From the NCBI GenBank assembly GCA_017399405.1, contig JAFQCT010000012.1:1-64000 (forward strand): a DNA stretch of 64,000 bases, in the 5' to 3' direction. Source of the DNA: Clostridia bacterium. GTDB taxonomy: Bacteria; Bacillota; Clostridia; Oscillospirales; Acutalibacteraceae. Position 1 is the first letter of the stretch, and every line of letters begins with the position of its first letter. The notes under the pieces are model-generated. The model made no database searches, had not been told where the DNA came from, and saw only the letters and a program-made list of their open reading frames with translations. Position numbers and translations under genes: made by a program. Positions 1-64,000 of this stretch are shown one piece after another.

Positions 1-25
1 GCTCTACCAACTGAGCTACAGAGGT
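1..25 (-). tRNA. tRNA, 5' part only (cut by window edge)
   Basis: The reverse complement starts ACCTCTG, followed by TAGCTCAGTTGGTAGAGC, which is an acceptor 5' strand and a D-arm. The anticodon lies outside the window, so the amino acid cannot be named. It is the last visible member of a minus-strand tRNA cluster after tRNA-Val and tRNA-Asp. Confidence 0.85.
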
Positions 26-31
26 AAAAAA

Positions 32-108
32 TGGCGACCCGGAACGGGCTCGAACCGTCGACCTCTAGCGTGACAGGCTAGCGTTCTAACCAACTGAACT
101 ACCGGGCC
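32..108 (-). tRNA. tRNA-Asp (anticodon GTC)
   Basis: The reverse complement folds as a cloverleaf. The acceptor GGCCCGG pairs with CCGGGTC, the anticodon arm is CTAGC-CTGTCAC-GCTAG with anticodon GTC, and the T-loop is TTCGAGC. The 3' end is GCCA, so CCA is encoded. It lies 3 nt after tRNA-Val and about 6 nt before the next tRNA, so the three are probably one transcript. Confidence 0.96.
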
Positions 109-111
109 ATT

Positions 112-187
112 TGGTGGGAACAACAGGGCTCGAACCTGTGACCCTCTGCTTGTAAGGCAGATGCTCTCCCAGCTGAGCTATGCTCCC
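112..187 (-). tRNA. tRNA-Val (anticodon TAC)
   Basis: The reverse complement has acceptor GGGAGCA pairing with TGTTCCC, anticodon arm TCTGC-CTTACAA-GCAGA with anticodon TAC, a T-arm with TTCGAGC, and an encoded CCA end. It is the first tRNA of the minus-strand cluster. Confidence 0.96.
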
Positions 188-219
188 ACATTTTTGCTGC
201 TGTTTTCAGCGGCTCGTAT

Positions 220-248
220 AATTTACCACATACAAAAAGATTTGTCAA
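220..248 (-). promoter_or_regulatory. Probable promoter of the tRNA cluster
   Basis: On the minus strand a perfect TTGACA (243-248) is followed after 17 nt by TAAATT (220-225), about 33 nt before tRNA-Val. The -35 is perfect and the -10 matches 4 of 6 positions. Confidence 0.55.
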
Positions 249-311
249 CACTTTTTTTCAACTTTTTTTAATTTTTTTGAAAAAAGTTTTTATGAGTATA
301 AATTACTCTGT

Positions 312-463
312 AAATTGGAGTTTGTAGGGATGTTAAAGAATAAAGAATAGTGAATAAAGAATAAAATCGGAACTGCGTTGTAGGGGCGATTCGTGAATCT
401 CCCCTACAACGCAGGCGTGGAAGCCTGCCACTACGCGAACACCCCGACAAACTCCAATTTGTC
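312..463. repeat. Mini repeat element with inverted ends
   Basis: The ends are inverted copies: AAATTGGAGTTTGT at 312-325 and ACAAACTCCAATTT at 447-460. Inside are two hairpins. The first is a 12-bp stem, 375-386 with 401-412, around GGGGCGATTCGTGAATC. The second is GCAGGCGTGGAAGCCTGC (411-428), followed by CACTACGCG. The same modules recur at 46305-46357 and 21856-21880, and the ends recur near 45625, 56504 and 56699. No transposase is present. This is a non-autonomous, MITE-like repeat, and the rest of the gap between tRNA-Val and metG holds no gene that I can see. Confidence 0.8.
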
Positions 464-501
464 AAACTATTAAAGTTATAAAATAAATTGTTGCAAACTT
501 C

Positions 502-530
502 TTGAAAATATTGGTAATGTTTAGTATAAT
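502..530 (+). promoter_or_regulatory. Promoter of metG operon
   Basis: TTGAAA (502-507) and TATAAT (525-530) are separated by 17 nt. This predicts a leader of about 55 nt before metG. No T-box hallmark sequence is visible in that leader. Confidence 0.75.
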
Positions 531-593
531 ACTATAATATATGCGGTAAAAATATTTTTATCTGCTAAAATTTTTCAGAAAGGGGCGTTTTCT

Positions 594-2537
594 ATGTGTG
601 AAAAGCCAAAGTTTTACATCACAACAGCCATTGCGTACACATCACGCAAACCTCACATCGGCAACAGTTATGAAATTGTGTTGACCGACGCTATTGCGAG
701 GTACAAACGAATGCAGGGCTTTGATGTTTTCTTTCTGACAGGTACTGACGAGCACGGTCAAAAAATCGAAGAATATGCAAAGGACGCTGGTGTTAGTCCT
801 AAAGAATATGTTGACAAGGTTGCAGGCGAAATTAAGGGAATCTGTGATTTGCTTAACACAACTTATGACCATTTTATTCGTACAACTGACGATTATCACG
901 AAAAAACTGTTCAGAAAATTTTCAAAAAACTTTATGACCAAGGCGATATTTATAAGAGTGAATATGAAGGTCTTTACTGTACTCCTTGCGAGTCTTTCTG
1001 GACTGAAAGCCAATTAGTTGACGGTAAATGTCCTGACTGTGGCAGAGATGTTCACAAAGAAAAAGAAGAAACATATTTCCTTAAACTTTCTAAATATCAG
1101 AAACAGCTTGAAGAATTCATTGAAAACAATGAAAACTTCATTTATCCTGAGGCTCGTAAAAAAGAAATGCTTAACAACTTTATTAAACCTGGACTTCAGG
1201 ATTTGTGCGTTTCTCGTTCATCATTCAAATGGGGTGTTCCCGTTTCATTTGACGATAAACATGTTATTTATGTTTGGATTGACGCACTTTCAAACTATAT
1301 TACTGCTCTCGGTTATGACCCTGATGGCAGTGGTGAAAAGTACAACAAATACTGGCCTGCCGATGTTCATATTATCGGTAAAGATATTGTAAGATTCCAT
1401 ACAATTTACTGGCCAATTATGCTTATGGCACTTGGTGAGCCACTTCCTAAACAGGTTTATGGTCATCCTTGGCTTCTTTTTGGTGAAGACAAGATGAGTA
1501 AATCTCGCGGTAATGTTATTTACGCTGACGACCTTACAGAGATTTTCGGTGTTGATGCAGTTCGTTACTATCTTCTTTCAGAAATGCCACACGCACACGA
1601 TGGTTCAATTACTTATGAGGCTATGATTGACCGATTTAACACTGACCTTGCAAATACACTCGGTAATCTTGTAAACAGAACTATTGCAATGCAGAACAAG
1701 TATTTTGACGGTATTGTTCAAGCACCTACTTGTCCTACCGAATTTGACGAAGACCTTAAAGAAAGTGCAAAGAAAGCACTTGCAGGTTTCGACAAATACA
1801 TTTCAGAATACAAGATGAGCGATGCAGTTGAATGTGTAATCAATTTTGCTCGCCGTTGCAACAAATACATTGACGAAACAATGCCTTGGGCACTTGCTAA
1901 AGACGAAGCACAGAAAGAAAAACTCGGTACAGTTCTTTACAATCTTCTTGAGGGTATTCGTGTTCTTTCTGCACTTATCTCACCTATTATGCCTGAAACT
2001 GCAGTTAAGATTGCAGAACAGTTGAATGTTCCTATTGCAACTTATGAAAGCATTCAGGAATGGGGCGGACTTGAAAGTGGTATCAAAGTTGGTACTGCTA
2101 CTCCTCTTTTCTCAAGAATTGACGGTGAAAAGTTGATTGCTGAACTTCAGGCTAAAAAAGAGGCTGAAGAAAAGGCAAATGCTCCTGCACCAAAAATTGA
2201 GGGACTTGCTGAAATCGGTTTTGACGATTTTATGAAAGTTGAACTTCGTGTTGCAGAAGTTAAGAACTGCGAGCCAATCAAAAAGGCAAAGAAACTTCTT
2301 AAACTCACTCTTGATGACGGAACAGGCACAGACAGAATCGTTGCAAGCGGTATTGCAAAATGGTACGCACCTTCCGACCTTATCGGTAAAAAGGTTGTAG
2401 TTGTTGCAAACCTTAAACCTGCTGTTCTTTGTGGTGTTGAAAGTTGCGGTATGATTCTTGCAGCTGATATTACAGAAGAAGATGCAAAGGTTGTTTTTGT
2501 TGACAAAGATATGCCAAACGGAGCGAGAATAAGATAA
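594..2537 (+). CDS. metG: Methionyl-tRNA synthetase
   Basis: Cytosolic enzyme that charges tRNA-Met with methionine using ATP. The class I signatures are present: PHIG near residue 20 (HIGH box) and KMSKS at 300-304. Four cysteines (129, 132, 146, 149) form the zinc knuckle. After the anticodon-binding helical domain, residues from about 545 form an EMAPII-like tRNA-binding domain (from FDDFMKVELRVAEV), so this is the long, C-terminally extended form usual in Firmicutes. The start follows an AAGGGG ribosome site at about 580. The stop overlaps the tatD start by one base, which implies translational coupling. The gene heads a three-gene operon. Confidence 0.98.
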   Translation: MCEKPKFYITTAIAYTSRKPHIGNSYEIVLTDAIARYKRMQGFDVFFLTGTDEHGQKIEEYAKDAGVSPKEYVDKVAGEIKGICDLLNTTYDHFIRTTDDYHEKTVQKIFKKLYDQGDIYKSEYEGLYCTPCESFWTESQLVDGKCPDCGRDVHKEKEETYFLKLSKYQKQLEEFIENNENFIYPEARKKEMLNNFIKPGLQDLCVSRSSFKWGVPVSFDDKHVIYVWIDALSNYITALGYDPDGSGEKYNKYWPADVHIIGKDIVRFHTIYWPIMLMALGEPLPKQVYGHPWLLFGEDKMSKSRGNVIYADDLTEIFGVDAVRYYLLSEMPHAHDGSITYEAMIDRFNTDLANTLGNLVNRTIAMQNKYFDGIVQAPTCPTEFDEDLKESAKKALAGFDKYISEYKMSDAVECVINFARRCNKYIDETMPWALAKDEAQKEKLGTVLYNLLEGIRVLSALISPIMPETAVKIAEQLNVPIATYESIQEWGGLESGIKVGTATPLFSRIDGEKLIAELQAKKEAEEKANAPAPKIEGLAEIGFDDFMKVELRVAEVKNCEPIKKAKKLLKLTLDDGTGTDRIVASGIAKWYAPSDLIGKKVVVVANLKPAVLCGVESCGMILAADITEEDAKVVFVDKDMPNGARIR

Positions 2538-3304
2538 TGTATCATAACATTTTTGATTCACACGCACATTATGACGACGAGCAGTTTGACACAGACAGAA
2601 ACGAACTGCTCGTTTCTTTTAGAGAAAACGGAGTTTCGGGTGTCATTTGTTGCGGAACAAACATTAAAACAAGTGAATTTGCAGTAGAACTTTCTCACAA
2701 ATACGATTTTGTGTATTCGGCTGTTGGGTTTCACCCTCTTGATAATGACGAATACAAAGATGGAGATTTGGAGAGAATAAAGAAATTAGCACAGGACGAA
2801 AAGTGCGTTGCTATCGGTGAAATTGGACTTGACTATCACTATGAAAAAGAAAGTCGCGAAAATCAGTTGATTCTACTTGAAAAGCAAATTCAGTTGGCAA
2901 ATGAACTTGACTTGCCTGTGATTTTCCACGACAGAGAATCCCACGAAGACACGCTAAATATACTTAAAAAGTATAAGCCAAAGGGTGTGCTTCACTGCTT
3001 CTCGGGTAGTGTTGAAATGGCAAAAGAAATCATCAAATTAGGTTTGTATATCGGTCTTGGTGGTGCAGTAACATTCAAGAATGCTGTTAAGCCTTGCGAA
3101 GTTGCAAAGTATGTACCCAGTGACAGATTACTCATTGAAACTGATGCTCCGTATATGACTCCCGTACCTTTCAGAGGTAAAAGATGTGATTCGTTGCATA
3201 TACCTTATACTGCAGAAAAAATCGCAGAACTGCGTGGAGTTACAGCACAAGAAATTCTTGATTTGACGGATAAAAATGCAAAAATATTATTTAATATAAG
3301 GTGA
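2537..3304 (+). CDS. tatD: TatD family metal-dependent hydrolase (DNase)
   Basis: TIM-barrel hydrolase of 255 residues, the usual family length. Metal-binding motifs are visible: DSHAH at residues 7-11, GEIGLDYH in the middle, HCFSG, and ETDAPY near the C-terminus. TatD proteins are 3'-5' exonucleases or phosphodiesterases in DNA repair and RNA quality control. The metG-tatD pair is conserved in Firmicutes. The start codon overlaps the metG stop. A TatD-linked radical SAM gene is also in the window (55238), but far from this gene. Confidence 0.95.
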   Translation: MYHNIFDSHAHYDDEQFDTDRNELLVSFRENGVSGVICCGTNIKTSEFAVELSHKYDFVYSAVGFHPLDNDEYKDGDLERIKKLAQDEKCVAIGEIGLDYHYEKESRENQLILLEKQIQLANELDLPVIFHDRESHEDTLNILKKYKPKGVLHCFSGSVEMAKEIIKLGLYIGLGGAVTFKNAVKPCEVAKYVPSDRLLIETDAPYMTPVPFRGKRCDSLHIPYTAEKIAELRGVTAQEILDLTDKNAKILFNIR

Positions 3305-3308
3305 TATT

Positions 3309-3608
3309 ATGTTAAAACATATTGTAATGTGGAAATTTAAGGACGCAGAGGGAAAGACAAAAGACGAAAACATTGAAATCGTGAAAAATGGTCTTGAAGC
3401 ACTTCCCCCACTCGTTCCACACATAAAAAAACTCACATTCCTTAAAAATCAGGTGGAATGTGAAAGAAATTTTGATGCACTTTTAGTTGTTGAAACTGAA
3501 AACGAGGAAGAACTCCAGAAATACAAAGTTCATCCCGAACACAAAAAAGTTGCTTCTTATGTTGCAAAAGTAACAGAAAACCGCGGTGCAGTTGACATTT
3601 GGGAATAA
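3309..3608 (+). CDS. Dabb (stress-responsive A/B barrel) domain protein
   Basis: Small 99-residue protein beginning MLKHIVMWKFKD, the typical start of Dabb (dimeric alpha-beta barrel) domains. The domain fills the whole protein and would act as a cytosolic dimer. The substrate is unknown. GGTGAT precedes the start, which is 4 nt after tatD, so it is the last gene of the metG operon. A strong terminator follows. Confidence 0.85.
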   Translation: MLKHIVMWKFKDAEGKTKDENIEIVKNGLEALPPLVPHIKKLTFLKNQVECERNFDALLVVETENEEELQKYKVHPEHKKVASYVAKVTENRGAVDIWE

Positions 3609-3620
3609 AAAGCAAAATTT

Positions 3621-3647
3621 AAGGGTACTCGATTGAGTACCCTTTTT
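3621..3647 (+). terminator. Rho-independent terminator after metG operon
   Basis: Hairpin GGGTACTC-GATT-GAGTACCC followed by TTTTTG. Confidence 0.93.
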
Positions 3648-3656
3648 GTTATACTT

Positions 3657-4061
3657 TTATGAAAGTGGTTTACCGTCCGAATCAGGAATTTTGTCTACTA
3701 AAATCATAACGAAATCAATAAGTGCCCATATACCTGCTACTAACGGACCAATAACAATAATCCAACCTATAAGGCTAAGTAACAACTGAGCAATTGCCTT
3801 ACCCTTGTAGCCAAGATAGAAGTTGTGAATACCAAGTCCACCAAGGAAGAATGCAAGAAGTGCTGCTACCAGCTTGTTTTTGTCGCTTTTCCGAGCTTGT
3901 GGTGCTGCTGCCACGCCACAAGCAAGGCAAACTGCTGCACCCGGTGCTAATTCTTTACCGCAGTTATGACAATAAGCCACTCCTGCACCTTTTGCTACTC
4001 CACAGTTAACGCATACAACTGCTTCGTCAGCCATTTGTGTTCCGCAATTTTTACAATACAT
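3657..4061 (-). CDS. Zinc-ribbon and TM2 domain membrane protein
   Basis: 134 residues. Two zinc ribbons lie at the N-terminus (YCKNCG...CVNCG, then YCHNCG...CLACG). A TM2 domain of two hydrophobic helices with a short connecting turn follows (GGLGIHNFYLGYKGKA, then LLLSLIGWIIVIGPLVAGIW). It is a small inner-membrane protein of unknown role. The start follows GGAGAGGAGAA. The gene stands alone between the metG terminator and the SPFH gene. Confidence 0.88.
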   Translation of the reverse strand: MYCKNCGTQMADEAVVCVNCGVAKGAGVAYCHNCGKELAPGAAVCLACGVAAAPQARKSDKNKLVAALLAFFLGGLGIHNFYLGYKGKAIAQLLLSLIGWIIVIGPLVAGIWALIDFVMILVDKIPDSDGKPLS

Positions 4062-4144
4062 AATAATTTTCTCCTCTCCGTAAATGTTGCCACATTTATC
4101 AGCAATTTGATAATATCATATTTTTACAAAATTTGCAATATTCT

Positions 4145-4948
4145 TTATTCTGTTTTACCTTCAAGCTCGTCCATACTGATAAGCACACCGCTATCACTCA
4201 TTACGGTTGGCAATTCGCCATTCCACTTGCTCCATTTTATGTAATCAACATAATCAGGTGATTTTGCAAGTGCCTCTTGAATAAGACGGATACTTTCAGC
4301 CTCAGCCTCAGCCTGAGTGATTTTCTGCTTTGCCTCAACTTCAATACGGGCAAGGTCTTGTTCTGCCTTTAATGCGTTCTGTTGGGCTGTCTGTTTTGCC
4401 TCAACTGCTGCGTTGAATTCTTCAGAGAAATCGAAGTTTACAATATTAAATATTTCAACTGTAAGACCATACTGGTTGATTTTTTCTGACAACGCTTCTT
4501 TAATCTGGTCGCCAACTGCCTGACGCTTTGTGATAAGTTCTTCAGCAGTGTACTGTGCAGAAACAGCTTTAATGCTTTCCTGAATTGCAGGAACAACAAC
4601 GACTGTACCGTAATCAACACCAACATTCTGATAAAGTGATGCAGATGAATCATTATTTACATGGTAGTTTACCGCAACCACATAAGAAACAATCTGCAAG
4701 TCTTTTGATGATGCTGAGCCCTCGGTTTCAATCTTCTGTGTACGATTATTAACCTGTACTACTCGCTGAATAAATGGGATTTTGAAGTGCAAGCCTTCGT
4801 CAAGCACAGTATCTTCAACAGCACCAAATGTAAGCACAACGCCTGTGTGACCTGCTGAAACAACTGTGAAACTTGAAAATACAACCACACCTACAACAAG
4901 TATGGCAACTGCAATTACAACAATTTTTACAATCTTTTTATTATCCAT
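4145..4948 (-). CDS. SPFH/band 7 (prohibitin-like) membrane protein
   Basis: 267 residues from the ATG that follows GGGAGG at 4957-4962. A longer reading frame upstream has no ribosome site. One N-terminal transmembrane helix (about residues 5-27) is followed by a band 7 domain (VVSAGHTGVVLTFGAVEDTV) and a long charged helix rich in AKQ and AEAE repeats (about 175-235), typical of prohibitin oligomers. Such proteins form ring-like scaffolds or membrane microdomains. The partner here is unknown. Confidence 0.9.
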   Translation of the reverse strand: MDNKKIVKIVVIAVAILVVGVVVFSSFTVVSAGHTGVVLTFGAVEDTVLDEGLHFKIPFIQRVVQVNNRTQKIETEGSASSKDLQIVSYVVAVNYHVNNDSSASLYQNVGVDYGTVVVVPAIQESIKAVSAQYTAEELITKRQAVGDQIKEALSEKINQYGLTVEIFNIVNFDFSEEFNAAVEAKQTAQQNALKAEQDLARIEVEAKQKITQAEAEAESIRLIQEALAKSPDYVDYIKWSKWNGELPTVMSDSGVLISMDELEGKTE

Positions 4949-4970
4949 AATAATTCCTCCCTTTGACAAT

Positions 4971-4999
4971 ATTTTGCCATATTCCACATATTATGTCAA
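4971..4999 (-). promoter_or_regulatory. Possible promoter of the SPFH gene
   Basis: Minus-strand TTGACA (4994-4999) is followed after 17 nt by CAAAAT (4971-4976). The -35 is perfect and the -10 matches 4 of 6 positions. The start codon is about 25 nt downstream. Confidence 0.5.
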
Positions 5000-5045
5000 T
5001 ATTTATTTGTAACTAAAATATTAAAATATATCATATAAGGATTTA

Positions 5046-6287
5046 TTATGAAAGTTTGTGAATAAATAATCCTGATAATAGTTTTGGTTCAAACCATGTT
5101 GATTTTGGTGGCATAACCTGACCTGCGTCAGCAATATCCATAAGCTCATTAAGTGAGGTTGGGTACATAGCAAATGCTAATTTCATACCCTCTTTGCATC
5201 TTCTTTCTAATTCCCCTAAACCTCTAATACCACCAACGAAGTCAATTCTTTTATCTGTTCGTGGGTCGGTGATATTAAGAATTGGTGTAATAAGGTTATT
5301 TTGAAGAATAGAAACATCAAGACACAACACAGGGTCGTTTTCGTTGATAAATTCAGGCTTTGCAGTAACCTTATACCACTTGTTATCAAGATACATACCA
5401 AATGTATGACGCTCTTGTGGTGCATAAGGGCTTGTTTCTGCTTCTTCAACAACAAATTTTTCGCTCATTTTCTCAATAAACTCTTCACTTGTATTACCGT
5501 TCAAATCTGCAATTACGCGGTTGTAATCCATAATCTTTAATTGGTCGCAAGGGAAAATAACTGACAAAAAGAAGTTAAACTCTGCATTTTTATCGTATTC
5601 GCCTTCTCCCCTTCTACGCTGACCTACACGGACAGCAGAAGCACATCTGTGATGACCGTCAGCAATATAAAGATATGGAATTTCTGCGAACTCTTTAACA
5701 AGTGTATCAATAACTTCCGTATCATCAATTACCCATACAGTTTGTGAAACACCATCATCACTAACGAAATCGTAGCAAGGTGTATGAGTATTTTTCCAGT
5801 TTTCTGTAATATCTGAAACTGTCTTATTTTCACGGTGTGTTAAGAAAATAGGGCCTGTATTTGCATCAAGAGTATCCACATGGCGAATACGGTCTGCCTC
5901 TTTATCGGCACGGGTAAATTCGTGCTTTTTAATAACATTGTTTATGTAATCGTCAACTGCAGTACAACCAACAATACCTGTTTGCTCGCGACCGTTCATA
6001 ATCTGACGATAAATATAAAGCATTGGTTTTTCGTCTTGCTTACAAATGCCATTTTCACTTAACGCGTCAAGATTTTCTTTAGCTTTCTCGTAAACTTCTG
6101 CTGAATAAATATCAATACCCTGTGGCAAATCGACTTCAGCTTTATCAACATGCAAGAATGAATATGGCTTATCTTTTACCATTTCTCTTGCTTCTTCTGA
6201 ATTCATAACATCATAAGGCAACGCACCAACCTGACTTGCATATTCGTCTTTAGGTCTTACCGCCTTAAAAGGTTTTAATACTGCCAT
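5046..6287 (-). CDS. DUF1015 family protein
   Basis: 413 residues from the ATG after GGAGG (6296-6300). The N-terminus MAVLKPFKAVRPKDEYASQV and the internal LYIADGHHRCASA motif identify the DUF1015 family. The GHHR segment resembles a ParB/Srx-type nucleotide-binding motif, so a kinase- or nucleotidase-like activity is possible but unproven. It starts 13 nt after the stop of the peptide-binding lipoprotein gene, so the two share an operon. In the extended frame the N-terminal 42 codons overlap that upstream gene and are not real. Confidence 0.88.
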   Translation of the reverse strand: MAVLKPFKAVRPKDEYASQVGALPYDVMNSEEAREMVKDKPYSFLHVDKAEVDLPQGIDIYSAEVYEKAKENLDALSENGICKQDEKPMLYIYRQIMNGREQTGIVGCTAVDDYINNVIKKHEFTRADKEADRIRHVDTLDANTGPIFLTHRENKTVSDITENWKNTHTPCYDFVSDDGVSQTVWVIDDTEVIDTLVKEFAEIPYLYIADGHHRCASAVRVGQRRRGEGEYDKNAEFNFFLSVIFPCDQLKIMDYNRVIADLNGNTSEEFIEKMSEKFVVEEAETSPYAPQERHTFGMYLDNKWYKVTAKPEFINENDPVLCLDVSILQNNLITPILNITDPRTDKRIDFVGGIRGLGELERRCKEGMKLAFAMYPTSLNELMDIADAGQVMPPKSTWFEPKLLSGLFIHKLS

Positions 6288-6300
6288 TATATATTCCTCC

Positions 6301-7884
6301 CTATTTCTGTGCTTTATAAAAATACATATTGCAACTGTCACCGCTGAAGTAAATACCGCTTGCGTCTTTGTGAACCGCATAAGTTGTAGTTTCTTCATAA
6401 AGTGGTAACACAACTGCGTTTTTAAGCAAGTAACTCTGACAATAAACTATTTTTTCATTAGTACAAGACACTTTTAAATCATTTACGAGTCTGTTACACT
6501 CATCAGAACTATAATTTGAAATATTCATTTCATTATCAGTTGTAAACATTGAAAGATAATCTGCAGGATTATTACTATCAATCGTCAATGAACAGATTGC
6601 TAGTTGGAAATCGTCACTTGCAATACGCTTATTAAAATCTGTTTCTTCAAGGACTGTAACAATACCGTTAAGTTCAACGCCAATGTTTTTCTGCCAGTTG
6701 TTTACAAGTGCTTTTGCAGTTTTTTCATATTCAGAAGTGCAGATTATTTCAATATCAAGTGTTTTGATTTTAAGTTCTTCAAAGGCTTTAAGCATACTAT
6801 TTCGAGCAGTATCGATATTATATGAAAGACCTTCAATTTTACTGTTATCAACACCATAATATGACGGCAAAACTGACTTTAACGGATTTTCGGTAACAAG
6901 AGAAATATCAACGCAAGATACAAGTCCTGTTCGCAAATTGTTGTTCTGTAATGTTTCATCTTTCATATTGAAGATAAGTGAACAAGCAATATTTTTAAGT
7001 TCAGTTTTCACAACAGAGCGACCTAACTCATCTTTATCTTTATCGTCAACGAAAAAGCCTACATCATAAGTACCGTCATCAACTTTTTTAGCGATATCAA
7101 GTGTTGTTGCGTTAAGATAAAAACCAACGCCTGACGGGATTGGCATAAACGCACCCTTGTATTCTGTGTTTTTATTTATAACCACATTTTTGTCGTCACT
7201 AATTGATGAAAGATAAAATCCGCCATTTGAGATTATGTATTCTTCCTCTAAACCGTATCTGCCTGCAGTAAGTTCAAAAAATTGCTGATTACAAGGGAAT
7301 GAAACAGGTTGGGTAAGAGCATATAAGAAATTATTATCTTTTCTGTTTAATGTAATTTCAAGTGTATAATCATTTATAACTTTAATGCCAAGATTATTCG
7401 CACTCATTTCACCACTATGCACTTTTTCTGCATTTTTGATTGCACTTAGAAGTTCAAAATCGGGGGCGTCAGTTTCAGGAAGTAATGCACGGATTATGCC
7501 GAATGCAAAATCCTTTGCAGTAACATTTTTATTGATTGACGCACTTTTTTCTTCAAGAAAATCCGTCACATCATCAGATATAAAGTACTGCATATCATCA
7601 CGAAGATAGAATGTGTAAACAAGACCATCGCTTGAGATTTTGTAATCTTTAACTGCACATTTAACAGGATTATTATTTTCATCTAACTTAAAAAGACCGT
7701 CAAAAGTATTGACAGCTATCATTTTTTCACTTACGCTTTCAGCAATTTGCGGGTCGAAATGCTTTGGCATTTCAGTTATTCCGTAAGCGAAGAATTTATT
7801 TGTAGTATCTTCTTTTTTGCAAGATGCAAAGCAAGTCACAAGCAACACAATCGCACAAAAAAGAGCAATAATTCTTTTAATCAT
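6301..7884 (-). CDS. Peptide/nickel-type ABC transporter substrate-binding lipoprotein (orphan)
   Basis: 527 residues of the SBP_bac_5 (OppA/DppA-like) family. A signal peptide ends in a lipobox, FASC, with the acylated cysteine at residue 22, so it should be anchored outside the membrane. The ATG at 7884 is preferred over an in-frame GTG three codons upstream because GGTGA lies at the right distance before it. Family features include GITEMPKHFDPQ near the N-terminus. No permease or ATPase genes are nearby. The next gene is DUF1015. Confidence 0.88.
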   Translation of the reverse strand: MIKRIIALFCAIVLLVTCFASCKKEDTTNKFFAYGITEMPKHFDPQIAESVSEKMIAVNTFDGLFKLDENNNPVKCAVKDYKISSDGLVYTFYLRDDMQYFISDDVTDFLEEKSASINKNVTAKDFAFGIIRALLPETDAPDFELLSAIKNAEKVHSGEMSANNLGIKVINDYTLEITLNRKDNNFLYALTQPVSFPCNQQFFELTAGRYGLEEEYIISNGGFYLSSISDDKNVVINKNTEYKGAFMPIPSGVGFYLNATTLDIAKKVDDGTYDVGFFVDDKDKDELGRSVVKTELKNIACSLIFNMKDETLQNNNLRTGLVSCVDISLVTENPLKSVLPSYYGVDNSKIEGLSYNIDTARNSMLKAFEELKIKTLDIEIICTSEYEKTAKALVNNWQKNIGVELNGIVTVLEETDFNKRIASDDFQLAICSLTIDSNNPADYLSMFTTDNEMNISNYSSDECNRLVNDLKVSCTNEKIVYCQSYLLKNAVVLPLYEETTTYAVHKDASGIYFSGDSCNMYFYKAQK

Positions 7885-7977
7885 TTTATTCACCGAATAC
7901 AGTATAGCAAAAAAATGTAAATAGTTCTATATTTTCATAAAAATTTTTATAAAAAACTATCTTTTATTATATTATTT

Positions 7978-7986
7978 TGGTATAAT
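7978..7986 (+). promoter_or_regulatory. Extended -10 promoter of rmuC
   Basis: TGG followed directly by TATAAT (7981-7986) forms an extended -10 element. The -35 region is weak. The ribosome site AGGAG lies at about 8009. Confidence 0.6.
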
Positions 7987-8023
7987 AAGGTATATATTTT
8001 ACTTATAGGAGTGAAAATCTCGT

Positions 8024-9331
8024 ATGACAGATATTTTATTACTCGTTTCTATTGTAATTTCAATTATTGCAATTATTATCCTTATATTAGTGCTTAAAAC
8101 TGTAAAGTCAAACAATGCTAACAGTTCCTTAGAACAAAAACTCGATTACATACAGAAAACTACGGGTGATGAATTTCACCGAATCCGTGTTGAAAACCAA
8201 AACTCAAATAAAGAAATTCGCGAAGATGTTAAAAAGAGTCTTGATGATATGTCACTTCGTATTGACAATATGAATAAAGGTAATTTTGAGCATCGCGAAA
8301 AAATGAGTGAAATGCTTGTGACCATGAGCGAAAAGAATGCGGAGCAAAGTGACAAGCAGAACAAAACTTTAGAAGCATCAATTACAAAAATGCAAGAGTC
8401 AAACGAAAAGAAACTTGAAGAAATGCGAGTTACTGTTGATGAAAAACTTACTGCAACACTTACAACTCGTCTTAATTCTTCATTCAAAACTGTTTCTGAC
8501 CAACTTGAAAACTTATATAAATCTCTTGGTGAAATGCAAAAACTCTCCACGGGTGTTACTGAAAATGTTACTGCACTCAATCGTGTTCTTACAAATGTTA
8601 AGGCTCGTGGTACTTGGGCAGAAGTTCAACTTGAAGGCATTTTAGACCAGACAATCCCTAATATGTATGAGAAAAATCTTGCTACTGTGCCAGGGTCACT
8701 TGACAGAGTTGAGTTTGCAATCCGTATTCCGTCAAGTGATAAAGATGGCAAAGATATTTTCTTGCCTGTTGACTCAAAGTTCCCTATGGAAGATTACATA
8801 AGACTTTGCGATGCTGCTGACCGTGCAGATGCAGATGCGGTGAAAATTGCAAGAAAAGAACTTGAAAAGAAAGTTGAAAATGAAGCAAAAACTATTGCAA
8901 AATATATTCATGTGCCTGACACAACGCCATTTGCAATTATGTACCTTGCAACTGAAGGTCTTTATGCTGAAATTGCATCTTCAAGAACAGGACTTCCTGA
9001 AAAACTGCAAAATGACTACAACATTATGATTGCAGGTCCGTCAACAATCACCGCACTTCTCAACTCACTTTCAATGGGCTTTAAGACTATTGCAATCAAC
9101 GAAAAGGCAAACGAAGTTCGTGAAATTCTTGGTGCAGCAAAAGCTCAGTATGAAAGATTTGGCGATTTACTTGCTAAGGCTAAAAAGAAAGTTGACGATG
9201 CAGGTAAAACTCTTGAAGAAGCAGAACGCAAAAATCTGTTCATTCAAAGAAAACTTAAAAACATTGAAGCAATTGACACAGTTTCGGCTGATAAACTTTT
9301 ATTTGACGAAACCGATAGTGTTGATATATAA
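8024..9331 (+). CDS. rmuC: DNA recombination protein RmuC
   Basis: 435 residues. An N-terminal membrane helix (about 4-26) is followed by a long coiled coil (about 30-150), then the RmuC domain with a nuclease-like core (GTWAEVQLEGILDQ, and LPVDSKFPMEDY around 230-245). RmuC limits inversions at short inverted repeats in E. coli and is a predicted nuclease. It ends 45 nt before the GH3 gene with no terminator between them, so read-through is possible. Confidence 0.93.
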   Translation: MTDILLLVSIVISIIAIIILILVLKTVKSNNANSSLEQKLDYIQKTTGDEFHRIRVENQNSNKEIREDVKKSLDDMSLRIDNMNKGNFEHREKMSEMLVTMSEKNAEQSDKQNKTLEASITKMQESNEKKLEEMRVTVDEKLTATLTTRLNSSFKTVSDQLENLYKSLGEMQKLSTGVTENVTALNRVLTNVKARGTWAEVQLEGILDQTIPNMYEKNLATVPGSLDRVEFAIRIPSSDKDGKDIFLPVDSKFPMEDYIRLCDAADRADADAVKIARKELEKKVENEAKTIAKYIHVPDTTPFAIMYLATEGLYAEIASSRTGLPEKLQNDYNIMIAGPSTITALLNSLSMGFKTIAINEKANEVREILGAAKAQYERFGDLLAKAKKKVDDAGKTLEEAERKNLFIQRKLKNIEAIDTVSADKLLFDETDSVDI

Positions 9332-9376
9332 TAGAAATGTTAATTAAAAGTAATATACTTTTGAGGAGGAAATGAA

Positions 9377-11809
9377 ATGGCTCTTAAACACGCTGACATT
9401 ATCGCACAAATGACACTTGAAGAAAAAGCAAGTATGTGCGACGGTCTTGACTACTGGCACAGCCAACCTGTAGAAAGAGTTGGCATTAAGTCAATCAGTC
9501 TTAATGACGGACCTCACGGTATCCGTAAAAAAGGTGACCCAAAAGAAAACACAGATGTTTTGAAAGGATTACCTGCAATCTGTTTCCCAACAGCTTCTGC
9601 TACTGCTTGTTCTTGGGATACTGACCTTATCTACAAAATGGGTGAAGCACTTGGTGACGAATGCAGAAAAGAACAGGTTTCAGTACTTTTAGGTCCTGGT
9701 ACAAACATTAAGCGTTCACCTCTTTGCGGAAGAAACTTTGAATATTTCTCAGAAGACGGTGTTCTTGCAGGTGAAATGGCTGCTGCATTTATCAATGGTG
9801 TTCAGAGTAAGGGTATTGGTACATCTCTTAAACACTATGCTGCTAACAACCAAGAAACTCGCAGAATGACAGTTAACGCTGTGGTTGACGAAAGAACACT
9901 TCGCGAAACATATCTTCTTCCATTTGAAATTGCAGTTAAAAAGGCTCAACCTTGGACTGTTATGAACTCATATAACCGTCTTAACGGTACTTATGCTGCT
10001 GAAAACAAATGGTTGCTTACTGATGTTCTTCGTGACGATTGGGGTTATGAAGGCGTTGTTATTACTGACTGGGGTGCAGAAAACGAAAGAGTACCTGGTC
10101 TTATTGCAGGTCAAGAAATCGAAATGCCAACTTCAACAGGTATTGGCACAAAACTTATTGTTGATGCAGTAAACAACGGTGAACTTGATGTTGCAGTTCT
10201 TGACGCAGCAGTTGACAAGATTATTGAACTTACAAAGAAAGCAGAGCCTGTTCTTGGCGGTACATATACTTATGATAGCGATGCTCACCACAATCTTGCT
10301 CGCGAAATCGCAAGTCAGTGTATGGTTCTTATGAAGAATGATAACAATGTTCTTCCTCTTAAGAAAGATGCTAAAGTTGCTCTTATCGGTGAAATGGCAC
10401 ATACACCTCGTTATCAAGGTGCAGGTTCATCACTTATTAACCCAATTAAACTTGACAATGCATATCAGACAATGAAAGATATGGGTATTGACCTTACATT
10501 CTCAAAGGGTTATGAACTCAAAAAATGTAAGGCAAAGAAGTCAATGGACCTTATTGTTGAAGCAAAAGCAGCAGCAAAGAATGCTGATGTTGCAGTTGTG
10601 TTTGTTGGTCTTACTGACGAGTACGAAACAGAGGGTGCTGACAGACATCACCTTTCAATTCCTCCAATGCACAATGTTCTTGTTGAAGAAGTTCTCAAAG
10701 TTAACCCTAACACAGTTGTTGTGCTTTCAGGCGGTGCATCTGTTGAAATGCCTTGGGCAGACAAAGTTCCTGCAATCCTTAATATGTTCCTTACAGGTCA
10801 GGCTGGTGGCAGTGCAGTTTGCGATATTCTTTTCGGTGATGTAAACCCAAGTGGTAAACTTAGCGAAACATACCCATTGGCACTTGAAGATAATTCAAGC
10901 CACAATTATTTCCCTGGTACAACAGTATCAGTTGAATACAGAGAAGGCGTTTATGTAGGTTACAAATACTACGACACAGCAGAAAAGCAAGTTGCATTCC
11001 CATTCGGTCACGGTCTTTCATACACAACATTTGAATATAGTGATATTAAAGTATCTGCTGACAACATTAAAGATACTGACACAGTTACAGTTTCTTTCAA
11101 AGTTAAGAACACAGGCGATGTTGACGGTGCTGAAGTTGCTCAGCTTTATGTAAGCGACATTGAAAGCACAATTTACCGTCCTGTTAAAGAACTTAAAGGC
11201 TTTAAGAAAGTATTCCTTAAAGCAGGCGAAGAAAAGGAAGTTGAAATTACACTTGATAAGCGTGCATTTGCTTACTACAATGTAAACATCGGTGATTGGC
11301 ATGTTGAAAGTGGTGAATTCAAAATTCTTGTTGGTGCATCAAGCCGTGACATTAAACTTGAAACTTCAATCAATGTAGAATCAACTGTTGAGGCAGTTGT
11401 TCCTGACTACAAGGCTACTGCTCCTTGCTACTACGGTGCTGACATTATGAATGTAAGTGCTGACGCATTCAAGGCAGTTTATGGTAAAGAATTACCACCA
11501 AGTGAAAGAGACAAGAACGCACCATTTACAGTTCTTAATACTATTGAGGACTCACAAGACAGCAAATGGGGTGGCAGAATTTACCGTCTTCTCATTAAAC
11601 TTCTTGGTGCAGACACAATGGCAGGTTCAGTTGCTACACAGCTTCCAATCAAGAACTTTATTTCAATGAGTTTTGGTCTTTTCAGCCCTGAAATGGCAGA
11701 AGGTCTTATTATGATTATTCACGAAGACAAACTCGGTAAAGGTCTTAAGATTATCTTAAAGGGTATTCCACATATCCTCAAAAATCTTGATAGATTAAAG
11801 AAAATCTAA
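9377..11809 (+). CDS. Family 3 glycoside hydrolase (beta-glucosidase type), cytoplasmic
   Basis: 810 residues without a signal peptide. Order: the GH3 N-terminal barrel with the nucleophile Asp231 in VITDWGAE, then the GH3 C-terminal alpha/beta domain (GTSLKHYAANN is in the first domain, GLTDEYETEGADR in the second), and a fibronectin III-like domain (about 555-670, AEVAQLYVSD). An extra tail of about 130 residues follows, with a hydrophobic patch. It probably cleaves beta-linked disaccharides or glycosides taken up intact. GAGGAGG at 9363 sets the start. A strong terminator follows. Confidence 0.93.
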   Translation: MALKHADIIAQMTLEEKASMCDGLDYWHSQPVERVGIKSISLNDGPHGIRKKGDPKENTDVLKGLPAICFPTASATACSWDTDLIYKMGEALGDECRKEQVSVLLGPGTNIKRSPLCGRNFEYFSEDGVLAGEMAAAFINGVQSKGIGTSLKHYAANNQETRRMTVNAVVDERTLRETYLLPFEIAVKKAQPWTVMNSYNRLNGTYAAENKWLLTDVLRDDWGYEGVVITDWGAENERVPGLIAGQEIEMPTSTGIGTKLIVDAVNNGELDVAVLDAAVDKIIELTKKAEPVLGGTYTYDSDAHHNLAREIASQCMVLMKNDNNVLPLKKDAKVALIGEMAHTPRYQGAGSSLINPIKLDNAYQTMKDMGIDLTFSKGYELKKCKAKKSMDLIVEAKAAAKNADVAVVFVGLTDEYETEGADRHHLSIPPMHNVLVEEVLKVNPNTVVVLSGGASVEMPWADKVPAILNMFLTGQAGGSAVCDILFGDVNPSGKLSETYPLALEDNSSHNYFPGTTVSVEYREGVYVGYKYYDTAEKQVAFPFGHGLSYTTFEYSDIKVSADNIKDTDTVTVSFKVKNTGDVDGAEVAQLYVSDIESTIYRPVKELKGFKKVFLKAGEEKEVEITLDKRAFAYYNVNIGDWHVESGEFKILVGASSRDIKLETSINVESTVEAVVPDYKATAPCYYGADIMNVSADAFKAVYGKELPPSERDKNAPFTVLNTIEDSQDSKWGGRIYRLLIKLLGADTMAGSVATQLPIKNFISMSFGLFSPEMAEGLIMIIHEDKLGKGLKIILKGIPHILKNLDRLKKI

Positions 11810-11815
11810 CATATT

Positions 11816-11843
11816 AAGAGTGGGTTTCTACCCACTCTTTTTT
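11816..11843 (+). terminator. Terminator after the GH3 gene
   Basis: Hairpin AGAGTGGG-TTTCTA-CCCACTCT followed by a run of T. Confidence 0.93.
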
Positions 11844-11864
11844 ATTTCTAAACTCTTGTCTTCA

Positions 11865-11893
11865 TTGACAAAATGTGGGTAATATGATAAAAT
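11865..11893 (+). promoter_or_regulatory. Promoter of the FemAB-like cluster
   Basis: TTGACA (11865-11870), 17 nt, then TAAAAT (11888-11893) with TGA directly before it. It lies 60 nt before the first fem-like gene. Confidence 0.75.
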
Positions 11894-11953
11894 TTTTAGT
11901 TGATAATAATACTGTTATTTTTCAATTTTTTAATGATAAATTAAGGTGATTTA

Positions 11954-13210
11954 ATGAATTTCTGTGTTTTAACTGCAGATGAATACCGTGATTTCTGGAA
12001 GAATCATCCACAAGCATCTTTTATGCAGAGTGTGGAGTTATCTGAACTCAAAAAAGAATATGGTAGCAAAGTACATTTTGTTGGCATTAAAGAGAATGAC
12101 AAAATTATTGCAGGGTCAATGATTTTGCAGGACAAAACCATTTTAGGTCAAAGTCAGTTCTATGCACCACGCGGTCTTATTGTTGATTACCATAATAAAG
12201 AGTTGTTGGCATTCTTCACAGAAGAACTTAAAAAATACATTAAAAGTCAAGGCGGATTTATGCTTACTATCGACCCGAATGTGCTTTACAGAGTACGCAC
12301 ATCTGATGGCGAGATTATGGAAGACGACAAACCTAATGACGAAGCAGTTAATAATCTTTTAGACCTTGGTTATAAACATTATGGTTTCAATATTTATCTT
12401 GACGCTTTACAGGTAAGATGGTGTTGTCACTTAAAACTTGACGAAGATTACGAAACTAAAAAGGCAAAATTCTCAAAACAGACACGCAAAAACATTAACT
12501 CTTGTATTAAAAAAGGTCTTATGGTTAAAGAGGGTACAATTGAAGACCTTGAGGTTATGGCAGAGATTTTTGAAACAACCTCAAAGCGTCGTAATTTCTT
12601 CTATCGTAGCCTTAGTTATTATCAGAAAATGTATAAGCACATGAAAGACCTTATGACTATTTATGTGGCTTACCTTGACCCTGATATTTATTACGAGCAT
12701 ACATTGAGTTTGCTTGATAACGCTAAAAAGAATTATGAAAGCGTTTTAGCAAAAATAGAAAAACTTACTGCAGGCGACAGACTTCTTAATCAGAAAGCAG
12801 AAGCCGAAAGACAAATAGAGAAATACGAAAAAGAACTGGAAAAAGCAGAACAGTTTAGAGTTGAAAACCCAAATGGCAAGGCAATCGGTTGTCTTCTTTC
12901 ACTTCGTAGTGGTAACGAATACCTTACACTTTCAAGCGGTGTGTTAATGGAATATCGTCAGTTTACACCTAAATATTTAATGTATGAACACCACATTAAA
13001 GAGGCATACAAAGAGGGTTTTGAATACTGTAATTTCTATGGTATTGCAGGTGACTTTAACCCTGAAAATGAATACTATGGAATTTACGAATTCAAAAAAG
13101 GTTTTAAGCCGAATGTTACTGAATATATTGGTCAGTTTGAACTTAAAACAGGTCCATTTTATGATGTTTACAAGTTGTTGAAGAAAATTAAAGGAACCAT
13201 TTCAAAATGA
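11954..13210 (+). CDS. FemAB-like peptidoglycan bridge aminoacyltransferase (1 of 3)
   Basis: 418 residues with the FemAB layout: two GNAT-like subdomains (the first with FMQSVELSELKKEYG, the second with KYLMYEHHIKEAYKEGFEYCNFYGIAGD) and an inserted antiparallel coiled-coil arm at about 245-303. FemABX enzymes use aminoacyl-tRNAs to add amino acids to the lysine or ornithine side chain of lipid II on the cytosolic side. AAGGTGATTTA precedes the ATG. Its stop overlaps the next gene as ATGA. It is first of three adjacent paralogues that differ widely in sequence. Confidence 0.9.
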   Translation: MNFCVLTADEYRDFWKNHPQASFMQSVELSELKKEYGSKVHFVGIKENDKIIAGSMILQDKTILGQSQFYAPRGLIVDYHNKELLAFFTEELKKYIKSQGGFMLTIDPNVLYRVRTSDGEIMEDDKPNDEAVNNLLDLGYKHYGFNIYLDALQVRWCCHLKLDEDYETKKAKFSKQTRKNINSCIKKGLMVKEGTIEDLEVMAEIFETTSKRRNFFYRSLSYYQKMYKHMKDLMTIYVAYLDPDIYYEHTLSLLDNAKKNYESVLAKIEKLTAGDRLLNQKAEAERQIEKYEKELEKAEQFRVENPNGKAIGCLLSLRSGNEYLTLSSGVLMEYRQFTPKYLMYEHHIKEAYKEGFEYCNFYGIAGDFNPENEYYGIYEFKKGFKPNVTEYIGQFELKTGPFYDVYKLLKKIKGTISK

Positions 13211-14475
13211 AAATTGTTGAATTAGAAAAACAGGAATTTATTGATTTTTGTAATAGTAATCCGCAAGCACTTTTCTTTCAGTCACCTTATTGGATTGAAA
13301 TCAAAGAGCAAAATAGTTGGACAGGCAAGATTTTAGGCGTTAAAGAAGACGGTAAAATCATAATTGCTACTGTACTGTTATATAAAAGTCTTAAAGGCAT
13401 TATTAAATTTGCTTATGCTCCCCGCGGATTTTTAATGGATTACAATAACTTTGATTTACTCGCTGAGTTTACAAAAGAAATCAAAGAATATCTTAAAAAA
13501 GAGAATGTTGCATTCTTAAAAATCAACCCTTATGTTGATTATCAACTCCGCGACATTCACGGTAATATAATCGAAGGCACAAAAAATGATGCTTTAATGG
13601 AAAAATTAAAATCTTTAGGCTACAAGCACTACGGATTCTATGTTGATATGGACGAGAAAAAAGATTTAGAGCCTCGTTGGATTTCTGTGCTTGATATTAA
13701 AGGCAAGACTATTGACGAATTATTCAAGACATTTCGTAGCGGTACAAAATGGGGTATCAACAACAGTAAGAAAAATTTTATCACTCTTATTGAGGCTGAT
13801 GAAAATAATCTTATTGAGTTCAAAAATCTTATGCAACATACTGCTGAAAGACGCGAATTTGTTGACCGTCCCCTCTCCTATTATCAGGAAATGTTCAAAA
13901 TATTGAAACGCAAAAATGCAGTTAAAGTACTTTTAGCAGAGGTTAATCTTAAAGAGTTGCTTGACTTCACAAAGGCTCGATATGAAAAGAACGCAAAGCG
14001 TCTTACTGTAATTGAGGGTAATCCTAAAAATATTAACGAATACAATGAAATCAAATCGCAACAAGAAAGTATTGCTAAAAAGATTGAAAGCCTTACTGCT
14101 GATGTAAACGAATATGGCGATAAAAAAATTATTGCCGGCGGTTGGTATATGCTTTATGGCAAAGAGGTTGTATATCTTTTTGGTGCAAGTTATAAGCCAT
14201 TTATGAAATACAACTCACAATACTTGTTGCAATATGAAATGATTAAATATGCTACCGAAAATGGTTATGACAAGTTTAATTTCTACGGTATTGACGGTAA
14301 TTTCAACGAGGACTCAAAAAACTACGGGTTATTTGATTTTAAGCGTGGTTTTAACGCTGATGTTCACGAGTTAATTGGTGAATTTGACCTGATTATCAAC
14401 AAAACACAATTTGCACTTTATGAGCTTATTTTCAAGGGCTATAAAATACTCAAAACTATTCAGAAAAAGATTTAA
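13207..14475 (+). CDS. FemAB-like peptidoglycan bridge aminoacyltransferase (2 of 3)
   Basis: 422 residues with the same fold as the gene before it: FFQSPYWIEIKEQNSW at the start, FAYAPRGFLMDY in the first lobe, a coiled-coil arm at about 247-302 (FTKARYEKNAKRL to AKKIESLTADV), and FNFYGIDGNF near the end. It overlaps gene 1 by 4 nt, so translation is coupled. It presumably adds a residue to the growing interpeptide bridge. The amino acid cannot be told from sequence. Confidence 0.9.
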   Translation: MKIVELEKQEFIDFCNSNPQALFFQSPYWIEIKEQNSWTGKILGVKEDGKIIIATVLLYKSLKGIIKFAYAPRGFLMDYNNFDLLAEFTKEIKEYLKKENVAFLKINPYVDYQLRDIHGNIIEGTKNDALMEKLKSLGYKHYGFYVDMDEKKDLEPRWISVLDIKGKTIDELFKTFRSGTKWGINNSKKNFITLIEADENNLIEFKNLMQHTAERREFVDRPLSYYQEMFKILKRKNAVKVLLAEVNLKELLDFTKARYEKNAKRLTVIEGNPKNINEYNEIKSQQESIAKKIESLTADVNEYGDKKIIAGGWYMLYGKEVVYLFGASYKPFMKYNSQYLLQYEMIKYATENGYDKFNFYGIDGNFNEDSKNYGLFDFKRGFNADVHELIGEFDLIINKTQFALYELIFKGYKILKTIQKKI

Positions 14476-14486
14476 GGTTGAAAATT

Positions 14487-15737
14487 ATGTATAAGTTCAA
14501 AGCAGATATTCCCGTTTCGGAATTTACTGAATTTATTGAAAACACCTCTTTTGCACCAATTCAGCAAACAGAGGAATGGACAAAACTTAAAGCAAACTGG
14601 AAAAACAGTTTTTGTGGCATATATAAAGACGATGTTCTTTGTGGTGTTGCACTTATTCTTATCCGTACACTTATGCCGGGGTTTAATTATGCTTACTGCC
14701 CTCGCGGTCCTGTTATGGATTTAACTGACGCTGAAATGGTTAAGGCATTCCGTGACGGTGCTAAAGAGTTTTGCAATAGCAGAAATATCTATCTTCTTAA
14801 AACCGACCCTGCTATTGTGGTTAATAAGATTTTGCCTGACATTCCAACTGACAAATTCTTTGACCCCTTTGATTTAGAACGCGGTAAGGTTGAGTTTGAC
14901 ACTCTTGTAAACAACGGGTTTGAGCATAAAGGTTTTGTTAAAAATCTTGGTGAGGCTATTCAGCCACGCTTTAATGCACTTATTCCATTGAAAGACGCAA
15001 ATGGCAAACCACTCACCGCCCCTGAATTCAAGAAAAACTACAAACAGAAAATTCGTAAATATTTAGGCAACTTTCAACCTGCTCGTGGTCTTTACTACGA
15101 AGGTGCAGAACATACCCCTGAAAATATTGCACTTTTCAAAAAGATTTTAAGCAATACAGAAGCAAGGCAACAGATTTCTTTAAGAAATGAAGAATATTTC
15201 AGTATTCTTGCAGATGCATTCGGAGACAAAGCATTTTTTGCTTTTGAAAGATGTAATGTAAACACTTACATTGAAAATCTTGAGAAAAGATACGAAAAAG
15301 AGCCTGATATGAGGGATAAAATCACCGAGCAGATTGCAGACGCAAAAAAAGTCCGTGACGAGCGTGGCGAGATTGTTCCCCTTGCAGCGTTACTTACAGT
15401 TTACCCACCAAACAAAACGGGGATTAGAATTGCAGAATACCTTTATGCAGGGTCTGATTTGAATGTTTTTTCGTCATTCTGTGCTACCCTTTGCGGACTT
15501 TGTGAACAATGTGTTCTTACCACTGAAAATGGTTGCGATTTTCTCGATTTAGGCGGTATTGCAGGCACTCTTGACGATGGTCTTTATGAGTTCAAGAGTC
15601 AGTTCAACCCCATTATAATTGAGTATGCAGGCGAATTTGACCTGAAAATAGACAACTTCAAATATAACCTTATGGAAAAAGGCTTGCCAATTCTTAAAAA
15701 GAGTTATATGAAACTCCGAAAACTTGTTAAGAGATAA
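14487..15737 (+). CDS. FemAB-like peptidoglycan bridge aminoacyltransferase (3 of 3)
   Basis: 416 residues from the ATG at 14487, which has AAGG nine bases before it. A TTG at 14478 would overlap that ribosome site. Motifs are PIQQTEEWTKLKANW, YCPRGPVMD, a shortened coiled-coil arm at about 255-300, and FLDLGGIAGTLDDGLYEFK near the end. It is the most divergent of the three copies. Only 11 nt separate it from gene 2, and a terminator follows, so the operon is three genes. Confidence 0.88.
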   Translation: MYKFKADIPVSEFTEFIENTSFAPIQQTEEWTKLKANWKNSFCGIYKDDVLCGVALILIRTLMPGFNYAYCPRGPVMDLTDAEMVKAFRDGAKEFCNSRNIYLLKTDPAIVVNKILPDIPTDKFFDPFDLERGKVEFDTLVNNGFEHKGFVKNLGEAIQPRFNALIPLKDANGKPLTAPEFKKNYKQKIRKYLGNFQPARGLYYEGAEHTPENIALFKKILSNTEARQQISLRNEEYFSILADAFGDKAFFAFERCNVNTYIENLEKRYEKEPDMRDKITEQIADAKKVRDERGEIVPLAALLTVYPPNKTGIRIAEYLYAGSDLNVFSSFCATLCGLCEQCVLTTENGCDFLDLGGIAGTLDDGLYEFKSQFNPIIIEYAGEFDLKIDNFKYNLMEKGLPILKKSYMKLRKLVKR

Positions 15738-15740
15738 AAA

Positions 15741-15771
15741 TTATCCCCATTCAGTTTGAATGGGGATTTTT
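15741..15771 (+). terminator. Terminator after the FemAB-like operon
   Basis: Hairpin ATCCCCATTC-AGTTT-GAATGGGGAT followed by TTTTTC. Confidence 0.93.
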
Positions 15772-15774
15772 CAC

Positions 15775-15862
15775 GGGACGATGTGGGGTGCGGGTGTCCG
15801 GTGGACACCTCTGCGAAGCAGAAGCACCGACCGAACCGGCAGGCGAGACCCATCGTCCCCTA
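15775..15862. repeat. Structured repeat ending in CCCCTAC, long form
   Basis: The outer arms GGGACGATGTGGG (15775-15787) and CCCATCGTCCCC (15849-15860) pair with a small bulge. They enclose about 60 nt holding the hairpin GGTGTCC-GGT-GGACACC. A compact form of the same repeat, without the insert, is at 40275-40300. No coding capacity. Confidence 0.7.
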
Positions 15863-15884
15863 CATTTTTTGTTTTTTAATGATT

Positions 15885-16766
15885 TTACTCTTTATCTTTA
15901 TTTACAAAATTCTTAAACAAGAAATACACACCTACAAACAGGGCTATAAGAACAATACCTACTATTATTCCTATTGTGGCATTGGCAGAATATTCGTCAG
16001 CTAATGGTTTTAAGAAAACATAGCCTACTAAATCTTCAAGTCCTCTATTCCACTCATCAAACTTACCTTGTGCAACCTTGATTACAATGCCATAAAGTAG
16101 TCCTACTATACCGCCATAAAGCAAATTGTTGAATATGGTTGTTATGTTGACAATAACAAGTACTACAAGCAAAACTACAGCAAGAGTTATAAGTTTACTT
16201 ACGGTTTTTTCTGATATTAGAATAATAAAGTTATCAGTTGACATTCCCGCTGTATTTTCAATAGTCCTGAGTACCATTAAACGAGCATAAACACTTAACG
16301 CATCTTCGGGAGTTTCAGCATTCTCAACATTCAATTCTTCGTTTTGCTCAAGTGTTATATTATTCTCTATTCTGTACTCTGCATCCTCAACCTTTGTGTT
16401 AAGAAAATAGTCAACAAGTTTATACACCTCGGTTTTTATTACTGTATTTACAAGATTCGGGGTCACAATAGCATCAACCGCATGGTTGCCGAATGGATAG
16501 AATGATGGCATTTTATCTTGGATATACTCTGATGCTTTTTCACGGGCAAAATCAATTACAGTAACCTTTTCACCGTCTATCATAAACTTTACTGTGCTTA
16601 AATCTGTGGTTTCAATCTGTTCTATAAACTGTTCTGACTGAAGATAATCCCTTGCAACGCTTATAAGTGTTGCACCAAGTAGTGAAACAGTAGACGCCAC
16701 TACAAGAACAATTGAAACAATTATTTTGAGAATATTAAGAATGAGTTTTACTGTTTTTTTGTCCAT
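15885..16766 (-). CDS. Uncharacterised multi-pass membrane protein
   Basis: 293 residues, family not recognised. One N-terminal membrane helix (about 7-32), a non-membrane segment of about 150 residues rich in E and N, and three C-terminal helices (about 193-215, 218-240 and 264-286, the last GIIVGIVLIALFVGVYFLF). The middle segment would lie outside the cell or be folded between helices. AGGTGA precedes the start. The layout loosely recalls CvpA-like proteins, but I see no defining motif. It lies just downstream of the terminator of the GtrA-like gene. Confidence 0.75.
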   Translation of the reverse strand: MDKKTVKLILNILKIIVSIVLVVASTVSLLGATLISVARDYLQSEQFIEQIETTDLSTVKFMIDGEKVTVIDFAREKASEYIQDKMPSFYPFGNHAVDAIVTPNLVNTVIKTEVYKLVDYFLNTKVEDAEYRIENNITLEQNEELNVENAETPEDALSVYARLMVLRTIENTAGMSTDNFIILISEKTVSKLITLAVVLLVVLVIVNITTIFNNLLYGGIVGLLYGIVIKVAQGKFDEWNRGLEDLVGYVFLKPLADEYSANATIGIIVGIVLIALFVGVYFLFKNFVNKDKE

Positions 16767-16783
16767 AAAATCACCTAAAACAA

Positions 16784-16809
16784 TACCCCGTACATTTCAG
16801 TACGGGGTA
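16784..16809 (-). terminator. Terminator after the GtrA-like gene
   Basis: Hairpin TACCCCGTA-CTGAAATG-TACGGGGTA followed by TTGTTTTAG on the minus strand. T-rich sequence on the other side may make it bidirectional. Confidence 0.8.
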
Positions 16810-16826
16810 AATTTTTCAAAGTACAA

Positions 16827-17396
16827 TTATTCAGCTGTAACTTCTTCTGTCTTTTCTTCTTTTTTCTTGTGGAAAAGAATTTTATCAACTGGGAAGTAAA
16901 GGAAGAACTGAAGTGCTGAACAAATCATCATTGCTGCGTTACGAGCAAGTGCTTCTGACCAACCAAAACCAAGGAAAAGTGTGTTGAGTGTTGGTGAAAG
17001 CCATGCTGAGAAGAACACAAGACCAATTGTGAACGCAATATAAATTGGAAGTGTAATTGCAACATTTGCACCTGAGTTGAATGTTTTTTCTTTATTAACA
17101 AAGAAAGCAACAATCTGTGCAACAATGTTTGCAACATTAAATGCGATACAATAACCAAGACCACCTGAAATAATTGCACCTGCTTCATCATAGTTTACAG
17201 GATAACTTAATACCCATAAATTGAACTCAGTTGCATACATTTCCTGAATTGCAGGAATAAGTGGAATAAGGTTTGTCAACGCAATCTGCACCAACATTGC
17301 AAGAAGACTTACAACGATAAATTTAACAAACTGCCAAACTGTAACAAGAAAAGAGCCTTTAGACTCTGCTGCCTTGTCAATGTCTTTTAATGCCAT
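16827..17396 (-). CDS. GtrA-like family membrane protein
   Basis: 189 residues with four predicted membrane helices. The pattern (WQFVKFIVVSLLAMLVQ, then AFNVANIVAQIVAFFVNKEKTF, ending FPVDKILF) fits the GtrA family. These proteins are thought to flip or help transfer polyprenyl-linked sugars in cell-envelope glycosylation. The ATG at 17396 follows GGAGA. A 16-codon upstream extension has no ribosome site. It is monocistronic, with a good promoter and terminator. Confidence 0.85.
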   Translation of the reverse strand: MALKDIDKAAESKGSFLVTVWQFVKFIVVSLLAMLVQIALTNLIPLIPAIQEMYATEFNLWVLSYPVNYDEAGAIISGGLGYCIAFNVANIVAQIVAFFVNKEKTFNSGANVAITLPIYIAFTIGLVFFSAWLSPTLNTLFLGFGWSEALARNAAMMICSALQFFLYFPVDKILFHKKKEEKTEEVTAE

Positions 17397-17434
17397 AATA
17401 ATATTCTCCTTTTTATCTACCAAGATATGTATAA

Positions 17435-17463
17435 ATAATATCATATATGCAAAGATTAGTCAA
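17435..17463 (-). promoter_or_regulatory. Promoter of the GtrA-like gene
   Basis: Minus-strand TTGACT (17458-17463), 17 nt, TATTAT (17435-17440), about 38 nt before the start codon. Confidence 0.65.
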
Positions 17464-17514
17464 TAAATAAAATTTGTAGCATACATAGAATTAAAGTCAT
17501 TTTTTATATTATAT

Positions 17515-17549
17515 AAAAATACCGCGAGCCGAATGACACGCGGTATTTT
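17515..17549 (-). terminator. Terminator after ilvA-ridA
   Basis: Hairpin AAAATACCGCG and CGCGGTATTTT around a 12-nt loop, followed on the minus strand by a T-rich run. Confidence 0.88.
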
Positions 17550-17572
17550 GGGAAATATGCCAAAAAGAATTA

Positions 17573-17947
17573 TTAAACTATTGCTATTGTTTCAACTTCA
17601 ACAAGTACATCTTTTGGTAACTGTTTTGCTGCTACGCAAGAGCGTGCAGGTTTACTTGTGAAATACTCTGCATAGATAGCGTTGAATGCTGCGAAATCTT
17701 CCATATTTTTAAGGAAACAAGTTGTTTTTACAACATTCTCAAGGTTGCTACCTGATGCCTCAAGAAGATTTTTAATATTTTCGCAAACCTGTTTTGTCTG
17801 TCCCTCAATAGTTGTTGCTTCAACTTCTGCTGTTTCGGGGTTGATTGCAATTTGTCCTGATGTGAAAACAAAATCCCCTACTACTTTTGCTTGTGAGTAA
17901 GGACCAATTGCTGCAGGTGCTTTATCTGTGCTGATTGTTTTAATCAT
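17573..17947 (-). CDS. ridA: RidA/YjgF enamine deaminase
   Basis: 124 residues, full family length. Signatures are GPYSQAKVVGDFVFTSGQ and PARSCVAAKQLPKD with the conserved arginine that binds the carboxylate. RidA hydrolyses reactive enamine/imine intermediates such as 2-aminoacrylate released by PLP enzymes. It starts 12 nt after threonine dehydratase and shares its transcript. That context fits, because the dehydratase makes such intermediates. GGAGTAA precedes the start. Confidence 0.96.
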   Translation of the reverse strand: MIKTISTDKAPAAIGPYSQAKVVGDFVFTSGQIAINPETAEVEATTIEGQTKQVCENIKNLLEASGSNLENVVKTTCFLKNMEDFAAFNAIYAEYFTSKPARSCVAAKQLPKDVLVEVETIAIV

Positions 17948-17959
17948 AATTATTACTCC

Positions 17960-19153
17960 TTAAACTAATTTATAGCCTTGTGATGTTAATTCATTTCTAA
18001 TCATTTCAATATGCTCAAAGTTTCGAGTTTCAAGCAAAATACGAAGATAGCAACCATTGATTTCTGAGTTTTCTGATGCTCTTTCGTGGTGGATTGAAAT
18101 AACATTACCGCCCAAATCTGCAATAATGTTTGAAACGCCTTTAAGCTGACCCGGTTTGTCAACAAGCTCGATTGTAAGTGAATATGTACGACCTGATGTT
18201 AAAAGACCACGCTTAATTACACGGGAAAGGATTGTAACATCAATATTACCACCTGAAACAAGGCACACAACTTTTTTACCCTTAACATCGATTTTATTAA
18301 ACATAACTGCTGCAACTGAAACAGCACCTGCACCCTCTGTTACAAGTTTTTGCTGTTCAATAAGTGTAAGAATTGCAGTTGCGATTTCGTCGTCAGATAC
18401 TGTTACAACCTCGTCAACATATTTCTTAACATATTCAAATGTATTAGCTCCCGGCTCTTTAACTGCGATACCATCTGCAATAGTTGAAACATTGTCGAGA
18501 CGCTCAATTTTATCATCTTTAATAGAGTTATACATACTTGGTGCACCTTTTGCCTGAACACCATAAACCTTAACTTTAGGATTCAGTGCTTTAATTGCAA
18601 ATGAAACACCGCTGATAAGTCCGCCACCACCGATTGGTACTACTACTGCATCAGCATCTGCAAGTTGGTCAAGAATTTCAAGACCAATTGTACCCTGACC
18701 TGCAATAACATCGTCATCATCAAAAGGATGAACGAATGTATAGCCCTTTTCATCTCTTAACTGTAATGCTTTATTATATGCATCATCATAAACACCTTCA
18801 ACAAGGCAAATGTCAGCACCATAACTCTTTGTTGCCTCAACCTTTGAGATAGGTGCACCGTCAGGAAGACATATAAGTGATTTAATGCCATTTTTTGTTG
18901 CTGCAAGTGCCACACCTTGTGCGTGGTTACCTGCTGAACAAGCAATAACGCCCTTTGCTTTATCTTCTGCTGAAAGTTGACTGATTTTATAAGCCGCACC
19001 ACGAACTTTGAAAGAACCTGTTACTTGAAGATTTTCTGTTTTAAGATAAACTTCACAACCAGGGTTGATTTTTGGTGCATAAATCATATCAGTTTTGCGG
19101 ATTAAATCCTTTAATACGAATGATGCGTGATAGATTTTGTCAAGTGTTACCAT
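17960..19153 (-). CDS. ilvA: Threonine ammonia-lyase (threonine dehydratase) with ACT domain
   Basis: 397 residues from the ATG at 19153. A longer open frame upstream has no ribosome site and overlaps the terminator of the next gene. It is a PLP enzyme converting threonine to 2-oxobutyrate and ammonia. The PLP lysine is Lys49 in TGSFKVRG, and GGGGLISG binds the phosphate. Residues from about 320 form one ACT domain (SLTIELVDKPGQLKGV), which suggests allosteric control. One ACT-like domain and short length fit the catabolic or Clostridia type rather than the two-domain E. coli IlvA. It is followed by ridA. Confidence 0.94.
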   Translation of the reverse strand: MVTLDKIYHASFVLKDLIRKTDMIYAPKINPGCEVYLKTENLQVTGSFKVRGAAYKISQLSAEDKAKGVIACSAGNHAQGVALAATKNGIKSLICLPDGAPISKVEATKSYGADICLVEGVYDDAYNKALQLRDEKGYTFVHPFDDDDVIAGQGTIGLEILDQLADADAVVVPIGGGGLISGVSFAIKALNPKVKVYGVQAKGAPSMYNSIKDDKIERLDNVSTIADGIAVKEPGANTFEYVKKYVDEVVTVSDDEIATAILTLIEQQKLVTEGAGAVSVAAVMFNKIDVKGKKVVCLVSGGNIDVTILSRVIKRGLLTSGRTYSLTIELVDKPGQLKGVSNIIADLGGNVISIHHERASENSEINGCYLRILLETRNFEHIEMIRNELTSQGYKLV

Positions 19154-19227
19154 AATATTACTTCTTTCTGAAAAAAGATTAGAGTTATTGTAGCACATTA
19201 AAGTACGAAAATGCAATAGGTAAATAT

Positions 19228-19259
19228 AAAAAAATGAGGTTGAAGTAATCAACCCCATT
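19228..19259 (-). terminator. Terminator after the YhhN-GPH transporter operon
   Basis: Hairpin AATGGGGTTGA-TTACT-TCAACCTCATT followed by TTTTTTATATTT on the minus strand. Confidence 0.85.
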
Positions 19260-19274
19260 TCAAATTTCACTTTA

Positions 19275-20777
19275 TTATTCTTGAACAACAAAGCCTTCTG
19301 CTTCGCGTTTTGCTTGAAGTTGTGCAATCATATCTTTCTTTTCTTTGCCCGCAATCTTATAGAAGAACATTGGAATTGAGCAAAGAAGCATACTTACACC
19401 CGGTACAATTGAAACAAGTGAGAACATTGCAAATCTCATTTCAGGTGGCATATCAAGTGCAGACACAACTGATGTTGAGCTGAGCATCTGTGCAGGGTCA
19501 AGACCGATTACCATATACATTACAACAATACCTGATGTTGCAAATGCGTTACCAACCTTATTGATAAAGCCCTGACAAGCAGCACCAAGAGCATTATCAC
19601 GGAAACCTGTTTTAAGTTCCATATAGTCAAGACAGTCGCCAATCATTGCAAGGCAAACTGTATTGATAACGCCAAGTGGAATACAAGAAATAACGATAAA
19701 CGGAATACAAGCATAAAGGTTCATTGTAAACCAACCAACAATTGTTGTAATAATACTTGCCACAAAACCTGCAAGACAAGTTACAATAACAAGTTTCTTA
19801 TAGTCAAACTTTTTCATAAGTTTTGGCATAAAGAGTGTTGCACCAAAAAGACCTACGATTGAACTAATCTGGAAAACTGTTTTAACAGTTGAAATACTTG
19901 ACTCAATAGCCGCAACTCTTTCTGCCTCAGTTGCAAGAGTTGCAAGTTCAGGACCTATGTAGAATGAATAACGAGCAACATGAATAGCTGCTGCAGATAC
20001 CATATAACGACCACTTGAAAGAACGCCCATTAAGAGAACAAGAACGAGTGGTTTACACTTAAACACACGAGCAAGTTGTGATGGTTCACCTGGTTGACGC
20101 TTGCGAACAGGCATTTTAACTCTTTCTTTAACACCAATACAAGAAAATGAATAAAGAATTATACCTATGCCAACTGTCACGATAGCCATAATAAGATATT
20201 TTTTCTTCTGAATTGTAAGGAAGTCAGTTGTATTTGTATTCTGAGCCCATGAAGCAATAATGAAACCTACCACAAGGAAAAGTACTTCAGGTACTGCTGA
20301 ACCGATTGAGTTGAAAATCTTACTTACTGAAATAACAGAACTGCGTTCTTCTGAATCAGGCGTCATAACATTTGGAAGTCCCCAAAATGAAACATCACCA
20401 ACCGTATAAATCATACCCCAAGCAACATAAACGATTGCTGAATAAATCATCATTTCTGTTTTGTCGAGATTAGGGCTTAAATACATAAGTAATGTTACAA
20501 TACCGATAGGAATTAACGCCCAACGGATAAACGGTAACATTTTACCACTTTTAAGATTACTTCTGTCAACAATCATACCCATAAGCGGGTCATTGATTGC
20601 ATCCCAAACTCGTGCCAAAAGCATAAGCAAAAGCACGAACATTGGTGCCAACTGTAAAACATTAAGATAATAGTCACTTATGTAACTTGACATAAGTGCG
20701 TAAATCATACCCTGACCTAAACCTGCAACGCAGAATGCGGTCATTTCTTTTTTCTGAACATATTTTTTCTGTTCCAT
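19275..20777 (-). CDS. GPH-type sugar:cation symporter (MFS, MelB-like) 1
   Basis: 500 residues, 12 predicted membrane helices. The N-terminal motif ARVWDAINDPLMGMIVDRS is the hallmark of glycoside-pentoside-hexuronide:cation symporters, which import oligosaccharides or glycosides with Na+ or H+. The substrate is not readable. It starts 9 nt after a YhhN-like gene and is transcribed with it. A second GPH transporter lies at 38091, again downstream of a YhhN-like gene. GGTGAA precedes the ATG. Confidence 0.92.
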   Translation of the reverse strand: MEQKKYVQKKEMTAFCVAGLGQGMIYALMSSYISDYYLNVLQLAPMFVLLLMLLARVWDAINDPLMGMIVDRSNLKSGKMLPFIRWALIPIGIVTLLMYLSPNLDKTEMMIYSAIVYVAWGMIYTVGDVSFWGLPNVMTPDSEERSSVISVSKIFNSIGSAVPEVLFLVVGFIIASWAQNTNTTDFLTIQKKKYLIMAIVTVGIGIILYSFSCIGVKERVKMPVRKRQPGEPSQLARVFKCKPLVLVLLMGVLSSGRYMVSAAAIHVARYSFYIGPELATLATEAERVAAIESSISTVKTVFQISSIVGLFGATLFMPKLMKKFDYKKLVIVTCLAGFVASIITTIVGWFTMNLYACIPFIVISCIPLGVINTVCLAMIGDCLDYMELKTGFRDNALGAACQGFINKVGNAFATSGIVVMYMVIGLDPAQMLSSTSVVSALDMPPEMRFAMFSLVSIVPGVSMLLCSIPMFFYKIAGKEKKDMIAQLQAKREAEGFVVQE

Positions 20778-20786
20778 TTTTTCACC

Positions 20787-21491
20787 TTAATCCATTAATA
20801 ATGTACTTGCAAAAGTAAACTGTGCTGCATAATACAACACATGATTTATAATTACATTGGCTTTTGTATTGCCACCTTCTTTGAAATAGATATTTGAAAG
20901 TACTAAATCAGAAAGTGTGAACAATACAGACCCTGCAATAAGCGTAATAAACTCTTTATTTGCACCGCAGAAAAGCACACCGTTTATTGCTGCAAACATT
21001 GTGCTTGAAAGGAAGATTGCATAAACACCTGTTATTTTCTTAAATCTGCCATATTTCAAGCCCATTGGTTTTTCTAAAGCGAGAGTGCATACCATAAAGA
21101 TTACTGAAGCAAGTAATGTTACGGGAACATACCACCATTTCATTTCGGCATATTCGCTGAAGATTGCAGGAATGAAGAAAATGTGTCCCATTATAAAGCA
21201 CATAAAACCCGCGTATGTATAAATGTGCTGATGCTGTTTGTAAACATATTTCAAATCGAGCCATATATCACCCATAAGGCTGAATATGAAACCTAAAATC
21301 ATAAGCACACCATACTCAAAGTGTTCTCTGTTCATTGCAAAAGCTACAAAAGCAGTTGCAATAAAACAAGCAGATGCCAATGCTTTTACAAACATTGCTT
21401 TAAGTCCGCCAACCTGCACTCTTAAAATTAAGAATACAATAGTGACAATAGCACCTACAGTAACAACGCCGGCAAACAAGTTAGTAAGCAT
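20787..21491 (-). CDS. YhhN/TMEM86-like membrane protein 1
   Basis: 234 residues with about eight predicted hydrophobic helices. GFIFSLMGDIWLDLKY and AGSVLFTLSDLVLS carry the two conserved acidic motifs of the YhhN family. Animal TMEM86 members are lysoplasmalogenases, hydrolysing the vinyl-ether bond of lysoplasmalogens. Many anaerobic Clostridia make plasmalogens, so the activity is plausible here but not shown. First gene of an operon with a GPH symporter. Paralogue at 36648. Confidence 0.85.
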   Translation of the reverse strand: MLTNLFAGVVTVGAIVTIVFLILRVQVGGLKAMFVKALASACFIATAFVAFAMNREHFEYGVLMILGFIFSLMGDIWLDLKYVYKQHQHIYTYAGFMCFIMGHIFFIPAIFSEYAEMKWWYVPVTLLASVIFMVCTLALEKPMGLKYGRFKKITGVYAIFLSSTMFAAINGVLFCGANKEFITLIAGSVLFTLSDLVLSNIYFKEGGNTKANVIINHVLYYAAQFTFASTLLMD

Positions 21492-21529
21492 ATAAATCCC
21501 CTACCCATCTGAATTTTTCCCATAAAGAA

Positions 21530-21558
21530 ATTATACCAACAATTGCATATTATTGCAA
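21530..21558 (-). promoter_or_regulatory. Promoter of the YhhN-GPH operon
   Basis: Minus-strand TTGCAA (21553-21558), 17 nt, TATAAT (21530-21535) with TGG directly before it. Confidence 0.72.
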
Positions 21559-21577
21559 CTATCAGTATAACCAAATT

Positions 21578-21757
21578 TTAGTTCTGTTTTTTGACAATAC
21601 CATACTCGTCATAAAGTCTGTAATATGGGCATTGATAATTTGATGAGGTTAAAAAGCGTACCATTTCATCTTCATCAAGATTTATGTCACAGCAGTACTC
21701 TTCAAGTTCGTCATCATAATAGTAATTTACACAAGATTCACAATTTGTTTTTGCCAT
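21578..21757 (-). CDS. Small cysteine-containing protein, DUF6472-like
   Basis: 59 residues, begins MAKTNCESCVNYYYDDELEE and has five cysteines in three clusters (NCESC, YCC, QCPYY), then DEYGIVKKQ. The pattern fits a small metal- or cluster-binding protein. From memory it resembles the DUF6472 family of Clostridia, whose function is unknown. GGTGAT precedes the ATG at 21757. It is acidic (DDELEE, LDEDE) and has no signal peptide. It stands alone between a terminator and the YhhN operon. Confidence 0.82.
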   Translation of the reverse strand: MAKTNCESCVNYYYDDELEEYCCDINLDEDEMVRFLTSSNYQCPYYRLYDEYGIVKKQN

Positions 21758-22022
21758 AATATCACCGAAAATATTATATCAAAAAATAAAGGTGGGAGCA
21801 AGCCCCCACCTTATATTTGTTTTGAGATTCTTCGCTACGCTCAGAATGACATTATGCAGGCGTGGAAGCCTGCCACTACGAGACTTCTTTTGAGCAGATT
21901 TTTCGTTATAAACACTATAAAAAATTGAGTTATTTTTTTGCAAGACAATCTCGCCGAAACGAAGCTGTATCAAGTATACTGCGAGTTGAGAGCGAGGAAG
22001 TATTGCGAAAAAAGAATCAATT
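21758..22022. other. Intergenic region with terminator and repeat fragments
   Basis: No gene seen. It holds the hairpin described at 21789, a short CTTCGCTACGCTCAGAATGAC stretch, and a partial copy of the GCAGGC-GCCTGC hairpin module (21856-21880). An AT-rich part with CAAGACAATCTCGCC follows. Transcription of fhs would run into it. Confidence 0.7.
21789..21815 (-). terminator. Terminator, probably for the pfl-fhs operon
   Basis: Hairpin AAGGTGGG and CCCACCTT around GGGCTTGCT-like loop sequence, followed on the minus strand by TTTATTTTTTG. It lies about 210 nt beyond the fhs stop, with no better hairpin between. T-rich on both sides. Confidence 0.7.
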
Positions 22023-23693
22023 TTAGAAGAGTCCGTCGATTTTGCCGTCTGCGTCTACATCAATTTTGTATGCTGCAGGAACTTTTGGAAGACCTGGCAT
22101 TGTCATAATGTCACCTGTGAGTGCTACAATAAAGCCTGCACCTGCACTGAGTTTAACTTCACGAACTGTCATTGTAAAGTTTTCAGGTTTACCAAGTTTT
22201 GTTGGGTCATCTGACAATGAATACTGAGTTTTTGCAACGCATACAGGAAGTTTATCCTGACCAAGTGTCTCAATATCTTTAATTGCTTTTTCAGCTGCTG
22301 CTGTGAAGATTACACCGTCAGCACGGTAAATCTCTTTTGCGATTGTGTTAAGTTTTTCTTTAATTGAAAGTTTTTCGTCATAAAGTGGATGGAAGTCTGC
22401 TTTGCCTTCATCAATAACAGCACAAACTTTCTCTGCAAGGTCCATACCACCCTCGCCACCTTTTGCGAATACTTCAGCAAGAGATACAGGCACTTTCATT
22501 TCTTCACAGAATTCTTTAATATATGCGATTTCGGCATCAGTATCTGTGTGGAATTTATTAATTGCAACAACAACAGGCACATTGTATTTTCTCATATTTT
22601 CGATATGAGTTTTAAGGTTTACGATACCTTTTTTGAGTGCTTCAACATTTTCTTCTTGTAAATCTGCACGAGCAACACCGCCATTGTATTTAAGAGCACG
22701 AATTGTAGCAACAACAACGATACATTCAGGTTTAAGACCTGCGTAACGACACTTAATGTCAAGGAACTTTTCAGCACCAAGATCAGCACCGAAACCTGCT
22801 TCTGTAATACAGTAATCTGCAAGTTTAAGAGCAAGTTTTGTAGCAGTAACAGAGTTACAGCCGTGAGCAATATTTGCGAATGGTCCACCATGCATAATTG
22901 CAGGTGTATTTTCAAGAGTCTGCACAAGGTTTGGTTTGATTGCATCTTTAAGAAGTGCTGCCATTGAGCCAACTGCGTTAAGGTCGCGAGCATATACAGG
23001 CTGATTGTCAAGAGTGTAAGCAACAAGAATGTTACCAAGTCTTGTTTTTAAGTCTTCAATATCTGTTGCAAGGCAAAGAATAGCCATAATTTCACTTGCA
23101 ACTGTAATCATAAATCCGTCTTCACGAGGCACACCGTTTACTTTACCGCCAAGACCAACGATAACATTACGAAGTGCACGGTCATTCATATCAAGACAAC
23201 GCTTGAAAAGAATTCTTCTTTGGTCAATGCGAAGGTCGTTACCCTGTTGCATATGGTTATCAATAATAGCACAAAGAAGGTTGTTAGCAGCAGTAATTGC
23301 GTGCATATCACCAGTAAAGTGTAAGTTGATATCTTCCATAGGGATAACCTGTGAATATCCGCCACCTGCGGCACCACCTTTAACGCCGAAAACAGGACCC
23401 ATTGATGGCTCACGAAGTGCGATACAAGCATTTTTGCCGATTTTGTTCATTGCCTGACCAAGACCAACTGTGATAGTTGTTTTACCCTCACCTGCTGGTG
23501 TTGGGTTAATAGCAGTTACAAGAATGAGTTTTCCGTTTTCTCTGTCTGCATATTTTTTGTTAAGAGAAAGTGGAAGTTTTGCCTTGTACTTGCCATACAT
23601 TTCAAGGTCGTCAACCTCAATATTAAGTTTTTTTGCAATTTCTGTAATTGGTAAGCAAGGTGTTTGTTGTGCGATTTGAATGTCTGAAAGCAT
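22023..23693 (-). CDS. fhs: Formate-tetrahydrofolate ligase
   Basis: 556 residues, the family's usual length. The nucleotide-binding loop TPAGEGKTT is at 65-73, and [20 protein letters not shown] follows. It makes 10-formyl-THF from formate, THF and ATP, feeding purine synthesis and formyl-Met-tRNA. It is the third gene of the pflB-pflA-fhs operon, so formate from PFL can go straight into one-carbon metabolism. GGAGG precedes the start, 19 nt after pflA. The ZTP riboswitch upstream of pflB would control it too. Confidence 0.98.
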
Positions 23694-23712
23694 AATAATT
23701 TTCCTCCTGAAT

Positions 23713-24423
23713 TTATTTCAGTAATTTGTTTAACTTATTCATTGTTTCCTTTGTTGGTGTGTCTAAATACCCAAAAGGAAACTCTATTTTCATACTGTCA
23801 TATTTTGTTTGACAGATTTTTTTGAATGGTAAAAGTTCAACCTTATCAATACAAAAATGTTTTTTTACGATTTCGTTGAGTTTAGTGATATTTTCTTCAC
23901 TATCATTGATAGTTGGAATAATTACTTGTCTTATTGTAGTTGGAATTTTATTTTCGTCAACATATTTTAGAAAATCCAATGGTTTTTCTAAACTGCAACC
24001 AACATTCTCAATATAATCAGCGTTATTTGTGTATTTTATATCAAGCAATACTCGGTCAGTTTCGGTTAAAAGTTTTTTTACTTTTTCATTAAGAATACTA
24101 CCCGATGTATCAAGACAAGTATTTATACCGTTTTCGTGACAAAGTCTGAACACTTCACAGCAAAAATCTGCTTGTAAAATCGGTTCACCACCTGAAATGG
24201 TAATGCCACCTTTTTCACCAAAATATTCTTTATATTTTATCGCCTTTTCAACGATTTCTTCTGCTGTAAACTGTTTTTCACTTTTCATATCCCAAGTGTC
24301 AGGATTGTGACAACACTTACAACGAAGATTGCAACCTTGAAGAAACACTACAAATCGTAATCCGGGACCATCAACTGTACCGAGAGTTTGTATTGAGTGA
24401 ACTTGTCCTACAATTGAACTCAT
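23713..24423 (-). CDS. pflA: Pyruvate formate-lyase activating enzyme (radical SAM)
   Basis: 236 residues from the ATG at 24423. An in-frame GTG two codons earlier is possible but lies too close to GAGG. The radical SAM motif CX3CX2C is C31-C35-C38, followed by HNPDTW, typical of glycyl-radical activases. No extra ferredoxin-like insert, so it is the short PflA type. It makes the glycyl radical on PflB by reductive cleavage of SAM. The start sits at the pflB stop. Confidence 0.97.
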
Positions 24424-24425
24424 AA

Positions 24426-26657
24426 TCACATTGCCTCGTGGAATGTACGACTTATAACTTCTCTTTGCTGTGCTTTTGAAAGTTTATTGAAGTTTACCGC
24501 ATAACCTGATACACGAATTGTAAGGTTAGGATATTTTTCAGGATTTTCATAAGCATCCATAAGTGTTTCACGATTAAGCACATTTACATTTATATGATGT
24601 GCTTTCTTTGCAAAATATCCGTCAAGGATTGCAACAAGATTTTCTACACGCTCATCTTCATTTTTGCCTAATGCTTCAGGTGTGATTGAGAATGTATTTG
24701 AAATACCGTCACGGCAATCGTCATAACTGATTTTAGCAACAGAGTTAAGCGATGCTAATGCACCATTTTCTTCACGGTTGTGCATAGGGTTTGCACCCGG
24801 TGCGAATGGTTCTGCGTTCTTTCTACCATCAGGTGTAGCACCTGTATTCTTACCGTACATAACATTTGATGTGATTGTAAGAACTGACAATGTATGAATT
24901 GCATTTCTGTAAGTAGGTGTCTGACGAAGTGCTGTAATAACACGGTGTGTCATATCTTTTGCAATAAGGTCAACACGGTCATCATCATTACCGAATTTAG
25001 GGAATTCACCAACAGTTTTGAAATCTGTGATAAATCCTTCTTCATCCTTAACCGGTTTTACATCTGCAAATTTAATAGCACTTAAAGAGTCAGCAACAAC
25101 TGAAAGACCTGCAATACCAAATGCCATAAATCTTTCAACATCAGTATCGTGAAGTGCCATCTGAATTTTTTCGTAAGCGTATTTATCGTGCATATAATGG
25201 ATAACATTCATTGTATTTACATACAAGTGGCTAAGCCACTCAATGTAAATCTGGAAGCGTTCCATTACAGTTTCAAAATCAAGATTTTCACCATCAAGCA
25301 CAGGCATTTGAGGGCCTATGTGCATTTTACTTGTTGTGTCGTAACCACCGTTAATTGCAATAAGCAAAAGTTTTGCAAGGTTGCAACGAGCCCCGAAGAA
25401 CTGCATCTGTTTACCGATTTTCATTGCAGATACACAACAAGCAATAGCATAATCGTCGCCATAAATTGGACGCATTACATCATCATTTTCATACTGGATT
25501 GAGTCAGTATCTGCTGAAACCTTTGCACAGAAATTTTTGAAGTTTTCAGGTAATTGAGTTGACCACAAAATTGTAAGGTTTGGCTCAGGTGATGAGCCGA
25601 GAGTGTAAAGAGTATTGAGCATACGGAAACAGTTTTTTGTAACAAGAGTTCTTCCGTCTTCTCCCATACCGCCAACTGCCTCGGTAATCCACATTGGGTC
25701 GCCACCGAAAAGTTCGTTATATTCAGGTGTACGAAGATGTCTTGCAATACGAAGTTTCATAACAAACTGGTCCATAAGTTCCTGTGCACCGGATTCTGTA
25801 AGAATACCTCTTGCAAGGTCACGCTCGATATAAATATCAAAGAAAGTACTTACACGACCTAACGACATAGCCGCACCATTTTGTTCTTTGATTGCAGCAA
25901 GATATGCAAAATATGTCCACTGAATTGCTTCGCGGGCATTACTTGCAGGGCCACTGATATCGTAGCCATACATAGCAGCCATTTCTTTAAGATATCCTAA
26001 AAATGTAATTTGCTTATGCAATTCTTCAAATAAACGAATGTCTTCTGTTTTGAAGTCACCTGTTGCACGAATTGCTTTATCTTTTTTCTTTTCTTCAATA
26101 AGACGGTCAACACCATAAAGGGCTACACGACGATAATCACCAATAATTCTACCACGACCATAAGCATCAGGAAGACCTGTGATTACATGGCATCTTCTTG
26201 CCTGACGCATTTCGTCAGTATATGCACGGAAAACACCGTCATTATGAGTTGTTCTGTATTTGAACTCATCTTCAACTTTATCACTTAACTTATATCCGTA
26301 AGCCTCACAAGCCTGACGCACCATTCGCATACCGCCAAATGGATTTACGCCTCGTCTTAAAGGCTTGTTTGTCTGCATACCAACAATAAGCTCGTTTTCT
26401 TTATCAATATAGCCGGGTGCATAGCTTGTAAGTGAAGATACAGTTGTTGTATCAATATCAAGCACACCGCCAAACTGACGCTCAAGAGCAAAAAGTGAAT
26501 TGAGTTTTTTCATCATTCCATTTGTTCGGTCTGTAGCACCTGCAAGGAAATCACTATCACCTGTATATTCTTTATAGTTTTGCTGAATGAAATCACGAAC
26601 ATTGATTTCATCTTGCCATACACCTTTTTTGAATCCATTCCAATTGTTATGTTCCAT
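24426..26657 (-). CDS. pflB: Pyruvate formate-lyase
   Basis: 743 residues from the ATG after AGGAGG (26664-26669). It is a glycyl radical enzyme that converts pyruvate and CoA to acetyl-CoA and formate. The active-site pair Cys407-Cys408 is in IACCVSAM, and the radical site is Gly718 in RVSGYAV near the C-terminus. Those two cysteines and [14 protein letters not shown] identify a true PFL rather than a diol dehydratase-like paralogue. First gene of pflB-pflA-fhs, about 70 nt after the ZTP riboswitch. PFL is oxygen-sensitive, so strict or facultative anaerobic life is implied. Confidence 0.98.
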
Positions 26658-26687
26658 AGTTTTCCTCCTATGCAAATATCTAAAAAC

Positions 26688-26727
26688 AAAAAAGGCAATT
26701 CAACACGATTACATTGGTTGAATTGCC
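26688..26727 (-). terminator. Conditional terminator overlapping the ZTP riboswitch
   Basis: On the minus strand GGCAATTCAAC pairs with GTTGAATTGCC and is followed by TTTTTTG. The 5' arm takes in the GGC of the riboswitch's terminal GGGC. Ligand-bound pseudoknot formation and this hairpin should therefore compete, giving transcription only when ZTP or ZMP is bound. Confidence 0.88.
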
Positions 26728-26792
26728 CAGACGGTCGGCTTAATGTAGTTCGCGTTCCCTTGTGGTAATCCACAAAATCCGTCAGTTACGCA
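26725..26792 (-). ncRNA. ZTP/ZMP riboswitch (pfl motif)
   Basis: The minus strand reads GTAACTGACGG, then TTACCACAAGGGAACGCGAA, then GCCGACCGTCTGGGC. These are the conserved pieces of the pfl motif: the P1 stem strand with a GGA-type internal loop, the CCAC-GGGAACG segment, and the P3 hairpin ending in the pseudoknot GGGC. The class senses ZTP/ZMP, which builds up when 10-formyl-THF is short. Its targets here, pflB-pflA-fhs, are one-carbon genes. Confidence 0.9.
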
Positions 26793-26802
26793 AACCAACT
26801 AT

Positions 26803-26836
26803 ATATTGTGATTAAATTATACCTTTAACACAATAT
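26803..26836. promoter_or_regulatory. Inverted repeat around the pfl promoter -10 box
   Basis: ATATTGTGATTAAA (26803-26816) and TTTAACACAATAT (26824-26836) are near-perfect inverted arms flanking or overlapping the -10. A repressor or redox regulator could bind here. The arms contain TTGTG/CACAA half-sites, as in Rex or Crp/Fnr operators, but the spacing is too long for a single standard site. Confidence 0.45.
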
Positions 26837-26844
26837 TTTGTCAA
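26816..26844 (-). promoter_or_regulatory. Promoter of pflB-pflA-fhs
   Basis: Perfect consensus on the minus strand: TTGACA (26839-26844), 17 nt, TATAAT (26816-26821). The start point would be about 26809, placing the whole riboswitch in the leader. Confidence 0.88.
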
Positions 26845-26850
26845 GTAAAA

Positions 26851-27822
26851 TTACTTGAGATTTGGCACTCCATTTTTGTCAAATGTTACTAATTTTATGC
26901 GAGCGTGACGACAAGGGTCATAAAGTGGCTCGTCACAATATGTGCCACAATTTTTCTCAAAATGTGAAAACGGACGAGCGTGGTAAACTATAAGCAAATC
27001 ACCATTTTCGTCAACTACAAAACTATTGTGACCGGGACCGGCTTGGTCTGTTAAATCTTCAGTTTGTAATGCTGGTACAGGGGATTTTGTCCAACTATTT
27101 ATATCCATTAAATCGGCATTTTTATCAGCATAAAGCATACCCATACAATACTCGGCACCTGTGCCTGAAGCAGAGAAAAATACATAAACCTTATCATCAG
27201 TTTTAAGAACACTTGCACCCTCATTTACTCGATGCCGAACACATTCCCAATCATATTCAGGCTTAGTAAGAAGAATTGGTTTTGAAATGAGTTTATTCGG
27301 CTCATTCTCGTTGATTTCTGCCATAAAAAGTGAGGAATCCCCAAGTTTTTCTGCCCAGATAAGATAGTGTTTACCATTGTTTTCAAAATAGGTCATATCC
27401 AGCGAAAACTCAGTAAATGAGTGCTTGTCCCCCTCGCTTGCCTGCATTTTTCCAAGTTCAATCCATTTGTCATTTATAGGGTCTTGACCTTCACACATAA
27501 GGACAAATGGACGGATATTCCAAATCGCCTCTTTTTCCCCTGCCGCAAAGAAAATATACCATTTTTCACCTATATAATGAATTTCAGGTGCCCATATATG
27601 CTTTGACATTACGCCTTTATCATGAGCTTTCCATATAGTATGTTCTTCTGCGGTTGCAAGACCAATTACAGTATCACTTTTGCGTAAAATTACACGGTCA
27701 TAGCCCGCGTCAACATTATAAAACGCAGGGTAAGATGCTGTGAAATAATAAAACCCGTCAGGTCCCTTTGTTACATAAGGGTCAGCACGCTGGGGTATAA
27801 AAGGGTTTGGGTAAGAATTCAT
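26851..27822 (-). CDS. Family 43 glycoside hydrolase
   Basis: 323 residues without a signal peptide. The start ATG follows AGGTGAT. A single five-bladed propeller is expected. The general base is the Asp in PQRADPYVTKG near the N-terminus, and WAPEIHYIGEKWYIFFAA is the typical second motif. GH43 enzymes act on arabinose- or xylose-containing glycans. The exact linkage cannot be told. Being cytoplasmic, it would work on imported short oligosaccharides. The last 6 codons lie next to the pfl promoter. Confidence 0.9.
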   Translation of the reverse strand: MNSYPNPFIPQRADPYVTKGPDGFYYFTASYPAFYNVDAGYDRVILRKSDTVIGLATAEEHTIWKAHDKGVMSKHIWAPEIHYIGEKWYIFFAAGEKEAIWNIRPFVLMCEGQDPINDKWIELGKMQASEGDKHSFTEFSLDMTYFENNGKHYLIWAEKLGDSSLFMAEINENEPNKLISKPILLTKPEYDWECVRHRVNEGASVLKTDDKVYVFFSASGTGAEYCMGMLYADKNADLMDINSWTKSPVPALQTEDLTDQAGPGHNSFVVDENGDLLIVYHARPFSHFEKNCGTYCDEPLYDPCRHARIKLVTFDKNGVPNLK

Positions 27823-28050
27823 AAATATCACCTGATATAATTCTATCACAAACAAATATGAAGTTCAATAAATATTCTTTAGGATTCGAATTATAGACTC
27901 ACAATGCGAATGAGGTATTCGCATTGTGCTCTTCGCTAAAAACAATCCACCGGATTGTTTTCTTACGCTCAGACCCTCACGGGTTCGAATCCCTGCACTC
28001 ATCAAAATACAAAAAATAAAGCCATCGCAAAAGCGATGGCTTATTTTTTA
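27823..28050. repeat. Intergenic hairpins with a tRNA T-arm-like fragment
   Basis: No protein gene seen. It holds a 12-bp hairpin CACAATGCGAAT-GAGGT-ATTCGCATTGTG (27900-27928), a second hairpin AACAATCC-ACC-GGATTGTT (27942-27960), then CACGGGTTCGAATCCCTGCACTCATCA (written here only as a T-arm-like 3' tail, 27978-28003). GGGTTCGAATCCCT (27981-27994) also occurs inverted in tRNA-Gln at 28064-28077. Confidence 0.6.
28021..28040 (-). terminator. Terminator for tRNA-Gln (possibly bidirectional)
   Basis: Hairpin GCCATCGC-AAAA-GCGATGGC with TTTATTTTTTG after it on the minus strand and TTATTTTTTAT after it on the plus strand. Confidence 0.88.
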
Positions 28051-28124
28051 TGGCTGGGGAATAGGGATTCGAACCCCAACAAACAGAGTCAGAGTCTGTC
28101 GTGCTACCGTTACACTATTCCCCA
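28051..28124 (-). tRNA. tRNA-Gln (anticodon CTG)
   Basis: The reverse complement TGGGGAATAG starts a full cloverleaf with anticodon arm ACAGA-CTCTGAC-TCTGT (anticodon CTG), T-arm GGGGTTCGAATCCC and an encoded CCA. The first base T pairs with A of the 3' strand (TTCCCCA), the usual weak first pair of bacterial tRNA-Gln. Confidence 0.96.
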
Positions 28125-28137
28125 ACGAGCAAAAGCA

Positions 28138-28166
28138 ATTATATATCAACGATTTGCATTTGTCAA
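28138..28166 (-). promoter_or_regulatory. Promoter of tRNA-Gln
   Basis: Perfect consensus: TTGACA (28161-28166), 17 nt, TATAAT (28138-28143). Start point about 7 nt before the mature tRNA. Confidence 0.92.
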
Positions 28167-28190
28167 GTGTTTTTTATAATTTTTTTGTTT

Positions 28191-28904
28191 TTATGAATAG
28201 TGCATTTCCTTCAAAGTTAACTCAATTCCATCTGCTATGGCTTTTGCATATTTTTCTATATTTTTATCATAGTTTTTGTTATCAGTTTTGTTTGAAATGA
28301 AGTCGATTTCGGCTAAAACTGACGGCATTTTTGTATGACGGTTTATATAATAATTCATATCGGCACCGTCACGATAACCTGAATGTATCCCTCTATTTGT
28401 AATATCAAGCGTATCAAGACAATCAAGAATATTTTGTGCTAAAAGTGTATCGTCAGTAGGATTAGACGAATGCACCCACATTTCCATTCCCGTGGCATCG
28501 GGCGAGGTGCTACTGTTTCGGTGAATAGAAACAAAAAGCGATGCTCTTGCCTTATTTGCAATTTTGCACCTATCGGCAAGGGAAACATCGCTGTCATTAT
28601 CACGAGTCATAACAACGGTGTAACCTCTTTCTTCCAATATATCACGGACAAGGAGTGACAGACGCAAAGTATCGTCTTTTTCAAGGCGACTACCCAGTGT
28701 TGCACCTGAACTGCTACCACCATGGCCCGGGTCAATACACACAGTTTTTTCATCGGGGACAAAGTTTAATTGCTGAAGTTCATAAATTACTTCTTCGCCA
28801 CCCACAAGCACAAGGGCAAGTACTGCACAAATGCTTAATGAAAACAATGCTATTATTGGAAAAAGAAAAGATTTTCCGTTATTTTTTACTCTTGAATTTT
28901 TCAT
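28191..28904 (-). CDS. N-acetylmuramoyl-L-alanine amidase (Amidase_3)
   Basis: 237 residues. An N-terminal membrane helix (about 13-34) anchors or exports the protein. The Amidase_3 domain follows, with zinc ligands in CIDPGHGG, the Glu in SRLEKDDT, the His in FVSIHRNS, and the catalytic Glu in SVLAEIDFISN. It cleaves the bond between MurNAc and the stem peptide in cell separation or wall turnover. No clear ribosome site before the ATG. It starts 9 nt after the ThyX-like gene, so translational coupling is likely. Confidence 0.92.
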   Translation of the reverse strand: MKNSRVKNNGKSFLFPIIALFSLSICAVLALVLVGGEEVIYELQQLNFVPDEKTVCIDPGHGGSSSGATLGSRLEKDDTLRLSLLVRDILEERGYTVVMTRDNDSDVSLADRCKIANKARASLFVSIHRNSSTSPDATGMEMWVHSSNPTDDTLLAQNILDCLDTLDITNRGIHSGYRDGADMNYYINRHTKMPSVLAEIDFISNKTDNKNYDKNIEKYAKAIADGIELTLKEMHYS

Positions 28905-28913
28905 ATTGTTATA

Positions 28914-30287
28914 TTAAAGATTTGAAAACTTCTCTTTAATCTCGGCTGCTCTGCCACAAGTCATTCTACCCTCAGGGCAAGCACCAACAAAGCAACTTGG
29001 TCCGTAGAATTTGAAGATTGATGGTGCAACTTTGCGAAGTTTAGTGAGAGCATCTACTGCGTATTCTTGAATTTCCCATTGTGCACGAGTACAAGAACGA
29101 AGTCGCAAGAATAAAAGAAGTTGTCTTGCATTCATAGTTGTTACAATATCTAATGTATTACCACTAAGCTGATAATATACCAAAAGTTCTTCTGCTACGC
29201 CAAGATTTTTAAGTCTTGCATATTCATCTGCTGTCTTTTTGAAAGCATTTTTGTACTTTTCAAGAAGTTCAGGCTTATCACGAAGTACAGGTGGAATAAT
29301 AAAACTCATTCTGTCAGTTTTTGTAAGTTCAGGGATTTCAATTGATTGAATTCTGTGACGAGCAAAGTGAGTAATACAAGAAAGTGAAACATTGTTGAAA
29401 CGGAATGTATAATTTGCACATTCCAATGCTCGAGGTCTCTTACACTTAACAACCGCTTCAACAATTTTTTCAACAGTTTTGTCATTTGAAATGATTTTTT
29501 CAATCTGTTCAGTTGAGCAATTTTTATTTGAAATAAGGGCATTTCTTGCAACACATTTTGCTGCGTCAGGAGTATATGCTAACAACTCAACAGGAGGTTC
29601 TGTATGTTCCGGTTTAACATCAATAAATGAAAGGTCAGGAACATCGTTTACCACTCTATCCATTTTGAAACTTGACATAATTCCCGGTGCTTTTTCTTTT
29701 GCTTGTTCGTAAAGTTCAAGACCGAGTTTTTTAATTTCAGGATAGCGAGCACCTCTACCGCAAATCATAGCAGTAAGCATATTCAAAAACTCTCTGCCAT
29801 TAACACTGCAGAAGAAGTTACTATAAAGGCAATATGGCAATACAAAACGAGCATCTTCACGAAGCACACCATTTTCGCAAAGTTCATCATAAAGTGCAAA
29901 CATTTCGCTCATATGCTCTTTATATGACTTTTCTATTTCTGCGTTATTGAATTCAGGCACATAGAAACCTGCATCACTGAAATTTACATATCGTCTTGAC
30001 TTAACTGTATATGAAGCAAGTCTGAATTCAATAATAAACTGTTCAACAACTGCAGTTACATTCTGAAAAGCAAGTTGAAAATATGTATGTTCAACTGTAC
30101 TTGTGTGACCTGATGCAGTAACCTTGCCGATAAGGTTTGCGTTTTTATCTCTATCCTGAGATTTATCCCAAATAGAAAGAGCCGTACCCTCTTGAGTAGA
30201 AATTCTACCACTTGCTGCGGTAACTTTTTCATCAGTATCAGTCATACCAATAATGAGTGCTTGGCTTTTATTGTAATCGTATTCCAT
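28914..30287 (-). CDS. Double-domain ThyX-like protein (FAD-dependent thymidylate synthase family)
   Basis: 457 residues from the ATG after AGAGGGAT, about twice the usual ThyX length. Domain 1 (about 1-230) has GHTSTVEHTYFQLAF and FRLASYTVKSRRYVNF, matching the ThyX region but with EFR where RHR is expected. Domain 2 (about 240-457) has FARHRIQSIEIPEL, keeping RHR but lacking the SxRY part. Each domain keeps half of the motif. ThyX makes dTMP from dUMP with FAD and methylene-THF. Divergent from tmk, the next enzyme in dTTP synthesis, which supports a thymidylate role. A changed activity cannot be excluded. Confidence 0.8.
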   Translation of the reverse strand: MEYDYNKSQALIIGMTDTDEKVTAASGRISTQEGTALSIWDKSQDRDKNANLIGKVTASGHTSTVEHTYFQLAFQNVTAVVEQFIIEFRLASYTVKSRRYVNFSDAGFYVPEFNNAEIEKSYKEHMSEMFALYDELCENGVLREDARFVLPYCLYSNFFCSVNGREFLNMLTAMICGRGARYPEIKKLGLELYEQAKEKAPGIMSSFKMDRVVNDVPDLSFIDVKPEHTEPPVELLAYTPDAAKCVARNALISNKNCSTEQIEKIISNDKTVEKIVEAVVKCKRPRALECANYTFRFNNVSLSCITHFARHRIQSIEIPELTKTDRMSFIIPPVLRDKPELLEKYKNAFKKTADEYARLKNLGVAEELLVYYQLSGNTLDIVTTMNARQLLLFLRLRSCTRAQWEIQEYAVDALTKLRKVAPSIFKFYGPSCFVGACPEGRMTCGRAAEIKEKFSNL

Positions 30288-30386
30288 AAAAATCCCTCTT
30301 TTTTCATCTATTGCCATAATTGTAACATAAAAAGAATGCGTATGCAATAATTGATTATTTTTTATCAAATTTAATTGCATTTTATA

Positions 30387-30415
30387 TTGTATTATAAATA
30401 ATTATTTGTTATAAT
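30387..30415 (+). promoter_or_regulatory. Promoter of the tmk-to-GPH operon
   Basis: TTGTAT (30387-30392), 17 nt, TATAAT (30410-30415). The start point near 30421 leaves too little leader for the ATG at 30431, so the ATG at 30452 is preferred for tmk. Confidence 0.75.
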
Positions 30416-30451
30416 GTAATCTGTATAATTATGAATAGTGGTGTATTATGT

Positions 30452-31117
30452 ATGAATAAGAAAATGATAGTAATTGAAGGCCTTGACGGAAGCGGTAAAT
30501 CAACACAAGTTGAGTTGCTAAAATCTAAATTACAAGAAAAAAACATTGAGCTTCGTCAGATTAAATTACCTGACTATGATAACAAGTCAAGCACACTTGT
30601 AAAAATGTACTTAAATGGTGAGTTTGGCAGTAACCCCGAAGATGTAAACATTTATTCTGCATCACTTTTTTATGCGGTTGACAGATATGCAAGTTATAAG
30701 AATATCTGGGGTGACGATTACAACAATGGTACACTTATTCTTGCTGACCGTTACACCACATCAAATGCAGTGCATCAAACAGTTAAACTCCCGAAAGAAG
30801 AATGGGACAAGTATCTTGACTGGCTTTTCCATACAGAATATGAAATGATGGAAATTCCAAAACCTGACGCAGTTATTTATCTTGATATGGATGTTGACAT
30901 TTCACAGCGTCTTATGTCAAAGCGTTATAATGGCGAAGAAACTAAAAAAGATGTTCACGAGGCAAATGTGGGGTATCTTAAATCTTGTCGCGAGGCAGCA
31001 CTTTATGCAGCAGACCGTTTCGGTTGGAATGTAGTTAAATGTTTTGAGGGCGACGAGCCATTATCAATCGAAGAAATTGGGAATACTATATTCAATATAG
31101 TTAAGGAGATTTTGTAA
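30452..31117 (+). CDS. tmk: Thymidylate kinase
   Basis: 221 residues from the ATG at 30452, which has GGTG about 8 nt before it. P-loop GLDGSGKST at the N-terminus and ADRYTTSNAVHQ in the middle are typical. It phosphorylates dTMP to dTDP. It heads a run of ten tightly spaced plus-strand genes up to 39578. The stop overlaps the next start by one base. Divergent from the ThyX-like gene. Confidence 0.94.
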   Translation: MNKKMIVIEGLDGSGKSTQVELLKSKLQEKNIELRQIKLPDYDNKSSTLVKMYLNGEFGSNPEDVNIYSASLFYAVDRYASYKNIWGDDYNNGTLILADRYTTSNAVHQTVKLPKEEWDKYLDWLFHTEYEMMEIPKPDAVIYLDMDVDISQRLMSKRYNGEETKKDVHEANVGYLKSCREAALYAADRFGWNVVKCFEGDEPLSIEEIGNTIFNIVKEIL

Positions 31118-32001
31118 TGGAATTTCACTCCCCTACACTTGCAGACGCTAATTGGGTAAAAGAAGCGTTCAACGCAGAGCAAACAGATTGTTGTGAATAT
31201 TGTTTTGGCAACATTTATATGTGGTCGCAGATTTACCAAAATAAAATTTGTGATGACAATGGCATTTTTGTTTCTGCCGATTTTACAGACACACCTGTAT
31301 TCTGCTACCCTATCGGCAAGGGTGACAAAAAATCTACAATCAATAAGTTAATTGAATACGCTAAAGAAAACAATATAACTCTTGAATTTTTCGGACTTAC
31401 AGAAAAAGACAGAGATGAATTAAATTTTCTTTTCCCGAATCAGTTTGAAATTACTGAAACAAGAGATTATTTTGATTATTTATACACATCAGAAAGTCTT
31501 GCAAATCTTGCAGGGCGTAAACTTGCAAGTAAGCGTAACCACATTTCATATTTTGAAAAGACATTTGATTGGAAATATGAACCTATAACTCCTGAAAATA
31601 TAAACCAATGTGCCATTCTTAATGAGCATTGGGAAAGACTTAATCGTGAGAAAAATCCCGAAGAAATCGGCGAAGAAAACGAGGCTATTAAAATTGCACT
31701 TGATAATTATTTCGATTTAGGTTTTGAGGGCGGTATTCTTACTATTCAGGGTGAGGCAGTTGCTTTCACATTTGGCGAAAGATTAAATGACAACACATTC
31801 TGCACTCATGTTGAAAAGGCTTACGGTAACATTCGCGGTGCTTACCAGATGATAAATCGTGAGTTTGCCCGTCAACTTCAAGATAGATATGAGTTTATAA
31901 ACCGTGAAGAAGACACAGGTAGTGAGGGGTTACGCAAAGCAAAACTTTCATACCATCCACACAGATTGATTATTAAATATTCAGCAGTATATAAAGGTTA
32001 A
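31117..32001 (+). CDS. DUF2156 (LPG synthase C-terminal-like) protein
   Basis: 294 residues. The sequence FGLTEKDRDELNFLFPNQFE and YLYTSESLANLAGRKLASKRNHI fit the DUF2156 family, which has two GNAT-like lobes and is related to the catalytic part of lysyl-phosphatidylglycerol synthase. No membrane helices, so it is a soluble protein. It may transfer an aminoacyl group from tRNA to a lipid or other acceptor, but the acceptor is unknown. The fold is related to the FemAB proteins at 11954-15737. Coupled to tmk and the next gene. Confidence 0.85.
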   Translation: MEFHSPTLADANWVKEAFNAEQTDCCEYCFGNIYMWSQIYQNKICDDNGIFVSADFTDTPVFCYPIGKGDKKSTINKLIEYAKENNITLEFFGLTEKDRDELNFLFPNQFEITETRDYFDYLYTSESLANLAGRKLASKRNHISYFEKTFDWKYEPITPENINQCAILNEHWERLNREKNPEEIGEENEAIKIALDNYFDLGFEGGILTIQGEAVAFTFGERLNDNTFCTHVEKAYGNIRGAYQMINREFARQLQDRYEFINREEDTGSEGLRKAKLSYHPHRLIIKYSAVYKG

Positions 32002-32003
32002 TT

Positions 32004-32723
32004 ATGATTGAATTAGCAAGTATTAAAGATAAAAAAGAATTGCAGTCCCTTTGGCAGATGACCTTTTTAGAAGATTCGCAGGTTATTGAAAACTTCTTTG
32101 AAAATGTTTTCTCGTCAGTTATTACTCCCGTAATAAAAGTTGATGATGAGATTGCGTCTTCACTTTTTTTGCTTGATTGTAAAATCGGCGACTACAAGGG
32201 CAAATGCGTTTATTGTGCTATGACAAAATACGCTTATCGTGGCAAGGGTTATATGAAAAAGCTTCTTGATTTTTCTTATAATTATTGCTGTGACAACGGT
32301 TTTGATTTTCTTTTTCTTGTGCCTGCTGAAAAATCTCTTTTTGATTACTACAAAAAATGTGGATTTGAAAATTTTGGTGTTCACAGAAAACATATTTTTG
32401 ATGATGACACACCTGTTACAAAAGAGAAACTTGAATTTCAATATGAAATCGAGTTTAACAAGAAAGTTTTAGAGTATTGGAAAAACAGTTGTGTAATTTA
32501 TGGCGGTGAAATCAGTAATATAGGTCTTATTTTTGATGACGATAATTTGATTATCAGAAATGCGAAATGTGGCTATGCTGATATCCCCGAAAAGTATAAA
32601 CAAGACGGAAATATTATTCAGGGTAATATTACTTTTGGTGAAGAATATTCCCCTGCTATGATTAAAACAAAAAATAAAGATATTAAAGATTTGTGTTGCT
32701 ATGTTGGCATCACTTTGGAGTGA
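32004..32723 (+). CDS. GNAT family N-acetyltransferase
   Basis: 239 residues. The acetyl-CoA loop is in TKYAYRGKGYMKKLLDFSYNY (residues about 73-93), and FLFLVPAEKSLFDYYKKCGF is the second GNAT motif. The C-terminal 90 residues form an extra domain of unknown role, as in the Eis-like or two-lobed GNAT proteins. Substrate not readable. It starts 2 nt after the DUF2156 gene and ends 5 nt before the DJ-1 gene. Confidence 0.87.
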   Translation: MIELASIKDKKELQSLWQMTFLEDSQVIENFFENVFSSVITPVIKVDDEIASSLFLLDCKIGDYKGKCVYCAMTKYAYRGKGYMKKLLDFSYNYCCDNGFDFLFLVPAEKSLFDYYKKCGFENFGVHRKHIFDDDTPVTKEKLEFQYEIEFNKKVLEYWKNSCVIYGGEISNIGLIFDDDNLIIRNAKCGYADIPEKYKQDGNIIQGNITFGEEYSPAMIKTKNKDIKDLCCYVGITLE

Positions 32724-32728
32724 ATTAT

Positions 32729-33277
32729 ATGATTTATGTATTTTTAGCAAACGGATTTGAAGAAGTCGAGGCATTGGCAGTTGTTGATGTGCTTCGCCGT
32801 GCAGAGTTAGATGTTTTAACAGTTGGTGTGGGTGAAGATTTTGTAATCGGCTCACATCAAATCCCTGTCGCTTGTGATATTTCTGAAAAAACTTTAGTCC
32901 TTGACGAAAAGGTTGAGGCTATTGTACTCCCCGGTGGTATGCCTGGCACATTAAATCTTGAAAAAAGTCCTATTGTGCAAAAGGCTATTGACTGGGCAAT
33001 CGAAAATGATAAATTAGTTTGTGCAATTTGTGCTGCCCCTTCAATTTTAGGTCATAAAGGTCTTCTTGAAGGTAAAAATGCAACTTGTTTCCCAGGATTT
33101 GAGGAAGAACTTTTCGGTGCGAATGTTTCAAAAGAATTCGTAGTAAAAGATGGCAACATTATTACTGCAAAAGGTATGGGCAGTGCAATAGAGTTTGGCT
33201 TGCAGATTGCCCAAATCCTTACAAATCCACTTGAAGTTAAGAAAATCAGAGCATCTTTACAAATTTACAATGGATAA
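32729..33277 (+). CDS. DJ-1/PfpI family protein
   Basis: 182 residues from the ATG after GGAGTGAA. The class I glutamine amidotransferase-like fold has its nucleophile Cys101 in CAICAAPSILG and the early glutamates in NGFEEVEA. The family includes deglycase-like, chaperone and stress proteins, and this subgroup is often called 4-methyl-5(b-hydroxyethyl)-thiazole monophosphate biosynthesis-like (ThiJ). Function not settled. The end overlaps the next start by 8 nt. Confidence 0.92.
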   Translation: MIYVFLANGFEEVEALAVVDVLRRAELDVLTVGVGEDFVIGSHQIPVACDISEKTLVLDEKVEAIVLPGGMPGTLNLEKSPIVQKAIDWAIENDKLVCAICAAPSILGHKGLLEGKNATCFPGFEEELFGANVSKEFVVKDGNIITAKGMGSAIEFGLQIAQILTNPLEVKKIRASLQIYNG

Positions 33278-33833
33278 AAAGACAGTACGCAAAGAGCTTT
33301 TAAGTAAGCGTAAAGAAATACCAATTGAAAAAAAGGTAATATATGATAAAGAAATCAGCAAGAAGATAATCAACAGCGATTATTTCAAAAATGCAGAACA
33401 AGTGCTTGTTTTCGCATCTTGTGACAACGAGTTTGACACTCGTTACATAATTGAGCGTTGCAGATTTTTATATAAACGAGTTTTCTACCCTGTTTGCATT
33501 GATAATATGGGAAATATGGAATTTTTGAAAGTTGAAAGCGTTGGTGATTTGCAATACGGAATGTACAACATTCTTGAACCCAAACCCACTTGCAAAAAGT
33601 ATATTCCAAAAGAAAACGATATTGTAATAGTGCCTGCCCTTTCAGTTGACAAAAACGGTAATCGCATTGGTTACGGTAAAGGGTACTACGACAGATTTTT
33701 GAAAGATTTTAACGGTGTGAGTATTTGTCCTTGTTATGAAGAAATGATAACGAAAATGCTCCCTACCGATGAAAACGATATAAAAATTAACATTCTTGTT
33801 ACACAGAATCAGTTAAAGGAGGTAATCCTATGA
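33270..33833 (+). CDS. 5-formyltetrahydrofolate cyclo-ligase
   Basis: 187 residues from the ATG at 33270, inside the end of the DJ-1 gene. The ATP-binding and substrate motif is NRIGYGKGYYDRFL near residue 130-143, and KKTVRKELLSKRKEI is the typical start. It returns 5-formyl-THF to 5,10-methenyl-THF and so supports the folate pool used by fhs and ThyX. A 25-codon upstream extension lies in the DJ-1 coding region and is rejected. The end overlaps mltG as ATGA. Confidence 0.95.
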   Translation: MDKKTVRKELLSKRKEIPIEKKVIYDKEISKKIINSDYFKNAEQVLVFASCDNEFDTRYIIERCRFLYKRVFYPVCIDNMGNMEFLKVESVGDLQYGMYNILEPKPTCKKYIPKENDIVIVPALSVDKNGNRIGYGKGYYDRFLKDFNGVSICPCYEEMITKMLPTDENDIKINILVTQNQLKEVIL

Positions 33834-35416
33834 ATAGATTTTCAGACGGATTTTCCGACAATTCTTATGAAGAACTCTTAAATCAATATGCAGGAGAAAG
33901 TCTTGGCAGCAAAAAAGTCAATGAAGATGCGAAGCCAACTACTCCTGTGAAAAAAGCACCTCAAACACCTGCTTATGAGGAGCCAGTTTTTAATATTGAT
34001 ACAAAACGCAAAAAGAAACCGGAAATTAAGGCAGATTTAGATATTGACCTTATTGCACCTTTTGAGAGTACTCCTAAAAAAGCTCAACCTGTAATTGAGA
34101 AAAAATATGAGTCTCAAAAGCCTGTTCGCAAACCTACAACAGACACTATGGAATTCAGCACTAAAAAGAAGGTTTCTGTCTCAACTGCCAAAAGTTTTGT
34201 AGCAGATAAATTCAAAAAGGTTGACGCTAAAATCGAAAGTACTACTGCCGACAGCAAAGGTCCTAAACCCGAAATCATAGTTAAGGGTAACGGTAAAGCA
34301 AAAATCGACTTCAATGCTTTGAAACTTGTTATATTAAGAACTTTCAAAGAAAATAAACAGTTGTTTATAGGTATGGGTTGTTGCTTACTTGTGTCAATTA
34401 TTCTTGCTTCTTGTGCACTTAGTTGTATTAACGATGTTCTTGCAATGAATCGTGACGACGAAGAAACTGTTGAAGTTGTTCTTCCTAACGATGCTGATAC
34501 TTTCAAAGCAGTAAGAGCTCTTGATAAAGCAGGTCTTATTAAAAACACTATGTTCTGTAATCTTTATCTTAAAATAATGGGTTACAGTGATGAAAATTAT
34601 TTACCGGGTGTTTACTATTTCACCGAAGATATGGGTGTTGAAAAAATGATTACCCGTTTCAAAACAAGTGCAACACGCGGTGCTGTAATCAGCGTTACAA
34701 TTCCTGAAGGTTACACGATTGACCAGATTTTTGAGCGTCTTGAAAAGAATGACATTTGCAAAAAAGATGCACTTTACAAGACTATTGACAATGTTGATTT
34801 CGGTGCAGAATACAGTTTTCTTGCTAATCTTGACGAGGCTGAAAACCGTTACCATGTGCTTGAGGGTTATATGTTCCCTGCAACTTATGAGTTTGAGCAA
34901 GGTGCTGACCCTGCAACAGTTATCCGTAAATTCCTTGATACATTCAAATCTCGTTGGTCAGACAAGTATGAACAACGAGCAAAAGAACTTTCAATGAGTG
35001 TTGATGATATTATTACGCTTGCATCAATCATTGAAAAAGAGGGTGCTAACAAAGAACAATTCAAGTTAGTTTCTTCTGTTCTTCACAATCGTCTTAACCG
35101 TTCAGGTCTTTACCCAACTCTTGAGTGCAACTCTACTCAAGACTATGTTACAAATACAATTTCAAAGCGTATTACTACTGCTGCTGAACTTAACCCTTAT
35201 ATCATAAATTACAGCACTTACGAAAGTGCGGGATTACCGCCTGGGGCAATCTGTAACCCGGGTGCAGCAGCTATTGAAGCCGCACTCTACCCTGATTCAC
35301 ATCAGTACTATTTCTTCAGACACGATAAAAACGGTAAAATTTATATGGCTACTACCGTTGAAGAACACAGTGCTAACGGACGCCTTGTTGAAAAGGTAAA
35401 CGCAGAGGAGAACTAA
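33830..35416 (+). CDS. mltG: Endolytic murein transglycosylase MltG (YceG-like), with long cytoplasmic N-terminus
   Basis: 528 residues. The first 175 are charged, low-complexity and cytosolic (PTTPVKKAPQTPAYEEP). A membrane helix follows at about 178-200, then the extracellular LysM-like and YceG domains. The catalytic Glu is Glu402 in ASIIEKEGA, followed by VSSVLHNRL. MltG cuts nascent glycan strands and so sets their length. Where most homologues have a DPT motif, this has LECNSTQDYV, which is unusual. A second, lipoprotein-type MltG is at 46351. Upstream of the U32 peptidase gene, as in other Firmicutes. Confidence 0.93.
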   Translation: MNRFSDGFSDNSYEELLNQYAGESLGSKKVNEDAKPTTPVKKAPQTPAYEEPVFNIDTKRKKKPEIKADLDIDLIAPFESTPKKAQPVIEKKYESQKPVRKPTTDTMEFSTKKKVSVSTAKSFVADKFKKVDAKIESTTADSKGPKPEIIVKGNGKAKIDFNALKLVILRTFKENKQLFIGMGCCLLVSIILASCALSCINDVLAMNRDDEETVEVVLPNDADTFKAVRALDKAGLIKNTMFCNLYLKIMGYSDENYLPGVYYFTEDMGVEKMITRFKTSATRGAVISVTIPEGYTIDQIFERLEKNDICKKDALYKTIDNVDFGAEYSFLANLDEAENRYHVLEGYMFPATYEFEQGADPATVIRKFLDTFKSRWSDKYEQRAKELSMSVDDIITLASIIEKEGANKEQFKLVSSVLHNRLNRSGLYPTLECNSTQDYVTNTISKRITTAAELNPYIINYSTYESAGLPPGAICNPGAAAIEAALYPDSHQYYFFRHDKNGKIYMATTVEEHSANGRLVEKVNAEEN

Positions 35417-35417
35417 A

Positions 35418-36638
35418 ATGATAATTCCCGAATTATTGGCCCCTGCAGGTGACCGCGAAAGATTAGAAGCGGCACTTATGTATGGTGCTGATGCAGTATA
35501 TTTGGGCGGTGACGCATTCGGTATGCGTGCAGCCCCTCAAAACTTTAATTTTGAACAACTTGAAGAAGCAGTAAAACTTTGTCACGCAAAAGGTGTTAAA
35601 GTATATCTTACTTGCAACACTCTTGCACGAAATGATGAGATTTTAGTGCTCCCCTCTTATCTTGAAAGATGGGCAAGTATTGGCGTTGACGCATTTATTG
35701 TTGCTGACATCGGTGTGCTTTCACTTTGCAAAAAGTATGCACCGAATGTGCCTGTTCACATTTCAACCCAAGCAGGTATTGTAAATTATGTTACTGCTAA
35801 CGAGTTTTACAATATGGGTGCTTCCCGTGTTGTTACCGCTCGCGAACTCTCAATGACAGAAATTGCAGAAATCCGTGTAAAAGTGCCTAAAGACCTTGAA
35901 ATTGAGTGTTTTGTTCATGGTGCTATGTGCGTTTCTTTCTCTGGCAGATGCTTACTTTCAAACTATCTTGTAAACCGTGACGCTAACCGTGGTGAGTGTG
36001 CACAACCGTGCCGTTGGGAATACGCAATTATGGAAGTTAAGCGTGACGGAATGTATTTCCCTATTCAAGACAGTAAAGAGGGTACATATATTCTCAACTC
36101 AAAAGATATGTGTATGATTGAGCATATTCCCGAAATGGTTAAAGCGGGTATCAGCAGTTTTAAGATTGAGGGTCGTGCAAAATCTGCATACTACGCGGCA
36201 GTCATTACTAATGCTTACCGAGTTGCAATTGACGAATATCTTAAAAATCCGTCAATGGATTACACTCCACCACAATGGGTAATTGACGAAGTTTATAAAG
36301 TTAGTTACCGTGACTACTGCACAGGTTTCTACTTTAACGCACCTAACGAAGATGCAAATATCAGTTTTGAAGGCGGTTATAAGCGTCATTATGATGTTAT
36401 GGCAGAAGTTAAGGGATATGAAGACGGGTTTATTATTGCAGAACAAAGAAACAAATTCTGTAAAAGTGATGTACTTGACGCACTTCAACCGTCAACTGAA
36501 CCTGTTGTATTTACAGCTGAAGAAATTTTTGACAAAGACGGTAATGAAATTGAGTCAGCCCCTCACCCAATGATGATTGTTAAAATCAAGAGTGATTTGC
36601 AGTTCCCTGCGGGTACACTTTTAAGAAAAGAGAAATAA
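35418..36638 (+). CDS. U32 family peptidase-like protein
   Basis: 406 residues. The N-terminal PELLAPAGDRERLEAALMYG and the cysteine-rich signature (FVHGAMCVSFSGRCLLSNYL, then RGECAQPCRW) define family U32. The bacterial members TrhP/YrrO and RlhA act in tRNA or 23S rRNA hydroxylation, with prephenate in the pathway, rather than as general proteases. The cysteines can hold an iron-sulfur cluster. The mltG-U32 order is a known Firmicutes arrangement, which supports a YrrO-like RNA modification role. Starts 1 nt after mltG. Confidence 0.92.
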   Translation: MIIPELLAPAGDRERLEAALMYGADAVYLGGDAFGMRAAPQNFNFEQLEEAVKLCHAKGVKVYLTCNTLARNDEILVLPSYLERWASIGVDAFIVADIGVLSLCKKYAPNVPVHISTQAGIVNYVTANEFYNMGASRVVTARELSMTEIAEIRVKVPKDLEIECFVHGAMCVSFSGRCLLSNYLVNRDANRGECAQPCRWEYAIMEVKRDGMYFPIQDSKEGTYILNSKDMCMIEHIPEMVKAGISSFKIEGRAKSAYYAAVITNAYRVAIDEYLKNPSMDYTPPQWVIDEVYKVSYRDYCTGFYFNAPNEDANISFEGGYKRHYDVMAEVKGYEDGFIIAEQRNKFCKSDVLDALQPSTEPVVFTAEEIFDKDGNEIESAPHPMMIVKIKSDLQFPAGTLLRKEK

Positions 36639-36647
36639 GGTTATTTT

Positions 36648-37397
36648 ATGCTATTAAAAGTCTTATTGATACTTTGTTATATTCTGTTTTTTGTTTTTGT
36701 ACCTTTATATGACAAAGCATACTGGCCTGAGCCTACAAAAAAATCACTTGCTTGCAAAATGATTGCAGCAACTGCTTTCGTTTTAATTGGTGTGTTTGGA
36801 ATGTTTATTGCAGGCAACAAATCTGACTATGCTAACACTATGCTTATAGGGTTAATTCTTGGTTGGGTTGGTGACTTGTTTATGCACATTCCGCACCCAC
36901 CTAACAATCCGCGAATGTCCGTAGTCTATATTGGTGCAGGTGCTTTTTTAATAGGTCATATTTTCTATGTTACAGCCTTTGTAAAATCAACTATGGCTTT
37001 AACTGTGGATTATAATTTCTTTACAATTCCTGAAATTATTGCGTTTTTTGTAATTTTCATTACATTTGCACTTATGCTTAAACCTGTATTCAAGTTTGAA
37101 TACAAAAATCGTTTTATGCAGATTGCGTTATATTTATATAGCGTTTTTCTTATTATAATGCTTATAAAATCTTGCCTTTTCGGTATTACATATTTTATTA
37201 GTGGTGCAAAAAACGGACTTATTGCTATGCTTATTCTTGTTGTAGGTGGAATACTGTTTTTTATTTCAGATTTAACACTTGGATTAAGGCTTTTAGGTAG
37301 TGCCAAGGGCAATAAAAAAGTAAAAACTTTAAGTCTTTATGCATATTTCTTTGCACAATTATTACTTTCAACATCAATTTTATTCATACATATATAA
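36648..37397 (+). CDS. YhhN/TMEM86-like membrane protein 2
   Basis: 249 residues, about eight hydrophobic helices. LILGWVGDLFMHI and GGILFFISDLTLGLRL are the two conserved acidic motifs of the YhhN family, at the same places as in the paralogue at 20787. Possible lysoplasmalogenase, unproven. It starts 9 nt after the U32 gene. The next gene but one is a GPH symporter, as with the first copy. Confidence 0.85.
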   Translation: MLLKVLLILCYILFFVFVPLYDKAYWPEPTKKSLACKMIAATAFVLIGVFGMFIAGNKSDYANTMLIGLILGWVGDLFMHIPHPPNNPRMSVVYIGAGAFLIGHIFYVTAFVKSTMALTVDYNFFTIPEIIAFFVIFITFALMLKPVFKFEYKNRFMQIALYLYSVFLIIMLIKSCLFGITYFISGAKNGLIAMLILVVGGILFFISDLTLGLRLLGSAKGNKKVKTLSLYAYFFAQLLLSTSILFIHI

Positions 37398-37406
37398 GAG
37401 GTATTT

Positions 37407-38078
37407 ATGAGACCAAGGAAAATAAGAAACCTTACTACAAGACGCGAAAACTGTACCGATTTAAGAATACCTTATGAACTTAAATCTTTCGATTTCCGCA
37501 CCAATGAAGAACACGAAAACTTTTTCGATTTAGATAAGATTTTTGGTCGCAGTGCCCCTGTTGTTATGGAAATCGGTTGCGGCAAAGGTCAGTTTGTTTG
37601 CGAATATGCAAAACGCAACCCTGATAAAAATATTATTGCAATAGAGTGTGTTCCTACTGTTTTGGTTGAGGCTTGTGAAAAGGTTAAAGAAGAAGGCATT
37701 ACAAATATTCGATTTCTTGAAATGAGAGCCGAATATCTTACTTTGTTTATCAAAGAAAAAAGCATTTCTGAAATATATCTTAATTTCAGCACACCTTACC
37801 CTAAAAACAAACACGAATGTCACAGACTTACATATAAAGATTTTCTTGACATTTATAAAAAACTTCTTGTTGATGACGGTTTTATTGCACAGAAAACTGA
37901 TAGTCAGGGATTTTTTGAATACTCACTTGAAAGTTTTTCACAAAACGGATTTGTGCTTTCCAATATTTCTCTTGATTTACACAACAGCGATTTTGAGGGC
38001 AATATTGTTACTGAATATGAAAGTAAGTTTGTAGGTCAGGGGTTACCTATTTACAGACTTGAAGCAAAAATAAAATAA
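37407..38078 (+). CDS. trmB: tRNA (guanine-N7-)-methyltransferase
   Basis: 223 residues. SAM-binding motif VMEIGCGKGQFVCEYAKRNP, then the TrmB-specific LNFSTPYPKNKH segment (usually NFPDPWPKKRH, so the D-P-W is replaced by S-T-P-Y). It makes m7G46 in tRNAs. This variant active-site loop is worth noting. A nearby canonical copy is not in the window. In the operon between YhhN-like and GPH genes. Confidence 0.9.
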   Translation: MRPRKIRNLTTRRENCTDLRIPYELKSFDFRTNEEHENFFDLDKIFGRSAPVVMEIGCGKGQFVCEYAKRNPDKNIIAIECVPTVLVEACEKVKEEGITNIRFLEMRAEYLTLFIKEKSISEIYLNFSTPYPKNKHECHRLTYKDFLDIYKKLLVDDGFIAQKTDSQGFFEYSLESFSQNGFVLSNISLDLHNSDFEGNIVTEYESKFVGQGLPIYRLEAKIK

Positions 38079-38090
38079 GGCGGGGATTTA

Positions 38091-39578
38091 ATGAGCACTA
38101 ATACTATTCAAGCTCAAAATGAACAAAAGCATGTTGGGAAAAGTGAGTTTGTTCTTTATCTTATGGGTGTATTTTTCTATACAACCATGACCGGTATGGT
38201 TGGTGGTAACCGTAACGCATATCTTGTTAATGTTCTTCGACTTCCTGAAGAACAAACAGCACTGTTCAATTTATTAACACAGATTATTCCATTTATACTT
38301 AACTTTTTTATTGTTATGTATATTGATGGAAGAAAAATGGGCAAGGGAGGTAAATTTAGACCCCTTACTATGCTTGCTATAGTACCTATGGCAATTGTAA
38401 TGGTGCTTTCTTTCTGGGCACCTCCCGGACTTTCAGGTACAGTTCTTTTTATCTACATTATCACACTCGCGGTTCTTTGGGCTATACTTGGTACATTTGG
38501 CAACTCAATCAATATGATTGCCAATGTTATGACACCTAATCTTAAGGAGCGTGACCAAGTACTTTCATTCCGTAGCATTTCAAGTGCTGTTGGTAACTCT
38601 GCACCTGTTGTTATTGTGCTCGTTGTTGGTCTCATCTGGAGTAAAGATAATACAGAACTTATAAATGCAGTTACAGGCACAAGTATCCGAAGCGTAGAAG
38701 GCCTTCAATATTTAATTTCTGCTGCACTTTGTGGTGTTGTTGGTATTATTACAGTGCTTCTTGGTATGAAGGTTGTTCGTGAAAGAACAGTTTATACCGC
38801 AGAAAAGAAAAATCCACTTGTGGGATTCAAAGACATTGTTACAAACAAATATGCTTGGACAATAATTTTCTCTGAATTCTTAAAGAGTTTCCGCGGTATT
38901 GCAACTTTTATGGAACCATTTATGGCAGCAGCAGTTCTTGGTGATATTTCAAAGAAGATTTTATTTGTTCTTCCTGTTGGTATTGGCACAGCAGTTGGTA
39001 TGCTTGTTATTAACTTCTTACTTAAAAAGTTTGACGCAAGACAGCTCTATATTGCAAGTGGTATTTACTCACTTTGTGCTAACTGTGCTGCATTTGGAAT
39101 TGGTTATCTCTATTTCACAACAGGCAACGGTGCTTTACAGGTTATATTCATTATATTCTTGTTCCTTATCGGTCTTCAATTTGGTGCATCTAACCTTCTT
39201 CCAAGTATGTTCCAAGCTGATGTTCTTGAAACAATTGAACTTAAAACAGGCAAGCGTCTTGATGCGTCATTCCCATTTGTTATTGGTATTGGTACTCTCA
39301 TCAGTGGTACAATCGCAAGTACAGTTGCACCGCTTCTTCTCTATGGTGACGGTTCAATTATCGGTTATATTCAGCCAACAGACCTTGTACCAACCCCTGT
39401 ACAGAGTCTTGACACAAAGGTTACACTCTTGTTCTTCTATACAATTATGCACGGTATTATGATGTTCCTTGCAGGCGTTCCATTCTTCTTCTATAAACTT
39501 ACAGGTAAGACTAAAGAAGATTATCACAACGCACTTTTAGAGAAGCGTGCAGAAATAGCAGAACAGCAAGACGCATAA
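38091..39578 (+). CDS. GPH-type sugar:cation symporter (MFS, MelB-like) 2
   Basis: 495 residues, 12 predicted membrane helices. It belongs to the same GPH family as the symporter at 19275, but the N-terminal ND-PLMG motif is degenerate (IPFILNFFIVMYIDGRKMGK), so it may be a divergent member with altered coupling. Substrate unknown. It is the last gene of the tmk operon, 12 nt after trmB. A strong terminator follows. Confidence 0.87.
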   Translation: MSTNTIQAQNEQKHVGKSEFVLYLMGVFFYTTMTGMVGGNRNAYLVNVLRLPEEQTALFNLLTQIIPFILNFFIVMYIDGRKMGKGGKFRPLTMLAIVPMAIVMVLSFWAPPGLSGTVLFIYIITLAVLWAILGTFGNSINMIANVMTPNLKERDQVLSFRSISSAVGNSAPVVIVLVVGLIWSKDNTELINAVTGTSIRSVEGLQYLISAALCGVVGIITVLLGMKVVRERTVYTAEKKNPLVGFKDIVTNKYAWTIIFSEFLKSFRGIATFMEPFMAAAVLGDISKKILFVLPVGIGTAVGMLVINFLLKKFDARQLYIASGIYSLCANCAAFGIGYLYFTTGNGALQVIFIIFLFLIGLQFGASNLLPSMFQADVLETIELKTGKRLDASFPFVIGIGTLISGTIASTVAPLLLYGDGSIIGYIQPTDLVPTPVQSLDTKVTLLFFYTIMHGIMMFLAGVPFFFYKLTGKTKEDYHNALLEKRAEIAEQQDA

Positions 39579-39596
39579 AATTAAATAGATATAACA

Positions 39597-39631
39597 AAAC
39601 GGAGATTGAAAATTCAATCTCCGTTTTTGTT
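39597..39631 (+). terminator. Terminator after the tmk-to-GPH operon
   Basis: Hairpin ACGGAGATTGA-AAAT-TCAATCTCCGT followed by TTTTTG. Confidence 0.94.
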
Positions 39632-39645
39632 TGACAAACTAAAAC

Positions 39646-40254
39646 TTATGGTTCTTTTTTTGAATAAATACAACCGCAATAGTTTTGTCTATACAGATTA
39701 TATTCTTTACTTAATTCAATTGACCGTTTATAGCCCTCTTTTTTCTTAAAGTCAGACGGTAACCATTGCACACAATATTCATTTGCTAATTCATTACCGA
39801 TTTCATTTATTTTCTGCGAGTCCTTAAGTGGACTAATTGTAAGGGTTGTGGTGAAATAATCAAAGTTATATTTTTTTGCTTCTTGCACTGTTTTTTCAAG
39901 TCTTAAACGATAACACTTAAAGCAACGCTCACCACATTCTCGACAATCTTCAAGCCCTTTTGCCATTTCGTAAAACTTTTCACTCTCAAAATCGCAATCA
40001 AGCATTTTCACAGGATGTTTTGCAGTCATTTCGCTGATTAGTCTTTTTTGCTCTGACTTGCGTTTTTCATATTCAGTTTCAGGGTAAATGTTGGGGTTAT
40101 AATAAAGCACCGTAATCTCAAAATACTGTGACAAATACTCAATGCAATAACTGCTACAAGGGGCACAACAAGAATGGAGAAGAAGTGAAGGCACTTTATC
40201 CCCTAAATTTTCGATGATTTTATCAAGTTGTTTTTGGTAGTTTTGTTTTTGCAT
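39646..40254 (-). CDS. queH: Epoxyqueuosine reductase QueH
   Basis: 202 residues from the ATG after GGTGATATT. The conserved adjacent pair Cys29-Cys30 is in HSCCAPCSSYC, followed by CRECGERCFKCYRLRLEKT and YCGCIYS, which together bind the iron-sulfur cluster and a second metal. QueH carries out the last step of queuosine synthesis in tRNA, and replaces QueG in many anaerobes. Stands alone, with the opposite-strand terminator downstream. Confidence 0.95.
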   Translation of the reverse strand: MQKQNYQKQLDKIIENLGDKVPSLLLHSCCAPCSSYCIEYLSQYFEITVLYYNPNIYPETEYEKRKSEQKRLISEMTAKHPVKMLDCDFESEKFYEMAKGLEDCRECGERCFKCYRLRLEKTVQEAKKYNFDYFTTTLTISPLKDSQKINEIGNELANEYCVQWLPSDFKKKEGYKRSIELSKEYNLYRQNYCGCIYSKKEP

Positions 40255-40274
40255 AATATCACCCAAATAAAAAC

Positions 40275-40300
40275 GGGACGATGTGGGCATCGTCCCCTAC
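40275..40300. repeat. Structured repeat ending in CCCCTAC, compact form
   Basis: GGGACGATG-TGGG-CATCGTCCC followed by CTAC. It has the same outer arms as the 88-nt form at 15775-15862. It sits between queH and the CBS-domain membrane protein gene and is short enough to act as a terminator-like hairpin. Confidence 0.72.
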
Positions 40301-40302
40301 AA

Positions 40303-41700
40303 TTATTCTTCGTTTCGTTTTTCTCTGCGTTCACGCCAAGTAAGGTTTTCTTCGTCAATTTCTTTCTTTTTCTCTATTGGAAGAATTTCGACTTTGACTT
40401 TACCTATTCTGCGTTCTTCAACATTGAGGACCGTAAATTTAACATTTTCAAACTGAACTTCGTTCATTTGTCCGTCTTCAGGTAAGAAACCAAGCACGCT
40501 GATAATATAACCACCAATTGTGTCATAATCACCCTCAGGGAACTTTTTACCTGTATGCTCTTCAACTTCTTCAATATCGGTAATACCCTCTACCTCAAAA
40601 GTTGTTTCGTTGATGATTGAAATCTCTTCGTCTTCTTGGTCGTATTCGTCCTGAATATTACCAACGATAGATTCAAGCAAATCTTCAAGTGTTACAATAC
40701 CTGCTGTACCGCCATATTCGTCAACAACAATTGCCATCTGCACTCGTTTTTCTGTCATTTCAGTAAAGAGTTCACCGCAACGCTTTGTTTCCGGCACATA
40801 ATATGCAGGACGCATCATATCTTTAACAGTTTTTGTTTTTGGAAGATTTGTACCAACATATTTAAGGAAATCTTTAATATAAACAATACCAACAATATTA
40901 TCAGGGTCTTCTTTGAAAACAGGAATTCTTGAAAATCCGTTCTCAATTGAAAGTTTAACTGCTTCTGCTAATGGCTCTTCTTCATCAACGCACACCATAT
41001 CTGTACGGTGAGTCATAATGTCAGCAACATCAATATCATCAAACTCAAAAATATTGTTAATCATTTCAATTTGAGTATCTTCGATAACGCCTTTTTCGCC
41101 ACCAACATCAACCATCATTCTGATTTCTTCTTCAGTAACAACTTCTTCGTCAGCATGTGGGTCAATACCAATCACACGAAGCACACCGTTAGTTGAAAGT
41201 GCAAGGAATTTAACGATTGGTTTTGTAACCTTTGCAACGAATGTTAAAATTGGTGCTGCCATAAATGCCATTTTTTCAGGCTTATTCATAGCAATTTTCT
41301 TTGGTACAAGTTCACCTAACACAAGTGAGAAATATGACATAATAAGGGTAATTATAACTGTTGAAAAACCGCTTATAATGCCAACAGGAATCACATTCAC
41401 AACAGCAGTTTTACCGATTGCATTTGTAAGCATTTCTGCAAATGACTGTGCCGCAGTAGCAGATGTTAAAAATCCTGCCAATGTAACACCAATCTGGATT
41501 GTTGACAAAAATGAACTTGTGTTTTCTGTAAGCTTTTTAATTTGCTTTGCTTTTTTGTTACCCTGCTCTGCCAACTTGTCAATTTTATTGTCATTAAGAG
41601 TAACAATTGCCATTTCTGACATTGAGAAGAATGCATTGACAAAAATCAACGCAAAAAGGGTTACTATTTTAATAATAATACTCCCAGGGTCCGTGCCCAT
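40303..41700 (-). CDS. Hemolysin/CorC-family membrane protein with CBS domains
   Basis: 465 residues in the order DUF21 (CNNM) membrane domain with three to four helices (about 8-190), two CBS domains (about 225-345, including MTHRTDMVCVDEE), and a C-terminal CorC_HlyC domain (about 360-440). These proteins act in Mg2+ or Co2+ transport, usually as efflux or its regulators, and CBS domains sense adenine nucleotides. True haemolysin activity is not implied. The tail is charged (ENLTWRERREKRNEE). Confidence 0.92.
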   Translation of the reverse strand: MGTDPGSIIIKIVTLFALIFVNAFFSMSEMAIVTLNDNKIDKLAEQGNKKAKQIKKLTENTSSFLSTIQIGVTLAGFLTSATAAQSFAEMLTNAIGKTAVVNVIPVGIISGFSTVIITLIMSYFSLVLGELVPKKIAMNKPEKMAFMAAPILTFVAKVTKPIVKFLALSTNGVLRVIGIDPHADEEVVTEEEIRMMVDVGGEKGVIEDTQIEMINNIFEFDDIDVADIMTHRTDMVCVDEEEPLAEAVKLSIENGFSRIPVFKEDPDNIVGIVYIKDFLKYVGTNLPKTKTVKDMMRPAYYVPETKRCGELFTEMTEKRVQMAIVVDEYGGTAGIVTLEDLLESIVGNIQDEYDQEDEEISIINETTFEVEGITDIEEVEEHTGKKFPEGDYDTIGGYIISVLGFLPEDGQMNEVQFENVKFTVLNVEERRIGKVKVEILPIEKKKEIDEENLTWRERREKRNEE

Positions 41701-41988
41701 AGACCAAAACCGTCCTTATAAATAATATAGAGATATTTATAAAATATCATTATGTATTGTATAACAAAATACACCTTTTGTCAAATGAATGTAATCCATT
41801 CAATTCCACATACTCCAAAATACACAAAAATTGGTTAAAATTTTATCAAAGTTCGTCATTTTTTAGACTTAAATCTATTTACATTTCAACTTAAAAGTGT
41901 TATTATTTATAATGTATGAATAGGCGTACTTTATATGTATGCTCATATACTTATTTAATATTTAATTCCATTAAGGAGGAAATACAAA
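41701..41988. other. Divergent intergenic region upstream of PFOR
   Basis: AT-rich, no gene seen. It holds the PFOR promoter listed separately, and the promoter of the CBS-domain gene must also lie here, but I cannot place it. A conspicuous AAGGAGGAAAT ribosome site for PFOR is at 41974-41984. Confidence 0.7.
41885..41913 (+). promoter_or_regulatory. Probable promoter of PFOR
   Basis: TTCAAC (41885-41890), 17 nt, TATAAT (41908-41913). The -35 is weak. Leader about 70 nt. Confidence 0.55.
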
Positions 41989-44900
41989 ATGGCAGAAAAC
42001 AAGACACCCATAGTTAGAAAAAAATTAACTATGGACGGTAATACTGCTGCTGCTCATGTATCTTATGCATTTACAGAAGTAGCTGGTATTTACCCAATCA
42101 CTCCATCTTCACCTATGGCTGACTATGTTGACCAGTGGTCTGCACAGGGAAGAAAGAACATTTTCGGCACACAGGTTAAAGTTGCTGAAATGCAATCAGA
42201 AGCAGGTGCAGCAGGTACTGTTCACGGTTCTCTTGCAGCAGGTGCTCTCACAACAACTTATACAGCATCACAGGGTCTTCTTCTTATGATTCCTAATATG
42301 TATAAGATTGCTGGTGAACTCCTTCCTTCAGTTTTCCATGTATCAGCTCGTTGCGTAGCTTCACACGCTCTTAACATTTTCGGTGACCATTCAGACGTTT
42401 ATGCTTGTCGTCAGACAGGTTTCGCAATGCTCGCTGAAACAAATACACAGGAAGTTATGGACCTTGGTGCAGTTGCTCACCTTGCAACTATTGAAAGCCG
42501 TGTTCCATTCCTTAACTTCTTTGATGGTTTCCGTACATCTCACGAAATCCAGAAAATCGATATCTGGGATTATGAAGACCTTAAAGAAATGACAAATATG
42601 GATGCAGTTAAAGCATTCAGAAAACATGCTCTTAACCCTGAAAGACCTGCTACTCGTGGTTCACACGAAAACGGTGATATCTTCTTCCAGCACAGAGAAG
42701 CTTGTAACTCATATTACGATGCAACTCCTGCTATTGTTGAGAAGTATATGGACAAGGTTAACGCAAAACTTGGTACAAACTACAAACTCTTCAACTACTA
42801 CGGTGCACCTGATGCAGAACGCGTAATCGTTGCTATGGGTTCAATCTGTGATGTTGCTGAAGAAGTTATTGATTACCTTACAGCAAAAGGCGAAAAGGTT
42901 GGTCTTGTTAAAGTTCGTCTTTACAGACCATTCTCAGCTAAAGCATTCTGCGAAGCAATTCCAGAAACAGCAAAGAAGATTGCAGTTCTTGACAGAACAA
43001 AGGAACCTGGTTCAATTGGTGAACCTTTATTCCTTGATGTAATCGCTGCTCTTAACGAAATGGGCAGAACAGCTAAGGTTTGTGGTGGTCGTTACGGTCT
43101 TGGTTCAAAAGACACACCTCCATCAAGTATCTTTGCAGTTTACGAGCATCTCAATGCTGAAACACCTGCTCGTCAGTTTACACTTGGTATTCACGACGAT
43201 GTTACTCACTTGTCACTTGAAGAGAAACCAGCTCCAAACACAGCTGCAGAAGGCACAATCGAATGTAAATTCTGGGGTCTTGGCGGTGACGGTACTGTTG
43301 GTGCTAACAAAGACTCTATCAAGATTATCGGTGACCATACAGACAAATATGTTCAGGCTTACTTCCAGTATGACTCAAAGAAAACAGGTGGTATTACAAT
43401 TTCTCACCTTCGTTTCGGTGACAAACCTATCAAGAGCCCATACTACATAAACAAGGCTGACTTCGTAGCTTGCCATAACCCATCTTATGTTGAAAAAGGC
43501 TTCAAGATGGTTCAGGATGTTAAGCCAGGCGGTGTATTCCTTATTAACTGCCAGTGGAGTGCTGACGAACTCGCAAGCAAACTTAACGCTGAAACAAAGA
43601 GATATATTGCTCAGAACAACATTCAACTTTACACAGTTAACGCTATTGACCTTGCTGCTCAAATCGGTCTTGGCAAGCGTACAAACACTGTTCTTCAGTC
43701 TGCTTTCTTCTCACTTGCTAAAGTTCTTCCTGTTGAAGAAGCTATCGGCTATATGAAAGAAAAAGCTCAGAAGTTCATGAAGAAAGGTAAAGAAATCGTT
43801 GAAATGAACGAAAAGGCAATCGACGCAGGTGCTACAGCATATGTTAAGATTGATGTACCTGCAGATTGGGCTAACGCTACTGATGATGCAACAGCAGTTG
43901 CTTCTAAGGGTGCAGAAAAACTTGTTAAGATGGTTGACAACATCATGCTTCCAGTAGGCAAGATGGACGGTGACTCAATTCCTGTTTCAACATTTATGGA
44001 CCATGTTGACGGTCAGTTTGAACAGGGTGCTGCTGCTTATGAAAAACGCGGTGTTGCAGTTATGGTTCCTGAATGGGAAGCAAGCACTTGTGCACAGTGT
44101 AACAAGTGTTCTTATGTATGTCCACACGCTACAATTCGTCCATACCTTCTTACTGAAGAAGAAGCTGCTAATGCTCCTGAATGTGCAACAATCGTTGACA
44201 AGAAGGCAGGTAAAGGCAAGGGCGTTTACAAGTACTCACTTGCAGTTTCTCCACTTGACTGTATGGGTTGTGGAGTATGTATCGGTGTTTGTCCTACAAA
44301 CTCACTTAAGATGGTATCTCGTGAATCTCAGGACTACAAGCAAGAAGCATTCCAGTACATGGTTGAAAATGTAACAGTTAAAGATGATGTTGCTGATAAC
44401 ACAGTTATCGGTAGCCAGTACAAGACTCCACTTCTTGAGTTCTCAGGCTCATGTGCAGGTTGTGCTGAAACAGCTTACGCAAGACTTATCACACAGCTCT
44501 TTGGTGACAGAATGTACATTTCAAATGCTACAGGTTGTTCATCAATCTGGGGTGGTCCTGCTGCTACATCACCATACACAGTAAATAAAGATGGTCACGG
44601 TCCTGCATGGGCTAACTCACTCTTTGAAGATAACGCTGAACACGGTTACGGTATGTACCTTGGTCAGAAAGCAATCAGAAATCGTCTTATCGATGATGTT
44701 AAGGCTATTGTTGACAGCTGCAAAGCTCCTGCAAATGTAGTTGAAGCTGCTAACGAATACCTTGCAACTCTTGAAGATGGTAGCAAGAATACAGCTGCTA
44801 CAGAAGCTCTTGTTGCTGCTCTTGAAGGTTTCGATTGCGATTGCGATATGAAGAAAGACATTCTTGAAAACAAAGAATACCTTTCAAAGAAATCTGTATG

Positions 44901-45555
44901 GATTTTCGGTGGCGACGGTTGGGCATACGACATCGGTTTCGGTGGTGTTGACCATGTTCTTGCTGCTGGTGAAGATGTAAACATTATGGTATTTGATACT
45001 GAAGTTTACTCAAATACAGGTGGTCAGGCTTCTAAGGCTTCTAACATTGGTCAGGTTGCACAGTTCGCTGCTGCAGGTAAAGGCATTGCTAAGAAGAGCC
45101 TTGCTGAAATCGCAATGAGCTACGGTTATGTTTATGTAGCACAGATTGCTATGGGTGCTGACAACAACCAGACAATTAAGGCTATTACAGAAGCTGAAGC
45201 ATACAATGGTCCATCAATCATTATCGCTTACGCTCCTTGTGAAATGCACTCAATCAAGGGCGGTATGGTTAACTGCCAGGCTGAAATGAAGAAGGCTGTT
45301 GACTGCGGTTACTGGAATATGTTCCGTTACAACCCAGCTCTCAAGGCACAGGGCAAGAACCCATTCACAATTGATAGCAAAGAAGCTAAAGCAAGCTATA
45401 AAGAGTTCCTTATGAACGAGGCTCGTTATTCATCACTTTCTCGTGCATTCCCAGAAAGAGCAGAAGTTCTCTTCGCAAAAGCTGAAGAAACAGCAAAAGA
45501 AAGATATGAACACCTCACTCGTCTTCAGGCTCTCTATGCTCCAAAAGAAGACTAA
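41989..45555 (+). CDS. nifJ: Pyruvate:ferredoxin (flavodoxin) oxidoreductase, single-chain
   Basis: 1188 residues, the usual length of the fused homodimeric enzyme. Order: pyruvate-binding domain I (FTEVAGIYPITPSSPMADY), gamma domain, domain with two [4Fe-4S] sites (Cys701, 704, 707, 711 in CAQCNKCSYVC; Cys758, 761, 764, 768 in CMGCGVCIGVC), and the TPP domain (CAGCAETAYARL, GGDGWAYDIGFGG). It oxidises pyruvate with CoA to acetyl-CoA and CO2 and reduces ferredoxin. Likely source of reduced ferredoxin for the hydrogenase at 47353-52309. Codon use is strongly biased, which fits high expression. Own promoter and terminator. Confidence 0.98.
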   Translation: MAENKTPIVRKKLTMDGNTAAAHVSYAFTEVAGIYPITPSSPMADYVDQWSAQGRKNIFGTQVKVAEMQSEAGAAGTVHGSLAAGALTTTYTASQGLLLMIPNMYKIAGELLPSVFHVSARCVASHALNIFGDHSDVYACRQTGFAMLAETNTQEVMDLGAVAHLATIESRVPFLNFFDGFRTSHEIQKIDIWDYEDLKEMTNMDAVKAFRKHALNPERPATRGSHENGDIFFQHREACNSYYDATPAIVEKYMDKVNAKLGTNYKLFNYYGAPDAERVIVAMGSICDVAEEVIDYLTAKGEKVGLVKVRLYRPFSAKAFCEAIPETAKKIAVLDRTKEPGSIGEPLFLDVIAALNEMGRTAKVCGGRYGLGSKDTPPSSIFAVYEHLNAETPARQFTLGIHDDVTHLSLEEKPAPNTAAEGTIECKFWGLGGDGTVGANKDSIKIIGDHTDKYVQAYFQYDSKKTGGITISHLRFGDKPIKSPYYINKADFVACHNPSYVEKGFKMVQDVKPGGVFLINCQWSADELASKLNAETKRYIAQNNIQLYTVNAIDLAAQIGLGKRTNTVLQSAFFSLAKVLPVEEAIGYMKEKAQKFMKKGKEIVEMNEKAIDAGATAYVKIDVPADWANATDDATAVASKGAEKLVKMVDNIMLPVGKMDGDSIPVSTFMDHVDGQFEQGAAAYEKRGVAVMVPEWEASTCAQCNKCSYVCPHATIRPYLLTEEEAANAPECATIVDKKAGKGKGVYKYSLAVSPLDCMGCGVCIGVCPTNSLKMVSRESQDYKQEAFQYMVENVTVKDDVADNTVIGSQYKTPLLEFSGSCAGCAETAYARLITQLFGDRMYISNATGCSSIWGGPAATSPYTVNKDGHGPAWANSLFEDNAEHGYGMYLGQKAIRNRLIDDVKAIVDSCKAPANVVEAANEYLATLEDGSKNTAATEALVAALEGFDCDCDMKKDILENKEYLSKKSVWIFGGDGWAYDIGFGGVDHVLAAGEDVNIMVFDTEVYSNTGGQASKASNIGQVAQFAAAGKGIAKKSLAEIAMSYGYVYVAQIAMGADNNQTIKAITEAEAYNGPSIIIAYAPCEMHSIKGGMVNCQAEMKKAVDCGYWNMFRYNPALKAQGKNPFTIDSKEAKASYKEFLMNEARYSSLSRAFPERAEVLFAKAEETAKERYEHLTRLQALYAPKED

Positions 45556-45578
45556 TTAAAAGTTTTCATATAACAATA

Positions 45579-45618
45579 AAAGGACCTCACTCGAAAGAGT
45601 GGGGTCCTTGATTTTTTA
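45579..45618 (+). terminator. Terminator after PFOR
   Basis: Hairpin AAGGACCTCACT-CGAA-AGAGTGGGGTCCTT followed by GATTTTTTA. Confidence 0.94.
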
Positions 45619-45624
45619 TCAGTC

Positions 45625-45642
45625 AGACAAATTTGAGTTTGT
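45625..45642. repeat. Lone copy of the palindromic repeat end
   Basis: GACAAATTTGAGTTTGTC, an imperfect palindrome. It is related to the ends of the elements at 312-463 and 56504-56716, here without a second end nearby. Confidence 0.7.
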
Positions 45643-45651
45643 CGAATTCGC

Positions 45652-45681
45652 ATAAAAGGGCGAGTTAAATTCCTCGCCCTA
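45652..45681 (-). terminator. Terminator after the XRE regulator gene
   Basis: Hairpin AGGGCGAG-GAATTTAA-CTCGCCCT followed by TTTTATGCG on the minus strand. Confidence 0.82.
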
Positions 45682-45689
45682 AATGACTA

Positions 45690-46280
45690 TTATTTCTTAA
45701 TGACCTTTATATACACATAAGCTGGGATTGCAAGGAAAATAATCCATGCTATTCCCCAAAGGTGGAGCGTAACGCCCAACGCTATGTAAAGTGACACTGC
45801 AAGAAAGATTGCTGCAACGGTTGAGAAAATAATTGACAATAGTTTTCTATCTTCAAAGCACAATGACAATGCAGAGAATGTGTAACCTAACACAAGTGGG
45901 AACAAAACCCACATTAAAGCCCACCAGAATACGCCTAATATTATTCCGCCACCAACATAAACTGCGATTGCACCAAGGAATAAAAGCGGTGCTTTTTTAA
46001 GGTTTTGCTTGCCCTTAATCTGTTTTGCACTCAACTGTTTCTTTGTTGCTTGTGGCTCTGTTTTTTCTGCTTTTGGCTCATTATTACCTAAAAGCTCATC
46101 AAGAGTTACACCGTAAACTTCTGCAAGAGCGATAAGGTTATCAGTATCAGGTGAAGCCTCTGCCCTCTCCCATTTTGAGATTGACTGTCGGCTAAGTCCT
46201 AATTTTTCTGCAAGTGCTTCTTGTGATAATTTGTGTTCTTTGCGGAGTTCTACTAATCTGTCTGCTAATTTGATGTTCAT
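45690..46280 (-). CDS. XRE-family regulator with C-terminal membrane helices
   Basis: 196 residues. An N-terminal helix-turn-helix (about 6-60; LSQEALAEKLGLSRQSISKWERAE) is followed by a charged linker and about four membrane helices from residue 93 on. Such membrane-bound XRE regulators are common in Clostridia. Signal and targets unknown. AAAGG before the ATG is a fair ribosome site. It lies just downstream of the second mltG-like gene, with a repeat between. Confidence 0.88.
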   Translation of the reverse strand: MNIKLADRLVELRKEHKLSQEALAEKLGLSRQSISKWERAEASPDTDNLIALAEVYGVTLDELLGNNEPKAEKTEPQATKKQLSAKQIKGKQNLKKAPLLFLGAIAVYVGGGIILGVFWWALMWVLFPLVLGYTFSALSLCFEDRKLLSIIFSTVAAIFLAVSLYIALGVTLHLWGIAWIIFLAIPAYVYIKVIKK

Positions 46281-46304
46281 TTTAATCAGCCTTTCTTATA
46301 TTAC

Positions 46305-46357
46305 GGGCGATTCGTGAATCGCCCCTACACGCAGGCGTGGAAGCCTGCCACTACGCG
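46305..46357. repeat. Mini repeat module reaching into the mltG-like gene
   Basis: GGGCGATTCGTGAATCGCCC hairpin (46305-46324), CCTACAC, then GCAGGC-GTGGAA-GCCTGC (46331-46348) and CACTACGCG. It matches 383-436 with few changes. Its right end overlaps the last codons and supplies the stop codon (TAG) of the gene at 46351. Confidence 0.8.
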
Positions 46358-47244
46358 TTACCTGTTAAGCGGTCTTTGTTTTCAATCCAGAACTTTTGGT
46401 GTTCATCATAAGTTTTTGAATATTTTGCCTCATAAGGTGGGACAGTGCCAATAATGAAATACAAATAATCTGTATCAGCAGGGTTAATTGCTGCATTTAT
46501 GGACTCTATACCGGGACTACAAATAGGGCCTGCCATAAGTCCTTTACAACGGTAAGTATTATAATAGTATTTGAAATGGTCTATTTTTTCGGGATAAATA
46601 TATTCAATTACACCTGTGCAGTATTTTACTGTTGGGTCACATTGAAACATCATACCCGCGTGAAGTCGATTGTGAAGAACAGAAGAAATCATTGGCCTCT
46701 GTTCAGGTAATAAAGCCTCTTTTTCAATAAGAGATGCAAGTGTGAGAATTTCGTGAAGATTAAATCCACTATTCTGAACACTCATCATAAAAGTATCATT
46801 AAAAACTTGTTTTGTTCCGTTTAAGAACATTTTTATAATATCTTCAACTGTTGCGTTTTCAGGAATATCATAAGTTAAGGGGAAGAAATATCCTTCAAGA
46901 TAAAAACATACATTTTTTGCATTCTGCAAGTCGTTCAAGAATGGATATGCAGATAAATCAAGCCAATTTTTATAATTTTGGCAAGCGTCTATAAACTCTT
47001 TTGATGTGCAAAGGCCTTTTTCCTCTAAAAGCCAAGAAATACGGACAAGTGTATAGCCCTCAGGAATTGTAACTTTTACAGTTGGCACCTGAGTAGTTGT
47101 TTCAGTTGTGATTTCAGTAGTACTTTCGGTAGTGCTTTCTGTAGTGGATTCTGTTGTACTTTCAATATTTTCTTCTGTATTACAAGATGCAAAACTAATT
47201 ACCAATGCAAAAACAAGTAACAACGAAACAAATCTTTTAACCAT
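46351..47244 (-). CDS. MltG-like (YceG) transglycosylase lipoprotein
   Basis: 297 residues. A signal peptide ends at Cys21 in SFASC, so it is a lipoprotein. Residues 25-52 are a Thr/Glu/Ser linker of four STTE-type repeats and a degenerate tail. The YceG domain follows, with the catalytic Glu in LASLIEKEALL, and MISSVLHNRL and MFQCDPTVKYC behind it, matching the canonical DPT motif better than the main MltG at 33830. No cytoplasmic domain. Its final residues (LTGNA) and stop are in a repeat element, so the C-terminus may be altered. Confidence 0.87.
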   Translation of the reverse strand: MVKRFVSLLLVFALVISFASCNTEENIESTTESTTESTTESTTEITTETTTQVPTVKVTIPEGYTLVRISWLLEEKGLCTSKEFIDACQNYKNWLDLSAYPFLNDLQNAKNVCFYLEGYFFPLTYDIPENATVEDIIKMFLNGTKQVFNDTFMMSVQNSGFNLHEILTLASLIEKEALLPEQRPMISSVLHNRLHAGMMFQCDPTVKYCTGVIEYIYPEKIDHFKYYYNTYRCKGLMAGPICSPGIESINAAINPADTDYLYFIIGTVPPYEAKYSKTYDEHQKFWIENKDRLTGNA

Positions 47245-47297
47245 AACTATCCTTTCTTTTTTACAATATTATATGAAAATTACTTAATTTTACAAAA

Positions 47298-47331
47298 ACG
47301 GGAAGTACAATTTTTAAGTTGTACTCCCCGT
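47298..47331 (-). terminator. Terminator after the hydrogenase operon
   Basis: Hairpin ACGGGGAGTACAA and TTGTACTTCCCGT, followed by TTTTTGT on the minus strand. Confidence 0.9.
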
Positions 47332-47352
47332 CATTTTTAGTTATTCAAGAAA

Positions 47353-49086
47353 TCAATATTTCTTTCTTGCCACATAAGATGTGTGGAGAATTTCGTGTGC
47401 CTTATGGCTACCTGGTTTACCAAGATATTCTGTATAAAGAGTCTTGATAGCTTCGTTTTCGTGAGATTTTCTTACAGCATTGTTTCTGTCAGCTGTGTAA
47501 AGAGCTTCTGCACGACGAGCTTTAAGGTCAACGAAGTTGCGAACAACAGCGTGCTGAATTGGCTGACCGCCACCGTTAATACAACCGCCTGGGCAACCCA
47601 TAATCTCGATGAAGAGATATTCGCTTGTGCCGTCCTTAACTTTGTCCATAAGAACTTTAGCGTTCTTTGTACCTGATGCTACTGCAACCTTAATCTTCTT
47701 GCCTGCAACATCATATTCAGCTTCCTTAACACCTTCCATACCACGAACTTCTGTGAAGTCAACGTTTTCAAGTGTTTCGCCTGTAAGTTTTTCAACTGCT
47801 GTACGAAGAGCTGCTTCCATAACACCACCAGTTGCACCGAAGATTGTTGATGCACCTGTGCTTTCGCCGAATGGATTGTCAAACTGTTCATCAGGAAGAT
47901 GACGGAAATAGATACCTGCACTCTCAATCATTCTTGCGAGTTCTCTTGTAGTAAGAGCGATATCTACATCAGGATAACCTGAAGCTGCCTGGTCGTCACG
48001 CTTTGTTTCAAACTTTTTAGCTGTACAAGGCATAATACCAACAACTACCATATTCTTAGGGTCAATTCCCATCTTTTCAGCGTAGTATGTCTTCATAACT
48101 GCACCAAACATCTGCTGTGGTGATTTACAGCTTGAAAGATGAGGAATCTGTTCTGGATAGTAGTGTTCACAGTACTTAATCCAACCTGGTGAGCAAGATG
48201 TAATCATTGGAAGTGTGCCACCATTCTGAACTCTTTCGATAAGTTCGTTAGCTTCTTCCATAATTGTAAGGTCAGCTGCGAAGTCTGTATCAAATACTTT
48301 ATCGAAACCAAGACGACGAAGTGCTGCAACCATTTTGCCTTCAACATTTGTACCGATGTGCATACCGAATGCTTCACCAAGTGTTGCACGGATTGAAGGA
48401 GCTGTCTGAACAATAACGAACTTTTCAGGGTCGTTGATTGCTTCAAGAACTTTATCTGTATCGTCTTTTTCTACGATAGCACCTGTTGGGCAGTTTACGA
48501 TACACTGACCGCAAGAGATACAAGAAACATCTGCAAGGTCCTTATCAAATGCAGAACTTACATGAGTATCAAAACCACGAGCGTTAGCACCGATAACTGA
48601 AATACCCTGCTGGTCACAAGCTGCGATACAACGACGGCAAAGGATACACTTATTGTTATCTCTTACCATATGTGCTGCTGAATCGTCAAAGTTGTAACGA
48701 ATCATTTCACCATCATAACGGTCTTCAATATCTACACCGAATTCCTTGCAAAGCTGCTGAAGCTCGCAAGTTCCGCTGCGTACACAAGAAAGACATTTTC
48801 TGTCATGGTTTGAAAGGATAAGTTCAAGAGTTAATTTTCTTGAATGTCTAACCTTTTCTGTATTTGTGAAGATTTCCATTCCCTCATTTACAGGGAAAAC
48901 GCAAGCAGCAACAAGGCTTCTTGCACCCTTAACTTCTACCATACACATACGGCAAGCACCAATTTCATTGATGTCCTTAAGGTAGCAAAGTGTAGGGATT
49001 TCAATACCTGCATAACGAGCAGCTTCAAGGATTGTGCTACCCTTAGGTACTGTATAAGGTTTATTGTTAATTTTAATATTTACCAT
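47353..49086 (-). CDS. hydA: [FeFe] hydrogenase, catalytic subunit (HydA type)
   Basis: 577 residues. In order: [2Fe-2S] domain (Cys34, 45, 48, 62); His-ligated [4Fe-4S] (His94, Cys98, 101, 107); two ferredoxin clusters (Cys147, 150, 153, 157 and 189, 192, 195, 199); and the H-cluster domain with Cys298 in TSCSPGW, Cys353 in MPCTAKK, and Cys498/502 in EIMGCPGGC. C-terminal HTSYVARKKY is the small-subunit tail. It reduces protons to H2. Together with HydB/HydC-like neighbours it is probably the electron-bifurcating (or confurcating) type, using NADH plus reduced ferredoxin. Maturation genes hydEFG are not in the window. Confidence 0.97.
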   Translation of the reverse strand: MVNIKINNKPYTVPKGSTILEAARYAGIEIPTLCYLKDINEIGACRMCMVEVKGARSLVAACVFPVNEGMEIFTNTEKVRHSRKLTLELILSNHDRKCLSCVRSGTCELQQLCKEFGVDIEDRYDGEMIRYNFDDSAAHMVRDNNKCILCRRCIAACDQQGISVIGANARGFDTHVSSAFDKDLADVSCISCGQCIVNCPTGAIVEKDDTDKVLEAINDPEKFVIVQTAPSIRATLGEAFGMHIGTNVEGKMVAALRRLGFDKVFDTDFAADLTIMEEANELIERVQNGGTLPMITSCSPGWIKYCEHYYPEQIPHLSSCKSPQQMFGAVMKTYYAEKMGIDPKNMVVVGIMPCTAKKFETKRDDQAASGYPDVDIALTTRELARMIESAGIYFRHLPDEQFDNPFGESTGASTIFGATGGVMEAALRTAVEKLTGETLENVDFTEVRGMEGVKEAEYDVAGKKIKVAVASGTKNAKVLMDKVKDGTSEYLFIEIMGCPGGCINGGGQPIQHAVVRNFVDLKARRAEALYTADRNNAVRKSHENEAIKTLYTEYLGKPGSHKAHEILHTSYVARKKY

Positions 49087-49101
49087 TATTTTGCACTCTC
49101 C

Positions 49102-50889
49102 TTACTTCTTAATAATTGCACCGAATTTACATGAATCCATACAAACTCCGCACTTGATACATTTATTGCTGTCAATAACATGTGGATTCTTAACTGTACC
49201 GCTGATTGCACCAACTGGGCACTTTCTTGAGCAGAGTGTACAACCTTTACATGCGTCAGCAACGATTTCATATTTAACAAGTTTCTTACAAACGCCTGCT
49301 GGACAAGTCTTATCAACAACATGAGCAATATACTCATCGCGGAAGAATTTAAGAGTTGCAAGAACAGGGTTTGGAGCTGTCTGACCAAGACCGCAAAGTG
49401 AATTTTCTTTGATGTAGTAGCAAAGTTCTTCAAGTTCGTCAAGGTCTTTAAGAGTTGCTTTACCGTCAGTAATCTTTTCAAGCATTTCACGAAGTCTCTT
49501 TGTACCGATACGACAAGGAGTACATTTACCGCAAGATTCATCAACTGTGAAGTCAAGGAAGAACTTAGCAATGTCAACCATACAGTTGTCTTCGTCCATT
49601 ACGATAAGACCACCTGAACCCATCATACAGCCGATTGCTGTAAGGTTATCGTAGTCGATTGGTGTATCCATAAGAGATGCAGGAATACAACCACCTGAAG
49701 GACCACCTGTCTGAGCAGCCTTGAATTTTTTACCGTTTGGAATACCGCCACCGATTTCTTCGATAACTTCACGGAGTGTTGTACCCATAGGAACTTCAAC
49801 AAGACCTGTGTTGTTAATCTTACCACCGAGAGCGAAAACTTTTGTACCCTTTGATTTTTCTGTACCCATTGATGCGAACCAATCAGCACCCTTGAGAATA
49901 ATCTGAGGAACATTAGCAAATGTTTCAACATTGTTTTCAACTGTAGGTTTGCCGAAAAGACCTTTAACTGCTGGGAATGGTGGACGAGGTCTTGGCTCAC
50001 CACGGTTACCTTCGATTGAAGTCATAAGAGCTGTTTCTTCACCGCAAACGAATGCACCGGCACCGAGACGGATATGAAGGTCAAAGTCGAAACCTGAATT
50101 GAAAATATTTTTACCTAAAAGACCATATTCTTTAGCCTGGTCAATAGCAATCTGAAGACGATTAACTGCGATTGGGTATTCTGCACGAACATAAACATAA
50201 CCCTCAGTAGCACCTACTGCATAACCACAAATAGCCATAGCTTCAATAATACAATGTGGGTCACCTTCAAGAACTGAACGGTCCATGAAAGCACCTGGGT
50301 CACCTTCGTCAGCGTTACAAACAACATATTTCTGGTCTGCAGCATTAGCAGCACAGAAACTCCACTTAAGACCTGTTGGGAATCCGCCGCCGCCACGACC
50401 ACGAAGACCTGATTCTTTAATTACATTGATAACATCTTCAGGTTTATATTCTGTCAAGCACTTAGCAAGAGCCTGATAACCGTCATAAGCTATGTACTCA
50501 TCGATATTTTCTGGGTCAATAACACCGCAGTTACGAAGAGCAACACGCTCCTGCTTAGCATAGAATTTTGTGTCGTTAAGAGATTTAATCTCATCTGTTG
50601 TTACAGTCTCATCATAGAGAAGTCTTGTAACAATTCTACCCTTAAGAAGATGTTCTTCAACGATTTCAGGAATATCTTCAACCTTAACCTGTGAATAGAA
50701 ACTTCCTTCAGGATAAACAATCATAATTGGGCCGAGAGCACAAAGACCAAAACAACCTGTTCTGATAACTTTGATTTCTTCGCTTAATCCTTTTTCAGCA
50801 ATCTGAGTTTCTAAAGCCTCAATAATTGCTGCACTGTTTGAAGAGGTACAGCCGGTACCGCCGCAAACAAGTACATGTGAACGATACAT
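49102..50889 (-). CDS. hydB: HydB/NuoF-like hydrogenase subunit (FMN, NAD(H), iron-sulfur)
   Basis: 595 residues. N-terminal thioredoxin-like [2Fe-2S] domain (Cys9, 14, 46, 50); NuoF core with FMN/NAD loop RGRGGGGFPTGLKW and NADEGDPGAF; SLBB domain; NuoF [4Fe-4S] cysteines in ESCGKCTPCRIG; and a C-terminal pair of ferredoxin clusters (CKGCTLCSRKC, CIKCGVCMDSC). This is the layout of HydB in bifurcating hydrogenases. It oxidises or reduces NAD(H) and links to HydA. AAGGAGG precedes the ATG. Same operon. Confidence 0.97.
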   Translation of the reverse strand: MYRSHVLVCGGTGCTSSNSAAIIEALETQIAEKGLSEEIKVIRTGCFGLCALGPIMIVYPEGSFYSQVKVEDIPEIVEEHLLKGRIVTRLLYDETVTTDEIKSLNDTKFYAKQERVALRNCGVIDPENIDEYIAYDGYQALAKCLTEYKPEDVINVIKESGLRGRGGGGFPTGLKWSFCAANAADQKYVVCNADEGDPGAFMDRSVLEGDPHCIIEAMAICGYAVGATEGYVYVRAEYPIAVNRLQIAIDQAKEYGLLGKNIFNSGFDFDLHIRLGAGAFVCGEETALMTSIEGNRGEPRPRPPFPAVKGLFGKPTVENNVETFANVPQIILKGADWFASMGTEKSKGTKVFALGGKINNTGLVEVPMGTTLREVIEEIGGGIPNGKKFKAAQTGGPSGGCIPASLMDTPIDYDNLTAIGCMMGSGGLIVMDEDNCMVDIAKFFLDFTVDESCGKCTPCRIGTKRLREMLEKITDGKATLKDLDELEELCYYIKENSLCGLGQTAPNPVLATLKFFRDEYIAHVVDKTCPAGVCKKLVKYEIVADACKGCTLCSRKCPVGAISGTVKNPHVIDSNKCIKCGVCMDSCKFGAIIKK

Positions 50890-50901
50890 TATGTTTCCTC
50901 C

Positions 50902-51273
50902 TTATTTGATAGCACTAACTGTGTATTCAGCAACAGGGTTACCGTTAACGATATGGTCATTAACAACCTTTGCTACTTTATCAGCAGTCATTTTTACATA
51001 AGTTACTTTTTCTTTACCTGGCTGAATTACTTCAACGATAGGCTCGTACTGGCACATACCGATACAACCTGTCTGTGAAACTGTAACGCCTTTAAGGTTT
51101 CTTTTTGCAACTTCATCAACGAATGCATTAAGAACAGGACGAGCACCTGCTGCAATACCGCAAGTAGCCATACCAACAACGATACGAATTGCATCGTCAC
51201 CTGTATCTTCACGAACTGTCATTCTCTGCTTTGTTGCTTCTTTAATAGCCATAAGTTCTGCAAGAGTTTTCAT
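50902..51273 (-). CDS. Small thioredoxin-like ferredoxin domain protein of the hydrogenase operon
   Basis: 123 residues, starts MKTLAELMAIKEATKQRMTV, with a thioredoxin-like [2Fe-2S] fold. Only three cysteines are visible in the expected region (Cys38, Cys70, Cys74 in TCGIAAGA and GCIGMCQYEP) instead of the usual four ligands, and IVVGMATCGI is typical of its family. It may bind a cluster with another ligand, or none. It sits between the ATPase and hydB and is probably an accessory electron carrier or subunit. GGAGG precedes the ATG. Confidence 0.86.
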   Translation of the reverse strand: MKTLAELMAIKEATKQRMTVREDTGDDAIRIVVGMATCGIAAGARPVLNAFVDEVAKRNLKGVTVSQTGCIGMCQYEPIVEVIQPGKEKVTYVKMTADKVAKVVNDHIVNGNPVAEYTVSAIK

Positions 51274-51812
51274 TTATAGAGCACCTCCGTGTTTTCTGTA
51301 ATAAAATCTTTAAGCCACTGTGAAACTTCATAAGTATCAAGTGGAACATCGCCCAATATCGCTTTGATTTCGCGGGTATCACAAACGAATTCTTTTTCGT
51401 TGACAATGTGTTTATAAACAAAGTCACGGTCAGTATTCATTGTTATAAGCATCTGTATTGTTGACGACACATCACCAAGTGGTGTGAAATCAACACTATC
51501 AGTTTTGAAATAAGCACGAACTTCAGTACCAACACCGAGTTCAGATTTTATTTCAAGACTGCCCCCTGTTTGTTCTGCTGCCATCTTAAAAAGCGGAATA
51601 CCCATACCAACTTTTCTTGTTGTTCTTGTTGTAAAGAATGGGTCGATTACACTTTTTACTTGTTCTTCACTCATACCCTTACCATTGTCATAAATGCCAA
51701 TGAGCAGTGTGTAGTCAGTTGTGTTTTCGCTGACTTCAATAGTAATAAGTGAAGCACCGGCAGATATTGAATTTTGGGCAATATCTAAAATGTTAAGAGA
51801 TAATTCTCTCAT
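51270..51812 (-). CDS. Histidine-kinase-type ATPase domain protein in the hydrogenase operon
   Basis: 180 residues. A single GHKL ATPase domain: N-box with Asn14 in DIAQNS, G1 box DNGKGM at 42-47, F/G2 region DPFFTTRTTRKVGMGI and a later GG-rich loop. No sensor or histidine phosphoacceptor domain is present, so it is not a normal two-component kinase. A C-terminal part of about 60 residues is specific. It overlaps its neighbours on both sides, which ties it to hydrogenase expression or assembly. Function unknown. Confidence 0.88.
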   Translation of the reverse strand: MRELSLNILDIAQNSISAGASLITIEVSENTTDYTLLIGIYDNGKGMSEEQVKSVIDPFFTTRTTRKVGMGIPLFKMAAEQTGGSLEIKSELGVGTEVRAYFKTDSVDFTPLGDVSSTIQMLITMNTDRDFVYKHIVNEKEFVCDTREIKAILGDVPLDTYEVSQWLKDFITENTEVLYK

Positions 51813-52309
51813 TATGCCATGTATTTTTCAAGGATACCAGGGATATCATCGCCAACAAGTTTACCGTAAACTTCGTCGTTTACTGTAAGAACAGGAGCGA
51901 GACCGCAAGCACCGATACAACGACAAGCTTCAAGTGAGAACTTACCGTCAGGTGTGCATTCGTCAGGACCGATACCAAGTTGTTCTGTAATCTTGTCAAC
52001 AAGGTCCTGAGCACCCTTAACATAACAAGCTGTACCAAGACAAACTGAAATGTTGTACTGACCCTTTGGAGAAAGTGAGAACTGTGCATAGAAAGTTGAT
52101 ACTCCGTAAACCTTTTCAAGTGGAACATCCATACCCTCAGCAATCATAACCTGAACTTCATAAGGAAGGTAACCGTAGATACCCTGTGCTTCCTGCATTA
52201 CATGCATAAGCATACTCTTGTCATCCTTATTCTTTTCAATGACAGCCTTGAGCTGTTCCTCTTGCTCTGGTGTTCCTGAAAACGGAATGGAACTTAATTT
52301 TTTGAGCAT
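51812..52309 (-). CDS. hydC: HydC/NuoE-like hydrogenase subunit
   Basis: 165 residues, full-length NuoE family: N-terminal helical domain (LKAVIEKNKDDKSMLMHV), then the thioredoxin-like [2Fe-2S] domain with Cys90, 95, 131 and 135 (VCLGTACYV, CRCIGAC). It passes electrons to or from the NuoF-like HydB. First gene of the hydrogenase operon, GGAGGAAATT before the ATG. Its promoter carries a Rex-like operator. Confidence 0.96.
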   Translation of the reverse strand: MLKKLSSIPFSGTPEQEEQLKAVIEKNKDDKSMLMHVMQEAQGIYGYLPYEVQVMIAEGMDVPLEKVYGVSTFYAQFSLSPKGQYNISVCLGTACYVKGAQDLVDKITEQLGIGPDECTPDGKFSLEACRCIGACGLAPVLTVNDEVYGKLVGDDIPGILEKYMA

Positions 52310-52396
52310 TTTGGAATTTCCTCCTTTTTTGATTATGGCGGGTAAAACCCACCCTCATTTAATAATTTCAATACCACGATTTTTACATAGCAGTAT

Positions 52397-52414
52397 ATGT
52401 TAAAATTATAACAA
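52397..52414. promoter_or_regulatory. Rex-like operator over the hydrogenase -10 box
   Basis: Minus strand TTGTTATAATTTTAACAT matches the clostridial Rex consensus TTGTTAANNNNTTAACAA at 12 of its 14 fixed positions. It overlaps the -10 (52405-52410). Rex binds when NAD+ is high and lets go when NADH is high, which would switch on H2 production as a redox sink. Confidence 0.62.
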
Positions 52415-52433
52415 AGAACTAATGAAAAGTCGA
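52405..52433 (-). promoter_or_regulatory. Promoter of the hydrogenase operon
   Basis: Minus-strand TCGACT (52428-52433), 17 nt, TATAAT (52405-52410). One base off a TTGACT -35. Leader about 90 nt. Confidence 0.7.
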
Positions 52434-52511
52434 GAGTTTTTTTGAATTTTTTATACTATTATAAGTAATATTGGCGATTAGCACATAAAATGTGGATTTC
52501 TTTTGTATTTA

Positions 52512-53813
52512 TTAACTATTTCGCACCACATTTTTGAGCGTTTTTACCGCATTTTCAAGACTTTCAATCCCTACTGATGCAACTGAAAATGCAATTTCAG
52601 GAAAATCCTTGCGAGAGTTAGCGGGAATTAACAAAATCCCTTGATTTTCAGCCATTCTACAGAGGTCTTCTGTTGACAGATTTATATTAAATTTGCAACG
52701 GACATAGAGAGGTGAATTTGTTTTGAGAATTTCAACATTTTTCCCGAAATTTTCAACGAGTAAATCTGTTAAAATCTTTGATTTTTGCATATATAATTTT
52801 CGCGATTTTCGAATTTGTGCGTTTAAGTGTCCGTCACGGATATAACTGCAAAGTGCTATCTGGTCCGCCTTTGAAACTGTCTGGTTATAAAGATGTTTTT
52901 TCTTGTTATATTCGTTTATCAAAGACTGTGGCAAAATCATAAAACTTATTCGGATTGAGGGCAACAATAGTTTTGAAAATGTGCCTAAATACACAATATT
53001 TTCACCACCGTCAAGACCTTGCAAAGATGGTGTTGGGCGGTTAAAATATCTAAACTCGCTACCATAGTCATCTTCAATAATTAACTTACCTGTTATTCGT
53101 GCGTGCTCGGTCAAATCGAACCGGTCTTTTACACTCATAATATCGCCCCAACGGGTTGAGTATGACGGAGAGGTGTAAATAATATTACTTTTTTCACGGT
53201 TATCAGTTACACGAAATCCGTAATCGGTAAAAATTGCAGTACCCTGACGGTATGACAAGTCATCAAAACACACCGTTTTTTTACCCTTTAACAACGGGCA
53301 AAGAATATTGAGAAGTGTCTGCACGCCTGCACCAATTACAATGTTTTCTTCAGTACAAACACAGTTTCGGGTTTCTCTTGCATAATTTGCAATTTCTTTT
53401 CGCAAATCGTATTCCCCTTGTGGCTCGCCATAAAAAAGCAGTTTTTCAGTTTGTCTTAAAGCACTTTTTACATATCTTCGCCATATATCCATATTAAAAC
53501 TTTCCGCATCAACACCCGCAGAAGCAAAGTCATATAAAATATGTGATTTTTCTTGTTTGTTTTCGTTTTTGATTTCTGCTTTTTTCATCGCATTTCCGCG
53601 TTTTGAAACATAGTAACCGCTTTGACTTTTCGGCAATATGTAACCGTCATCACACAAACACATATACCCTTGTTCAACGGTAGTTTTGCTCACATTTCGC
53701 TCATTAGAACAACGGCGGATTGATGGTAATTTGCTACCCTCCGGCAGTTTTCCGCTTTCGATTAAATTTTTGTAATAATCATAAATCTGCATATATAATT
53801 TTCGGTTTTTCAC
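52512..53813 (-). CDS. pdxR: MocR-family (GntR plus aminotransferase-like) regulator, PdxR type
   Basis: 433 residues. N-terminal GntR winged helix (about 10-75; LPSIRRCSNERNVSKTTVEQ), then a fold-type I PLP aminotransferase-like domain with the PLP lysine in LGTFSKLLLPS. A GTG start (53813) with GGGGA upstream. MocR proteins of the PdxR kind use PLP as a ligand and control vitamin B6 genes. It lies divergent from a pyridoxal kinase gene, which supports that role. The symbol is inferred from context. Confidence 0.85.
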   Translation of the reverse strand: MKNRKLYMQIYDYYKNLIESGKLPEGSKLPSIRRCSNERNVSKTTVEQGYMCLCDDGYILPKSQSGYYVSKRGNAMKKAEIKNENKQEKSHILYDFASAGVDAESFNMDIWRRYVKSALRQTEKLLFYGEPQGEYDLRKEIANYARETRNCVCTEENIVIGAGVQTLLNILCPLLKGKKTVCFDDLSYRQGTAIFTDYGFRVTDNREKSNIIYTSPSYSTRWGDIMSVKDRFDLTEHARITGKLIIEDDYGSEFRYFNRPTPSLQGLDGGENIVYLGTFSKLLLPSIRISFMILPQSLINEYNKKKHLYNQTVSKADQIALCSYIRDGHLNAQIRKSRKLYMQKSKILTDLLVENFGKNVEILKTNSPLYVRCKFNINLSTEDLCRMAENQGILLIPANSRKDFPEIAFSVASVGIESLENAVKTLKNVVRNS

Positions 53814-53912
53814 AGCAAACTGTCCCCTTAAAAATTCTAAAATTTGTATATTTTATTAAAGACACTTTTGTTATATTATATACCCGTAAAGTTCACAAAT
53901 CAAGAGGTGAAA
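53814..53912. promoter_or_regulatory. Divergent control region between pdxR-like and pdxK-like genes
   Basis: 99 nt with TATATTATAT around 53872-53880 as a probable -10 for the kinase gene. No clear -35. MocR regulators of this kind usually bind direct repeats in such a region, but I cannot point to a clear pair here. GAGGTGA at 53904-53910 is the kinase gene's ribosome site. Confidence 0.45.
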
Positions 53913-54731
53913 ATGGTGAAAAGAATAGCAGTTATAAATGATATTTCCGGATTTGGAAAATGTTCACTTTCTGTGGCACTTCCAATTCTCTCAGCTATGG
54001 GTATTGAGTGTAACCCCGTACCTACTGCAATCCTTTCAAATCAAACGGGGTTTGATGATTTTTACTCTGTTGATTTTACAGAACATTTAACACCTTATAT
54101 TGATGTGTGGAAAAAGCAAAACGCACAATTTGATGCTATTTTGACCGGTTTTCTTGGCAGTGAAAAGCAGGTTGATATTATTCTTGACTTTATTGACCTT
54201 TTTGGCAAAAATTCGCTTGTTTTTGTTGACCCTGTAATGGCTGACGATGGTGTGCTTTATGACACTTATGACGAAAAACTTTGCGAAAAGGTAAAGGCAC
54301 TTACCAAAAAAGCAAATATTATTACCCCGAACCTTACTGAACTTTGTATTCTTTGTGGTGAAGATTACAACGAAGTAATTAAAAATTTAGAGGATGTTGG
54401 CGGTTTAGCCTCTTCTCTTTTATCTGAAACAACAAAAACAGTTATTGTAACAGGTGTTAAAACTGAATCCGCAATTACTAATATTATAGTTGAAAAAGAT
54501 GGCTTGACTGTTGTAAGAACACCGCTTTTATATGGCAACTATTCAGGTACCGGCGACATTTTTTCAAGTGTTGTATGCGGTGGAATAGCAAACGGAAAAT
54601 CCGTTACAGATGCGGTTACTCTTGCAACTGAATTCATTACAAAATCAATAAAAAGCACTCCAACAGAACTCGCTTATGAGCCTGACGGAGTGAATTTTCA
54701 AAAACATTTGGAGATGCTTATAAATGCGTAA
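53913..54731 (+). CDS. pdxY: Pyridoxal/pyridoxamine kinase
   Basis: 272 residues from the ATG after GAGGTGA. Ribokinase-like fold: RIAVINDISGFGKCSL (the family's start, normally DISGFGRCS), FVDPVMADDG in the middle, and the catalytic GNYSGTGDIFSS near the C-terminus. It phosphorylates B6 vitamers to PLP. Pyridoxamine kinases of Clostridia (PdxY-like) fit well. A longer frame starting at 53844 has no ribosome site. Overlaps the transporter gene by 8 nt. The precise symbol, pdxY or pdxK, is uncertain. Confidence 0.93.
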   Translation: MVKRIAVINDISGFGKCSLSVALPILSAMGIECNPVPTAILSNQTGFDDFYSVDFTEHLTPYIDVWKKQNAQFDAILTGFLGSEKQVDIILDFIDLFGKNSLVFVDPVMADDGVLYDTYDEKLCEKVKALTKKANIITPNLTELCILCGEDYNEVIKNLEDVGGLASSLLSETTKTVIVTGVKTESAITNIIVEKDGLTVVRTPLLYGNYSGTGDIFSSVVCGGIANGKSVTDAVTLATEFITKSIKSTPTELAYEPDGVNFQKHLEMLINA

Positions 54732-55245
54732 AAAATCTCTTGTAAAAACTACATATACCGCTATTTTTACTGCGATTATTCTGCTTTCAACAACGCTTAT
54801 TCAGTTTTCAACGGGGCTTGGTGAGGGGTACATTCATTTTGGCGATTGTTTTATTTATCTGACCGCTTGTATTTTGCCCTTCCCCTACTGCATAATTGCA
54901 GGTGCTCTTGGTGGTGCGTTGGCAGATATTCTTGGCGGTTTTGCAATATGGTCAATCCCCACAGCAATTATTAAGTTATTAATTGCTTTGCCATTTGCTA
55001 TTGTTTGCAAAAAAGAAAAATCGGGGAAAATACTTAACAAGAAAACAGCGTTAATGCCCATAGTTTCGGGAGTTTTTACAATTCTCGGTTACTTTGTAGC
55101 AGAATGTTTTTTGTATTCAGTTGCATCGGCAACACTTTCGATAATCGGTAATACCATACAGGCAGTTGCAAGTGGGATTTTATTTTATATAACCGCAACT
55201 GCACTTGATAAAATCAACTTCAAAAGGAGAATAAATAATGGCTGA
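54724..55245 (+). CDS. ECF transporter S component, probably for a B6 vitamer
   Basis: 173 residues, six predicted membrane helices. GEGYIHFGDCFIYLTACILPFP and GALGGALADILGGF are typical of substrate-binding S components of energy-coupling factor transporters. It needs the shared EcfAA'T module, which is not in the window. Overlap with the pyridoxal kinase gene and the PdxR-like regulator next door suggest pyridoxine or a relative as substrate (inference). Its stop overlaps the next gene. Confidence 0.88.
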   Translation: MRKKSLVKTTYTAIFTAIILLSTTLIQFSTGLGEGYIHFGDCFIYLTACILPFPYCIIAGALGGALADILGGFAIWSIPTAIIKLLIALPFAIVCKKEKSGKILNKKTALMPIVSGVFTILGYFVAECFLYSVASATLSIIGNTIQAVASGILFYITATALDKINFKRRINNG

Positions 55246-55843
55246 TATTGTTTATACTTATGGAAATCAGGCTTATCTTAATATTACAAATGCTTGCCCT
55301 TGCAAATGCACTTTTTGTATTCGCAACAATGGAGATAGTGTTGGTGAGGCAACGACTTTATGGTTTGAGCATAGCCCATCATTAGACGAAATCAAGGCAG
55401 AAATCGATAAATTTGATTTCAGTAAATACAATAATTCAATTACAATTTGTGGCTATGGTGAGCCAACTTGTGCGTTGAACAATTTAATTGATGCTTGTAA
55501 ATATTTAAAAGAAAAAGGCGTGAAAATCCGTCTTAACACAAACGGACTTTCAGATTTAATCAACAAAAGAGAAACTGCAAAGGAAATCTGTGAAGTTGTT
55601 GATAGTGTTTCAATAAGCCTTAATGCACCGACAAAAGAAAAATATAACGAGATTACTCGCCCATCTTTTGGCGAAAAATCGTTTGATGCTATGCTTAAAT
55701 TCGCAAAAGAGTGTAAAGAATTTGGCACACCCGTAAAACTCACCGTCGTTGATGTAATCAGCAAAGAAGACATTGAAGATTGCAAAAAACTTTGCGAAGA
55801 AATCGGAATACCTTTAAGAGTCAGAGAATATACAGCAGAATAG
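55238..55843 (+). CDS. TatD-linked radical SAM protein
   Basis: 201 residues. The radical SAM motif is Cys20-Cys24-Cys27 (CPCKCTFC), followed by the GYGEPT motif for SAM. Its start YTYGNQAYLNITNACPCKC matches a subfamily found next to TatD genes (TIGR04038), but here it lies about 53 kb from tatD and overlaps the vitamin-B6-type transporter gene. Reaction unknown. No auxiliary iron-sulfur domain is visible, so it is a minimal radical SAM protein. Confidence 0.87.
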   Translation: MADIVYTYGNQAYLNITNACPCKCTFCIRNNGDSVGEATTLWFEHSPSLDEIKAEIDKFDFSKYNNSITICGYGEPTCALNNLIDACKYLKEKGVKIRLNTNGLSDLINKRETAKEICEVVDSVSISLNAPTKEKYNEITRPSFGEKSFDAMLKFAKECKEFGTPVKLTVVDVISKEDIEDCKKLCEEIGIPLRVREYTAE

Positions 55844-55846
55844 AAA

Positions 55847-55880
55847 AATCCCCAAGGAATGTACCTTGGGGATTTCTCTT
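55847..55880 (+). terminator. Terminator after the B6-type operon (bidirectional)
   Basis: Hairpin AATCCCCAAGG-AATGTA-CCTTGGGGATT with T runs on both sides (TTTCTCTTT on plus, TTTTTCTA on minus). It also ends the convergent SOS-box gene. Confidence 0.92.
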
Positions 55881-55935
55881 TAAGAAAGGTGTGAAAGGAA
55901 ATTAAAACATGACCAAAATCACGATATAATCAAAT

Positions 55936-56178
55936 TTATGCTACTGTTGTGTTTGAGTATTCAACAGTTTTTGCAGATGTGTGTAATCTTAAATGCTCAC
56001 CACGAGCCACAGCCTTTTTGTGATTATGAATACGGATTGCACGACGGATATTACCAAGAACTATTCTCTTGATTGCCTGTTCAAAAGCGATAACCTTATC
56101 TTCGTGCATAAAGCCATAAACCAAAAGACCTGCTACCAATAATTCTATTAAAGTTGTAATTGCAAATGTTGTTGACAT
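55936..56178 (-). CDS. Small SOS-controlled membrane protein of unknown function
   Basis: 80 residues from the ATG after GGAGG. One membrane helix at the N-terminus (about 4-23; TFAITTLIELLVAGLLVYG) with a basic, mostly helical cytosolic tail (RRAIRIHNHKKAVARGEHLR). No recognised family. A perfect GAAC-N4-GTTC box lies just upstream. Size, single helix and SOS control resemble cell-division inhibitors such as YneA, SidA or DivS in layout only. It has no LysM domain, unlike YneA. Upstream codons to 56265 overlap the promoter and are not used. Confidence 0.78.
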   Translation of the reverse strand: MSTTFAITTLIELLVAGLLVYGFMHEDKVIAFEQAIKRIVLGNIRRAIRIHNHKKAVARGEHLRLHTSAKTVEYSNTTVA

Positions 56179-56220
56179 AAAATCTACCTCCAATATGTTC
56201 TGTTCGTACCGAACAAACTT

Positions 56221-56232
56221 GAACAAATGTTC
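56221..56232. promoter_or_regulatory. SOS (LexA-type) box
   Basis: GAACAAATGTTC, a perfect match to the Gram-positive GAAC-N4-GTTC box. It lies between the -10 of the small membrane protein gene and its start, so a bound repressor would block transcription. A degenerate second site, CGAACATTTGTA on the minus strand, lies at 56274-56285 next to the -35. A palindrome TGTTCG-TAC-CGAACA with opposite half-site order is at 56201-56215. Confidence 0.78.
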
Positions 56233-56244
56233 TTTACAAGTCAT

Positions 56245-56272
56245 ATTATAGACCAAAATTTTCAAAAGTCAA
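56245..56272 (-). promoter_or_regulatory. Promoter of the SOS-box small membrane protein gene
   Basis: Minus-strand TTGACT (56267-56272), 16 nt, TATAAT (56245-56250). The start point near 56238 lies just before the box. Confidence 0.78.
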
Positions 56273-56285
56273 TACAAATGTTCGC

Positions 56286-56830
56286 AAAATTTTATATATT
56301 TAGTCCGTTTTTGCGGACACTATTTTCAATATTTTTGCAAGAATTTCCTTTTGTATTTACATATTAACACAATATATTGTGGCTGTCAATATATATTTAT
56401 ACTAAATGTGCGATTTTTACAAGTTTTTCAGTATTTTTGCAAAAATTTAGAAAAAAATATTTATTTTGTTCGGGTGTTCGGATGAAAAATTTTCAAACAA
56501 TTAGACAAATTTGAGTTTATCGGGGTGTTTGAAAGACATCCTCTTTCCTCCCTCTGACGAGGCAGGTGGCAAAATCGAAGATTTTGACGGAGGGAGAGAT
56601 AAAGTACTTAACGGCTCGTATCTCTCCCTCAGTCTCGCTAACGCTCGACAGCTCCCTCGTCAGAGGGAGCAAAAAAAAACAAACACATAAAACAGTTCGA
56701 CAAACTCCAATTTGTATCACAAAAATTATTAAAAATATTAAAATACCTATTTATTATTTAATAAAAATGGTGTACAATATTATGGATAATGGGAAATTAT
56801 ATATAATTGTATTACTTAAGAGGTAAAATT
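56286..56830. other. Long non-coding interval upstream of obgE
   Basis: AT-rich. It holds a small hairpin GTCCG-TTTTTG-CGGAC (56303-56318) and the mini repeat element at 56504-56716. TACAAT at 56773-56778 may be the -10 of obgE. Short open frames through the repeat are not convincing as genes, as they consist of repeat sequence. Confidence 0.7.
56504..56716. repeat. Mini repeat element with palindromic ends and a long hairpin core
   Basis: The left end is GACAAATTTGAGTTTATC (56504-56521) and the right end GACAAACTCCAATTTGTA (56699-56716), related to the ends of 312-463. The core has CTCCCTCTGACGAGG (56548-56562) pairing with CCTCGTCAGAGGGAG (56655-56669), and further inner pairing around CGGAGGGAGAGAT and ATCTCTCCCTC. 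No transposase. The core differs from that of the first element. Confidence 0.75.
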
Positions 56831-58102
56831 ATGTTTGTTGATATTGCTAAAATTAAAATTAAAGCCGGTGACGGAGGCAACGGTGCTGTTGCTTTTCATC
56901 GCGAAAAGTATATAAATGCCGGTGGCCCTGACGGTGGTGACGGTGGTCGCGGTGGCAACATTGTTTTCAAGGTTGACGATAATCTTTCTACCCTTGCTGA
57001 TTTCCGTTACAAGAGAAAATACAAGGCAGAAACTGGTGCTAACGGTAGTGGCGGTAAGCGTAGCGGTAAACGAGGTAAAGATTTAATTATTAAAGTACCT
57101 CGTGGCACGATTATCCGTGAAGTTGAGAGCGGTGCTATTATGGCGGATATGTCAACTGATGATGAGTTTATTGGTGCTAAAGGTGGCAGAGGCGGTTGGG
57201 GTAACTCACACTTTGCAACATCTACCCGTCAGACTCCTAAATTTGCTAAAAACGGTGCTCCCGGAGAAGAATGGGAAGTAAGCCTTGAACTTAAACTTAT
57301 TGCTGATGTTGGTCTTTTAGGCTTCCCTAATGTTGGTAAATCTTCATTCATTTCAGTTGTAAGTCAGGCAAAACCACTTGTTGGTGACTATCACTTTACA
57401 ACAATTATCCCCGTACTTGGTGTTGTATCAATGGGACCCGAAAAAAGTTTTGTTATGGCAGATATTCCCGGTCTTATTGAGGGTGCTGCTGAGGGTATTG
57501 GTTTAGGTCACGAGTTTTTGCGTCATGTTGAGCGATGCAGAATGCTTGTTCACATTGTTGATGTTGCAGGTAGTGAAGGCAGAAATCCAATTGAAGATTT
57601 TGAAGCAATCAACGCAGAACTCGAAAAATTTAACCCTGAACTGTCATGTTGCCCACAGATTGTTGTTGGTAATAAAATCGACCTTGCAGAAGACGAGCAA
57701 TTAGAAGAATTCCGCAAGTATATTGAGTCCCGTGGCTACGAATACTATGAAATGGTAGCACCTATTAAACACGGTACACAAGAAGTAATCAACGCAGTTG
57801 CCCGTATGCTTGACACACTCCCCCCTGTTAAACAGTATGAGCGTGAAGAAATACCAATGGAAGTTATTGCGAATAAATCTAACGATGGATTTACAATCAC
57901 TGTTGAAGACGGTGTTTACATTGTTGAGGCTGAATGGATTTACAGAATCCTTTGCCAAACAGACCTTGACGACTATGAATCACTTCAGTATTTCCAGAGA
58001 GTTATTCAAGAGCGTGGAGTTATTCAGGCACTTATTGATAAAGGAATTCAGGAGGGCGACACAGTCAGCATCTATGATTTAGAGTTTGACTATGTTCCAT
58101 AA
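56831..58102 (+). CDS. obgE: Obg family GTPase
   Basis: 423 residues from the ATG after AGAGGT. In order: glycine-rich Obg fold (1-157, RGGNIVFKVDDNLSTLADFR), G domain with G1 GFPNVGKSS (164-172), DIPG (G3) and NKID (G4), and a C-terminal OCT domain (about 340-423). Essential GTPase in ribosome assembly and stress signalling. A longer start at 56807 is rejected for lack of a ribosome site. It heads an operon to the window's end. Confidence 0.97.
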   Translation: MFVDIAKIKIKAGDGGNGAVAFHREKYINAGGPDGGDGGRGGNIVFKVDDNLSTLADFRYKRKYKAETGANGSGGKRSGKRGKDLIIKVPRGTIIREVESGAIMADMSTDDEFIGAKGGRGGWGNSHFATSTRQTPKFAKNGAPGEEWEVSLELKLIADVGLLGFPNVGKSSFISVVSQAKPLVGDYHFTTIIPVLGVVSMGPEKSFVMADIPGLIEGAAEGIGLGHEFLRHVERCRMLVHIVDVAGSEGRNPIEDFEAINAELEKFNPELSCCPQIVVGNKIDLAEDEQLEEFRKYIESRGYEYYEMVAPIKHGTQEVINAVARMLDTLPPVKQYEREEIPMEVIANKSNDGFTITVEDGVYIVEAEWIYRILCQTDLDDYESLQYFQRVIQERGVIQALIDKGIQEGDTVSIYDLEFDYVP

Positions 58103-58105
58103 ATT

Positions 58106-58528
58106 ATGAGATTATACGGTAAAGACATAAATGCAGATACAACAAGTCCTTTAACACTTGCCTTTGTTGGTGACGCAGTATTTTCACTTTACATTCGTGA
58201 AATGCTGGTAGTCGATGCCAACCGTCCCGTTGGCAAGTTACATACGCTTTCAGTTAAATGGGTTAAGGCAGAGGCACAAAGTAAGGGTATGAGAGCAATA
58301 CTCCCCAAACTTTCGGAAAAAGAAACTGAAGTTTTTAAGCGTGGCAGAAATGCCCACACCTCTCACACACCTAAAAACCAAAGCGGATGTGACTATCATT
58401 ACGCAACGGGTTTTGAGGCACTTGTAGGGTATTTGTATCTTAAAGACGAAACTGCCCGCCTTACCGAATTGCTTAATGAAGTTATCAAAGCAATCGGGAC
58501 TGATGAGGGTGAAAAAACTTCAATCTAA
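58106..58528 (+). CDS. mrnC: Mini-ribonuclease III
   Basis: 140 residues: an RNase III catalytic domain without the double-stranded RNA-binding domain. Catalytic acidic residues in AFVGDAVFSLYIRE (Asp23) and ATGFEALVGYLYL. In Bacillus, MrnC matures 23S rRNA ends. Starts 3 nt after obgE. The 3' end overlaps the YitT gene. Confidence 0.95.
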   Translation: MRLYGKDINADTTSPLTLAFVGDAVFSLYIREMLVVDANRPVGKLHTLSVKWVKAEAQSKGMRAILPKLSEKETEVFKRGRNAHTSHTPKNQSGCDYHYATGFEALVGYLYLKDETARLTELLNEVIKAIGTDEGEKTSI

Positions 58529-59369
58529 TGCAAAAGAGTTTTTTATTGATATACTTGTGTTCGCATTAGCAAGTGCAGTATATTCAGTTGCATTAAACTG
58601 TTTTCTTGCACGAAACAACATATTAAATGGTGGATTTACGGGAATTGCTACAATTCTCAACTACCTTTTTGAAATACCTATAGGCATTACAATTTTTATA
58701 ATGAACGCTCCACTTCTTGTAATATCTTTCAGAAAACTTGGTGCAAAATTTGTATTTCGCACTTTTTTGGTGATTGCAATTTCATCGGCACTTATTGACC
58801 TTGGTGTTTTTCTGCCGATTTATAAAAACGATTTATTGCTTTCATCAATTTTTGGTGGTGTACTTTCAGGATTTTCACTTGGCATAATATTTCTTCGCAA
58901 CGCTACAACGGGCGGAGTTGACATTATTGCAAAACTTATAAAACTTCGACACCCACACATTACAATTGGTAAATCAATTTTCTTGCTTGATGCTTTTGTA
59001 ATTGCTTTAGGTGGAATTGTTTACGGAAACCTTGAGTCAATGCTTTATGCGGTAGTGGGGATTTTTGTGAGCGTGCAAGTACTTGACTATATTATTTACG
59101 GAATAAGTCACGGTTCCATGATTTTAATAGTTAGTGAGCATAACGACAAAATCCGCAATATGATTATAAATGACCTTAACCGCGGTGTAACTGTATTAAA
59201 GGCACAAGGCGGTTATTCCGGCGAAGATAAAAATGTTCTTTTGTGTGCTTGCTATGATAATCAAACGCACAAACTAATTAAGAAGATTAAATCCGCTGAT
59301 GAAAATGCTTTTTTCATTGTTACACAATCAAAGCAGATTCTTGGTAACGGATTCAGAAATAGTATTTAA
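58503..59369 (+). CDS. YitT family (DUF161/DUF2179) membrane protein
   Basis: 288 residues from ATG at 58503, inside the end of mrnC. A GTG two codons later is also possible, and I cannot separate them firmly. Five predicted membrane helices with the family start FALASAVYSVALNCFLARNNI, NGGFTGIATIL and TTGGVDIIAKL, then the cytosolic C-terminal DUF2179 domain (GVTVLKAQGGYSGEDKNVLLC). Unknown transport role. Confidence 0.9.
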   Translation: MRVKKLQSNAKEFFIDILVFALASAVYSVALNCFLARNNILNGGFTGIATILNYLFEIPIGITIFIMNAPLLVISFRKLGAKFVFRTFLVIAISSALIDLGVFLPIYKNDLLLSSIFGGVLSGFSLGIIFLRNATTGGVDIIAKLIKLRHPHITIGKSIFLLDAFVIALGGIVYGNLESMLYAVVGIFVSVQVLDYIIYGISHGSMILIVSEHNDKIRNMIINDLNRGVTVLKAQGGYSGEDKNVLLCACYDNQTHKLIKKIKSADENAFFIVTQSKQILGNGFRNSI

Positions 59370-59390
59370 TTCATTTTATGAGGTTAATAT

Positions 59391-61196
59391 ATGAAGAAAC
59401 AAAACATCCGAAACTTTTCAATTATCGCTCATATCGACCACGGAAAGTCAACTCTTGCAGACAGACTTTTGGAACTTACCGAAACTGTTGCAAAGCGTGA
59501 TATGACCGAGCAATTACTTGACAATATGGACCTTGAGCGTGAGCGTGGTATTACCATTAAAGCACATGCGGTTAAGCTTGACTACAAGGCACAAGATGGT
59601 GAGACTTACGAACTTAATCTTATTGACACCCCAGGCCATGTGGACTTCAATTACGAGGTTTCCCGTTCACTCGCTGCTTGTGAGGGTGCAGTGCTTATAA
59701 TTGACGCATCACAAGGTGTTGAGGCACAAACACTTGCTAATACATATTTAGCACTTGACCACGACCTTGAGTTAGTGCCTGTTATTAACAAAATCGACTT
59801 ACCTGCCGCTGACCCAGACAGAGTTGCAAACGAGGTTGAAGAGGTTATTGGTCTTCCTTGTGACGAAGCTCCTCGCGTTTCTGCAAAAACAGGTGAGAAT
59901 ATTGGTGCAGTACTTGAAAGTATTGTTAATCTTGTACCACCACCTGAGAATAATGACGATAAGCCACTTCGAGCCCTCGTATTTGACTCGGTTTATGACA
60001 GTTACAAAGGTGTTATTGTTTATGTTCGTGTTATGGACGGTAAAATTAAACCGAGTGACACAATGCGAATGATGGCAACGGGTGCTGAATTTACTGTTGT
60101 TGAAGTTGGTTATATGCGACCAAACGCTATGGAGCCACAAAAAGAACTTACATCAGGTGAAGTTGGTTACATTACTGCGTCAATCAAAACAGTTAGTGAT
60201 GCTCGTGTTGGTGACACAGTTACTACTGCCGAAAACCCTGCAAGTGAGGCGTTAGCAGGATATCGAAAAGTTAATCCTATGGTTTTCTGTGGTGTTTATC
60301 CTGCTGACGGTGCTGACTATGAAAACCTTCGTGAAGCACTTGAAAAGTTGCAGTTAAATGATGCTGCACTTTCTTTTGAGCCTGAAACTTCGGGTGCTTT
60401 AGGTTTTGGTTTCCGTTGTGGTTTCCTTGGTCTTTTGCACCTTGAAATCATTCAGGAAAGACTTGAACGAGAATACAATCTTGACCTTGTTACAACAATT
60501 CCAAGCGTTATTTATAAAGTTCACCTTACAAATGGTGATGTGATTGAAATTGACAACCCCAGCCACTATCCTGACCCTGCAGTAATCGACTACTGCGAAG
60601 AGCCAACAGTTGAGGCACATATCTATGCACCACCTGAATACATTGGTGCTATTATGAATCTTTGTCAGGACAGACGCGGTGTCTATGTGAATACTACTCA
60701 CCTGGCTTCTGACCGTGTTGATTTGCATTACATTTTACCACTTAATGAAATCATTTACGATTTCTTCGACGTGCTTAAATCTCGCACTCGTGGTTATGCA
60801 TCATTTGACTATGAAATGAGTGATTATCAGCGTTCAAGTATTATTAAACTTGATGTACTCCTCAACGGTGATATTATTGACGCACTTTCATTTATGATTC
60901 ATAGTGAAAAAGCGTATGCAAAGGCTCGTAGAATTGCAGAAAAACTTAAAGATAATATTCCACGCCAGATGTTTGAAATCCCTATTCAGATGGCTATTGG
61001 TGGTAAAGTTATTGCCCGTGAAACTGTTAAAGCTATGCGAAAAGATGTTCTTGCAAAGTGCTATGGCGGTGATATTACCCGTAAAAAGAAATTACTTGAA
61101 AAACAGAAGGAAGGTAAAAAGCGTATGCGTCACTTCGGTACGGTTGAAGTACCGCAAGAGGCATTTATGGCTGTGCTTAAACTTGATGATGAATAA
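59391..61196 (+). CDS. lepA: Elongation factor 4 (LepA)
   Basis: 601 residues, full length. G1 in [22 protein letters not shown] (G3) and [10 protein letters not shown] (G4), then domains II, III, V and the LepA-specific C-terminal domain ([17 protein letters not shown]). Ribosome GTPase that acts in translocation quality control and ribosome biogenesis. It follows yitT by 21 nt. Confidence 0.98.
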
Positions 61197-61671
61197 AGAA
61201 ATTTTTGAAAAACTTAAAGAATTAGAAATTGAATACAAAAAAATTGAGCACCCTGCTGCATTCACAATGGAAGAAATTGAAGAATATCACCTTACTGAAA
61301 ATGGTCATATTCCTAAAAATCTTGTTCTTCGTGATGTTAAGGGTACTCGCAATATGCTTGTTGTACTTCACGGTGACAAACGAGCAAATTTACAGTTAAT
61401 CCGTGCAGAAATTGACTCAACAAAGTTAAGTTTTGCGTCTGACGAAAGATTAGATAGATACTTAAAGGTTGAAAAAGGTTCTGTGTCACCTTTCGGTGTT
61501 ATCTATGACACAGAAAAGGAACTTGAAATCTATTTTGACGCAGATTTGAAGAAAGAAGAAATTGTTGGTTGTCACCCTAACGACAACACCGCAACTGTTT
61601 TCTTAAAATTCAACGACCTTGTAAAATATGTGAAATCTTGTGGTCACACAATCAGTTACATTAAAGTATGA
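61189..61671 (+). CDS. Prolyl-tRNA editing (ProX/YbaK) deacylase
   Basis: 160 residues from the ATG at 61189 (one at 61186 is equally possible), overlapping the end of lepA. The YbaK/ProX fold is seen in [39 protein letters not shown] and [13 protein letters not shown]. Free-standing editing domains of this kind hydrolyse mischarged Ala- or Cys-tRNA-Pro. Coupled to lepA and hemW. Confidence 0.92.
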
Positions 61672-62777
61672 AGAACATAGGACTTTATTTACATATTCCA
61701 TTTTGCAAATCTAAATGCCCATACTGTGATTTTTACTCTTTTTCGGGCAAAGATGCACAAAAAGACGAGTATACAAGGGTTTTGAAGGATAAGATTTTGT
61801 CAAGTATTTCTACTTTACAGAATGATAGCAGTTGTAAATCAGATACCCTTTACATTGGTGGCGGAACTCCGTCAGTTTTAGGAGCAAAAAATCTTGCAAC
61901 CCTTGTAAATGCGTGTAATTCGGGATTTTTAACAGATGATGCAGAAATCACGGTTGAGTGTAATCCTTATGGGTTAGATGAAGATTTTTTCAAGATTTTA
62001 TACGATTGTGGCGTAAATAGACTTTCATTAGGACTTCAATCTGCAGTTGATAGTGAAAGGCGAATTCTTGGCAGATTAAGTGATAGAAATCAAGTTGAAA
62101 AGGCGGTTAATACTGCTCAAAAAGTAGGTTTTAACAACATTACTCTTGATGTTATGTTAGGTGTACCAAATCAGACAGAACAAAGTCTTAACGAAACATT
62201 AGATTTTTGCATTTCCCTTGGTGTGCCACACATTAGTGCGTATATGCTTAAACTTGAAGAGAACACTCACTTTTATAAAAATCAACACAAATACAGTTTT
62301 CCTGACGACGATTTGACTGCCGATTTGTATTTACAAATGTGTGAAGCCCTTGAAAATCAAGGCATTATGCAATATGAAATCTCAAACTTTGCTAAAAAGG
62401 GATTTGAAAGTCGTCACAATCTTAAATATTGGCATTGTGAAGAATATTTGGGACTTGGACCGTCTGCACATTCATTTTTAGACGGTAAGCGTTTCTATTT
62501 TGACCGTGATTTTCAGGCATTTATGAATGGCAACTCCCCTATTGACGATGGTTTTGGTGGAGATTTCACAGAATATGCAATGCTTAATCTTCGTTTAGTT
62601 GAAGGCTTAAATGAAAGTAAAGTTTTAGAGCGTTTTGGTCATAAAATCCCACAAGAGATGTATAAAAAATCACAGATTTTCATTGATAATGGGTATATGA
62701 CCAAAAATGAAAATAGTTTAGCATTGACACGAAAAGGATTTTTAATGTCCAATACAATATTGGCGGAGATATTATAA
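61668..62777 (+). CDS. hemW: Radical SAM family heme chaperone HemW
   Basis: 369 residues. The radical SAM cluster is Cys13-Cys17-Cys20 (CKSKCPYCDF), then YIGGGTPSVLGA, followed by the HemN C-terminal domain. The extra cysteine that coproporphyrinogen dehydrogenase HemN needs (CX2CXC) is absent, so this is HemW-type. The usual lepA-hemW proximity of Firmicutes is kept. The start overlaps the editing gene by 4 nt (ATGA). Confidence 0.94.
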   Translation: MKNIGLYLHIPFCKSKCPYCDFYSFSGKDAQKDEYTRVLKDKILSSISTLQNDSSCKSDTLYIGGGTPSVLGAKNLATLVNACNSGFLTDDAEITVECNPYGLDEDFFKILYDCGVNRLSLGLQSAVDSERRILGRLSDRNQVEKAVNTAQKVGFNNITLDVMLGVPNQTEQSLNETLDFCISLGVPHISAYMLKLEENTHFYKNQHKYSFPDDDLTADLYLQMCEALENQGIMQYEISNFAKKGFESRHNLKYWHCEEYLGLGPSAHSFLDGKRFYFDRDFQAFMNGNSPIDDGFGGDFTEYAMLNLRLVEGLNESKVLERFGHKIPQEMYKKSQIFIDNGYMTKNENSLALTRKGFLMSNTILAEIL

Positions 62778-62790
62778 GAGGTCTGAGAAA

Positions 62791-63321
62791 ATGAGAGAAT
62801 ATGCCAACGATGGCAACAAATATTTGTTACCAGTAAAAATCAAATTATTTACTCCAATTATAATACTTGAAAAACTATTTGTGTTTGCAATGCTTGGTGG
62901 ATTTATTGATGTTTTAGCTTTATTTGTTATACGACAAGGATTTAATAACATTACCCATAAAGACATACTTGTTTGTGTAGGTATTTTCTTGATTTTCGCA
63001 ATAATTTTTATTGTTAGTTCTCTTTCAGCACATATATTGGTTGATGACGAGAAATTTCAACACAAGTCCATTGGTGGCACAAAAACAATTTATTGGTCTG
63101 AAATTGATGAATTACAAATTAGTATTCAAGATATATATAGTGGAATGACACGAGGAATAAAACATTCACAGGGAAAAAGCATAGAACTCGAATTCAATAA
63201 AGTGAATAATAAACAATCTAAATACTTTATAAGTTGTTTCAAGGGAACTAATATAAATCCTGATATGCTTAAAAACTCAATCTTGTATACTTACGGTAAA
63301 TATAAGGGTGTGGATTTATGA
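62791..63321 (+). CDS. Uncharacterised membrane protein with two N-terminal helices
   Basis: 176 residues. Two N-terminal membrane helices (about 26-46 and 57-79), then about 90 residues, mostly beta-like (EKFQHKSIGGTKTIYWSEID), which resemble the bacterial PH-like (bPH) domain found behind two helices in other Firmicutes proteins. Family not certain. AAGAGG lies before the ATG. Its stop overlaps the next gene as ATGA. Confidence 0.75.
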   Translation: MREYANDGNKYLLPVKIKLFTPIIILEKLFVFAMLGGFIDVLALFVIRQGFNNITHKDILVCVGIFLIFAIIFIVSSLSAHILVDDEKFQHKSIGGTKTIYWSEIDELQISIQDIYSGMTRGIKHSQGKSIELEFNKVNNKQSKYFISCFKGTNINPDMLKNSILYTYGKYKGVDL

Positions 63322-64000
63322 TTTGGTTTTACAAGTTAATAGCATTTATTCTTGCACTTTTTATTTATTCACCTGCAAGTGAGGTTGCGTCTTACACCAC
63401 ATTCCAAGATAATGCAAAACTTACTTTTACTGTGCTTTCTGATGTGCATCTTGAGGGTAATAACGAAGACCGTTTTAACCTTTTCGGCGAGGGAATACGC
63501 GATATAAATGCTAACAAATCAAACGATTTCATTGTTTTTCTTGGTGACAACACAATGAATGGTCAGGTTGTGGAGTTAAGTGCTTTTTACAGTATTCTTG
63601 ACGAGTACAACAGTATTGATACATATATGGTTACGGGCAATCATGACCTTTGCCCAAGCGACTATAACACCGGCGATTATGAAGATTTGCGTGACCGTTT
63701 TTTCAAGTATAAAAACGAATATAGTAAAACCCAATATGAAGATAGCGTTTATTACAGCGTAAATATTTCTGACGAGTTTCAGCTTATTGTATTAGGCTCG
63801 GAGTCTGACGCAGGAATACAAGAAGATATTTCTGACGAACAGTTAAATTGGCTTGAAAGCGAACTGAAAACAGCAAAAGATAGTGGAAAAATTGTATTTA
63901 TTTTTAACCACTACCCACTCAATAACACTTGGGCAGATGTTTGGAGTGAAGGTCATATTGGTGAAGACAGTGACCGCGTTTATGAAATCTTAAAAAACGC
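63318..64000 (+). CDS. Metallophosphoesterase, 3' end outside the window
   Basis: Partial: 227 codons are in the window. An N-terminal hydrophobic segment (about 6-22; LIAFILALFIYS) suggests membrane anchoring or export. The calcineurin-type motifs are visible: SDVHLEG, GDNT in FIVFLGDN, TGNHD and NHYPL. It probably removes phosphate from an extracellular or membrane-side substrate. It is the last visible gene of the obgE operon and overlaps the previous gene by 4 nt. Confidence 0.88.
   Translation, partial: MIWFYKLIAFILALFIYSPASEVASYTTFQDNAKLTFTVLSDVHLEGNNEDRFNLFGEGIRDINANKSNDFIVFLGDNTMNGQVVELSAFYSILDEYNSIDTYMVTGNHDLCPSDYNTGDYEDLRDRFFKYKNEYSKTQYEDSVYYSVNISDEFQLIVLGSESDAGIQEDISDEQLNWLESELKTAKDSGKIVFIFNHYPLNNTWADVWSEGHIGEDSDRVYEILKN

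Follow-up and report, generated by a model that had tools for sequence, protein, structure and literature searches.

A conserved 80-residue membrane protein of gut Clostridia with LexA boxes at its promoter, a candidate SOS division inhibitor

What does a small membrane protein do when its promoter is overlapped by two boxes of the GAACN4GTTC type? The question is raised by one gene in the window analysed here, a stretch of 64,000 nucleotides from a Clostridia bacterium (contig JAFQCT010000012.1). An initial annotation, made from the letters alone, had described its product as an SOS-controlled 80-residue membrane protein of no recognised family. The features of the locus are collected in Table 1.

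Table 1. Features at the locus of the 80-residue protein (window positions).
Feature	Position	Strand	Basis
CDS, 80-aa SOS-box-controlled membrane protein (start ATG 56178, stop codon 55936-55938)	55936..56178	(-)	translation; ORF conserved, purifying selection
Transmembrane helix, residues 5-24	56107..56166	(-)	hydrophobic window in 124/124 members; AF2 helix 3-24; conserved acidic E12
Residues 26-33, family signature EDKVIAFE, directly inside the membrane	56080..56103	(-)	alignment of 123 members
C-terminal Val-Ala, putative degron	55939..55944	(-)	C-terminal Ala in 103/124 members
Ribosome-binding site GGAGG	56187..56191	(-)	sequence
LexA box 2, GAACATTTGTTC (GAACAAATGTTC), at start point	56221..56232	(-)	perfect in 33/37 genus promoters
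-10 TATAAT	56245..56250	(-)	promoter scan
-35 TTGACT	56267..56272	(-)	promoter scan
LexA box 1, degenerate, GAACATTTGTAT, touching -35	56272..56283	(-)	core GAACATTTGT same as recA site
Inverted repeat TGTCC-N8-GGACT, putative second regulator site	56302..56319	(-)	upstream-region counts
Terminator-like hairpin AAATCCCCAAGG...CCTTGGGGATTT, 3' of gene	55847..55875	(-)	RNA fold

The promoter had been read as TTGACT-16-TATAAT, with the perfect palindrome GAACAAATGTTC at the start point and a degenerate second box, GAACATTTGTAT, beside the -35. All three elements were found; the -35 and -10 match the consensus at 11 of 12 positions. Motif counts say little about the boxes: 0.89 perfect palindromes are expected by chance in the window alone, which makes the observed one not significant. 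Genome-wide, GAACN4GTTC occurs 16 times vs 39 for the reversed control, and GAACAWWTGT 27 times vs 28, i.e. neither is enriched. The significance of the boxes comes from their position and their conservation. As to position, box 1 touches the -35 in 37 of the 39 loci from same-genus genomes, and in those 37 the second box is either perfect (33) or has one mismatch (4). It follows box 1 by 51, 55 or 56 bp, the spacer having drifted. L031 and L039, the two exceptions, are additional copies; their genomes each carry the boxed gene as well.

Homologues of the protein are present in all 37 same-genus genomes searched (own included) and in 0 of 23 genomes from other families. A core profile of 45 positions matches 144 of 398 genomes, in 52 of 135 genera, of the host's family (E<=0.01); the other 254 genomes, some of them incomplete, have no match, so the gene is not universal. 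All 14 genomes with matches at E<=1e-4 in an order-wide sample of 394 belong to the host's family. A weak match in G278 (E 6.7e-4), a genome from another family of the order, was missed by the core profile and dropped. Beyond the genus loci we collected 98 loci, 8 from one search and 30 + 60 from the core-profile search, the 60 being taken mostly from the better-scoring part of a longer match list. A gene could be parsed in 97 of the 98; with the genus loci this gives 136 genes and 124 distinct proteins, 38 in the genus set and 86 others (among the latter L180, a second copy in a same-genus genome). Named relatives stem from metagenomes, ruminant-gut ones among them, with the labels Clostridia, Oscillospiraceae or Ruminococcaceae.

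The initial annotation had suggested looking for an SOS box upstream of relatives, and there it is conserved. Members having been found by protein similarity, we scanned 220 bp upstream of each and compared them with 1,524 windows from other parts of the same loci (not restricted to intergenic DNA) and with 2,480 shuffled upstream regions. A perfect GAACN4GTTC lies within these 220 bp in 79 of 124 members, vs 2 of the windows and 5 of the shuffles; the half-box pattern is found in 109/124, vs 75/1,524 and 63/2,480. Outside the genus set the values are 47/86 for the perfect box and 73/86 for the half-box pattern. Two of the 15 box-less members (L214 and L221) carry degenerate boxes with 6/8 matches. 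Of the 38 genus-set loci 34 also contain obg, vs 4 of the 86 others, some loci ending at contig ends. The neighbourhood thus differs outside the genus, yet the promoter persists: its conservation is not a by-product of gene order. Ten extra-genus loci share a large neighbouring zinc-ribbon/kinase-like ORF (by eye; L174, L209, L214, L216, L221, L229, L239, L242, L257 and L267), and nine share a yebC-like ORF (by eye); loci with such shared neighbours may represent a second recurrent location of the gene.

The same genome encodes RecA and one LexA (LexA_DNA_bind + Peptidase_S24), and the same box core stands upstream of recA (CGAACATTTGTGCG), lexA (CGAACAAATGTTT), uvrB (CGAACAAATGTGCG) and dinB (GAACAAATGTTT). 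The 27 GAACAWWTGT matches represent 23 distinct sites, 13 of them inside ORFs >120 aa. The other ten are those of recA, lexA, uvrB and dinB, both boxes of the 80-aa gene, and four whose genes were named by eye: two small genes (C2:261 and C16:3836), a phage sigma-like gene (C2:22685) and, for a site of the less typical AATT form, groEL nearby. Among the nameable genes that directly face SOS boxes the 80-aa protein is the only small membrane protein (membrane calls by eye); the boxes of uvrB and dinB also have larger, divergent ORFs for membrane proteins on their other side, and behind the small C2 gene comes a secreted-looking ORF. Conservation of the boxes across genera, together with the core shared with recA, lexA, uvrB and dinB, strongly supports the SOS control initially proposed, and LexA regulation of the 80-aa gene appears nearly certain.

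Other elements surround the gene. A leader palindrome, TGTTCGGTACGAACA, lies at 56201-56215 between box 2 and the ribosome-binding site, and its TTGTTCGG part recurs in many genus members; LexA could make a further contact there, or the palindrome could function in the RNA. On the other strand a promoter-like TTGACA-16-TATGTT is seen at 56172-56199 (+); 10 promoter-like sites were found vs 5.5 expected. No Rfam family scored at threshold between 55800 and 56830; three weak matches had at best E 0.67. The hairpin 3' of the gene folds at -26.7 kcal/mol (z -6.7), and the consensus scan did not report it. Between the gene and obg a MITE-like element with nested inverted repeats occupies 56544-56673; a near-identical stretch (by eye) stands at a contig end (C2), just upstream of a second small SOS gene described below (L060).

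The initial annotation had missed an inverted repeat, AGTCC-N8-GGACT in its general form, which lies ~33 bp upstream of the -35. Perfect GTCC-N8-GGAC is present in 62 of 124 upstream regions (0/1,524 windows, 0/2,480 shuffles) and a relaxed form in 73 of 124 (0/1,524 windows, 1/2,480 shuffles); outside the genus set the perfect form is found in 30/86 and the relaxed one in 38/86. The repeat is apparently a second operator. Of the 70 family promoters that could be parsed, 58 have it 30-34 bp ahead of the -35. Distances between repeat and -35 cluster at 22-23, 30-34, 39-42 and about 49-53 bp, with outliers at 8-17, 45, 57-58 and 75-78 bp. Spacings of ~22, 32, 42 and 52 bp at other genes suggest an activator in class I position. 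The helical-phase argument for such an activator holds in part only, given the outliers, some intermediate values and a step from 33 to 39 that is not a full turn.

The own genome has AGTCC-N8-GGAC in five places. Four are intergenic, all of them <=90 bp from a GAACN4GTTC; the remaining one falls within the coding sequence of an RnfC-like protein (by eye). Genus-wide, a perfect LexA palindrome lies <=130 bp from 32 of the 63 distinct AGTCC-N8-GGACT sites listed, a set drawn from outside the loci already fetched. Downstream of these 63 sites the 80-aa family is found 11 times and the second small SOS gene 16 times. Of the 31 box-less sites among those listed, 15 are inside open frames >150 codons and are probably due to chance. 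Without a perfect box the repeat also precedes, at two of the listed sites each, genes for Cas9 (L104, L157), an EcoRI-type methyltransferase (L124, L142), an AAA ATPase whose best PADLOC match is PtuA (L121, L141) and a gyrase-B-type subunit (L109, L112); a Cas3-HD-like gene has one box-less site (L148), and a relative of it a boxed one (L162). In these series L104, L124, L121, L109 and L148 were scanned, and the second locus of each pair was named by eye. A NucC-like neighbour is seen in L124. By being shared with defence and topoisomerase genes, the repeat could mark a possible damage/defence regulon of one regulator. Outside the genus the repeat followed by TTGACA was found in 4 of 196 other genomes of the order-wide sample.

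The second conserved small SOS gene encodes a soluble-looking protein (beginning MTLYELGEQYL, mostly 79-84 aa). It is seen in the own genome (C2:184-272), as ORF L164:275-511 and in L113-L118, L126, L133, L147, L149, L150, L152, L156, L160 and L163. There the AGTCC-N8-GGACT repeat is followed ~60 bp further on by a perfect LexA box. Pfam, PHROGs and PADLOC gave no match for the own copy, and no relation to the phage-operon protein at C2:22685 was detectable. At C1:1004-1070 of the own genome (L058, L166) the repeat has an XRE-like (by eye)/DNA-methyltransferase pair on one side and, on the other, a divergent promoter whose -35 and -10 flank a LexA box; as no ORF >52 aa precedes L058:2-280 on the divergent side, this promoter could make an RNA. 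Two WYL genes are present, and neither 3.2-kb WYL locus contains the repeat. A WYL activator reading the repeat, by analogy to DriD or PafBC, was considered: the repeat-less WYL loci and a DriD site that differs decide neither way.

The reading frame is under purifying selection (over the first 65 codons of 7 pairs, dN 0.06-0.12 vs dS 0.54-1.37). In agreement with the membrane protein announced, a single hydrophobic segment lies inside the first 37 residues of all 124 distinct members. The basic tail is likewise borne out: K+R average 0.1 before the transmembrane helix vs 5.8 in the 25 residues after it, and the asymmetry is reversed in 0/124. By the positive-inside rule an N-out/C-in topology is predicted for 124 of 124 members, so that the effector part is predicted to be cytosolic. 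An AF2 model of modest confidence (12 sequences; mean pLDDT 72, pTM 0.35) proposes helices at 3-24 and 26-58 and a disordered stretch at 69-80. Residues 26-58 have a net charge of +5 and an 18-residue hydrophobic moment of 0.61, which describes a basic amphipathic helix.

Conservation is concentrated around the membrane. The column of E12, near the outer end of the transmembrane helix, is acidic (E or D) in 117 of 123 aligned members, and a G stands near the inner end in 104/123. The ExKxIxFE signature just inside shows its first E in 121, K(+2) in 92, I(+4) in 98, F(+6) in 119 and E(+7) in 123 of 123; since the anchor of the alignment demanded E/Q at position 0, F/M/I/L at 6 and E at 7, the free counts are those of K and I, plus the choice within the anchored residue sets. 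Boxed members are 48-137 aa long, with long basic tails in those up to 137 aa. The chain ends with Ala in 103 of 124 members (67/86 outside the genus set), made up of 97 of the 109 boxed ones and 6 of the 15 box-less ones, against a background of 9% at residues -25 to -4. Of the 124, V occupies the position before the last 59 times, A 20 times and C 17 times. This conserved ending resembles a protease tag and would fit a candidate degron. A Val-Ala ending is weaker than the Leu-Ala-Ala tag. As initially stated, the protein belongs to no recognised family in Pfam (0 matches at E<=1), PHROGs (0), PADLOC (0) or NCBIfam (a single spurious match, E=0.092). Neither LysM nor another known domain was found above cut-off in the libraries searched, and no solved structure of a relative was found.

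Phage-like surroundings are seen for six box-less members. L039 adjoins YqaJ exonuclease and RecT; L031 an exonuclease VIII-like and a Sak4-like protein; L181 an SNF2 helicase, with L219 ~3 kb away on the same contig; L180 a PAPS-reductase-like protein of a phage family; and L245 is near a CI/LexA-like S24 repressor. Two queries against 50,697 phage records returned no relative, nor did four queries from relatives, the window protein not among them, against viral contigs; the phage-like assignment rests on these neighbours. Host takeover would suit the copies that neighbour phage recombination genes, and growth-control genes would be in place in such regions.

A model can be proposed from these elements. 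In undamaged cells LexA would sit on the start point and on the border of the -35; upon damage, RecA-triggered cleavage of LexA would free the near-consensus promoter, possibly with the help of a regulator bound at AGTCC-N8-GGACT. The protein would insert N-out/C-in, with its transmembrane helix followed by the interfacial signature, the basic amphipathic cytosolic helix and a loose Val-Ala tail. It would most likely bind a divisome component at the inner membrane face, through the transmembrane helix and the signature/basic helix, and so delay septation while DNA is repaired. Once repression returns, it would be degraded by ClpXP or another AAA+ protease of the cytosol, as may be expected of a C-terminus that is predicted to be cytosolic and ends with a small or hydrophobic residue followed by Ala. 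Computation establishes the gene with its boxes, their conservation, the terminal alanine and the link between the repeat and SOS promoters, and it predicts the topology; what we infer is that LexA binds, that division is the target, that a second regulator exists and that the protein is proteolysed. The two-box SOS promoter, the small membrane protein, the cytosolic signature and the terminal Ala fit a transient brake. A division-inhibitor role, proposed by analogy, is plausible, with chances that are roughly balanced; for an SOS division inhibitor that acts specifically from the cytosolic face we likewise see an even chance. Against a division role speak the absence of a homologue of known function, the amphipathic helix, which also fits a membrane-active peptide, and the fact that YneA and SosA act via an extracytoplasmic part, as this protein would not. 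The weaker Val-Ala ending, the 254 family genomes without a match and the membrane or secreted-looking ORFs near other SOS boxes count on the same side.

Other readings of the same elements have to be weighed. The boxes could belong to chance or to another repressor and the gene stand outside the SOS regulon, as might be thought from the roughly one palindrome expected in the window and from the lack of genome-wide enrichment. Conservation speaks against it: the contrast of 79/124 with 2/1,524, the fixed position around -35 and +1 and the core identical to that of recA and lexA make this reading very improbable. Within the SOS regulon, the product could be a TisB-like membrane-active peptide which, once induced, lowers membrane potential or ATP and leads to dormancy or tolerance with no block of the divisome. 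TisB-type toxins are under antisense RNA control, and the promoter-like site on the (+) strand could give an antisense RNA over the leader. A hydrophobic helix followed by a basic amphipathic one, and a near-consensus promoter held by two boxes as for a harmful product, point the same way. TisB is however about 29 aa long, shorter than the 80-aa protein and than all boxed members; the signature points to a protein partner, beyond amphipathicity; and no Rfam family reached threshold around the gene. We regard a TisB-like peptide as quite unlikely.

Somewhat better placed, and still rather unlikely, is a product not directly involved in division: either a damage-response membrane adaptor that tethers the chromosome or the machinery of repair or prophage control, or a phage gene, now domesticated, that acts on phage or on the takeover of the host. 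The box-less relatives beside recombination and replication genes would suit it, as would the long basic tails and an inverted repeat common to defence genes. Against it, no domain was found, the phage records and viral contigs searched contain no relative, and the SOS box pattern is a property of 109 of 124 members. The division inhibitor thus remains our preferred reading. We are doubtful, and offer only tentatively, that it can be generalised to a group of SOS division inhibitors, so far seen in a single Clostridia family, acting from the cytosolic face, cleared by AAA+ proteases through an Ala degron and controlled by LexA plus an activator whose regulon includes CRISPR-Cas, restriction-modification and topoisomerase genes.

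In the open-licence PubMed Central literature we found no candidate gene for division arrest under DNA damage in the mostly uncultured gut Clostridia, and no description of the 80-aa protein or of the repeat, whose letters were not a query. A study of the gut SOS meta-regulon, in its account of the counts, tallies sites by COG (PMC3998124); short genes without a COG would be missed. Three traits look new: the predicted N-out/C-in topology, the reverse of that of YneA and SosA; the terminal alanine of boxed members; and the repeat upstream of the -35, found also before defence and gyrase-B-type genes. With the topology reversed, the face of the divisome that is contacted would be another one, and the repeat, if a real operator, would reveal a regulator that joins DNA damage and phage defence. 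The gene would offer a handle on how gut Clostridia stop dividing after DNA damage.

How does the protein compare with known SOS inhibitors? The initial annotation had given it the build of YneA, SidA and DivS. Small size, a single transmembrane helix and SOS control stand; the predicted topology is reversed relative to YneA, and the likeness to SOS membrane inhibitors is at most one of analogy. YneA of Bacillus subtilis and ChiZ of Mycobacterium tuberculosis are described as small, SOS-induced and with a single transmembrane helix, as here, and as carrying LysM, extracellular in YneA (PMC13396833). The 80-aa protein has no LysM (Pfam, E<=1) and is not a member of the YneA/ChiZ family; these are N-in/C-out, in contrast to the N-out/C-in predicted for all 124 members. 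The transmembrane helix of YneA is reported to bind TM7 of FtsW, blocking septal synthesis, and low-confidence models in the same account suggest FtsW binding for other SOS membrane inhibitors (PMC13396833).

SosA of Staphylococcus aureus (77 aa), likened here like SidA and DidA by description and not by sequence, also has one transmembrane helix and SOS induction (PMC6851548) and, as described, also lacks LysM (PMC13396833). Its C-terminus is extracellular, its C-terminal tail is needed for turnover and it is a proposed CtpA substrate (PMC6851548), whereas the 80-aa protein has a predicted cytosolic C-terminus and a terminal Ala. DriD, a WYL-domain damage activator, is described as reading a pseudo-palindrome, ATACGAC-N7-GTCGTAT, that overlaps the -35 (PMC12340889). 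Both systems have a damage-linked pseudo-palindrome at the gene of a small inhibitor, known in one case and candidate in the other; here it differs in letters and in its place well upstream of the -35, and no DriD motif was seen by eye in 56240-56290. SidA and DidA of Caulobacter are very small membrane inhibitors that act on FtsW/FtsI/FtsN, one controlled by LexA and the other by a separate damage-sensitive factor (PMC4211646). Organisms and promoters differ, and the promoter of the 80-aa family may combine both inputs.
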